Source: Actinomycetota bacterium (lineage in GTDB: Bacteria > Actinomycetota > Acidimicrobiia > Acidimicrobiales > Ilumatobacteraceae). From it: a stretch of 32,255 nucleotides of DNA. Below are positions 1 through 32,255 of the stretch, one piece after another. The stretch is from NCBI GenBank assembly GCA_009711295.1, contig WLST01000014.1, positions 1 to 32,255 on the forward strand, read 5' to 3'. Under the pieces are notes generated by a model, which saw only the letters and a program-made list of their open reading frames with translations, ran no database searches and was not told where the DNA came from. The position numbers and the translations under genes were made by a program. The first letter of the stretch is position 1. The number at the start of each line of letters is the position of its first letter.

Positions 1-126
1 ACCGCGAACAACGAAAGCTCAAATGCAGTTCGCATTCTCATCATTGTTCCTATTGTCTTGGCAGCACTTGCAGCACTGCTGTTGCCAGCAGCAGTGCGCA
101 CACGTCGAAAGAAGATCAAGGCCTAG
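1..126 (+). CDS. C-terminal end of a membrane protein (partial)
   Basis: The first frame is open from the window edge to a TAG at 124-126 and encodes the last 41 residues of a protein whose start lies outside the window. The visible part has a short polar stretch, one hydrophobic segment of about 21 residues (roughly residues 12-33, rich in Ile, Leu, Val and Ala), and a basic tail ending RTRRKKIKA. A final transmembrane helix with a positively charged cytoplasmic tail fits many transporters and single-span proteins, so the family cannot be named. It converges on the minus-strand gene at 141-377 with only 14 bases between the stop codons. Confidence 0.6.
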   Translation, partial: TANNESSNAVRILIIVPIVLAALAALLLPAAVRTRRKKIKA

Positions 127-140
127 GGATTTTCTCGCGC

Positions 141-377
141 TTAGCCCTTGCGCTTCACCAGATTTACGAAACCGATAATGAGACCAATCAATACTGCGAC
201 AGCACCAATTGGCGCAGTGAAAAATGTGAGCCAAGGCAACACTCCGAAAGCACTCGATCCTTCATTTAATGCATCGTCAACGAATATTGATGCAATAAGA
301 GCGACCGATAGGGGAAGGATGGCAAAAACGATGCCGCCGAGAACTACGTACCATCCGCGAATTTTTCGATCTTGCAT
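141..377 (-). CDS. Small two-helix membrane protein of unknown function
   Basis: This encodes 78 residues that I cannot assign to a family. The sequence shows a short basic N-terminus (MQDRKIRG), a hydrophobic segment at about residues 9-32, a polar loop with acidic residues at about 33-45, and a second hydrophobic segment at about 46-72 followed by the basic end VKRKG. This predicts a helical hairpin in the membrane with both termini in the cytoplasm. The ATG at 377 is preceded by AGGGAG about six bases upstream, a good ribosome binding site that supports both the start and real expression. It lies downstream of tRNA-Thr on the same strand, separated by 55 bases. Confidence 0.6.
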   Translation of the reverse strand: MQDRKIRGWYVVLGGIVFAILPLSVALIASIFVDDALNEGSSAFGVLPWLTFFTAPIGAVAVLIGLIIGFVNLVKRKG

Positions 378-432
378 ATGTTCTCCCTAGCCGTCTACGA
401 CTGTGCGACAACAAAGGCTAGTGGGAAACTCA

Positions 433-508
433 TGGAGCCCAAGATGAGAATCGAACTCACGACCTACGCATTACGAGTGCGTTGCTCTACCGACTGAGCT
501 ACCTGGGC
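433..508 (-). tRNA. tRNA-Thr (anticodon CGU), CCA encoded
   Basis: Read on the minus strand, the gene starts at 508 with a seven-base acceptor GCCCAGG pairing with CTTGGGC (one G-U). The anticodon arm has a five-base stem ACGCA/TGCGT enclosing the loop CTCGTAA, giving anticodon CGU, which reads ACG threonine codons. The T-loop TTCGATT and a normal D-arm with GTCGGTAGA are present. A discriminator T is followed by an encoded CCA at 433-435. The short variable loop rules out a class II tRNA. Confidence 0.97.
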
Positions 509-517
509 AAGGACTTC

Positions 518-523
518 ACTTTA
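518..523 (-). promoter_or_regulatory. Putative -10 element of tRNA-Thr (TAAAGT)
   Basis: On the minus strand TAAAGT lies nine bases before the 5' end of tRNA-Thr, so transcription would start two or three bases before the mature tRNA. It matches the TAnnnT pattern found before many genes in this window. No clear -35 element is visible at the usual distance. Confidence 0.45.
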
Positions 524-573
524 TCGTCAAGAGGCGAAGGCGCATGATTCGCGGGTCGTCTTCCCCCAGAAAT

Positions 574-897
574 TCAAGGAGTTCGGCCGAAGATGGGTGC
601 ATCAAGATGCCTATTGGGTCGTGCGGGAAATTGCTGTGCAAGCGCTAGCACCTGTTCAAGCTCTTCACCTTTAGTACCTGTTGAACTGCCGTGATGACGC
701 ATTCGCTTTTCTAGGTGAATATCAATGGCGAAACCAGCCGCACCGATAATGCGTTCCAGTGTTTCAATTTTAGGAATCTTGATCCCCGATTCATAAGCAG
801 CAAGTGTTGAGTGGGATGTTTTGGCCCGTCGTGCAAGCTCGCGTAATGAGAGCCCAGATTGTTGCCGCGCAGTTTTGATTGCAAAGTGAACATTCAT
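574..897 (-). CDS. XRE-family helix-turn-helix regulator (antitoxin-like)
   Basis: This 107-residue protein carries an N-terminal Cro/C1-type HTH at about residues 5-60: a helix (FAIKTARQQSG), the turn region LSLRELARRAKTSHSTLAAYESG, and IPKIETLERIIGAAG. A short charged linker follows, then a C-terminal segment with FPARP and the ending APIFGRTP. To my recollection similar ends recur in actinobacterial XRE proteins, some of them antitoxins of two-gene modules. No toxin is visible on either side: holB ends 39 bases upstream and tRNA-Thr lies downstream. It may therefore be a solitary regulator or an orphan antitoxin. The DNA-binding fold is clear; targets are unknown. Its ATG at 897 lacks an obvious Shine-Dalgarno sequence. 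Confidence 0.85.
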   Translation of the reverse strand: MNVHFAIKTARQQSGLSLRELARRAKTSHSTLAAYESGIKIPKIETLERIIGAAGFAIDIHLEKRMRHHGSSTGTKGEELEQVLALAQQFPARPNRHLDAPIFGRTP

Positions 898-936
898 GAT
901 GTCAGTAAAGATAACGAAGGGTTGGTAGAGACAAAA

Positions 937-2016
937 CTACGAAAGTTCTACACCACGCACAATGGGGAGGCGCAGGAAAAGGGATTGCAAGAGAAGGGTT
1001 TCGTTGGCGTTCAGCCCAAGGTTGTGCATGGCGGTGTGGACGTGTGCAACTGCTTCGGCGTAGTCGTGAGTTTTGTGTGCATTGTGCGCATGCGACATTG
1101 CGTCGCGGTACACGCCAGCAAGTACGGCGAGCCCGCTGCGCAGTTCATCACTGCGGAAACGACGCAATTGACGCTTGTGGGCTTCGAGGAGAGTCTTACG
1201 ACCACTGCCACGTTCGCCGGTTGCTTTCACACGTTTTTCAAGTTCTTCAATCTCAAGTTTGTGTTGTTCTTCGAGTGGAACCGTTGCGGCTTCAATGCGT
1301 TGCACAATGTCGTCGACAAGTGCGAGTGCAACTGAACCAGAACCATCGAGCGAAGTAGGAACGCTGCTAAATGCTAAGCGGCGTGCTGCGTATGCACCGT
1401 CTTGTGCAAGAAGTCGTGCGCGTTCAATGCTGCCTGCTGCGCCATGCGATGCAGATTGCGCTGTGGCTTGTGCAACGCCTTCGGAAATGAGTTGAGCCTC
1501 AATGATGTCGGGGCTCACTTCGCCGAATTGAACAACAACACAGCGGGAAGCAACAGTGACGAGGCTTGGTACGAGTGAGTCGGCAAGAAGAATGAAAACA
1601 ACATGTGCAGTGGGCTCTTCAAATGTTTTGAGCAAACGAACCACAGCTGCTTCGGCCATGAGATGCACTTCATGCAAGATGATGATTTTGTGCGAGGACT
1701 CAATGGGGCTGCGTGATGCAGACTCGACAATGTCTTGTGCCATCTCGGCAGAGATAGATGCACCCTCACGCCAAATTTCGTGCACGTCGGCAAAACCTTG
1801 TTGTGCAATGAGGCGACCTTCACGCGACGAAGGGTCGGCTGCACCGGTGAGCAGTGTGGTGGCAAATGCACGAGCGGCTTCATCTTTGCCACAGCCTTCG
1901 GTTCCAACGAGGAGAAATCCATGAACAGGGTGTTCGGTGAGGCGTTGGAGAAGTTCAACGGCGTGGGGCTGGCCAATGACGGCGTCCCACATTGAACTCA
2001 CCAGGGCATTGCTCAT
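937..2016 (-). CDS. holB: DNA polymerase III delta' subunit (clamp loader)
   Basis: At 359 residues this is a normal length for delta', a structural subunit of the clamp loader that opens the beta sliding clamp onto primed DNA. It starts with the usual WDAVIGQPHAVELL box. Next come a P-loop-like GTEGCGKD (38-45, with D where S/T is usual), a hydrophobic Walker-B-like strand ending HEVHLM (115-120), LLKTFEEP (128-135), and the SRC motif (157-159) that contributes an arginine finger to neighbouring subunits. The four-cysteine zinc module of E. coli delta' is absent. The altered P-loop fits a subunit that does not hydrolyse ATP. Its start overlaps the end of tmk by four bases (ATGA), so topA, tmk and holB are probably co-transcribed and translationally coupled. 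Confidence 0.92.
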   Translation of the reverse strand: MSNALVSSMWDAVIGQPHAVELLQRLTEHPVHGFLLVGTEGCGKDEAARAFATTLLTGAADPSSREGRLIAQQGFADVHEIWREGASISAEMAQDIVESASRSPIESSHKIIILHEVHLMAEAAVVRLLKTFEEPTAHVVFILLADSLVPSLVTVASRCVVVQFGEVSPDIIEAQLISEGVAQATAQSASHGAAGSIERARLLAQDGAYAARRLAFSSVPTSLDGSGSVALALVDDIVQRIEAATVPLEEQHKLEIEELEKRVKATGERGSGRKTLLEAHKRQLRRFRSDELRSGLAVLAGVYRDAMSHAHNAHKTHDYAEAVAHVHTAMHNLGLNANETLLLQSLFLRLPIVRGVELS

Positions 2017-2636
2017 GAGTGCAATGTAAAGGATGGATGTGCCACTACCGCGGTAAATATTTTTTCTTCGACCACGTCTTTTGGCTCAAGGCCGTCGATG
2101 AGTATCCAACGCGCGGGGTCTTTTGCGGCGAGTTCAGCAAAACCTGCGCCGATGCGGGCGAAGAAGTCGGCCCCTTCACGCTCAAAGCGGTCGAGGTCGC
2201 GTTTGGCCAAGCGCGTGTTGGCTTCTTCGGTAGAAATCTGAATCCAGACCACAATGTCGGGGAGCACGTTGTTGAGTGCCCATGTGTTGATACTGAGCAA
2301 TGTGTCTACGTCGAGACCACGGCCATAACCCTGGTAGGCGAGCGTGGAGTACACACTGCGATCGCTCACCACGTGTTGACCACGTTGGAGGGTGGGCTCA
2401 ATGAGTTCGCTCATGTGTTGGGCACGGTCGGCGGTCATGAGTAGGAGTTCAGTGCGTGAGTTGAGATCGGTATTTTCTGGGTCGGCCAAAATGCCACGCA
2501 GCAATGCACCAATACGTGTGCCACCTGGTTCACGAGTGGCAACAGCGTTGATCTTTTCCGCAAGGCGAGTGACGTGCGTGCTCTTGCCGCAACCTTCGAG
2601 CCCTTCAAAGGCAATGTAGGTGCCGCGAGTGGTCAT
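2013..2636 (-). CDS. tmk: Thymidylate kinase
   Basis: This 207-residue enzyme phosphorylates dTMP to dTDP with ATP, the committed step to dTTP for DNA synthesis. Visible hallmarks are the P-loop FEGLEGCGKST (about residues 10-20), the REPGGT dTMP-binding motif (about 36-41), the SDRSVYSTLAYQG segment carrying the DR motif that positions phosphates, and a basic lid-like region around LAKRDLDRFE. The length is typical of bacterial Tmk. It overlaps topA upstream by four bases and holB downstream by four bases, which places dTTP supply, clamp loading and supercoil control in one operon, a common actinobacterial arrangement. Confidence 0.97.
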   Translation of the reverse strand: MTTRGTYIAFEGLEGCGKSTHVTRLAEKINAVATREPGGTRIGALLRGILADPENTDLNSRTELLLMTADRAQHMSELIEPTLQRGQHVVSDRSVYSTLAYQGYGRGLDVDTLLSINTWALNNVLPDIVVWIQISTEEANTRLAKRDLDRFEREGADFFARIGAGFAELAAKDPARWILIDGLEPKDVVEEKIFTAVVAHPSFTLHS

Positions 2637-5374
2637 GAATCGTCGGAACTCTTTGCGGGTTTTTTCGCAGCGGCTTTTTTCACGGTTGCTTTTTTAGCTG
2701 CAGCCTTTTTGGCTGGAGCTTTTTTCGCAACCGCTTTCTTGGCAGGTGCTTTCTTCGCCGCAACTTTCTTTGCACCACGCTTCTTCGGCGCGCCACCGTT
2801 TTCCTCTATATATTCGCGGCGCAGTTGCAAGAGTTCATATGCCCGCTCGGGGTTCATGTCTTGCAAAATATCGCCACGCTTTAAGCCGGCATTGGTTTCA
2901 CCATCGGTGACGTATTCGCCAAAGCGACCTTCTTTTGCAACTACAGGTTTACCGCTGACGGGGTCGTTGCCGAATTCTTTTAGCGGCGGTTTCGGCGCAG
3001 CACGCCCGCGACCAAATACTCGAGGTGTTGCCAATAGTGCGAGAGCTTCTTCCAAGTTGACGGAGAGAATTTGCTCTTCATTTTGCAAAGTACGGCTGTC
3101 TTTACCTTTTGATATGTAGGGGCCGAAACGACCGTTTTGGGCGGTGATGATTTCGCCGTCCGCTGGGTCATGGCCCACTGTTCGCGGGAGTGAGAGCAGG
3201 TCCTCTGCATCTTTCATGCTGAGACGTTCAACATTCATGGTTGCAAAGAGCGACACCATTTTTGGTTTTTCTAAACCAGGTGGCAAGTTGTCGGGAGTTC
3301 CCCATTGCACGTACGCGCCGTAGCGACCAGTTTTGGCAAAGACGGGAAATCCATCTTTGTGGCCGATGGGCTCGTCGCCTTTAGGTGCGGCAAGAAGCTG
3401 CAAGGCAACTTCCAACGTGAGATCTTCCGGGGTCATGGTGTCGGGAACGCCAGCAGTGTTTTCCAGGCTGCGCACGTAGGGGCCAAATTTTCCTGGCTTC
3501 ACATAGACGTCTTCACCGTCGGCTGGATTCTTGCCCAATATAAAGGTGTTGATTGCAGCAGCATCAATTTCGTCGAGGTTGTTGGCAACGATGCGCTTCA
3601 AGCCGAGGTCGTTGGCCACTTCATTGCCGTTGTTGTCGAGAGCGCCAAAGTAGAAGTGTTGCAACCAGGCTTCACGACCTTGTTCGCCACGTGCAATGGC
3701 GTCGAGGTCTTCTTCCACCGAAGCGGTGAAGCCGTAGTCGACGAGTGTGCCGAAGTGATCTTCCAACAATCGAATGACAGAGAACGCTGTCCAGGTAGGA
3801 ACAAGCGCTGTTCCTTTTTTACGCAGGTAATCGCCGCGGTCGACCATGGTGGAAATGATGGAGGCCCATGTTGATGGGCGGCCAATGCCGAGTTCTTCAA
3901 GTTTCTTTACAAGCGATGCTTCGGTATAGCGCGCTGGTGGTGAGGTTGCATGTGCATTGCTGGTGTATTGCGCAACAGAAATGGATTGCCCAGCTTTCAT
4001 CGCCGGGAGCAACACCGATTCATCATTTTTCGCATCGGCCTTGTCGTCATCGGCAGCATCTTCATCGGGAAGATCTTCATAGGCCATGCGATAGCCCTTG
4101 AAGTTGATGGTGGTGCCACTCGCAGAAAACTCGCAACGCGAAGAAGCCGCGTCGGATGCTGTTGCTTCCAAACGCACGCTCACGGTGACGCCTGTTGCGT
4201 CGGCCATTTGCGATGCAAGTGTGCGCTGCCAAATGAGACGGTAAAGCGCGGCTTCTTGTTTTGACTTAAAGCTGCTTTCTACTTTTTCTGGAGCACGCAT
4301 AGGCAACGTTGGGCGAATGGCTTCGTGTGCTTCTTGTGCGTTTTTAATTTTCGAATTGAAAATACGTGGTGATGACGAAAGTGCTTCATTGCCATATGTA
4401 CTGCGAATGGTGTCGCGCACCTCACCCATTGCATCGGCGCTCAAAGTAACTGAGTCGGTACGCATGTAGGTGATGTATCCGTTTTCATACAAGCTTTGAG
4501 CAATGCTCATCACTTGGCGACCCGAGAGACGCAACTTGCGTCCTGCTTCTTGTTGCAAGGTGCTGGTCATGAACGGTGCTTTAGGAGATGAGCGGTACGG
4601 CTTGTCTTCCACGCTGGTGACGGTAAGTGACTTGCCGGTGAGGCCTGCAAGAAGTTCTTGACCTTGTTTTTCATTGACAACAACAACATCGCTTTTCGCT
4701 ACACCATTGCTGTCGAAGTCTTTACCTGTTGCAATGCGCTGCGTGTTGAGCGCAATGAGTCGGGCGGTGAACTGCGGGGAAGTGTCGGCAAGCGCGTCGA
4801 TGTCGAAATAGGAAGCAGAGTTGAACGCAATACGTTCGCGTTCACGTTCCACAATGAGGCGCAACGCCGGGCTTTGCACGCGGCCAGCAGAGAGACCCCG
4901 GTTCACACGTCGCCACAAAACGGGCGAGAGTTCATACCCATATAAACGGTCAAGCACGCGGCGGGTTTCCGCGGCGTCAACCAAGTGACGGTCGATCTTG
5001 CGAGGGTGGGCAACAGCGTGCTCAATAGCTGAACGGGTGATTTCGTGAAACACCATGCGATGGCATTCAACCTTGGGCTTCAGATACTCCTCGAGGTGGG
5101 CAGAGATGGCCTCTCCCTCGCGGTCTTCGTCGGTTGCGAGATACACCACGGTGGCGTTCTTCAGATCGGCCTTCAGGTCTTTTACAATCTGCTTGCCGCG
5201 CTCGGTGAGCTCGTAGGCAGCCTTGAAATGGTTGTCTACATCAACCGCCATCCCCTTGCTGGGGAGGTCGGCAATGTGGCCCACAGAGGCTCGGACGATG
5301 TACTCGCTTCCGAGGAACTGAGAGATGGTTTTGGCCTTGGCAGGCGATTCGACGATGACGAGTGGTTTTCCCAT
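2633..5374 (-). CDS. topA: DNA topoisomerase I (type IA) with lysine-rich tail
   Basis: This 913-residue enzyme relaxes negative supercoils through a transient 5'-phosphotyrosyl break. The Toprim domain is at the N-terminus, with E9 in IVESPAKAKT and the acidic triad of TDEDREGE (81-88). The active-site tyrosine is Y303 in ITYMRTDS. Four copies of the C-terminal repeat are recognisable: GKFGPYV, GRYGAYV, GRFGPYI and GRFGEYV. There are no zinc-finger cysteine clusters. Instead the last 50 or so residues are a run of KKA/PAKKA units ending KSSDDS, the basic tail known in mycobacterial TopA to aid DNA binding and processivity. It is the first gene of the topA-tmk-holB operon. The start at 5374 has no strong ribosome binding site. 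Confidence 0.98.
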   Translation of the reverse strand: MGKPLVIVESPAKAKTISQFLGSEYIVRASVGHIADLPSKGMAVDVDNHFKAAYELTERGKQIVKDLKADLKNATVVYLATDEDREGEAISAHLEEYLKPKVECHRMVFHEITRSAIEHAVAHPRKIDRHLVDAAETRRVLDRLYGYELSPVLWRRVNRGLSAGRVQSPALRLIVERERERIAFNSASYFDIDALADTSPQFTARLIALNTQRIATGKDFDSNGVAKSDVVVVNEKQGQELLAGLTGKSLTVTSVEDKPYRSSPKAPFMTSTLQQEAGRKLRLSGRQVMSIAQSLYENGYITYMRTDSVTLSADAMGEVRDTIRSTYGNEALSSSPRIFNSKIKNAQEAHEAIRPTLPMRAPEKVESSFKSKQEAALYRLIWQRTLASQMADATGVTVSVRLEATASDAASSRCEFSASGTTINFKGYRMAYEDLPDEDAADDDKADAKNDESVLLPAMKAGQSISVAQYTSNAHATSPPARYTEASLVKKLEELGIGRPSTWASIISTMVDRGDYLRKKGTALVPTWTAFSVIRLLEDHFGTLVDYGFTASVEEDLDAIARGEQGREAWLQHFYFGALDNNGNEVANDLGLKRIVANNLDEIDAAAINTFILGKNPADGEDVYVKPGKFGPYVRSLENTAGVPDTMTPEDLTLEVALQLLAAPKGDEPIGHKDGFPVFAKTGRYGAYVQWGTPDNLPPGLEKPKMVSLFATMNVERLSMKDAEDLLSLPRTVGHDPADGEIITAQNGRFGPYISKGKDSRTLQNEEQILSVNLEEALALLATPRVFGRGRAAPKPPLKEFGNDPVSGKPVVAKEGRFGEYVTDGETNAGLKRGDILQDMNPERAYELLQLRREYIEENGGAPKKRGAKKVAAKKAPAKKAVAKKAPAKKAAAKKATVKKAAAKKPAKSSDDS

Positions 5375-5427
5375 ATGGTCTGTATCTGCTAGGTCATTTC
5401 AGAGGGCTTTGTCAAGCCATAGGGATA

Positions 5428-5450
5428 AAACCCTTATACTGCAAGGGTTT
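5428..5450 (-). terminator. Probable intrinsic terminator of the MmpL-type gene
   Basis: On the minus strand AAACCCTT and AAGGGTTT form an eight-base stem with a seven-base loop, followed by a short T run (the stem's T's extend to TTTT). The stem contains the last codons and the TAA stop of the exporter gene, so terminator and stop codon overlap. The U-tract is short, so strength is uncertain. Confidence 0.45.
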
Positions 5451-7737
5451 CAGAATCGTGGTGGTGACCCTCGACGTCAATTTTGGGCAAGATGCGATCA
5501 AGCCATTTCGGAATCCACCAGTTACGTGACCCGAGGAGTTCCATGGTGGCGGGCACCAAAACCATCCGCACAATGGTGGCGTCGATGAGGACGGCAAAAG
5601 CCATGCCCAAACCGAACAATTTCAGCTGGCGATCGTCACCCAAAACGAAGGCCGAAAAGACGCACACCATGATGAGTGCGGCTGCTGTAATGACTCGGGC
5701 GGTGGCGGCAAGGCCGTCGGCAACGGCTGACGCGTTGTCGCCAGTGCGGTCGTATTCCTCTTTTATACGTGAAAGCAAAAACACCTCGTAGTCCATCGAT
5801 AAACCAAAGACGATGGCGAAGAGCATCATCGGTGCCCATGACTCCACAGGGCCTGCTTTGTCGACCCCGATGAGGTCTTTGCCCCAGCCCCACTGGAAGA
5901 CGGCAACGATGAGGCCGTACGCCGCGCCAATGGAAAGGAGGTTCATGATGACCGCTTTGAGGGGAACCAAGAGGCTGCGGAAAACAGCCATTAATAAGAG
6001 GAATGACAAAATGAGAACTGCGCCAATGAGATAGGGCAAACGGCCACCGATGTAATCGGCAAAGTCAATACTGGCGGCAGTGAACCCGCCCACTTTTGCG
6101 GTGACTCCCGTTGCCGGAATCACTTCGTCGCGAAGAGTGTGCACGAGTTGGGTGGTTTCTTTTTCTTGCGGCGAACTCTTCGGATAGACCACCACCAAAG
6201 CGAGGGGTTGCCCATCGATTTCTGTTGATGGGCCAGCTGCGCTGAGCGGGCTTGGTGTTGCAAAGGCAACGTTGTCTGCTTGCGAGAGAGTGCCTGCAAA
6301 TGCCATCAGTTTTTCTGGTGATGCTGCAGTGTCGCCTTGAACGGTGACGAATAGTGGTCCGTTCACACCAGGGCCAAACCCTTCGGCGAGAAGGTCGTAT
6401 GCCTGACGTGCTGTTGTTTCTTCTGGTTGGTTACCCGTGTCGCCAAAGCCAAGACGAATACTGAAGAGAGGAACAGAGAGAAGAACTAAAACGCTTGATG
6501 AGGAAATGAGTGCGGTCCACGGGCGACGTTGTACAAAACGACTCCAACGGAACCAAAAGGTGAGTTCACGAGCTTTGGTAACGCGTACTGGAATGGGTTG
6601 ACGAAGCGAACGAAAAACAAAACTCAGGGCTGTAATGGCAGCCGCACCAACGAGACCAAGGAGGAGAACGGGTAGCGAGTGGAAGATAATTGCACCGAGG
6701 GCGCAGAGCACAACCACCGTGAGTGCAGCAATAGCGGCACGTGTAGTGACATCGATGCGATGTTTCACCATGCCAAGTAGTGCGGGGAGCAAAGTAACCG
6801 ATGCAAGCATCATTACGAGCACGCCAATAGCTGCACCTGTGGCAAGTCCACGCACAAATGACAACCCCATCATATATAAGCCAAGTAGCGAAATGATGAC
6901 AGTGACACCAGCGAAAAGAACTGCGCGACCACTTGTATCAACTGCGTCGACCACAGCTTTTTCTACAGACATCCCTGCCTGTAAGCCTTCTCGGTATCGG
7001 GTAACGATGAACAGCGCATAGTCGATGCCTACGCCAAGACCCACCATTGCCACCATTGAAGTGGTGAAGTCGGGCATCAAAGTTGCATGACTCAAAATGG
7101 TGACGGTGCTGACAGCAATACCTAAACCAAGAAGTGCAGTGCCAATGGGCAAGCCCATAGCGAGTACCGAGCCAAAAGCAAGAACAAGAATCACAATGGC
7201 GGCAAGGATGCCAAGCGCTTCACTTTCTGGCACAGCGAACTTGACGAAAATTTCACCGCCGTATTCCACCTGAACTCCGCTGACTTTGGTGAGAGTGGCG
7301 TCACCAATTTCTTGAACCTCATCAGAGAAGGTGATTCCCTCTGCCTCACTTCTATTGCTGATATCTAAACGAGCAAAAGCAATTTTTCCCGACTGGCTGA
7401 CCTGTTGTGGGTTGTCGTACGGGCTAATGGTGTCGACACCTTCGATGGCGCCTACTTGATTGAGAAAAGTTGCCATGGCATCTTTGAGGCCCGGTGCATT
7501 GAGGCCTTCTTCGCTTTTGAAGACCACTGTTGCCGAGAAGCCAGCTTTATTGGGGTTTGCTTTTTCAAGGAGTTCTTGAACTTCGCGCGATTCGCTACTT
7601 GGCAGCACAAAGTCGGTGCGGAAGTCACCCTTCATTGCGCCCGAAACTGCAGCAACGATGAAAAAGAGGGGAATCCAAATTCCGAAAACAACAATGCGGC
7701 GACGGCGCACGCAAAACCGGGCAAGTGAACTCAACAT
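5434..7737 (-). CDS. MmpL/RND-family membrane exporter
   Basis: This is a 767-residue inner-membrane protein with the MMPL layout. A first helix (about 12-34) precedes an extracytoplasmic domain (about 35-172), then five helices to about 320. A central cytoplasmic region and helix follow, then a second extracytoplasmic domain and five more helices. Both halves carry the Asp-Tyr pair of the proton relay known from MmpL3: GIDYALF (D239, Y240) and SMDYEVF (D649, Y650). Such proteins use proton flow to export lipids or drugs; the substrate here cannot be read from sequence. The C-terminus ends in a small His-rich patch (HHHD). AAAGG about seven bases before the ATG at 7737 supports the start. It diverges from rsgA. 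Confidence 0.93.
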   Translation of the reverse strand: MLSSLARFCVRRRRIVVFGIWIPLFFIVAAVSGAMKGDFRTDFVLPSSESREVQELLEKANPNKAGFSATVVFKSEEGLNAPGLKDAMATFLNQVGAIEGVDTISPYDNPQQVSQSGKIAFARLDISNRSEAEGITFSDEVQEIGDATLTKVSGVQVEYGGEIFVKFAVPESEALGILAAIVILVLAFGSVLAMGLPIGTALLGLGIAVSTVTILSHATLMPDFTTSMVAMVGLGVGIDYALFIVTRYREGLQAGMSVEKAVVDAVDTSGRAVLFAGVTVIISLLGLYMMGLSFVRGLATGAAIGVLVMMLASVTLLPALLGMVKHRIDVTTRAAIAALTVVVLCALGAIIFHSLPVLLLGLVGAAAITALSFVFRSLRQPIPVRVTKARELTFWFRWSRFVQRRPWTALISSSSVLVLLSVPLFSIRLGFGDTGNQPEETTARQAYDLLAEGFGPGVNGPLFVTVQGDTAASPEKLMAFAGTLSQADNVAFATPSPLSAAGPSTEIDGQPLALVVVYPKSSPQEKETTQLVHTLRDEVIPATGVTAKVGGFTAASIDFADYIGGRLPYLIGAVLILSFLLLMAVFRSLLVPLKAVIMNLLSIGAAYGLIVAVFQWGWGKDLIGVDKAGPVESWAPMMLFAIVFGLSMDYEVFLLSRIKEEYDRTGDNASAVADGLAATARVITAAALIMVCVFSAFVLGDDRQLKLFGLGMAFAVLIDATIVRMVLVPATMELLGSRNWWIPKWLDRILPKIDVEGHHHDSETLAV

Positions 7738-7766
7738 GAGGGGCCTTTCGAAGAAGAACTAGTCAC

Positions 7767-7772
7767 AGGTTA
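7767..7772 (-). promoter_or_regulatory. Putative -10 element of the MmpL-type gene (TAACCT)
   Basis: TAACCT on the minus strand would place the start of transcription near 7760, giving a leader of about 22 bases that carries the AAAGG ribosome binding site of the exporter gene. Only the hexamer supports this. Confidence 0.3.
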
Positions 7773-7785
7773 GGGGATTAGCCAT

Positions 7786-7791
7786 TAGCGT
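7786..7791 (+). promoter_or_regulatory. Putative -10 element of rsgA (TAGCGT)
   Basis: TAGCGT ends eight bases before the ATG at 7800, and no Shine-Dalgarno sequence lies between them. This fits leaderless transcription, as at many other starts in the window. Confidence 0.4.
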
Positions 7792-7799
7792 TTGCAGTA

Positions 7800-8759
7800 A
7801 TGCACGAAGAAAACGCACATGCCTGGCGCGTGAAACGCCTCGACCGAGGGTGGAGCACACTTTTGGCGCACGATGGCAGCGAAATGCGCGTACGGAACAT
7901 TGGGGCGGAAGTTGCGGTGGGCGACTATGTGACCATCGACACAAATGAAGAACGTGTGAGCGAAGTCTTAACGCGTAAGTCGGCCATCATTCGCCGAGCA
8001 TCATTTGAAGGTGCACGCGCAACATCGCATGTTGTTGCCGCGAATCTCGACACCGTATTTTTGTTACACGCAGCACCATCGGGTGTGAACCCACGGCGGC
8101 TTGAGCGCGAGCTCATCTTGGCTTTCGATAGCGGGGCAACTCCTGTTGTTCTTCTCACAAAATCAGATGCAGTAGATGCAGAAACAATCGCCAATCTCAC
8201 TGAAGTGGTGCGAGAGGTTGCTCCCGATGTCGATGTGCACGGGTTGAGTTCTCGCCAACAAGAAACGCTGGCAGTTCTTCATCAATACACAAGCAACAAC
8301 GAAACCATTGTGCTTTTAGGTGCAAGTGGAGTAGGCAAGTCAACCTTGGTCAACGCACTTGTGGGCGCACGAGTGCAAAATGTGGGTGAAGTGCGTGAAG
8401 GCGACCAACGCGGACGGCATACCACCGTTGCTGCAGATCTTGTGGAAATACCAAGCGGTGGTTGGCTCATCGATACACCTGGTTTGCGTGCGCTGAGTTT
8501 GTGGACCAGTGGGCATGGCATTGAAAAAGCTTTTGCCGACGTGTTCGCGTTGTCGGAAAAATGTCGCTTTCGTGATTGCAAACACGAAGATGAACCAGAG
8601 TGTGCAGTTCAAAATGCAATTAGCACGAACACGCTTTCACCGTTACGCCTCAGCAGTATGAAACGACTCATTGCAGAAGAAGTTGCATTGGAAGAAGAGC
8701 AACGTGAACGCGAAAAAGCTAGTGACAGACGTGGTTTTCGCAAACCAAAAACTCCTTAA
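7800..8759 (+). CDS. rsgA: Ribosome small-subunit GTPase RsgA
   Basis: This 319-residue GTPase acts late in 30S subunit maturation. It has the circularly permuted motif order diagnostic of the family: G4 TKSD (120-123) precedes G1 GASGVGKST (174-182) and G3 DTPG (225-228). An N-terminal OB-fold (about 1-65) comes before the GTPase domain. A C-terminal zinc site is formed by C255, C260, H262 and C268 in CRFRDCKHEDEPEC, followed by a charged helical tail. The length is typical. The ATG at 7800 has no ribosome binding site, but a TAnnnT hexamer lies eight bases upstream, so the message may be leaderless. It diverges from the MmpL-type gene. Confidence 0.95.
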   Translation: MHEENAHAWRVKRLDRGWSTLLAHDGSEMRVRNIGAEVAVGDYVTIDTNEERVSEVLTRKSAIIRRASFEGARATSHVVAANLDTVFLLHAAPSGVNPRRLERELILAFDSGATPVVLLTKSDAVDAETIANLTEVVREVAPDVDVHGLSSRQQETLAVLHQYTSNNETIVLLGASGVGKSTLVNALVGARVQNVGEVREGDQRGRHTTVAADLVEIPSGGWLIDTPGLRALSLWTSGHGIEKAFADVFALSEKCRFRDCKHEDEPECAVQNAISTNTLSPLRLSSMKRLIAEEVALEEEQREREKASDRRGFRKPKTP

Positions 8760-8793
8760 GTTGTTATTACCGCTCGTGTCGTTCACGACGTAC

Positions 8794-8799
8794 TACCGT
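8794..8799 (+). promoter_or_regulatory. Putative -10 element of the nucleotidyltransferase gene (TACCGT)
   Basis: TACCGT is followed by exactly six bases and then the ATG at 8806. An in-frame stop (8800-8802) directly upstream of that ATG excludes any earlier start, so the first base of the message may be the A of ATG. Confidence 0.45.
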
Positions 8800-8805
8800 T
8801 AAGGA

Positions 8806-9711
8806 ATGCCCCAAACCCTTGTTGTGTTAGCTGCTGGTATGGGTTCGCGTTATGGCGGCCTCAAGCAAATTGACCCCATGGGGCCATCGGGTGAAACCAT
8901 TCTCGATTACTCGGTGTTTGATGCGTTGCGAGCAGGGTTTAGCAAAGTCGTTTTTATTATTCGCCCCGACTTCGAAGCCGACTTTCGTAACAATGTTTCG
9001 TCAAAGTTCGAGCATCTTGTCGATGTGGAATATGCATTTCAAACACTCGACAAATTGCCCAGCGGGTTTAGTGTTCCGGCTGGCCGAGAGAAACCATGGG
9101 GCACAACTCATGCCATTTTGTGCACAGCAGATGTGGTGAAAGAAAACTTCGCCGTAATTAATGCCGATGACTTTTACGGACAAGAGTCGTACGCAGTATT
9201 GAATGAAGAACTGTCTGGCGTCGACTCGCTTGCAAATACTTTTTCTATGGTGGGTTTCACCTTGCGCAACACGTTGTCAGACCATGGTTCGGTTGCACGA
9301 GGAGTATGCACAACCAATGAAAATGCATTACTCACTCATATTGACGAGATGACAAACCTGAGCCGCGAGGGGAGTGGTGCCCTGTACACGCGCGAAGATG
9401 GCAGCGTGGTCAATCTCACCGGCGATGAACCGGTGTCAATGAACATGTGGGGGTTCACCCCGCGGTTGTTCGACCACCTCGACCGAGTGTTCCAAGAGTT
9501 TTTACGCACGGCGGGAACTGAATTGAAAAGCGAGTGTTTCATTCCGCTGACGGTTGGCCAGCTCATCTCTGAGAAACACGTCACGTGCAAAGTGCTGCGG
9601 AGCAACTCCACATGGTTTGGCGTGACATATAAAGAGGACAAAGAGATCGTTCAGGGGTCAATTGCGGCTCTTGTTGAAAAAGGAAAATACCCAAAGAGCC
9701 TGTGGGCCTAG
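8806..9711 (+). CDS. Sugar-phosphate-type nucleotidyltransferase
   Basis: This is a 301-residue protein of the NTP-transferase family (GT-A-like Rossmann fold). The nucleotide-binding signature LAAGMGSRYGGLKQ is at residues 8-21. A conserved Gly-Glu pair follows at 29-30, GTTHAI at about 99-104 contacts the base, and NADDFYG (119-125) supplies the metal-binding aspartate. Enzymes of this kind activate sugar phosphates, or phosphocholine-like groups, by joining them to a nucleotide for cell-surface polymers. The substrate cannot be decided here. There is no glycosyltransferase or kinase next to it to suggest a pathway: rsgA precedes it and an acyl-CoA dehydrogenase follows. Confidence 0.85.
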   Translation: MPQTLVVLAAGMGSRYGGLKQIDPMGPSGETILDYSVFDALRAGFSKVVFIIRPDFEADFRNNVSSKFEHLVDVEYAFQTLDKLPSGFSVPAGREKPWGTTHAILCTADVVKENFAVINADDFYGQESYAVLNEELSGVDSLANTFSMVGFTLRNTLSDHGSVARGVCTTNENALLTHIDEMTNLSREGSGALYTREDGSVVNLTGDEPVSMNMWGFTPRLFDHLDRVFQEFLRTAGTELKSECFIPLTVGQLISEKHVTCKVLRSNSTWFGVTYKEDKEIVQGSIAALVEKGKYPKSLWA

Positions 9712-9743
9712 TTCTCCCTTCGTAGTCATCATTCGCTACGCAG

Positions 9744-9749
9744 TACGGT
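9744..9749 (+). promoter_or_regulatory. Putative -10 element of the acyl-CoA dehydrogenase gene (TACGGT)
   Basis: TACGGT, then six bases, then the ATG at 9756. No purine-rich ribosome binding site fits the gap, so a leaderless message is the simplest reading. Confidence 0.45.
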
Positions 9750-9755
9750 AGAGAC

Positions 9756-11012
9756 ATGGATTTTGCACTTACACCTCGTTGCTTGGAATATCGTGAAAAA
9801 TTGCTCGCCTTTATGGACGAGATGATCTACCCCAATGAGGAACTGTACGAAGAGCAGTTACGTGAAGCGGGCAACCCACATGCACAGCCCCCCATCATGG
9901 AAGAACTCAAGAAGGAGGCTCGCAAGCGCGGGCTATGGAACCTTTTCCAACCACATAAAGAGTGGGGTCCTGGTTTAACAAACGCCGAGTATGCACCGCT
10001 TGCAGAAATTCTTGGCCGTTCAAGCATTGCTTCTGAATCGTGCAACTGCAATGCCCCCGACACCGGCAACATGGAAGTGCTCACGATGTTCGGAACTCCC
10101 GAACAACAAGACCTGTGGTTGCGCCCGTTGCTGGAAGGTGAAATTCGTTCTGCATTTGCCATGACCGAGCCAGCAGTTGCTTCCAGCGACGCCACCAATA
10201 TTTCACTGAGCATCGAACGCGATGGCGACCACTATGTGTTGAATGGTCGTAAGTGGTGGACCTCAAATGCGTTTCACCCCAATACAAAAATTCTGATTGT
10301 GATGGGTAAGACCGACCCCAAGGCAGCGCCACACCAGCAGCAGAGCCAAATTTTGGTTCCCATCGATACCCCGGGCGTCACCTTGAAGCGCAACCTCACC
10401 GTGTTTGGTTACATCGACCAAGAAGGTCACGCCGAAACCATTTTCGACAACGTGCGTGTTCCTGTGAGCAACCTCATTGCCAACGAAGGCGACGGCTTCA
10501 TGATTAGCCAAGCACGTCTCGGGCCTGGTCGTATCCACCACTGCATGCGCACCATTGGTGCAGCAGAACGGGCACTGGAAATGTTGTGTCAGCGCTCATT
10601 GAACCGCACCACATTTGGCAAGCGAGTAGCCGAGCGTTCCAACATTCAAGACTGGATTGCTGAAGCTCGTATTGATCTTGAGATGATTCGTCTCTTAACA
10701 ATGAAAACAGCTTGGCTCATGGACACCGTGGGAAACAAGGGCGCACGTACAGAAATTGCGGCAATCAAAGTTGCAGCACCAGTAATGGCGCTCAAAATTA
10801 TTGACCGCGCAATTCAAGTGCACGGCGCTGGCGGCATTAGCCAAGACTTCCCACTGGCTCGCATGTACGCACACATCCGTTCACTGCGCTTGGCCGATGG
10901 CCCAGACGAAGTGCACAAAATGACTATTGCGCGTGCAGAGCTACGTAAGTACGACCCATCATTTCGTACCGACGGTGTGAGCACCATTGCCCCAGGTGGT
11001 GGTCGGGGCTAG
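9756..11012 (+). CDS. Acyl-CoA dehydrogenase (ACAD10/11-like)
   Basis: This 418-residue FAD enzyme would catalyse alpha,beta-dehydrogenation of an acyl-CoA. The N-terminal helical domain (about 1-130) is followed by the flavin and substrate signature [15 protein letters not shown] (135-149), a beta domain with [10 protein letters not shown], and a C-terminal helical domain with [10 protein letters not shown] and [23 protein letters not shown]. Near the end, ADGPDEVHK occupies the position that often carries the catalytic acid in this subgroup. In such enzymes substrates range from fatty acids to sterol side chains; nothing here narrows it. The last 54 bases overlap the minus-strand histidine-kinase gene tail to tail. 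Confidence 0.93.
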
Positions 11013-12347
11013 ATCTAGCCCCACCATGGCACCTCCGGTACCCGAGGCGCCAACAAAAGTAGTTGCTCGGTGAATATCGGCAAACTGCTTCACAATGGCG
11101 AGTCCTAAACCAGAACCGGGCATGGCACGCGTTGCTGCTGCACGGTAAAAGCGATCAAAAACAAACTGGCGATCTTCAGGAGCAATGCCGGGCCCGGAGT
11201 CGTGCACTTCAATGCGCGTTCCTTTAATGAAGACATCAACTTTGCCGCCCGCTGGGCTGAACTTGATGGCGTTATCGATGAGATTCGAAATAGCCCTATC
11301 GAATTGTGCTGGTCGCAGCATTACTTGTGCTGGTGAAGCGGAGTGGAGTTCCACCACGCGACCTGAGCGTCGTTGAGCACGTTCCACAACTTCTTGTACA
11401 GTTTCACCGATGTCGACGAGAACAGGGTCTTCCGATGACCGTTGGTCTGAAGCAAGTGCAGAGAGTTCACTCGAGAGCGCGGTGAGCTCATCAATTTCAG
11501 CACGAATGTCGTGAATAATTGCCTCGCGAGTGTGCTGTGGCAAGTCGGGGCGTTCAAGTAATTCTGAGTTCGCACGCAAGCTAGTGAGAGGTGTGCGTAG
11601 CTCGTGACTTGCATCTTGCACCAGTTGCTTTTGTTGGGCTACTGAGTTGCCTAACGCTTGCAACATCGTGTTGAAACTAGAAACCAAGTCGGCAACTTCG
11701 CCACTGGCCTTAATATTGATGAGCTGCGAAGTGTCTTGCGTTGAAGCAATTTCTACTGCAGAGGCAGATAGTTGTTCAATAGGTTTACTTGTGCGGCGGG
11801 CAATGAACCAACCGGCAGCAGCCGCCATGACAATGCCACCGAAGCCAAACACGATGAGCCACGTACGCATTCCTGCGCGTGCATCTTCAATGTCAGTGAT
11901 GTCGCGACCAAGTTGTAGCGCCCCGCCACTGGGTAATGAAACGGTGAGCACACGGTATGAACTACCTGCAACGGTGGTGTTATAGAGCAAGCTCAAACCG
12001 TCGGTCGTGCTTTGCGCTAGTACGAGTTCATCTGCCCGCACCGCTAATTCAGAGGGGCCGAGGCTTGCTAAAACGCTTCCGTTAATGCCTATGACCTGAG
12101 TAATGGCATCGAACTCGGGCTGTAAAAGTGTGGGGCCGAGGGGCGAAGACATGCGGCCAGGAAAACGTGGCTGATCAAAACTGCGGTTGATTTCGCGCAC
12201 AATGGTGCTTGCACGTGCGGAGAGTGACGCATCAACCTGCGAACGCAGTTCATGGCTCGCAATGATGTAGGCACCAGCAGCGAGTGTGCCAACGGCAATG
12301 AAAGCAATGCCACCGGTGGCAATAGCGAGACGTGAACGCAAACTCAT
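10959..12347 (-). CDS. Sensor histidine kinase (MprB-like)
   Basis: This 462-residue membrane kinase has two transmembrane helices (about 10-30 and 163-183) flanking an extracytoplasmic sensor of about 130 residues. A HAMP linker (about 184-237) follows. The HisKA dimerisation helix carries H248 in [15 protein letters not shown]. The catalytic domain shows the N box NLIDNAIKF, the G1 box [11 protein letters not shown] and the G2 box [11 protein letters not shown]. It should autophosphorylate and pass the phosphate to the regulator encoded just upstream. Junction TAATG: its ATG shares one base with the regulator's stop. The family's usual end is near GLDLAP; the final 14 residues are an extension that overlaps the acyl-CoA dehydrogenase gene antisense. 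The signal is unknown. Confidence 0.93.
11005..11022. repeat. Perfect 18-base palindrome at a convergent gene overlap
   Basis: GGGGCTAGATCTAGCCCC is an exact inverted repeat spanning the TAG stop of the acyl-CoA dehydrogenase gene and lying inside the last codons of the histidine-kinase gene. As RNA it could form a seven-base stem with a GATC loop on either strand. No T run follows, so it is not a typical intrinsic terminator; it may slow or stop convergent polymerases, or be a protein site. Confidence 0.5.
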
Positions 12348-13060
12348 TATGAAGCCTTCACCGTGTAGCCAACTCCACGAATGGTGTACACCACTCGCGA
12401 CTCGCCACCTTCCTCAGTTTTGCGGCGCAGGTATCCGATATAAACATCGAGCGACTTTGAACCGGTTTCAAAATCAAAACCCCAAATTTCTTCGTATAAC
12501 TGTTCGCGTGTAACAACAAGACCGGTGCGCAACATGAGTGCTTCTAAAAGGTCGAATTCTGTTTTCGTTAAACTGAGTGGCCGATCACCGCGCAATACCT
12601 CGCGCCGTGCAGTATCGAGTGAAAGGTCGCCAACACGCAGCACAGTATTTGCGCCTGCTGGTTCACGGCGTCGCAGAAGCGCACGTACGCGCGCAAGTAG
12701 TTCATCAATAGAGAATGGCTTCACCAAATAGTCATCGGCACCAGCATCGAGCCCGGCGACGCGGTCGTTTACTTCGTGCTTGGCAGTGAGAAGCAAAATA
12801 GGAACACGAATACCTCGAGTGCGCACTTCACGACACACGGTCATGCCATCGGCAAAAGGCATCATGACATCCATGACAACAACATCGGGTGGAGTTTTCG
12901 TAATGAAGGCAAGTGCCGCAGCACCATCGTTCACCATGCTGACGCGATAGCCCTCTAATTCGAGAACCCGTTGAACGGCAGAACGCACTGCTGGGTCATC
13001 TTCGGCGATCAGCACATGTGACGGAACCTGATTCATTCCAGATTTTTGCGGTGAAGCCAT
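12347..13060 (-). CDS. OmpR/PhoB-family response regulator (MprA-like)
   Basis: This is a 237-residue regulator. The receiver domain (about 15-127) has the acidic pocket E20-D21-D22, phospho-acceptor D64 in VVMDVMMP, and K114 in YLVKPF. The C-terminal winged helix (about 142-235) has the usual LTKTEFDLLEAL, REQLYEEIWG and SLDVYIGYLRRK segments ending in VRGVGYT-like IRGVGYTVK. It pairs with the histidine kinase encoded directly downstream. Residue M9 is a possible later start, but a TACCGT hexamer seven bases before the ATG at 13060 favours the longer form, read as a leaderless message. It lies 58 bases downstream of the STAS gene on the same strand. Confidence 0.95.
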   Translation of the reverse strand: MASPQKSGMNQVPSHVLIAEDDPAVRSAVQRVLELEGYRVSMVNDGAAALAFITKTPPDVVVMDVMMPFADGMTVCREVRTRGIRVPILLLTAKHEVNDRVAGLDAGADDYLVKPFSIDELLARVRALLRRREPAGANTVLRVGDLSLDTARREVLRGDRPLSLTKTEFDLLEALMLRTGLVVTREQLYEEIWGFDFETGSKSLDVYIGYLRRKTEEGGESRVVYTIRGVGYTVKAS

Positions 13061-13067
13061 AGTGATT

Positions 13068-13073
13068 ACGGTA
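13068..13073 (-). promoter_or_regulatory. Putative -10 element of the response-regulator gene (TACCGT)
   Basis: On the minus strand TACCGT is followed by seven bases and the ATG at 13060. It would let the two-component pair be transcribed separately from the STAS and Tad genes upstream. Confidence 0.45.
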
Positions 13074-13118
13074 CTCAGCCTTGCGCGACCCCGCGTACCA
13101 CCGAGGGTGCATTCTTTA

Positions 13119-13451
13119 TCAATATTTACTATTGGCGTCGTCGACCACGTCTACTGCGCGGTCGAAGCCGGTTGTGGCCAACCGTGAACGTATTGCCACT
13201 TGTGAGCAGGCCACAACACATGACACTTGGCTTGTGCGTAATTTGCCGGCAAAGCCCATGAGAATTCCGATCCCTGCATCATCGAGCAACGTGAGATCGT
13301 TGAGGTTGATCACTACGGGCATATTGGGGTGTTCTTGTGTTGCCTTATTGAGCGTGTCGCTGAGGTGAGGCAATGTCGATACAGAGGCTTCGCCGCTGAG
13401 GCGAAGAACAACCACGCCCTCGTTGAGGAGAATCTCACCACGCAATTGCAT
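13119..13451 (-). CDS. STAS-domain protein (anti-sigma-factor-antagonist-like)
   Basis: This 110-residue protein is a single STAS domain: strands EGVVVLRLSGEAS, a helix HLSDTLNKATQ, the core strand PVVINLNDL and the loop TLLDDAGIGILMGF. In SpoIIAA-type proteins that loop reads D-S-S/T-G and the serine is phosphorylated by an anti-sigma kinase. Here it is D57-D58-A59-G60, so the serine position is an aspartate. The protein therefore cannot be switched at that site in the usual way and might behave as a constitutively modified-like form, or serve another role. It follows tadE by 23 bases but has its own TATTGT hexamer six bases before the ATG. No partner kinase or anti-sigma gene is in the window. 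Confidence 0.85.
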   Translation of the reverse strand: MQLRGEILLNEGVVVLRLSGEASVSTLPHLSDTLNKATQEHPNMPVVINLNDLTLLDDAGIGILMGFAGKLRTSQVSCVVACSQVAIRSRLATTGFDRAVDVVDDANSKY

Positions 13452-13457
13452 GATGAG

Positions 13458-13463
13458 ACAATA
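13458..13463 (-). promoter_or_regulatory. Putative -10 element of the STAS gene (TATTGT)
   Basis: On the minus strand TATTGT, six bases, then the ATG at 13451. This suggests the STAS gene can be expressed independently of the Tad operon before it. Confidence 0.4.
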
Positions 13464-13474
13464 TCGGCATTTCG

Positions 13475-13834
13475 TTATGGCTCGGTGAGCATGGCGACAT
13501 GTGCCCGCAATGTGAGAGAAGGAATAAAGGGTCCGAGTAACGGTAGCGAGGTGTTTTCTTTGTATGTCATCGAAACTTGGGTGATGCCATCGGAGTTGGT
13601 GGCAACAATCGCTGTTGGAGCAAAGCCACTCTCTACGGCGATTTCTTGCGCAGCCAATTGGGGGTCGATAGACACCGAGGCGTAGCGAGCAGCGTTACGT
13701 GTTACTTCCCATAGTGCAAGTTGTTGTCGAGCAACGATAGCGAATTGCGCAATCAGCATGACAAATACAACAAGCAGAGGGAGGGCCAGCGCAAACTCAA
13801 TGGTTGCCTGACCCTCTTCATTTTTACTAGCCAA
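13475..13834 (-). CDS. TadE-like pilus assembly pseudopilin
   Basis: From the TTG at 13834 this encodes 119 residues. It begins with a short charged leader and the TadE signature NEEGQATIEFALALPLL, followed by one long hydrophobic helix and then RNAARYASVS and a small extracytoplasmic domain. TadE-type minor pilins are processed by the prepilin peptidase and assist pilus assembly. The frame is open much further upstream (an ATG at 13873 and an opening back to 14014), but those starts would lie deep inside the preceding pilin gene and add a long unrelated N-terminus. The TTG overlaps the pilin stop by a few bases and gives the expected leader length. The exact start is uncertain. Confidence 0.85.
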   Translation of the reverse strand: MASKNEEGQATIEFALALPLLVVFVMLIAQFAIVARQQLALWEVTRNAARYASVSIDPQLAAQEIAVESGFAPTAIVATNSDGITQVSMTYKENTSLPLLGPFIPSLTLRAHVAMLTEP

Positions 13835-14063
13835 CTTCGACGCTGGCTTTATCGACCACTTTGTTGAAAACATTGTCGAACAGTTCGCCAATACGACCCG
13901 CACCGCCACCGGCTGTTGCCCAAGTAATGACAAGCACGGCGATGACCGCAGCAGCGAGAAGAATAAGCGCATACTCGGTGGTTGCCTGGCCATCGTCGTC
14001 GTGCTGTTGGCCAAAGAAGTGCTGAACGAAACGCTGAATGCAGAAGTTGCTGTAAAAAATCAT
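13827..14063 (-). CDS. DUF4244/Flp-type major pilin precursor
   Basis: This encodes 78 residues. A long leader (about 1-24, MIFYSNFCIQRFVQHFFGQQHDD-like) ends in the processing region DDDGQATTEYALILLAAA. The Gly before Gln is the probable cleavage site and the E follows at +5 (G-QATTE), as in type IV-like prepilins. A hydrophobic helix ends around VITWATAGGG and the tail is amphipathic. Compared with its Rv3656c-type counterparts it is of normal size. A CGGAGG ribosome binding site lies a few bases upstream of the ATG at 14063. It follows the fused platform gene by 19 bases and overlaps tadE. It is the likely structural subunit of a Tad-type pilus. Confidence 0.88.
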   Translation of the reverse strand: MIFYSNFCIQRFVQHFFGQQHDDDGQATTEYALILLAAAVIAVLVITWATAGGGAGRIGELFDNVFNKVVDKASVEVG

Positions 14064-14082
14064 GATGCCTCCGAGATGTGAA

Positions 14083-15246
14083 TCAGCTCAATGTGAGCGA
14101 GGAAAGTGCCCCAACAAGAATGGGCACGATGGTGAGAGTGACAAATGAAGGCAGGACGCACACCACAAGAGGAAAAGACAAGCGAATGGGAAGTTTCGCT
14201 GCATCCTCTTGGGCGATGCGCCTGCGCTCACTGTGCGCTTCGTGTGAAAGTCGTTCGAGTAATGGTGCAAGAGGGAGACCATCACGTTCCGAAGCAGCAA
14301 GTGCATTAACAACGCCCGTCGCCCCAGTGCCGAAATAGTTTATGAGTAGCGGCAAAGCATCAACAAAACGGGTGTGTGTTTCACTGGTGGCGAGTATTTC
14401 AGTTGCCGCAGTCCTGACGATTGGTTGAGACCACTGTGACATTGCGTGAAAACTTCGCTGCGTACTATTTCCGCTCTTCAGGAGCACAACAAGTAAGTCA
14501 ATGAAGTCGATAAAGGCAGAAGTGGCGGCATCAATTTTTCGATGAGCCAACTTCTTCATCCACCAGCGACCAACAAAATTAAGTACTGCACCAACTCCAC
14601 AGCAGAGGAAACCAACAGGTGTAGTAAACAGAACATTTCGCACGTTGGCGTTAGTGGCAACCATCATTGAACCGAAGGCAAGTGGCAGCCATGACAAGAT
14701 GCGTGCGGAAAACAATGCTTGTGCCGACTGGAGTCGACGTTCTTCGCTGACGGAGTGGCGTTCACGTAGTACCCAACTTGCGCGTTCAAGTGCATACCGC
14801 GTGCCGACGCCTCCTGCACTTGCAGCAACGATGGCTTGAAGTCCAAAGACCACATCGTCCGGGACATCAGATACAGAAGATGACATGAGCACTTCTTCTA
14901 GGGGTGCACCAATACGGCAATGTAAAGCCAAATTTTGGAAATGCACTTGCATGTGTGCTGGAAGAACAGGCAGTGCATCATTCACTGCGGCGCGCAGTGA
15001 GTGCCCAGTGTGAATGGATCTTTCAATTGCATCGAGAAAATCAGCAGTGCAAAGTGCTACCGAAAAGTGTTGTTTCCTGGAGCGCGGTTTCTTTGCCATG
15101 CGAGATGGAAATGAAGCGGAGGCTTGCTGTTTCTGCACAGGGACAAGTACATGAACAATGCGCAGTCGTGTCCAGTGTTTGGTGGCAGTACTCTCAAAAG
15201 CTAAGTAAAAAGATGCAAAGTAGAGCACATACGCAAGAGCATGCAT
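14083..15246 (-). CDS. Fused TadB/TadC-like pilus platform protein
   Basis: This 387-residue protein seems to combine the two membrane platform proteins of a Tad system, usually separate genes. An N-terminal helix (about 3-20) and basic linker lead into a first T2SSF-like cytoplasmic domain (about 65-180, with LDAIERSIHTGHSLRAAV and AASAGGVGTRYALERAS). Two helices follow (about 185-230). A second T2SSF-like domain (about 240-345) has FIDFIDLLVVLLKSGNST, ASERDGLPLAPLLERLSHEA and RRRIAQEDAAKLPIRLSFPLVVCVLPSF, and the protein ends in a C-terminal helix. GspF/PilC proteins also carry two such domains, but the place between tadA and the pilin gene matches tadB-tadC. Its ATG overlaps the tadA stop as TAATG. 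Confidence 0.85.
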   Translation of the reverse strand: MHALAYVLYFASFYLAFESTATKHWTRLRIVHVLVPVQKQQASASFPSRMAKKPRSRKQHFSVALCTADFLDAIERSIHTGHSLRAAVNDALPVLPAHMQVHFQNLALHCRIGAPLEEVLMSSSVSDVPDDVVFGLQAIVAASAGGVGTRYALERASWVLRERHSVSEERRLQSAQALFSARILSWLPLAFGSMMVATNANVRNVLFTTPVGFLCCGVGAVLNFVGRWWMKKLAHRKIDAATSAFIDFIDLLVVLLKSGNSTQRSFHAMSQWSQPIVRTAATEILATSETHTRFVDALPLLINYFGTGATGVVNALAASERDGLPLAPLLERLSHEAHSERRRIAQEDAAKLPIRLSFPLVVCVLPSFVTLTIVPILVGALSSLTLS

Positions 15247-16226
15247 TACATCACCAGTGCGAGTTCACCGTTGCTCGGATGCAAACTGTGTGCAAGAACA
15301 CTGGTGCTATAGGTTCCGTGTGTAGTGAGGTTGTCGCCAATTTCCACAATTTGGGCAACTCTGCGGCTTCCTTGTGGGCATCGTTCAACAAAGACAACGA
15401 TGTCAATTGCTGAGGAAATATATGAACGCACGGCTGAGAGCGGCCAGTTCGGTGTTGCTTGTAACACCATGCTTTCAATACGGTGCAATGCGTCGTGAGC
15501 GCTGTTTGCGTGGCAGGTAGACATTGAACCTGCATGACCCGTATTCATTGCTTGCAGCATGTCGAAAGCTTCGGGGCCGCGTACCTCACCGACGATGAGG
15601 CGATCGGGCCGTAAGCGCAAAGCGTGACGTACCAAATGCGAAAGTGATATTTCAGAAATACCTTCCGCCGAAGAAGGTCGTGATTCGAGATACACCACAT
15701 GAGGGTGAGTTACTGCAAGTTCATTCGTGTCTTCTAAAACAACAAGGCGTTCATTGGCCAGAGCTTCACCTGCAAGTGCGCTCAGCAGTGTTGTTTTACC
15801 GGTAGAAGTAGCACCAGCCACAACAATGTTGCGCCGTTGGTGCACAACGGAATGCAAAAGGTCAGCAACGCGGCCACCAGCAAATGAGGAAATGCCAAGG
15901 GCACGAGAAGAAAACCGACGAATGGTGAGACATAGCCCATATGGGCTGACAGGGGGAATAGCGGCACAGAGTCGTGACCCGTCACTGAGGCGAGCATCGA
16001 CAACCGGAGAAGAAAGGTCGATACGTCGGCCAATGGGAGCAAGTAAACGCTCAAGAAGTGCCGCTGCCTCACCTGGGGCGAGTGAGCCCGCTCGTTCTAG
16101 ACCTGAGGTACGTTCGGCCCACACCTCGGTGTTGTTATTGACAATGATCTCTTTGACGTCGGGGTCATTGACAAGGTCTTGTAAACCAGCAAAGTGGGGC
16201 TGTCCAAAATGGGTGCGCTGTTGCAT
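15246..16226 (-). CDS. tadA: TadA/CpaF-type pilus assembly ATPase
   Basis: This 326-residue secretion ATPase of the VirB11/CpaF type would power pilus extension or retraction from the cytoplasmic face of the membrane. The N-terminal domain (about 1-120) includes IIVNNNTEVWAER and the SRLCAAIPPVSPYGLCLTIRRF segment. The P-loop GATSTGKTT is at 138-146. An acidic strand VVLEDTNEL and the Walker B region RLIVGEVRGPEAFDMLQAMNTGH are followed by the His-box-like STCHANSAHDAL. It is shorter than many CpaF proteins, lacking an N-terminal extension. Both gene junctions are TAATG, so translation is probably coupled from tadZ to the platform protein. Confidence 0.95.
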   Translation of the reverse strand: MQQRTHFGQPHFAGLQDLVNDPDVKEIIVNNNTEVWAERTSGLERAGSLAPGEAAALLERLLAPIGRRIDLSSPVVDARLSDGSRLCAAIPPVSPYGLCLTIRRFSSRALGISSFAGGRVADLLHSVVHQRRNIVVAGATSTGKTTLLSALAGEALANERLVVLEDTNELAVTHPHVVYLESRPSSAEGISEISLSHLVRHALRLRPDRLIVGEVRGPEAFDMLQAMNTGHAGSMSTCHANSAHDALHRIESMVLQATPNWPLSAVRSYISSAIDIVVFVERCPQGSRRVAQIVEIGDNLTTHGTYSTSVLAHSLHPSNGELALVM

Positions 16227-16870
16227 TAGAGAAATGGCTTTTTCGGAATGGGGATTGACAGCACTTCAACCAATGCACGCAAGCCTTCATTGAGTGCGGC
16301 CGGAATACGGCTACTCAAGAGACCAGCGTCAACCGCACGCGAAACACTGGGGTCAACTTTGATGGTGGAAACAATGGGAGTTTTCAACACCGTGGAAATA
16401 TCGGTTGGAGTGAGAGCCCTGCCAGCCTCTTCGAGCACAATGATGCCGTCGCTACGCAAGTACCCATGGCTCATTTTGTTACTTGCCTTGCGCAGCGCCA
16501 AGTAGCACGGACGCAGCACGAGAAATGTGCGATTGGCAATGCGCTCGAAGCTCTCATTGAGTTCACCTGTTCCTACGTCAATGACCACCGGCGCGTCGTA
16601 TGCAAGAAGTTGGTTGGCAACTTCTTTCCAGTTGTGTTCAACGGGAGTGCGTAACTCACGTGGTGCAAAGGAAAGTAATTTGAGTGAAGCATTGACATCG
16701 ACGGGTTTCGTATCGGGTGGGTCGGGAATGCCGAGTGCCGGAGCAAGTTCGCCGGCAAGGTCAACGATGTATCCACCGCCTCGGTGTTGGGCAGCGAGCA
16801 TCATTGCGAGTGCGGCACTGGTAATGGTGGTTCCACTGCCACCTTTGGGGGATCTACACACCACAATCAT
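16226..16870 (-). CDS. Minimal TadZ/CpaE-like ATPase-fold protein
   Basis: This 214-residue ParA/MinD-fold protein sits first in the Tad operon, where it probably localises the pilus machine (as CpaE/TadZ, and Ssd in Mycobacterium). The P-loop reads SPKGGSGTTITSAALA: the leading lysine typical of the MinD/ParA deviant Walker A is present but the GK-T/S lysine is a threonine, as is common in CpaE-type proteins. APVVIDVGTGEL is the Walker B-like strand. There is no N-terminal receiver-like domain, unlike CpaE. The ATG at 16870 is preceded by AAAGGAG six to seven bases upstream, which is much better than an in-frame TTG 48 bases earlier. Its stop overlaps the tadA start. Confidence 0.85.
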   Translation of the reverse strand: MIVVCRSPKGGSGTTITSAALAMMLAAQHRGGGYIVDLAGELAPALGIPDPPDTKPVDVNASLKLLSFAPRELRTPVEHNWKEVANQLLAYDAPVVIDVGTGELNESFERIANRTFLVLRPCYLALRKASNKMSHGYLRSDGIIVLEEAGRALTPTDISTVLKTPIVSTIKVDPSVSRAVDAGLLSSRIPAALNEGLRALVEVLSIPIPKKPFL

Positions 16871-16985
16871 GGGTGCTCCTTTCACATGTCTTGGCCTCGA
16901 AATGGTGAGGTACTTCAATGTGTGATTTCAGGCGCACTTCGTGGCAACTACTTTTCAGAAAGTCTCATTCAGTTGTAATACCCGA

Positions 16986-16991
16986 TACTCT
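16986..16991 (+). promoter_or_regulatory. Putative -10 element of the tRNA-Sec/membrane-protein unit (TACTCT)
   Basis: TACTCT is followed by six bases and then an ATG at 16998, which is itself two bases before the mature 5' end of tRNA-Sec. The spacing to the tRNA (eight bases) is close to that at tRNA-Thr (nine bases), so this promoter fits both a tRNA gene and a leaderless message. Confidence 0.5.
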
Positions 16992-16997
16992 TTTCTC

Positions 16998-18074
16998 ATG
17001 GAGGTGTCTGTGCGCCTGGTGGGCTCCGCCGCCTTCAAAGCGGTTGAGACGAGTGAACCTCGTCTGGCGGGTTCGATTCCCGTCCACCTCCGCCACTCGT
17101 GGAAGTTATTCCTGCTTGCGCTCTTGGGGTTCTGGTTGTTGAGCCCGACAAGCAGCGCGCATGCCGACCCTGCACAACCGGGGAATACGCGCAGTGTTGT
17201 TACCGAAATATCGCCAACGACAAGTGCAATTGAAGTTTCCATTGTTGGCGTTGACGCTTTTGTAAAAATGAAAGTACAGCTAGGGCATAGTGCTGAAGTC
17301 ATTGGTTACGACGAAGAGCCTTATTTACGTATTGATGAAAAGGGCCGCGTGTTTGAAAACTCATGGTCTCCTACCACGGTCATTAATCAGACTCGATATG
17401 GAACAGGCAGCACTATTCCCACGAATTATGTGAGTACCGATGCGCCAACCTGGCGACAAATAGCAAGCAATGGCGAGGCAATATGGCACGACCATCGCGT
17501 GCATTGGATGAGCCCGTTAAAGCCAGCAGTTGTGAACGACGACGGGTTAGTGCAAGATTGGCAAATCGACATGACAGTTGATGGCGCAGTCACTGCAGTA
17601 CTAGGGAATTTATATGTGGAAGATGCGCCAGGCTCATGGTGGTGGCTACTTGTTATTCCTGCTGGGGCCAGTGTGTTCTTGATGAAAAAGCGATTGCATC
17701 ACGTTGCTCTTGCAGGAGTGAGCGCTGCATTGGTGGTTCTCGGAGTTGTGCAGTATTTCTCACTGCCAAGCCCTGCCCGCGATACTCCGTCGCTCATTGC
17801 ACTCGGAGGTGTTGCGTTATTGCTCGTGTTGGTAGCAATAACAGTGCGCAGCGAAGAATTTGTTGCAGCATTCTCTACTGCAGCGGGTGTTGCAATTGTT
17901 GTTGCTATCGCTTTGCACCGCAACCAGATGAATCATCGCTTTGTACCAGGCATGGGTGATGCGTGGTCTGTACGAGTCATTCTTCCTATTGCCCTGGGTT
18001 GTGCATCAATTGCAATTTGGCATGGGCTCAATGCATTGTTGCGTGTACCGCAACCTTTGGCAGATGAAAGCTAA
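16998..18074 (+). CDS. Conserved exported/membrane protein, 5' end encoded across tRNA-Sec
   Basis: The open frame gives 358 residues from the ATG at 16998. About 32 N-terminal residues are encoded by the tRNA-Sec sequence. After them comes a good signal peptide (RHSWKLFLLALLGFWLLSP, cleavage after AHA before DPAQ). An extracytoplasmic domain of about 150 residues follows, with GYDEEPYLRI, NQTRYG and HDHRVHWM motifs. About six hydrophobic segments follow from about residue 210 to 350. I recognise the general type, an uncharacterised actinobacterial membrane protein, but not a function. No ATG or GTG lies in frame between the tRNA and the signal peptide. The candidates are TTG at 17124 or CTG at 17112, which would clip the signal peptide. 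The gene is convergent with the sigma-factor gene, six bases apart. Confidence 0.75.
   Translation: MEVSVRLVGSAAFKAVETSEPRLAGSIPVHLRHSWKLFLLALLGFWLLSPTSSAHADPAQPGNTRSVVTEISPTTSAIEVSIVGVDAFVKMKVQLGHSAEVIGYDEEPYLRIDEKGRVFENSWSPTTVINQTRYGTGSTIPTNYVSTDAPTWRQIASNGEAIWHDHRVHWMSPLKPAVVNDDGLVQDWQIDMTVDGAVTAVLGNLYVEDAPGSWWWLLVIPAGASVFLMKKRLHHVALAGVSAALVVLGVVQYFSLPSPARDTPSLIALGGVALLLVLVAITVRSEEFVAAFSTAAGVAIVVAIALHRNQMNHRFVPGMGDAWSVRVILPIALGCASIAIWHGLNALLRVPQPLADES
17000..17095 (+). tRNA. selC: tRNA-Sec (anticodon UCA), CCA encoded
   Basis: The gene has an acceptor GGAGGTG pairing with CACCTCC, discriminator G and an encoded CCA at 17093-17095. The anticodon arm GCCGC-CTTCAAA-GCGGT gives anticodon UCA, which reads UGA. 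A long variable arm AGACGAG/CTCGTCT forms seven pairs. The T-arm is GGCGGG-TTCGATT-CCCGTC. Acceptor plus T-stem make 13 stacked pairs, the bacterial tRNA-Sec value, and the 96-base length matches selC. The D-arm pairing is imperfect by eye. A class II tRNA with UCA anticodon, G73 and these proportions is not tRNA-Ser or tRNA-Leu. It implies that selA, selB, selD and at least one UGA-containing gene lie elsewhere. Confidence 0.95.
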
Positions 18075-18080
18075 GGAAGC

Positions 18081-19019
18081 TTAAACAGCAAGTAGGTCGC
18101 GTGCGCCGGTGTCGCTTGACGGGTGGCGCAACTTGCTCATGGCACGAGCTTCAATTTGGCGAATGCGCTCACGTGTGAGGTTGAAGTGGTCGCCCACTTC
18201 TTCCAACGTGCGTGGTTCGCCACGGTCGAGACCAAAGCGCAATTTCAAGATTTCGCGTTCGCGCTCGTCGAGCGGAGCAAGGAGTCGCTGAATTTCTTCT
18301 GGCAACAATGCAGTGGCAGCAACTTCAAAGGGCGACTCTGCGGAGCGGTCTTCCACCACGTCGCCAAGTTCAGCATCGCCATCTTCACGCAATGGCTCAG
18401 ACAGCGAAAGAGGTTCAGCAGCAAAGCGCAATGCCTCGGTCACTTTGTCTTCTGGCATTTCCACTTCTTTAGAAAGTTCAGCCAAAGTTGCAGGGCGACC
18501 ATATTTCAATTCGAGTCGTGAGCGAGCCTTTTGCAAACGTGCAAGGGTGTCGCCAGCGTGAACTGGAAGGCGAATGGTGCGCCCAGTGTTGGCAATACCG
18601 CGAGTGATGGCCTGACGGATCCACCATGTTGCGTACGTAGAGAATTTAAAACCTTTGCGCCAGTCGAATTTTTCCACGGCGTGCATGAGGCCGAGGTTGC
18701 CCTCTTGAATGAGGTCGAGGAGTGGCAAGCCAGATGCTTGGTACTTCTTGGCAATAGACACCACGAGACGCAGGTTGGATTGCACAAAGGCGCGCTCGGC
18801 GGTTTCGCCTTCTTTAGCGGCGCGCTTTAATTCGCGCTTCTTAGTAGGCGAGAGAGTTTTTTCTGTTTCGGCAAGTTCAACTTGCGCTTCTTTGCCAGCT
18901 TCGATGGCTTTGGCTAAACGAACTTCGTCGTCTTTCGTGAGCAGGGCATATTGGCCAATGTCGGTGAGGTATAGCCGAACAAGGTCTTCCTCATCGCGGT
19001 CGACACGGTCCTTAGCCAT
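18081..19019 (-). CDS. Sigma-70 family RNA polymerase sigma factor (RpoD/SigB-like)
   Basis: This 312-residue sigma factor starts with region 1.2 (DLVRLYLTDIGQYALLTKDDEVRLAKAIE). Region 2 has NLRLVVSIAKKYQASGLPLLDLIQEGNLGL and the -10-reading segment RKGFKFSTYATWWIRQAI. Region 3 follows (IRLPVHAGDTLARLQKARSRLE). Region 4 ends with the helix-turn-helix RTLEEVGDHFNLTRERIRQIEARAMSKLRHP. It lacks a long region 1.1, so it is more likely a group 2 (SigB/HrdD-like) factor than the main SigA, but in a small genome it could be the principal one. GGGAG a few bases before the ATG at 19019 is a good ribosome binding site. It would read promoters with a TAnnnT -10 of the kind found across this window. Confidence 0.95.
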   Translation of the reverse strand: MAKDRVDRDEEDLVRLYLTDIGQYALLTKDDEVRLAKAIEAGKEAQVELAETEKTLSPTKKRELKRAAKEGETAERAFVQSNLRLVVSIAKKYQASGLPLLDLIQEGNLGLMHAVEKFDWRKGFKFSTYATWWIRQAITRGIANTGRTIRLPVHAGDTLARLQKARSRLELKYGRPATLAELSKEVEMPEDKVTEALRFAAEPLSLSEPLREDGDAELGDVVEDRSAESPFEVAATALLPEEIQRLLAPLDEREREILKLRFGLDRGEPRTLEEVGDHFNLTRERIRQIEARAMSKLRHPSSDTGARDLLAV

Positions 19020-19042
19020 GAATGCTCCCTCTCAGCCCAATA

Positions 19043-19057
19043 TTCCCCAGCGGGGAA
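19043..19057. promoter_or_regulatory. Perfect inverted repeat in the sigma-factor leader
   Basis: TTCCCC-AGC-GGGGAA is an exact six-base inverted repeat with a three-base spacer, between the putative -10 (19066-19071) and the ribosome binding site of the sigma gene. It may be a hairpin near the 5' end of the mRNA or an operator. Confidence 0.4.
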
Positions 19058-19065
19058 CCCGCCTT

Positions 19066-19071
19066 ACGATA
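19066..19071 (-). promoter_or_regulatory. Putative -10 element of the sigma-factor gene (TATCGT)
   Basis: TATCGT on the minus strand would start transcription near 19059, giving a leader of about 40 bases that includes the inverted repeat and the GGGAG ribosome binding site. Confidence 0.35.
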
Positions 19072-19114
19072 CCGACGCCATGTGGCGTGGCAACCATGAT
19101 TGAGCCGATTTCTG

Positions 19115-19120
19115 TAACGT
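19115..19120 (+). promoter_or_regulatory. Putative -10 element of the YccA-family gene (TAACGT)
   Basis: TAACGT, seven bases, then the ATG at 19128. The AGGAG inside the gap is only two bases from the ATG, too close for a normal ribosome binding site, so leaderless initiation is the better reading. Confidence 0.45.
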
Positions 19121-19127
19121 AGGAGAT

Positions 19128-19970
19128 ATGGCGAATCCACTCTTGAACGAGAAGTCAATGAAGCAGGCAGTGCAGCGCGGCTGGGCAGCCTCAGAAGCCG
19201 ATGCCGGTACGGCGAAAAGCCCAAAAACCGAGACAATTGCACCACTTTCCGATGGTCCGGTGAGCCCGTGGGGAGGAACCCGCGCAGCGGGCGACACTAT
19301 GACCGCGAGCGGTGCAGCAACAGCTACCTTGACGCTTTTGGCACTGTTGGTGGGCGCTGCAACATTTGGTTGGAGCCTCGTGAGCGAACCCGCTGCCGGC
19401 CAAGTGCAGTTTCCGGCCTGGATTCTTGCGGGCGTGCTCGTGGGCTTGGTATGTGCCATTGGTGCAAGTTTTCGTCCGCAGTACGCACGAATACTCGGCC
19501 CTATTTATGCCATTGCCGAAGGTGTTGTTGTGGGCGCCGTTTCACGTGCTTACAGCATTGAATACAGCGGCATTGTTTTGCAAGCAGTTGGAGCAACGCT
19601 CGGAGTTTTTGTGGCGATGTTGGTGATGTACCGCACGGGCATCATTCGCGTGAACGATAAATTTCGTCGCGTAGTAATGAGCGCCATGGTGGGCTTGCTC
19701 ATTTTTTACGGTGTGTCATTTCTCTTCAACCTGCTTGGCGCAAACATTACGTTTTTTAATGACGCCAGCTTGCTAGGAATTGGCTTCAGTATTTTCGTTG
19801 CTGGTCTTGCTGCAGCAAACTTGGCACTCGATTTCGACTTCATTGAGCGCGGTGAAAAAGAAGGACTACCCAAACAAATGGAGTGGTTTGCAGCACTTGG
19901 TGTGGTCATCACACTCGTGTGGCTGTATCTCGAAATTTTGCGCTTGCTAGCGAAGCTGCGCGAAAACTAA
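19128..19970 (+). CDS. Bax inhibitor-1/YccA family membrane protein
   Basis: This 280-residue protein has a hydrophilic N-terminal tail of about 60 residues, then seven hydrophobic segments between about 60 and 275. It ends with the family's conserved last part: GLAAANLALDFDFIERGEKEGLPKQMEWFAALGVVITLVWLYLEILRLL, where the acidic pair in DFDFIE matches the pore and pH-sensing aspartates of BI-1-type channels. Bacterial relatives are linked to calcium or proton leak and membrane-protein quality control, but the physiological role in Actinobacteria is not settled. It diverges from the sigma-factor gene. Its stop shares two bases with the stop of the opposing small DksA-like gene. Confidence 0.92.
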   Translation: MANPLLNEKSMKQAVQRGWAASEADAGTAKSPKTETIAPLSDGPVSPWGGTRAAGDTMTASGAATATLTLLALLVGAATFGWSLVSEPAAGQVQFPAWILAGVLVGLVCAIGASFRPQYARILGPIYAIAEGVVVGAVSRAYSIEYSGIVLQAVGATLGVFVAMLVMYRTGIIRVNDKFRRVVMSAMVGLLIFYGVSFLFNLLGANITFFNDASLLGIGFSIFVAGLAAANLALDFDFIERGEKEGLPKQMEWFAALGVVITLVWLYLEILRLLAKLREN

Positions 19971-20173
19971 AGCGAGGAAATACTGCGCGCAGTAGGTTGC
20001 GCAGCAAGAAGTGCGCTGGGCAGCTCTTGGCCGGTTGTTTCGCAGGTCCAATATGTGCCGGCCTCGAGGCGGGCAAGTGCTGTTTCGACGTCGGCAAGAT
20101 CTTTCTCAATGGTGTCGAGGTCGACAGCGTCGGGGTTGATTTCTGGGGCTGACGATGCAAACTCATTTTCCAT
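19967..20173 (-). CDS. Small DksA/TraR-like protein with degenerate zinc finger
   Basis: This encodes 68 residues. DLDTIEKDLADVETALARLEAGTYW is the coiled-coil end and GTYGxC approach of the DksA/TraR family, followed by TCETTGQELPSALLAAQPTAR, which aligns with CexCGepIPxxRLxAxPxAR. Only the first of the four zinc cysteines remains: the CxxC partner is Gly and the C-terminal pair is missing. The protein should not bind zinc in the usual way. Small DksA-type proteins act in the RNA polymerase secondary channel or, when shorter, are of unknown role. A TAACCT hexamer seven bases before the ATG at 20173 supports the start. It shares bases of its TAG stop with the YccA-family stop. Confidence 0.8.
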   Translation of the reverse strand: MENEFASSAPEINPDAVDLDTIEKDLADVETALARLEAGTYWTCETTGQELPSALLAAQPTARSISSL

Positions 20174-20180
20174 AGGGCAG

Positions 20181-20186
20181 AGGTTA
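20181..20186 (-). promoter_or_regulatory. Putative -10 element of the DksA-like gene (TAACCT)
   Basis: TAACCT on the minus strand, seven bases, then the ATG at 20173, with no ribosome binding site in between. Confidence 0.45.
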
Positions 20187-20208
20187 GTACTTCTCTTGCC
20201 GTGGCAGA

Positions 20209-20214
20209 TAGTGT
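20209..20214 (+). promoter_or_regulatory. Putative -10 element of the cyclophilin gene (TAGTGT)
   Basis: TAGTGT, eight bases (TGCTTTCT), then the ATG at 20223. The gap has no Shine-Dalgarno sequence. This helps choose that ATG over the long upstream open frame. Confidence 0.4.
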
Positions 20215-20222
20215 TGCTTTCT

Positions 20223-20786
20223 ATGTCAAGTGCACCAGCTTTCCCACCTTTCGACGGATCCGCCCCACAGCAACAAAAGTTTGCGGCTTACCCTGAAATG
20301 GGTATCGACCCAGCCAAGCGTTACACCGCAACGATGGAAACTTCAATGGGAACCATGGTCATTGCTCTCGACCCCATCAAGGCTCCAAAAACGGTGAACA
20401 GTTTCGTGTTCCTCGCCTTGAATCATTATTTCGACGGCATCATTTTTCACCGCATCATTAATGGTTTTGTTTGCCAAGGTGGCGACCCCACAGGCACAGG
20501 TACGGGTGGCCCGGGTTACCGCTTCGAAGATGAGCTTCCATCCGCTGGTCAGTATCAAGTGGGTTCATTCGCAATGGCCAATGCTGGGCCAAACACCAAC
20601 GGCTCACAGTTCTTCATCATCTCAGGCCCCGATGGCTGCCGCTTGCCGCCTGCATATGCATTGTTCGGTCAAGTTGTGAAAGGTCTCGAAGTTGTCGACG
20701 CAATGCAAAAAGTTGCAACAGGTTCTGGCGATCGTCCAAAAACCGACGTGGTTATCAACTCGGTCACCATTACCGTCGCCGACTAA
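20223..20786 (+). CDS. Cyclophilin-type peptidyl-prolyl cis-trans isomerase
   Basis: This is a 187-residue cytoplasmic cyclophilin that would catalyse proline isomerisation during folding. After a short Pro/Gln-rich N-terminus, the core runs from about residue 30. It has FHRIINGFVCQGGDPTGTGTGGPGY with the catalytic Arg, then FEDE, GSFAMANAGPNTNGSQFFI, and a last strand VINSVTI. There is no signal peptide or transmembrane helix. The frame stays open upstream to 20055, but that part lies antisense to the DksA-like gene and does not look like protein, so the ATG at 20223 is chosen. Its stop is three bases before the GTG of the next gene, so the two are probably co-transcribed. Confidence 0.95.
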   Translation: MSSAPAFPPFDGSAPQQQKFAAYPEMGIDPAKRYTATMETSMGTMVIALDPIKAPKTVNSFVFLALNHYFDGIIFHRIINGFVCQGGDPTGTGTGGPGYRFEDELPSAGQYQVGSFAMANAGPNTNGSQFFIISGPDGCRLPPAYALFGQVVKGLEVVDAMQKVATGSGDRPKTDVVINSVTITVAD

Positions 20787-20789
20787 TTC

Positions 20790-21560
20790 GTGGCACCGCT
20801 CGTTGCAGTTGCGGGTCGCACAGCAAGTGCGGGGAAAGTTTCTCGCGATGCTGCAACCTTTGCTGGGCAACGTTATTTAGATGCACTTCTTCGTGCGGGT
20901 GGTGAACCGTGTGTTGTAACGCCACGTGAGTTAACTGCTGATTCTGCACAAGAAATAATGAGCGCCTGCGATGCGTTGTTGCTCACGGGCGGCCCCGACG
21001 TAGACCCAGCGTTATATAGCCACGAGCCTCACCCGCGTACGTACGGTGTCAATGCTCTACAAGATCACTTTGAAATGGCGTTACTGCATGCAGCGATGTT
21101 GCTGAATAAACCAGTTCTCGCGGTTTGTAGAGGAATTCAATTGGTCAACGTGGCACTTGGTGGAACCTTGCACCAGCACATTGATGACGACACCACAGTT
21201 GCGCACAAGCCAGTGAACTTTCCCGACGGTGAAGAGTTTGCCATTCATTCCGTGCGCATTGCTGAAGGTTCTCAAGTGCATCGTGTTGTTGGTGCTACTG
21301 ATATTGACGTTGCATCATTCCATCACCAAGCAATTGATGAACTTGGCGCAGGGCTCACTGCAGTTGCGTGGTCGAGCGATGGATTCATTGAGGCTGTAGA
21401 ACACAACACAAGTTGGTTACTTGCAGTGCAATGGCATCCGGAAGATACGGCCGCGCATGACCCTTATGCACAGGCTCTTTATGATGCAGTAGTGGGTGCA
21501 GTTAAGTCGCCATCAATTGCCCAGCGAAATGTACGTGTAATTACATCGCCTAAGGGCTGA
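20790..21560 (+). CDS. Class-I glutamine-amidotransferase-like hydrolase (PuuD family)
   Basis: This 256-residue protein starts at GTG and belongs to the gamma-glutamyl-GABA hydrolase family (peptidase C26). The nucleophile is C113 in VLAVCRGIQLVNVALGGTLHQ. The rest of the triad is H216 and E218 in VQWHPED. LLLTGGPDVDP (about 64-73) and SFHHQAI are also family marks. PuuD removes the glutamyl group from gamma-glutamyl-GABA in putrescine breakdown, but relatives act on other gamma-glutamyl compounds and no other Puu gene is here, so the substrate is open. It follows the cyclophilin gene by three bases. Its last 82 bases overlap the end of the opposing DUF2236 gene. Confidence 0.9.
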   Translation: MAPLVAVAGRTASAGKVSRDAATFAGQRYLDALLRAGGEPCVVTPRELTADSAQEIMSACDALLLTGGPDVDPALYSHEPHPRTYGVNALQDHFEMALLHAAMLLNKPVLAVCRGIQLVNVALGGTLHQHIDDDTTVAHKPVNFPDGEEFAIHSVRIAEGSQVHRVVGATDIDVASFHHQAIDELGAGLTAVAWSSDGFIEAVEHNTSWLLAVQWHPEDTAAHDPYAQALYDAVVGAVKSPSIAQRNVRVITSPKG

Positions 21561-22369
21561 GCTACAACGTATTCAGTGAGCGGAAGATACGGCAGTCGCA
21601 GTGGAAAGCGCGACCATGCAGGAAGAAGCGACACTGCTGCAGCAGCGATGAGTGAATATGCAGCACGTGCAGGGAATTCCAGTGGTGGTTGAATAATGAG
21701 GTATCGCGCTGCATCACGTGCTTCTTTTGTTGATTTCAATTCACTGCGGAATTCGGCAAGTTGTTTGCGCAGTTCACGTTCGGTGGTGGGCGGGTTCGGT
21801 ACACCGAGTGCGCTGGCAATGACCGACACATCAGCCACGTATCCATCACGATCTTTTTGGTCGAGAGGGGTGGCGCCGTAGCGCTGGTAGGCGCTCAAAA
21901 AACTGTCGACTTCAGCAACATGCACCCACAACAAAAGGTGCGGGTCATTTGCCGAGTAGGGCCTGCCATCGGGGGCAACGCCGGTCACGCGCTCGTGAAC
22001 CGCAAGCACGCGATTCACCGCAGCTTGCGCCACGTCGGCTGTGCCAAAACTGGTAGATGCCAAAAAGTCGGCAGTGCGCTGCAAGCGGCCCCAGGGGTCG
22101 GCCTTGTAGTCGGAGTGAATAGCAACACCAGCCATGGCAAGTGGGTGCAGCGACTGGAAGAGGAGTGCCCGTAATCCGCCAATAAACATCGAGGCGTCAC
22201 CATGAACGCGGTAAATGGGTCGGTCGGGAGTAAACCAGCGCGGGCCGGGGGCCGACATGAGGTCTTGAGCCTTGGTGGCACTATCGGGGCCCACCACGCG
22301 TTCACGAATATTGTTCGCGATGAGTTGGCGTACCGATTCAATGCATTCGGTGAGCTCAATGGATGCCAT
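21479..22369 (-). CDS. MpaB/DUF2236-family oxygenase-like protein
   Basis: This 296-residue protein has the marks of the rubber-oxygenase/MpaB' (DUF2236) family. It has an N-terminal GPGPRWF-like start (SAPGPRWF), then VHGDASMFIGGLRALLFQSLHPLAMAGVAIHSDYKADPWGRLQRTADFL, and later DPHLLLWVHVAEVDSFLSAYQRYG. Family members, such as the Lcp and MpaB groups, bind b-type haem through conserved His and Arg/Lys residues; the H in LHPLAM, H in IHSDY and H in WVHVAE are candidates. The substrate of most members is unknown. The C-terminus runs antisense into the PuuD-like gene for 82 bases. It diverges from the AI-2E-family gene across a palindromic promoter-like site. Confidence 0.88.
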   Translation of the reverse strand: MASIELTECIESVRQLIANNIRERVVGPDSATKAQDLMSAPGPRWFTPDRPIYRVHGDASMFIGGLRALLFQSLHPLAMAGVAIHSDYKADPWGRLQRTADFLASTSFGTADVAQAAVNRVLAVHERVTGVAPDGRPYSANDPHLLLWVHVAEVDSFLSAYQRYGATPLDQKDRDGYVADVSVIASALGVPNPPTTERELRKQLAEFRSELKSTKEARDAARYLIIQPPLEFPARAAYSLIAAAAVSLLPAWSRFPLRLPYLPLTEYVVAQPLGDVITRTFRWAIDGDLTAPTTAS

Positions 22370-22383
22370 GGGCTTATCTTGAC

Positions 22384-22393
22384 AGCGTACGCT
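22384..22393. promoter_or_regulatory. Palindromic divergent promoter element AGCGTACGCT
   Basis: This perfect ten-base palindrome presents TACGCT on both strands. On the plus strand TACGCT (22388-22393) is six bases before the ATG at 22400. On the minus strand it would start transcription about eight bases before the ATG at 22369. One DNA element can thus serve as -10 for both genes. Confidence 0.45.
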
Positions 22394-22399
22394 TCACTT

Positions 22400-23551
22400 A
22401 TGTCGTCTCCAGGTGAAGAAAACATACCCCAGTCGGAAAAAAATCGAGTCGGGTCCACACGGTGGCTCATACGAGCAGCCTTCATTTTTTGGGGTGGGTT
22501 CTTAGTAATGGTGGCAACACGCCATTCCATTAACCGTCTGACGAACCTCTTCATTTTATTACTGGTATCACTCTTTCTCGCCTTTGCTATTGAGCCAGGT
22601 GTCAACAAATTAGAAGCACGTGGCTGGAAACGTGGTCGGGCAACAATCAGTATTGTGCTGAGCGTTGTTGTTATCGCAGTCGCATTTTTGGCACTGTTCG
22701 GCACACTTGTCGCAAGCCAGATGGCAGACCTCTTGCAAAACAGTGAGAAATATGTGAATGAGTCGGTGTCTTTTATTAATGACACGTTCAATGCAAACAT
22801 TGATCCACAAGAAGTGAACGACAAAATTTCAGACCCCAATGGGCCAGTGCAGAAATTTATTAACTCACAGCAAGACAAAGTAGTCACATTGTCGGTGAAG
22901 GCACTGGGTGCTTTGTTGCAAGCATTCTCAGTTTTGCTCTTCACCTATTACATCGTTGCTGATGGTCCAAAACTGCGGCGAGCTTTATGTTCGCGATTAG
23001 CCCCCGACAGACAACGCCGAGCGCTTGCAGGTTGGGAAATTGCTGTCAGCAAAACAGGTGGCTATTTGTATTCGCGGGCTCTGCTCGCATTGCTGTCGAG
23101 CTTCTTTCACTGGATTGCGTTCCAGGCAATCGGTACACCAGCACCTATTGCAATGGCGCTGTGGGTGGGTGTGGTGTCACAGTTCTTGCCCGTCGTAGGA
23201 ACCTATGTTGCAGGAGTACTTCCTCTTGTTTTGAGTTTTGTGAATCACCCAGCCTCTGCACTATTTGTTGTTGGGTTCATCGTGATTTATCAGCAAGTAG
23301 AGAACTATCTCTTTTCACCACGCATCACCGCTCGCACCATGGAGTTGCACCCAGCGCTGGCATTCGGTGCGGCAATAGCTGGCGCAGCAGTTCTGGGGCC
23401 AGTAGGAGCGGTACTTGCATTGCCAGGGGCTGCAATGATTCAGGCAATTTCTAGTGAGTGGGGAATACGCCACGATGTAATTGAAAGCCCGCTCACGTAT
23501 GTTGTGCCAGCCAAAGAACGCGTGCGTCGCGCGAAGAAGAATCGCAATTAA
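22400..23551 (+). CDS. AI-2E transporter family permease
   Basis: This 383-residue membrane protein of the AI-2E/PerM family has about eight helices. An N-terminal pair covers about 22-75. A soluble segment (about 105-165, with the family's typical amphipathic stretch) is followed by the YYIVADGPKLRRAL helix end, and a C-terminal group includes FHWIAFQAIGTPAPIAMALWVGVVSQFLPVVGTYVAGVLPLV and QQVENYLFSPRI. Despite the name, members move diverse small molecules or ions and the substrate here is unknown. The frame is open upstream to 22202, but that part is antisense to the DUF2236 gene. The ATG at 22400, with TACGCT six bases before it, is the best start. Confidence 0.9.
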   Translation: MSSPGEENIPQSEKNRVGSTRWLIRAAFIFWGGFLVMVATRHSINRLTNLFILLLVSLFLAFAIEPGVNKLEARGWKRGRATISIVLSVVVIAVAFLALFGTLVASQMADLLQNSEKYVNESVSFINDTFNANIDPQEVNDKISDPNGPVQKFINSQQDKVVTLSVKALGALLQAFSVLLFTYYIVADGPKLRRALCSRLAPDRQRRALAGWEIAVSKTGGYLYSRALLALLSSFFHWIAFQAIGTPAPIAMALWVGVVSQFLPVVGTYVAGVLPLVLSFVNHPASALFVVGFIVIYQQVENYLFSPRITARTMELHPALAFGAAIAGAAVLGPVGAVLALPGAAMIQAISSEWGIRHDVIESPLTYVVPAKERVRRAKKNRN

Positions 23552-23554
23552 GTA

Positions 23555-24514
23555 ATGCCCATACCCTTTGTGCCGGCTCTTGAGAATGTTCAATACGGTT
23601 CATGTGAGCAGGTGTCGCCTCTCATTCGGCGTGTCATAGCCAATAACCCTTCAAAATTCACATATCGCGGTACGGGTACGTACATCGTTGGCAATGGCGA
23701 TGTTGTCGTTATTGATCCGGGCCCCATTCTTGAGTCTCATCGAACGGCTTTAGAAAACGCTCTGGAAGGTGAACGTGTGGTGGGCATTGTGGCCACACAT
23801 TGCCATGGCGATCATTCGCCGCTCGCGCAGTGGATGAAAGAAACTTACGGTGCTCCAACGTATGCATTTGGCCCTCACCCTTACTATGAAGTGGTTGCCG
23901 ATGATGAAGACGCCGAAGATGAAAAAGATGATGTTGATGCATCGGGTACAGAATCCGATGTGCGTGAACACGTAGACACCGCATTTGTTCCCGATGTAGC
24001 AGTGAAAGACGGCGAGAAGTTTCTTACGGTGGGCAATTGGTCGCTCACGGGTGTGCACACTCCTGGTCATACTTCAAATCATTTGTGCGTCGCTCTCGAT
24101 GCTGAAGAGGCGCTCTTTACGGGCGATCACATTATGGGGTGGAGCACAACTGTGGTGACCCCACCCGATGGAAACATGCGTGACTATTTTGCGTCAGTGC
24201 GCAAATTGCAATTACGCAACGACAAAGTGTTGTGGCCAACACATGGAAATCCCATTACCAAACCGCAACCCTTTTTGCAGGCTTATTTGGAGCATCGCGA
24301 AGAGCGCGAAGCACAAGTACTCGCACAAGTACGCGCGGGTGTAAGCACCGTTAAGAAAATGGTGGAAGTGCTTTATGCCGATGTCCACAAGCAACTACAT
24401 AAGGCTGCGGGCCGAAGTGTTTATGCGCATCTCATAAAGTTGAGTGAAGACGGTCTTGTTGTAGTTGCAAATGGTGAAGCACCAATGAAGAAAAGTGTCT
24501 ACCTGCCGAAGTAG
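23555..24514 (+). CDS. Metallo-beta-lactamase fold hydrolase (LACTB2-like)
   Basis: This is a 319-residue hydrolase. The metal site is THCHGDH (81-87), with further ligands H172 in HTPGHTSNHL, D191 in FTGDH and the His in WPTHGNP. A winged-helix-like C-terminus (about 255-319, with VLYADVHKQLHKAAGRSVYAHLIKLSEDGLV) is as in LACTB2-type proteins, which include RNA nucleases and thioesterase-like enzymes. An unusual acidic insertion at about 116-140 (DDEDAEDEKDD then a Ser/Glu-rich stretch) interrupts the fold in a loop. It follows the AI-2E-family gene by three bases and is probably co-transcribed with it. The substrate is not predictable from sequence. Confidence 0.9.
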   Translation: MPIPFVPALENVQYGSCEQVSPLIRRVIANNPSKFTYRGTGTYIVGNGDVVVIDPGPILESHRTALENALEGERVVGIVATHCHGDHSPLAQWMKETYGAPTYAFGPHPYYEVVADDEDAEDEKDDVDASGTESDVREHVDTAFVPDVAVKDGEKFLTVGNWSLTGVHTPGHTSNHLCVALDAEEALFTGDHIMGWSTTVVTPPDGNMRDYFASVRKLQLRNDKVLWPTHGNPITKPQPFLQAYLEHREEREAQVLAQVRAGVSTVKKMVEVLYADVHKQLHKAAGRSVYAHLIKLSEDGLVVVANGEAPMKKSVYLPK

Positions 24515-24541
24515 TTCCAAGTTTCGGCACTCAAGCATTGC

Positions 24542-24547
24542 TACTGT
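24542..24547 (+). promoter_or_regulatory. Putative -10 element of the L,D-transpeptidase gene (TACTGT)
   Basis: TACTGT is followed by exactly six bases and a GTG at 24554. This supports GTG, rather than the ATG two codons later, as the start of a leaderless message. Confidence 0.45.
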
Positions 24548-24553
24548 GAATCT

Positions 24554-25240
24554 GTGAAGATGCAGACACTCGTAAAATGGTTGGCCCCAGTTGGCGCCGT
24601 CATTATTTTTGGAGGGGTCGTCGCTGTTGCTGCTTCTGGCGAATCTTCTAACACTGCAGCTGCTACGTCAACTACATCAACAACCTTTGCTTCGACCACA
24701 ACAACGGTTCCGGTCACCACCATTCCCGAAACCACCACGACAACGACGACAACTACCCCTGGGCCAACCACCACCACAGTGGTGGTCTATTCACGTGAGA
24801 ACCCTCGCCCCGTTCCCGAAAAGTCAGGCACGGGCCGGCGCATTGTTTACGCAAACATGGACAACTGGGTATGGATCATTGAAGAAGACGGCACCGTTGC
24901 CTTGTCGGTTCCTGTCTCGGGGCGACAATTTGTGCCAAAGCCAAAAACTTACAAAGTATTTAGTAAGAGCGAATTTTCGCAGAGCATCTTTTTCCCAGAA
25001 ATTAAAATGAAGTGGTCAACTCGTTTCGCCATTAGCCCCAATGGAAAAAACACCATTGCATTCCATGAAATTCCTACTTGTGCGTGGACCGGCGGCCACT
25101 GCAATGTAAAGGGTCTGATGCAAACAGAAGAACAACTTGGCACGTTCCAAAGCGGCGGGTGTATTCGTATGGCATCTCGCGATGCAGAGTTTCTCTACAA
25201 CTGGGTAGAAATGGGAACCAAAGTAGTAGTGCTCGCCTAG
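24554..25240 (+). CDS. L,D-transpeptidase (YkuD domain), membrane-anchored
   Basis: This 228-residue cell-wall enzyme should form 3-3 cross-links or attach proteins to peptidoglycan. A membrane anchor or signal (about 8-28) is followed by a Thr/Ser/Pro-rich stalk (about 34-78) including nine threonines in a row, then the YkuD domain (about 96-228). The catalytic cysteine is C203 in GTFQSGGCIRM and the histidine H171 in IAFHEIP. The usual SHGC-R motif reads SGGC-R, with Gly in place of the His before Gly-Cys. The low-complexity stalk is a typical spacer crossing the cell wall. The start is GTG at 24554. It converges with the FMN reductase gene, six bases apart. Confidence 0.9.
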   Translation: MKMQTLVKWLAPVGAVIIFGGVVAVAASGESSNTAAATSTTSTTFASTTTTVPVTTIPETTTTTTTTTPGPTTTTVVVYSRENPRPVPEKSGTGRRIVYANMDNWVWIIEEDGTVALSVPVSGRQFVPKPKTYKVFSKSEFSQSIFFPEIKMKWSTRFAISPNGKNTIAFHEIPTCAWTGGHCNVKGLMQTEEQLGTFQSGGCIRMASRDAEFLYNWVEMGTKVVVLA

Positions 25241-25246
25241 CGCGAG

Positions 25247-25780
25247 TTACTGACAACTCTCCAGAATATGAGCGAAGAGCGCTGTGAGCGTTGCATCATC
25301 GCCCGACTGTGTTGCATTCAAGGTTTCATGAATATTTGGCAGCAATACTTCGTCGCCCACGACCACGGCTTGAATTGCAGTAAAGCCAAGGCGGAGGTAC
25401 TCCACAGCATTTTTCCCACCGCGTGGCGAAGGCGCTGAGCCAATAATGAAAACTTTCTTTCCTAAAAATACATGTGCACCGTACGGGCGGCTCATCCAGT
25501 CGAACCAGTTCTTCAGCGGGCCTGGGATGCCGTAGTTGTATTCAGGTGTGGCCACAACAACAAAGTCACTCGCCGCAATTTCTGCGCGAGCTGTAGCGAC
25601 TGCTGCTGGTGGCGTGTCGGTGTCGAGGTCTTGGTTATAGAGAGGCAACTGACCAACAGCATTGGTGCGCACCACGTCGCCCTTGCCGCTGGCGAACTGT
25701 GCAAAGTGCTCAAGGATGGCTGTATTGAAGCTTCCTGCGCGCAAAGAGCCTGAAACGGTGAGGAATGTGGGCAAAGACAT
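25247..25780 (-). CDS. NADPH-dependent FMN reductase (flavodoxin fold)
   Basis: This 177-residue protein of the FMN_red/ChrR/azoreductase type transfers electrons from NAD(P)H to FMN, quinones or similar acceptors. FMN-binding marks are SGSLRAGSFN (about 10-19), the PLYNQDLD region, and ATPEYNYGIPGPLKNWFDWMSRP, the PEYN-type loop. The length is normal. It has its own TATCGT hexamer six bases before the ATG at 25780, so it is probably leaderless. It diverges from the acyl-CoA synthetase gene over a short region where -10-like hexamers overlap on both strands. Confidence 0.93.
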   Translation of the reverse strand: MSLPTFLTVSGSLRAGSFNTAILEHFAQFASGKGDVVRTNAVGQLPLYNQDLDTDTPPAAVATARAEIAASDFVVVATPEYNYGIPGPLKNWFDWMSRPYGAHVFLGKKVFIIGSAPSPRGGKNAVEYLRLGFTAIQAVVVGDEVLLPNIHETLNATQSGDDATLTALFAHILESCQ

Positions 25781-25785
25781 GCCAA

Positions 25786-25792
25786 TACGATA
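25786..25792. promoter_or_regulatory. Overlapping divergent -10-like hexamers (TACGAT/TATCGT)
   Basis: TATCGT on the minus strand (25787-25792) is six bases from the FMN-reductase ATG. TACGAT on the plus strand (25786-25791) overlaps it. A second plus-strand hexamer, TACCTT at 25811-25816, is better placed for the acyl-CoA synthetase gene. Confidence 0.4.
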
Positions 25793-25834
25793 CGGGTGGA
25801 ACAGCGGGGCTACCTTTTTATGGGGGTATCACAT

Positions 25835-27334
25835 ATGAACTTGGCAAAAATTGGTGAGTATTGGGCGCGTTGGCGGCCAAATGACATTGCAATCAAGTTT
25901 GGCGGCGTTGCTACTTCATGGCGCGAACTTGATACACACACAAATGAATTAGCGGCGGGCCTTGTTGAACGCGGCATTGGCCGTGGCGACCGCATGGGGT
26001 TGTTGCTCACAAACTGCTTGGAATGGATTGAGCTCAGTGTTGCCGCTTGGAAAATTGGCGCTGTCATTGTTCCTATTAATACGCGCTTCACGGCATCAGA
26101 AGTTGCCTACGTCGTTTCCGACGCTGGTTGCAAGTTGCTTTTCACTAATGAAGCATTAGCGCCTGCCACAACGGAAGTCTTTGGCTCATGCCCTGTGATT
26201 CGCGTGGAAGATCTAGGGCAGTTATTTGTGAGCGGCGCAAGTGTGGGCATTGCCGACACACTCGATACCGAACCATCTTTTATTTGCTACACCAGTGGCA
26301 CCACCGGCGACCCGAAAGGTGCAGTGCTCACGCATGGGTCGTTCAACGCGGCATCGCAGAGTTGGGCACAAGCACTTGAACTCACGCCGAAAGACAAACT
26401 CATTTTGCCATTCCCACTCGCATTCACTGGTGGGTTAGCACTGTGCATGTTTACCTATTGGTCGGGTGGCACTTTGTTGCTCGAGCCAATGGTTGACACC
26501 GATCGCATTTTTGACCTCTTTGAACAAGAAGGTGCAACGGCACTCATGGCGGTTCCTGTCATTCACCAACAAGTGGTTGATCACCCTCGCTTTGCTACAG
26601 CAGATCTTTCCTCGTGGCGCATTGCATGTTCAGGTGGTGCGCCAGTGCCACCAACATTGTTGAAAGCAGTACAAGCACGGGGCATTCCCATGCTGCAAAT
26701 GTTTAGCCTCACGGAATCATCAGCTGCCGGCACGGTGTTGCCAAACGCCGATGCATTGCGCAAAGTGGGCTCTGCAGGTATTCCCATTATTCATGGCGGT
26801 CTAAAAATTGCCGACGATGACGACAACGAAGTTCCTGTTGGAGAAGTGGGCGAAATTCTTTTGTCGGGCCCACACGTGATGGCGGGTTACTGGAATAACC
26901 CCGAGGCATCTATTGCTGCACTGCGTGGCGGGTGGCTGCACACCGGCGACCTTGGTCGTGTTGACGAAGAGGGTTACCTCTACGTAGTCGACCGCAAGAA
27001 AGACATGCTCATCTCTGGCGGGCTCAATGTGTACCCAGCAGAAATTGAACGCGTGCTTGCAGGTATGCCGGGAATTATTGAAGTTGCAGTTATTGGTGTG
27101 CCGCATGAAAAGTGGGGCGAAGCACCTGCAGTAGTGGTGTTCACTGGTGGCGCAGAAGTGAAAGCTGAAGATGTTCTTGCACGTTGCAAAGCACAACTCG
27201 CCGACTTCAAATTGCCACGCTATTTCCATGTGAGCCCAACTCCGTTGCCACGTAACATGTCGGGAAAAATTCTCAAGCGCGAATTAAAAATTGAACTTGC
27301 TCATCTCCCTCAAACCAGTCAGGCCATTCGTTAA
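25835..27334 (+). CDS. Acyl-CoA synthetase (class I adenylate-forming)
   Basis: This 499-residue enzyme activates a carboxylic acid to its CoA thioester through an acyl-adenylate. The phosphate loop YTSGTTGDPKGAVLTH is at about 152-167. Later come the A8 region GGWLHTGDLGRVDEEGYLYVVDRKKDMLISGGLNVYPAEIE and the catalytic lysine in MSGKILKREL near the C-terminus. The FadD subgroup is not decided. Two earlier in-frame starts exist (GTG 25796, ATG 25820). The ATG at 25835 is preferred because GGGGG lies eight bases upstream and a TACCTT hexamer at 25811-25816 would start the message in between. It is coupled by TAATG to the luciferase-like gene. Confidence 0.92.
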   Translation: MNLAKIGEYWARWRPNDIAIKFGGVATSWRELDTHTNELAAGLVERGIGRGDRMGLLLTNCLEWIELSVAAWKIGAVIVPINTRFTASEVAYVVSDAGCKLLFTNEALAPATTEVFGSCPVIRVEDLGQLFVSGASVGIADTLDTEPSFICYTSGTTGDPKGAVLTHGSFNAASQSWAQALELTPKDKLILPFPLAFTGGLALCMFTYWSGGTLLLEPMVDTDRIFDLFEQEGATALMAVPVIHQQVVDHPRFATADLSSWRIACSGGAPVPPTLLKAVQARGIPMLQMFSLTESSAAGTVLPNADALRKVGSAGIPIIHGGLKIADDDDNEVPVGEVGEILLSGPHVMAGYWNNPEASIAALRGGWLHTGDLGRVDEEGYLYVVDRKKDMLISGGLNVYPAEIERVLAGMPGIIEVAVIGVPHEKWGEAPAVVVFTGGAEVKAEDVLARCKAQLADFKLPRYFHVSPTPLPRNMSGKILKRELKIELAHLPQTSQAIR

Positions 27335-28209
27335 TGACTAAAACAAAAATCGGCATCACCATGATGGTTGCCGACTTCGCAATGGAACCAAGTGAACTAG
27401 CACGTGAAATTGAAGCACGTGGCTTTGAAAGCTTTTGGGTGCCAGAACACAGCAACATTCCCGTGAGCCGTGAAACACCATGGCCAGGAAGCCTCACCGG
27501 TGAACCATTGCCAGAAGAGTATTCACACCTGCACGATGCATTTGTTGTGCTTGCAATGGCTGCAGCAGTGACCACAAAACTTCGCCTCGGCGCAAGTGTG
27601 TTGTTGCCCGCTCAGCGTGATGCCATCTGGACATCAAAGCAAATTTCGTCTTTAGATTTTCTCAGCAAGGGCCGCTTGGAAATTGGCGTTGGTGTGGGCT
27701 GGAACCGTGAAGAACTTGCCAGCCATGGCACAGCATTTCCCGACCGTTGGCAACGCACTCGCGAAACCGTGGAAGCCATGCGCGAACTCTGGGCCAATGA
27801 GGTTGGTAGTTATTCAGGAAAATTTGTGAATATTGCACCTACTTGGCAATGGCCAAAGCCTGCACAGCCTTCTGGCCCGCCCATTCACTTAGGTGGTGGC
27901 ACGGGGCCTCGTCTTCTCGGGGAAGTGGCACAGTGGGCCGACGGGTGGCTGCCTATTTCCGCGCGACCTTCGTTAGCAAGTCGATTGGTGTTGTTGCGCG
28001 AAGCATGTGAACGTGCGGGTCGCGACTACAACAGAATGAAAATCAGTGTGTTCGGTGCAAACACTACAGCAGATGGCTTATCGAATTTGTTCGAAGAGGG
28101 TATTACACGTGCTGTGCTCACATTGCCACCAGCAAAACGCGATGTTATTTTGCCATTGCTCGATGAATGGGCTGCAACGAAAGATCAAGTGCTCGCGCGA
28201 GTGGGCTAA
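27334..28209 (+). CDS. Luciferase-like (LLM class) F420-dependent-type oxidoreductase
   Basis: This 291-residue TIM-barrel oxidoreductase has family marks KIGITMMVADFAMEPSELAREIEARGFESFWVPEHSNIP, TKLRLGASVLLPAQRDAIWTSKQISSLDFLSKGRLEIGVGVGWNREE, and PPIHLGGGTGPRLLGEVAQWADGWLP. Actinobacterial members mostly use coenzyme F420, though FMN cannot be excluded from sequence alone. It shares one base with the stop of the acyl-CoA synthetase gene (TAATG), so the two work in one operon, probably oxidising or reducing a CoA-activated substrate or a precursor of it. It ends four bases into a doubtful minus-strand frame. Confidence 0.92.
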   Translation: MTKTKIGITMMVADFAMEPSELAREIEARGFESFWVPEHSNIPVSRETPWPGSLTGEPLPEEYSHLHDAFVVLAMAAAVTTKLRLGASVLLPAQRDAIWTSKQISSLDFLSKGRLEIGVGVGWNREELASHGTAFPDRWQRTRETVEAMRELWANEVGSYSGKFVNIAPTWQWPKPAQPSGPPIHLGGGTGPRLLGEVAQWADGWLPISARPSLASRLVLLREACERAGRDYNRMKISVFGANTTADGLSNLFEEGITRAVLTLPPAKRDVILPLLDEWAATKDQVLARVG

Positions 28210-28418
28210 ATCTTTTTTTGTTTTCTTATTGATTGAAAGGTCAAAAAGGAAATGAAGGACTGAAGACGAGTGCGTGAGCATTGTGCTTCTGCAGGAAAAG
28301 AGTCCAAGCTTGTCCATTCGTAGTCGTTTGTCGCAAGGTCATCGGCCAGTTGGTCAACTTCCTGTGCCGACATCGTTTTGCCACTTTCCAAAGTGATATC
28401 ACCGTGAATGATTTTCAT
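28206..28418 (-). CDS. Doubtful small open frame between convergent genes
   Basis: The 269 bases between the luciferase-like and epimerase genes hold one frame worth noting: about 70 residues from an ATG at 28418. The first half (MKIIHGDITLESGKTMSAQEVDQLADDLA) looks protein-like, with an amphipathic helix. The second half runs through AT-rich DNA with a lysine-rich end and does not. It has no clear ribosome binding site. It might be a degraded small gene, such as the remains of an antitoxin, or chance. The rest of the interval shows only AT-rich sequence and no convincing terminator hairpin. Confidence 0.25.
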   Translation of the reverse strand: MKIIHGDITLESGKTMSAQEVDQLADDLATNDYEWTSLDSFPAEAQCSRTRLQSFISFLTFQSIRKQKKI

Positions 28419-28478
28419 TGCAATATCTTTATCAGGCAAACGAAGATGCGCAAGCAGTATTTGGGCTATTGGTGCCAG

Positions 28479-29249
28479 TTAGGCGAGAACTGAAGCAAAC
28501 TTCCACAAGTGCTTTGCGCGCTCGGTGGCATCGGTAAAGCCATCACGCAGTGCACGTGAGCGCACTTCAAAAGAAATGGGCACATCGGGGACTATTTGTA
28601 ATAGTTCTGCAATGGGCAGCGCACCTTCACCTGGGCAACTGCGGCCATTAATTGCTTCATCGAGTAGTTCTTCAAACTTTGTTGGCAGTTGTGCTGGTGC
28701 ATCAGCAATTTGGATGTAGGGGAACAATGATTTGTCGTAAGTGGCAACGTCACTTGGTGTTGACCCTGAACGTGACAAGTGCAAGTTATCGATGAGCACT
28801 CCACTGTTTGGCCTATTTGCTTGGCACACAATGTCGGCAGCCATGGGCAGTGTGTTGAGAGGGAAGATGGGAAGGAACTCGCACACAATGGTGATGCCAT
28901 GTGGTGCAGCGAAATCACAAGCTTGTGCGTAGCGATCGATGTTTGCTTGCAAGTCTTTTTTGCGGCTGGTGAACAAAATGAAACGGGCACCCACTTCGGC
29001 AGCTGCTTCAATGAGTTGCTCCGCATAGTCGTCGGCGCCATCGGCAGGAATAATGGGCTCCATGTCGAGCGCAATAACACCTGTGTCGTCAAGACGCTTT
29101 TTTACTTCTTTCGTCGTGGCAGAGGTCCAAGTAGCACCATCAAACCAAATGCCACAGGCCGGCCAACCGGCTCCCGCTGCGGCAGTAACCATGTCGGCTG
29201 GTGGAAGCGTTGGGTGAACGCCGGCAGCGAGTGAAAGCAGGCGGCTCAC
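28479..29249 (-). CDS. Sugar-phosphate isomerase/epimerase-like TIM-barrel protein
   Basis: This 256-residue protein belongs to the xylose-isomerase-like/AP-endonuclease-2 superfamily. Probable metal ligands are the Glu in LDMEPI, the Glu in IVCEFLP, the Asp in VLIDNLHLSRSG and the Glu near the end in ISFEVRS. QIADAP and RSCPGEGALPI occupy the places of the usual active-site loops. Members isomerise or epimerise sugars, inositols or other hydroxy acids, so the substrate is open. Its ATG overlaps the P450 stop by four bases (ATGA), which makes P450 and epimerase a translationally coupled pair. It is not a DNA-repair endonuclease by context. Confidence 0.85.
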   Translation of the reverse strand: MSRLLSLAAGVHPTLPPADMVTAAAGAGWPACGIWFDGATWTSATTKEVKKRLDDTGVIALDMEPIIPADGADDYAEQLIEAAAEVGARFILFTSRKKDLQANIDRYAQACDFAAPHGITIVCEFLPIFPLNTLPMAADIVCQANRPNSGVLIDNLHLSRSGSTPSDVATYDKSLFPYIQIADAPAQLPTKFEELLDEAINGRSCPGEGALPIAELLQIVPDVPISFEVRSRALRDGFTDATERAKHLWKFASVLA

Positions 29250-30511
29250 TTACGCTTCGCTTCAAAGGTAATAGGGAGTGAAGTAAGTGCACGCAAGGCA
29301 AAGTTGCGCTGGTAGTCGAGGTGCATGTCGGGGTCAACAAGTGCGAAGTCGGCGATGTTATCGACGAATGCACGAAAGCCAATGGCCAATTCGCGTCGTG
29401 CGAGTGGTGCTCCCAGGCAGAAGTGAACGCCCGCACCAAAGCCAACGTGTGAGCGTGTATTTGCGCGGTCGAGGTCGAGTTCATCAGGATTTTCGAAATG
29501 GCGGTCGTCGCGATTGGCTGCAGCGAAACGAATGTTCACTGTTGAGCCAGCAGGAATGGTGACACCATGCATTTCCACATCAACTGTTGTGACGCGGAAG
29601 AGCCCTTGCACAGGGCCTTCCAAACGAATGGCTTCTTCAACAAGAACCGGAACGTACTTGTCGGGGTCGCTACGCAACTGGCTCCATGCCTTCGGATTCT
29701 TTGCAAGAAGCATGATGCCGCCAGAAAGCGCGTTGGTGCTTGTTTCTGAACCACCAACAAAAGTGTCGGCCATCATTTCTGCATGGAGTTCTTCATCAGA
29801 CAAAGTGCGACCCCATTCAGGAATCACTGTGTTCACAATGTCGGAAAGCAAAGTGTCGTTGGGCTCTTTACGCAATTTGTCGAAGATGGGTTGGAAATAG
29901 TGCTGAGCTTCAATTTCCATTTCTGTTGACCACAGCGCTTCTTCTTCTGTTTGCATCATGCCGAGGCGCTGCACCCATGCATCGGTCCATGCTTTAATTT
30001 TCCAAATGTCTTCTTCGGGCGCACCCATTTGGAAGCCAATGACAATGAGGGGGAGCGGTACGGCAAATGCCTGAACCCAATCGCAGGTTCCTTTGTCGAT
30101 GAAAGCATCGATGAGTTGCTGCGATACGCGTTCCACCATGGGGTCGAGCAACTTGATGCGGCTCGGACGAAACGCGTGGTCGAATAGTGAACGCATTTCT
30201 TTATGGTTCGGGTCGTCGCGGCCAGCCAGCGTAGGCGCGGGCACCCAACCCTTTTCCTTGTAGAGATTGCCAATCTTCTGCTGACGCTCAATCATCTCGG
30301 GGGTGTTAATGCGCACGGGCTTTTTTGCATTGCTAAAGCGCTCGACGTCGGTCACCACCGCACGAACATCGTCGTAGCGAGAAATAACGTACATGCCCGT
30401 TCGAGGGTCTTTCCACACCGGCGCATCGTCACGCAGGTCTTTATACGCGTGGTACGGGCAATTGTTGGTCTCTACATCGAAAAAGTTGACTTCTACGGTC
30501 TTGTCATTCAC
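29246..30511 (-). CDS. Cytochrome P450 monooxygenase
   Basis: This is a 421-residue soluble bacterial P450. The haem-thiolate cysteine is C365 in FGAGVHFCLGAPLARRE. The I-helix oxygen-activation motif reads GGSETSTNAL (A/GGxET/DT type) and the ExxR motif is EEAIR. The length and lack of a membrane anchor are typical of bacterial CYPs. The family number cannot be assigned by eye. No ferredoxin or ferredoxin reductase gene adjoins it, so electrons must come from elsewhere. GGAG upstream of the ATG at 30511 is a good ribosome binding site. It is co-transcribed with the epimerase gene and diverges from the tandem SnoaL gene through overlapping -10-like hexamers. Confidence 0.96.
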   Translation of the reverse strand: MNDKTVEVNFFDVETNNCPYHAYKDLRDDAPVWKDPRTGMYVISRYDDVRAVVTDVERFSNAKKPVRINTPEMIERQQKIGNLYKEKGWVPAPTLAGRDDPNHKEMRSLFDHAFRPSRIKLLDPMVERVSQQLIDAFIDKGTCDWVQAFAVPLPLIVIGFQMGAPEEDIWKIKAWTDAWVQRLGMMQTEEEALWSTEMEIEAQHYFQPIFDKLRKEPNDTLLSDIVNTVIPEWGRTLSDEELHAEMMADTFVGGSETSTNALSGGIMLLAKNPKAWSQLRSDPDKYVPVLVEEAIRLEGPVQGLFRVTTVDVEMHGVTIPAGSTVNIRFAAANRDDRHFENPDELDLDRANTRSHVGFGAGVHFCLGAPLARRELAIGFRAFVDNIADFALVDPDMHLDYQRNFALRALTSLPITFEAKRK

Positions 30512-30536
30512 TTCTCCACCCCCAGGTACTTTCCTC

Positions 30537-30543
30537 TACCTTA
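30537..30543. promoter_or_regulatory. Overlapping divergent -10 elements TACCTT/TAAGGT
   Basis: The seven bases TACCTTA give TACCTT on the plus strand and TAAGGT on the minus strand. Each is at a distance that leaves a short leader carrying a ribosome binding site for its gene: GAAGGGAG before the SnoaL start and GGAG before the P450 start. Confidence 0.4.
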
Positions 30544-30566
30544 TTCAGTAGCGAAGGGAGATGGCG

Positions 30567-31370
30567 ATGCCAACAGCAGAGGAAATCATTAAGAAATTTG
30601 GTGCAGTAGAAGACGATCAGCGCTACACGCGCCTTGTCGATCTCTTTACTCCCGATGCCATTTATTACGACCCTTTCATGGGCGCCCAGGTAGGAACCGA
30701 CGCCATCCGCACCTTCATGGGGCACATGGAAGAAATGGTTCCCGCAGCAGGTGCACGTTTTGATGAGTGGGAAGTATGTGCAGGCACCACCACCGCATGG
30801 GCAAAGTGGACAATGTACGCAAAGGGCCCAAATGGTGAAGTGGGCATTAACGGCCAAAGCATTTATCGCTTGCGTGACGATGGTGATGGGTTGAAGGTGT
30901 GCTTCGTTGCCGACTATCTCGATTCGAATGCTTATGCACAACTCACTCGCGACCGCGTTCCCGACATGACGACACCGGCAACGTTGCCAAAAGGTACGAG
31001 CGAACAGGGAAGTGCACATGCGCTCATCTCGAAGTTTTGGAAAATGCAAGACACGCGTCAATATGCACAGCTTGCAGAACTCTTCACCGACGATGCTGTG
31101 TTTACCGATCAGACATCGGGTGACTTTGTTGGCAAGGAAGCAATTACTGCGTTCATGAATCGCATGGATGTAGAAATGACTGCACGTGGAGTGACGTTCT
31201 CACTCGACGATTGTGCTGGCGATGAAACTGTCGGTTGGTCGCAGTGGACATGTCACTTGCCCGGCGGCTCATTTCCCGGCTGGACGCTTCATAAAGTGCG
31301 CGATGGAAAATTCACTCTCGACTCCGACTACTTCGATGTTGCACAGGCCGCGAAACTTCGTACGAAGTGA
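30567..31370 (+). CDS. Tandem SnoaL/NTF2-like protein
   Basis: This 267-residue protein is made of two NTF2-like (SnoaL-type) domains in tandem, about 1-125 and 150-267. Each begins with an alpha-helix and the pattern Q-x-L-V/A-x-LFTxDAxxxD (RLVDLFTPDAIYYD in the first, QLAELFTDDAVFTD in the second), then a GxxAI-x-xFM helix and a WAKWTMY or WSQWTCHLPG strand. Such folds act as ketosteroid isomerases, cyclases or hydratases, or as ligand-binding proteins. The ATG at 30567 is chosen over one two codons earlier because AAGGGAG is then six bases upstream. The place opposite the P450 suggests a shared pathway. Confidence 0.85.
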   Translation: MPTAEEIIKKFGAVEDDQRYTRLVDLFTPDAIYYDPFMGAQVGTDAIRTFMGHMEEMVPAAGARFDEWEVCAGTTTAWAKWTMYAKGPNGEVGINGQSIYRLRDDGDGLKVCFVADYLDSNAYAQLTRDRVPDMTTPATLPKGTSEQGSAHALISKFWKMQDTRQYAQLAELFTDDAVFTDQTSGDFVGKEAITAFMNRMDVEMTARGVTFSLDDCAGDETVGWSQWTCHLPGGSFPGWTLHKVRDGKFTLDSDYFDVAQAAKLRTK

Positions 31371-31380
31371 GTAACTAGCA

Positions 31381-31617
31381 ATGTGGGTGCAAGACGAGCG
31401 AGGTCTTCATCGCCAGTTCCAGTTTGCAAACTTTGTGCAAGCATGGGCGTTTATGAATGAAGTTGCCAAGTTGGCTGAGCTTCACGACCATCATCCCGAT
31501 TGGTCTAACTCATATAACAAAGTCGATATCACTCTGATTTCACACGATAAAAAACAAGTAACAGATCGTGATTTTCGATTAGCCGATGCAATAGATAAGT
31601 TGGGGTCGTATGAGTGA
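31381..31617 (+). CDS. 4a-hydroxytetrahydrobiopterin dehydratase (short form)
   Basis: This 78-residue protein has the pterin-4a-carbinolamine dehydratase core: LHRQFQFANFVQAWAFMNEVAKLAELHDHHPDW, with the catalytic His cluster HDHHP, then YNKVDITLISHDKK and VTDRDFRLADAID. The enzyme dehydrates the pterin carbinolamine formed by aromatic amino-acid hydroxylases; some members act in molybdopterin or other roles. It is about 15-20 residues shorter at the N-terminus than the common form, as in a known short group that begins MWxxE, and an in-frame stop directly upstream rules out a longer start. It starts 10 bases after the SnoaL gene and overlaps the next gene by eight bases. Confidence 0.88.
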   Translation: MWVQDERGLHRQFQFANFVQAWAFMNEVAKLAELHDHHPDWSNSYNKVDITLISHDKKQVTDRDFRLADAIDKLGSYE

Positions 31618-32092
31618 ATCACTTCACCCCAATGTTGTCAAAGTAACGGCCGCAGCTGCCGCCGCTGGCCTCACCATAGAAACACGCAAGTTTCCAGAAG
31701 GTACAAAGACTGCACTCGATGCAGCAAATGCAATTGGTGTCACCCTCGGTCAAATTGTGAAGAGCCTCATCTTCGCAGTTGATGGTGAAGTGGTGTTGGC
31801 GCTTGTGAGCGGCTCGAACCAACTCGATGAAAAGAAACTCGCTTTGGCAGCTGGCGGAAATATGTGCGCCCGAGTTGATGCCGACATTGTTCGCCAAGCA
31901 ACTGGTTTTGCCATTGGTGGCGTGCCTCCCTTTGGTCACATCACACAACTACGTGTGTTTGTTGATCCGGACTTGTTGCAATACGACGAGGTGTGGGCTG
32001 CTGCTGGAACATGGAACGACAACTTCGGTGCAGCACCGGCCGACATCGTGCGAGTTGCCGGCGGCGTAGTTACCGACCTGAAGCGCGATTAG
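31610..32092 (+). CDS. YbaK/EbsC-type aminoacyl-tRNA deacylase-like protein
   Basis: This 160-residue protein of the tRNA_edit (YbaK/ProX) family would hydrolyse mischarged aminoacyl-tRNA such as Cys-tRNA-Pro. Family marks are TALDAANAIGVTLGQIVKSLIF with the conserved lysine K51, the LALVSGSNQLDEKKLA strand-helix, and the IGGVPPFGH loop (about 102-110) that forms the substrate pocket. The length is normal. It overlaps the pterin dehydratase gene by eight bases (the ATG is inside its last codons), so translation is probably coupled, although the functions are unrelated. Confidence 0.93.
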   Translation: MSESLHPNVVKVTAAAAAAGLTIETRKFPEGTKTALDAANAIGVTLGQIVKSLIFAVDGEVVLALVSGSNQLDEKKLALAAGGNMCARVDADIVRQATGFAIGGVPPFGHITQLRVFVDPDLLQYDEVWAAAGTWNDNFGAAPADIVRVAGGVVTDLKRD

Positions 32093-32168
32093 CGACCATC
32101 TACACGGCTCGGAACATTCTCAAGATTTTCTGGGACAAACTGGACTCATGCGGGGTCTTGACTAAGTG

Positions 32169-32255
32169 ATGGAAGAAACAAGTCCCCACCGCCGCATCGA
32201 CGGCTTTGACGCTCTGATCGATGAGATCAGGGTGAAGTTGCTGCCGGCTCTTGTG
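32169..32255 (+). CDS. Start of an unidentified gene (partial)
   Basis: From the ATG at 32169 (or a GTG one codon earlier) the frame is open to the window edge for 29 codons, starting MEETSPHRRIDGFDALIDEIRVKLLPAL. This looks like an amphipathic N-terminal helix and gives no family. The 76 bases before it hold no other gene, and I see no clear ribosome binding site or TAnnnT hexamer at the usual distance. Confidence 0.4.
   Translation, partial: MEETSPHRRIDGFDALIDEIRVKLLPALV

Follow-up and report, generated by a model that had tools for sequence, protein, structure and literature searches.

Can a bacterial tRNA gene also provide the beginning of a protein? The question is raised by a window of 32,255 nucleotides (the whole stretch of DNA that was analysed) from a member of the Ilumatobacteraceae, in which the gene for selenocysteine tRNA (selC) runs in frame into the gene of a membrane protein. 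From comparison with related genomes we consider it quite likely that this gene contains selC, in frame, as its 5' part and that translation starts at or inside the tRNA.

Layout of the selC locus

The features of the locus, with their positions in the window, are as follows.

16226-16918, minus strand: divergent TadZ/CpaE-like ATPase gene, bounding the promoter region (weak NCBIfam TIGR03815 match, below cut-off)
16986-16991, plus strand: -10-like hexamer TACTCT, presumed to drive both selC and the membrane-protein frame
16998-17000, plus strand: ATG, candidate leaderless start codon whose G is also the first tRNA base
16998-18074, plus strand: fused reading frame of 358 codons, membrane protein
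17000-17006, plus strand: GGAGGTG, 5' acceptor strand of the tRNA, Shine-Dalgarno-like, pairing with CACCTCC in the predicted fold
17000-17095, plus strand: selC, tRNA-Sec with UCA anticodon and encoded CCA (ARAGORN, Rfam RF01852)
17010-17012, plus strand: in-frame GTG, candidate start codon, 5 nt after GGAGG (17000-17004)
18081-19019, minus strand: convergent sigma-70 family (RpoD/SigB-like) gene

The tRNA-Sec at 17000-17095 was called by ARAGORN on the plus strand with anticodon tca and scored 65.8 bits against RF01852, for which the cut-off is 47. As a preliminary description of this DNA had stated, the ATG at 16998 overlaps the first base of the tRNA and its frame stays open into the membrane protein, and the TACTCT hexamer was found where it had been placed, at 16986-16991, six bases ahead of this ATG. 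From stop to stop the open frame runs from 16926 to 18074, that is 72 nt further upstream, and includes a GTG at 16941 which lies upstream of both the ATG and the -10 box. Three in-frame GTGs (17004, 17010, 17019) lie within the tRNA-Sec.

The fused frame translates as MEVSVRLVGSAAFKAVETSEPRLAGSIPVHLRH, followed by the signal-peptide-like SWKLFLLALLGFWLLSPTSSAHA and then the remainder of the membrane protein. Codons 1-33 form the tRNA-encoded N terminus, after which come a signal-peptide-like core (codons ~37-56), a beta-rich region (~64-207) and membrane-type helices. The protein gave no Pfam and no NCBIfam match, and its relatives gave sub-threshold Pfam matches only, in 2/3. A sequence search of the PDB returned one non-significant match, and a fold search with the AlphaFold2 model, a weak one (mean pLDDT 60.6, residues 1-35 below 50), returned none at E 0.001. 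In the clade that includes the window (clade A, below) the protein is under purifying selection, with pN/pS of 0.20.

Conservation in the genus

Thirteen genomes of the genus were sampled, of which 12 are assembled through the locus (L001-L012). In each of these 12 readable genomes selC lies immediately 5' of the protein, with an ATG at -2 and a shared open frame of 358-362 codons. If the start is the equivalent of ATG 16998, the entire tRNA-Sec thus lies within the protein frame on the sense strand in 12/12; with a start at GTG 17010 the first 10 tRNA bases would fall outside the coding part. The ATG at -2 is found in 13/13. Loss of the locus in the thirteenth genome, G009, was considered and ruled out: its contig ends within the tRNA, with promoter and ATG identical, and a different contig carries the truncated sigma gene; an assembly gap accounts for the seeming absence.

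Two clades were distinguished, clade A (L001-L008) and clade B (L009-L012). With the tRNA part excluded, identity to the window protein is 76-83% in the other seven members of clade A and 43-45% in clade B, and the linker after the tRNA differs between the clades by four whole codons (11 of the 12 genomes compared). In each of the 12 genomes (completeness 76-96%) selC is the single match at E 1e-9, and selB is above cut-off in the same 12; in G000 it sits on a different contig. The hosts are apparently lake-dwelling bacteria with small genomes.

The protein search gave matches in 34/61 genomes, and none of the 18 loci fetched from outside the genus had selC in the fetched stretch. Ten loci from a further search, whose contigs equal in length some that this one had already given, were left out of the counts. 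Among the loci seen, the fusion of selC and protein appears to be specific to the genus.

Relatives without selC at the site and probable origin of the arrangement

In relatives the sigma-70 family gene stands in synteny with both selC and the membrane-protein gene. Two g2 genomes (G013, G353) keep the order TadZ-like gene, protein, sigma gene; no selC was found in either and no selB over cut-off in G013, and the start of the protein, which has a stop codon close before it, is a GTG that follows AGAGGTG. Eight g25 loci have the protein beside the sigma gene and show no tRNA in the sequence fetched; an ATG or GTG start follows TACCGT, TACGGT or TAACAT at N6-N7 in 7/8 (by eye, read in all but L133). 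Of these ten selC-less orthologues, the nine whose start was read by eye begin directly at the signal peptide; the tRNA-encoded segment is therefore a genus-specific N-terminal addition and not a conserved part of the protein. In G036, selC lies ~38 kb from the protein, beside selB. It seems that an ordinary, probably leaderless signal-peptide gene became fused to selC in the genus. The preliminary description had named relatives with a clear downstream start and no selC as evidence that would count against a start in the tRNA. Formally the ten loci are of this kind, but they give the genes of the genus no other start codon.

At the protein start of one g2 locus (L013, 2471-2458, minus strand), and at the same place in L130, stands AGAGGTGTGATGTG, which resembles the 5' end of selC. 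To read this as a remnant of selC in both g2 genomes is attractive, but it is inseparable from an ordinary Shine-Dalgarno sequence.

The comparison set consisted of 67 selC loci from outside the genus: Rfam searches supplied 51, and 16 were chosen for an ATG at -2. In at least 21 of the 51, selC lies near the same sigma gene (L041, L045, L046, L050, L051, L054, L056-L063, L066, L067, L069-L071, L074, L085), and in 7 of these 21 the TadZ-like gene is there too; the count is a lower bound, the loci reaching at most ~1.5 kb each way and some being shorter. The synteny of selC and sigma gene would thus be old in the order. That the protein might be linked to selenium use was considered and is unsupported, since the g25 and g2 copies adjoin the sigma gene without selC there and selC stands near the sigma gene without the protein in these same loci. 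The arrangement probably arose through adjacency to the sigma gene and loss of spacing, not through a role of the protein in selenium use.

The ATG at -2 and the spacing of the promoter box

A search of 221 family genomes for the tRNA pattern with ATG at -2 found it in 12/13 genomes of the genus (G009 being cut), 14/29 g3 genomes and 2/24 g22 genomes. In the 16 g3 and g22 loci (L098-L113) the frame is 17-100 codons long, the contig end truncating it in three, and the membrane protein is absent behind selC in all 16; in the four g3 genomes searched for an orthologue there was none. We therefore discarded the ATG as proof of coding: g3 has it without the gene, so it is necessary for a leaderless reading and is not evidence for one. 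Its recurrence in g3 and g22 may stem from RNase P preferring such a leader, or simply from inheritance. Among the 51 loci not selected for it, ATG stands at -2 in two (L054, L069). Over all 67 loci the frame from -2 measures 17-473 codons (below 75 in 47/67; six cut by the locus end) and exceeds 150 codons behind an NTG at -2 in two, L069 (ATG, 189 codons) and L058 (CTG, 346 codons, to the locus end). In L069 (family f56) the stretch 1499-2068 holds selC together with the ATG at -2 and its frame of 189 codons across the tRNA.

The preliminary description had allowed that the hexamer could be just the tRNA promoter. TANNNT near selC is common: the box stands N7 ahead of the tRNA in 48/67 loci outside the genus, the commonest layout seen in the order (by eye, N7 holds for every one of the 16 selected for ATG, which leaves 32/51 among the others). 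As proof of a leaderless gene the hexamer was accordingly dropped. Only the shift seen in the genus is informative. There the box lies N8 from the first tRNA base in 8/8 clade A loci and N11 in 4/4 clade B loci, so that box to ATG is N6 in 8/8 of clade A and in G009 (by eye) and N9 in 4/4 of clade B; in g3 a box 7 from the tRNA leaves the ATG at N5 (by eye). The shift to N8 or N11 would put the AUG in the transcript if transcription starts 6-9 bases past the box.

In the window, TANNNT precedes the first ATG or GTG of 28 long ORFs at N6 in five, N7 in two and N8 in one, and at any other distance from 0 to 30 in at most one each; the count excludes ATG 16998, the first start of the membrane-protein frame being GTG 16941. 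Of the leaderless layout that had been proposed, the N6 spacing is borne out by this peak (5/28) and by clade A; the N9 of clade B departs from it. No TA dinucleotide occurs from the ATG to the tRNA end in 12/12 genomes of the genus, so that a TANNNT box inside selC is impossible. A generic sigma-70 scan of 16850-17400 on both strands gave no promoter-like site and also missed the presumed selC promoter. One weak terminator-like hairpin was seen at 17089-17103, against 0.6 expected from shuffles.

Predicted RNA fold and the GTG at 17010

In the predicted fold of the 5' RNA, GGAGGUG pairs with CACCUCC, which we take to be also the tail of 16S rRNA. In the AUG the AU is unpaired and the G paired; GTG 17010 is partly paired in the best structure and free in the centroid. 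The D arm does not fold as in the cloverleaf, and the energy is unremarkable (z-score -0.74). With the Shine-Dalgarno strand paired in this model, ribosomes would seem to need to load early, before the 3' strand is made.

The preliminary description had proposed a start at ATG 16998. With the codon bias taken at face value, a start at or in the tRNA is supported in at least five genomes (below), but GTG 17010 had been overlooked as an alternative. In that alternative, which we hold to be possible though on balance rather unlikely, ribosomes would use the acceptor strand as Shine-Dalgarno sequence and the GTG would be kept as start codon at the cost of a mismatch in the tRNA. The arrangement GGAGG, 5 nt, GTG is present in both clades. 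The T of the GTG makes a T.T mismatch at D-stem pair 12 (window positions 17011 and 17025) in 13/13 genomes of the genus, whereas this pair is canonical in 67/67 other loci of the order; a non-standard pair at nearby pair 14 occurs in 2/67. GTG at the same tRNA site was seen in 2/67 loci outside the genus, both with a T-A pair, and the exact GTG pattern is rare, with 2/298 genomes of the order (G000 and, T-A paired, G159). The GTG start of both g2 genomes after AGAGGTG and the free GTG of the centroid also favour this alternative; the pairing of the Shine-Dalgarno strand in the full-length fold stands against it.

So does G017, whose tRNA is as in L009 but for the pairing base: here the GTG is in a T-A pair, and selC is followed by a convergent ORF, DNA glycosylase-like by eye, and not by the membrane protein, with a neighbouring sigma protein 98% identical to that of the window over the part seen. 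Since G017 has the GTG without the protein, the GTG either arose independently of the protein or was later compensated. We therefore downgraded the D-stem mismatch as proof of selection for the GTG; as a sign of its use the mismatch is suggestive, and on the tree it probably represents one event, not 13. Promoter spacing favours the leaderless ATG 16998, with GTG 17010 as a serious alternative.

Start codons and codon bias behind the tRNA

A codon listing of the window confirmed that past the tRNA and before the hydrophobic core only two candidates remain, CTG 17112 (codon 39) and TTG 17124 (codon 43); these are the only NTG codons among codons 34-46. The same shortage is seen in five genomes of clade A (L001, L002, L006, L007, L008), in which codon 33 consists of the CA of the tRNA and one further base and codon 34 is TCG. 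None of the five has an NTG after the tRNA before codon 39; the first is CTG at codon 39 in L001 and L002 and GTG at codon 43 in L006-L008. The claim that there is no good start after the tRNA thus stands for five genomes and not for six others of the 12, which have ATG or GTG there: L003-L005 have ATG at codon 34, directly behind the tRNA, L009 has ATG at codon 41, L012 has GTG-ATG at 35-36 and L010 has GTG at 39. In L011 there is just TTG or CTG, from codon 42. A start codon after the tRNA would be workable in 6/12 genomes at best, and a separate one, as in a tRNA-mRNA operon, was not found for the genus as a whole.

Of the changes inferred over codons 34-41, those at third positions made up 7/11 in the five start-less genomes (p=0.039) and 12/19 in clade A (p=0.007); over codons 34-43 they made up 8/15 (p=0.088) and 15/27 (p=0.014), respectively. 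The clade B linker showed no significant excess (8/19, p=0.28). For codons 34-41 the pN/pS ratio came to 0.19 in clade A as a whole, to 0.17 in its five start-less genomes and to 0.62 in clade B. These figures suggest that in clade A a modest third-position bias extends to the 3' end of the tRNA. With five of 12 genomes lacking a later start, this bias, and no TANNNT box in the tRNA, initiation at or inside the tRNA is the most likely reading. Against it count clade B, where N9 is off the leaderless peak, the linker bias is absent and pN/pS is 0.62, and the 6/12 genomes that could start later (L003-L005, L009 and L012 at ATG, L010 at GTG). Further points against it are the g3 genomes that have the ATG but no such gene, the selC-less relatives with their start at the signal peptide, the GTG of G017, and the pairing of the Shine-Dalgarno strand and of the G of the AUG in the predicted fold.

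The same evidence bears on another explanation, which we regard as improbable, namely that tRNA processing releases the mRNA as its 3' product and the protein starts past the tRNA, effectively leaderless, at ATG, GTG, TTG, CTG or ATT. L003-L005 would leave A-AUG straight after CCA, the linker offers ATG in L009 and L012 and GTG in L010, the selC-less relatives begin at the signal peptide, and codon 43 is TTG or GTG in every clade A genome except L003 and L004. However, no start codon after the tRNA is common to the genus. L006-L008 have nothing before ATT and GTG at codons 42-43, which leaves ~13 signal residues with no positive N-region, and in the five start-less genomes the changes upstream of codon 43 lean to third positions, though not significantly over codons 34-43 (p=0.088).

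Chance adjacency of selC and an unexpressed or decaying gene in the same frame is very improbable: two of the three frames are open across the tRNA-Sec of the window and small genomes tend toward short spacers, but the downstream protein is under purifying selection and the frame is intact in 12/12 genomes across a deep divergence and despite an in-frame change of length.

Proposed mechanism

For a start at or inside the tRNA we propose the following. The membrane-protein gene would have been left without a promoter of its own and, in some genomes of the genus, also without its own start codon, and a single promoter before selC would give one RNA. Ribosomes would start either at ATG 16998 on a leaderless or nearly leaderless mRNA, to which we give rather more than half of the weight within this explanation, or at GTG 17010 with the GGAGG acceptor strand as Shine-Dalgarno sequence, to which we give about a third. 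The translated tRNA sequence would serve as the long N-region of a cleavable signal peptide; as the tRNA-encoded residues would be removed with the signal peptide, the mature protein would be unchanged. RNA that folds as tRNA would be trimmed at both ends, with the AU of the AUG lost, the Shine-Dalgarno sequence buried and the coding part cut off, so that the protein could no longer be made from that RNA. Each copy of the RNA is thus probably forced into a tRNA or an mRNA fate. What the sequences themselves establish is the overlap, the open frame and its conservation, the single selC copy found, the lack of a usable later start in five genomes and the lack of a TANNNT box in the tRNA. The transcription start, the initiation codons, the cleavage of the signal peptide and the competition of processing with translation are what we infer.

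A further, tentative and rather doubtful idea is that the RNA acts as a switch, its 5' end serving either as first codon of a leaderless mRNA or as RNase P substrate for the only tRNA-Sec found in these genomes. A ribosome, if it initiates first, would destroy a tRNA-Sec, and RNase P, if it cuts first, would destroy an mRNA; the level of the envelope protein would then report the state of the ribosomes or the maturation of tRNA-Sec.

Comparison with known systems

In the E. coli tRNA-tufB co-transcript a separate start codon and ribosome site for the protein lie downstream of the tRNA. The present locus would resemble it in having one promoter followed by tRNA and then protein gene, and is unlike it in that 5/12 genomes have no start codon after the tRNA. 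If our reading is correct, such a locus is a test bed for the competition of co-transcriptional tRNA folding, RNase P and ribosome loading on one 5' end, and annotation pipelines that mask tRNA genes would trim the protein to a false start.

Leaderless mRNAs of Actinobacteria (e.g. Cortes 2013, PMC3898074) offer a second comparison: with a -10 box ~6-7 bases ahead of the start codon, transcription would begin with the A of that codon or close to it, and the TANNNT box at N6 in clade A is placed in this way. The present case differs in that the presumed beginning of the mRNA coincides with the 5' end of a tRNA, and in the N9 of clade B.

A third comparison is the selC of Alphaproteobacteria that lies in the 3' end of selB, claimed as the first tRNA nested in a bacterial ORF; in a symbiont lineage the last base of tRNA-Sec is at -2 relative to the start codon of selA, which the tRNA thus abuts but does not contain (Mukai 2021, PMC8124441). 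The two overlaps agree in that a whole selC lies in sense orientation in a protein frame, the frame is kept across species and some relatives have no overlap, and there too tRNA processing and protein expression are proposed as mutually exclusive, as a model. They differ in that selC overlaps the 3' part of selB and lengthens that protein at its C terminus (PMC8124441), whereas here the host is not selB but an unrelated membrane protein of signal-peptide type, of which the tRNA occupies the 5' end. Unlike the selC in selB (PMC8124441), selC here would bring a start codon and a promoter, and the N-terminal extension is one that signal peptidase would remove; this suggests that a signal peptide could permit translation of a tRNA without harm to the mature protein. 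Among the open-licence papers listed, judged by title and the beginning of the abstract, we found none that describes a bacterial protein gene with a tRNA at its 5' end. If true, the present arrangement, conserved across the sampled genus, is the mirror image of the overlap of selB and selC, in that a protein receives its start codon and its N terminus from a bacterial tRNA gene.
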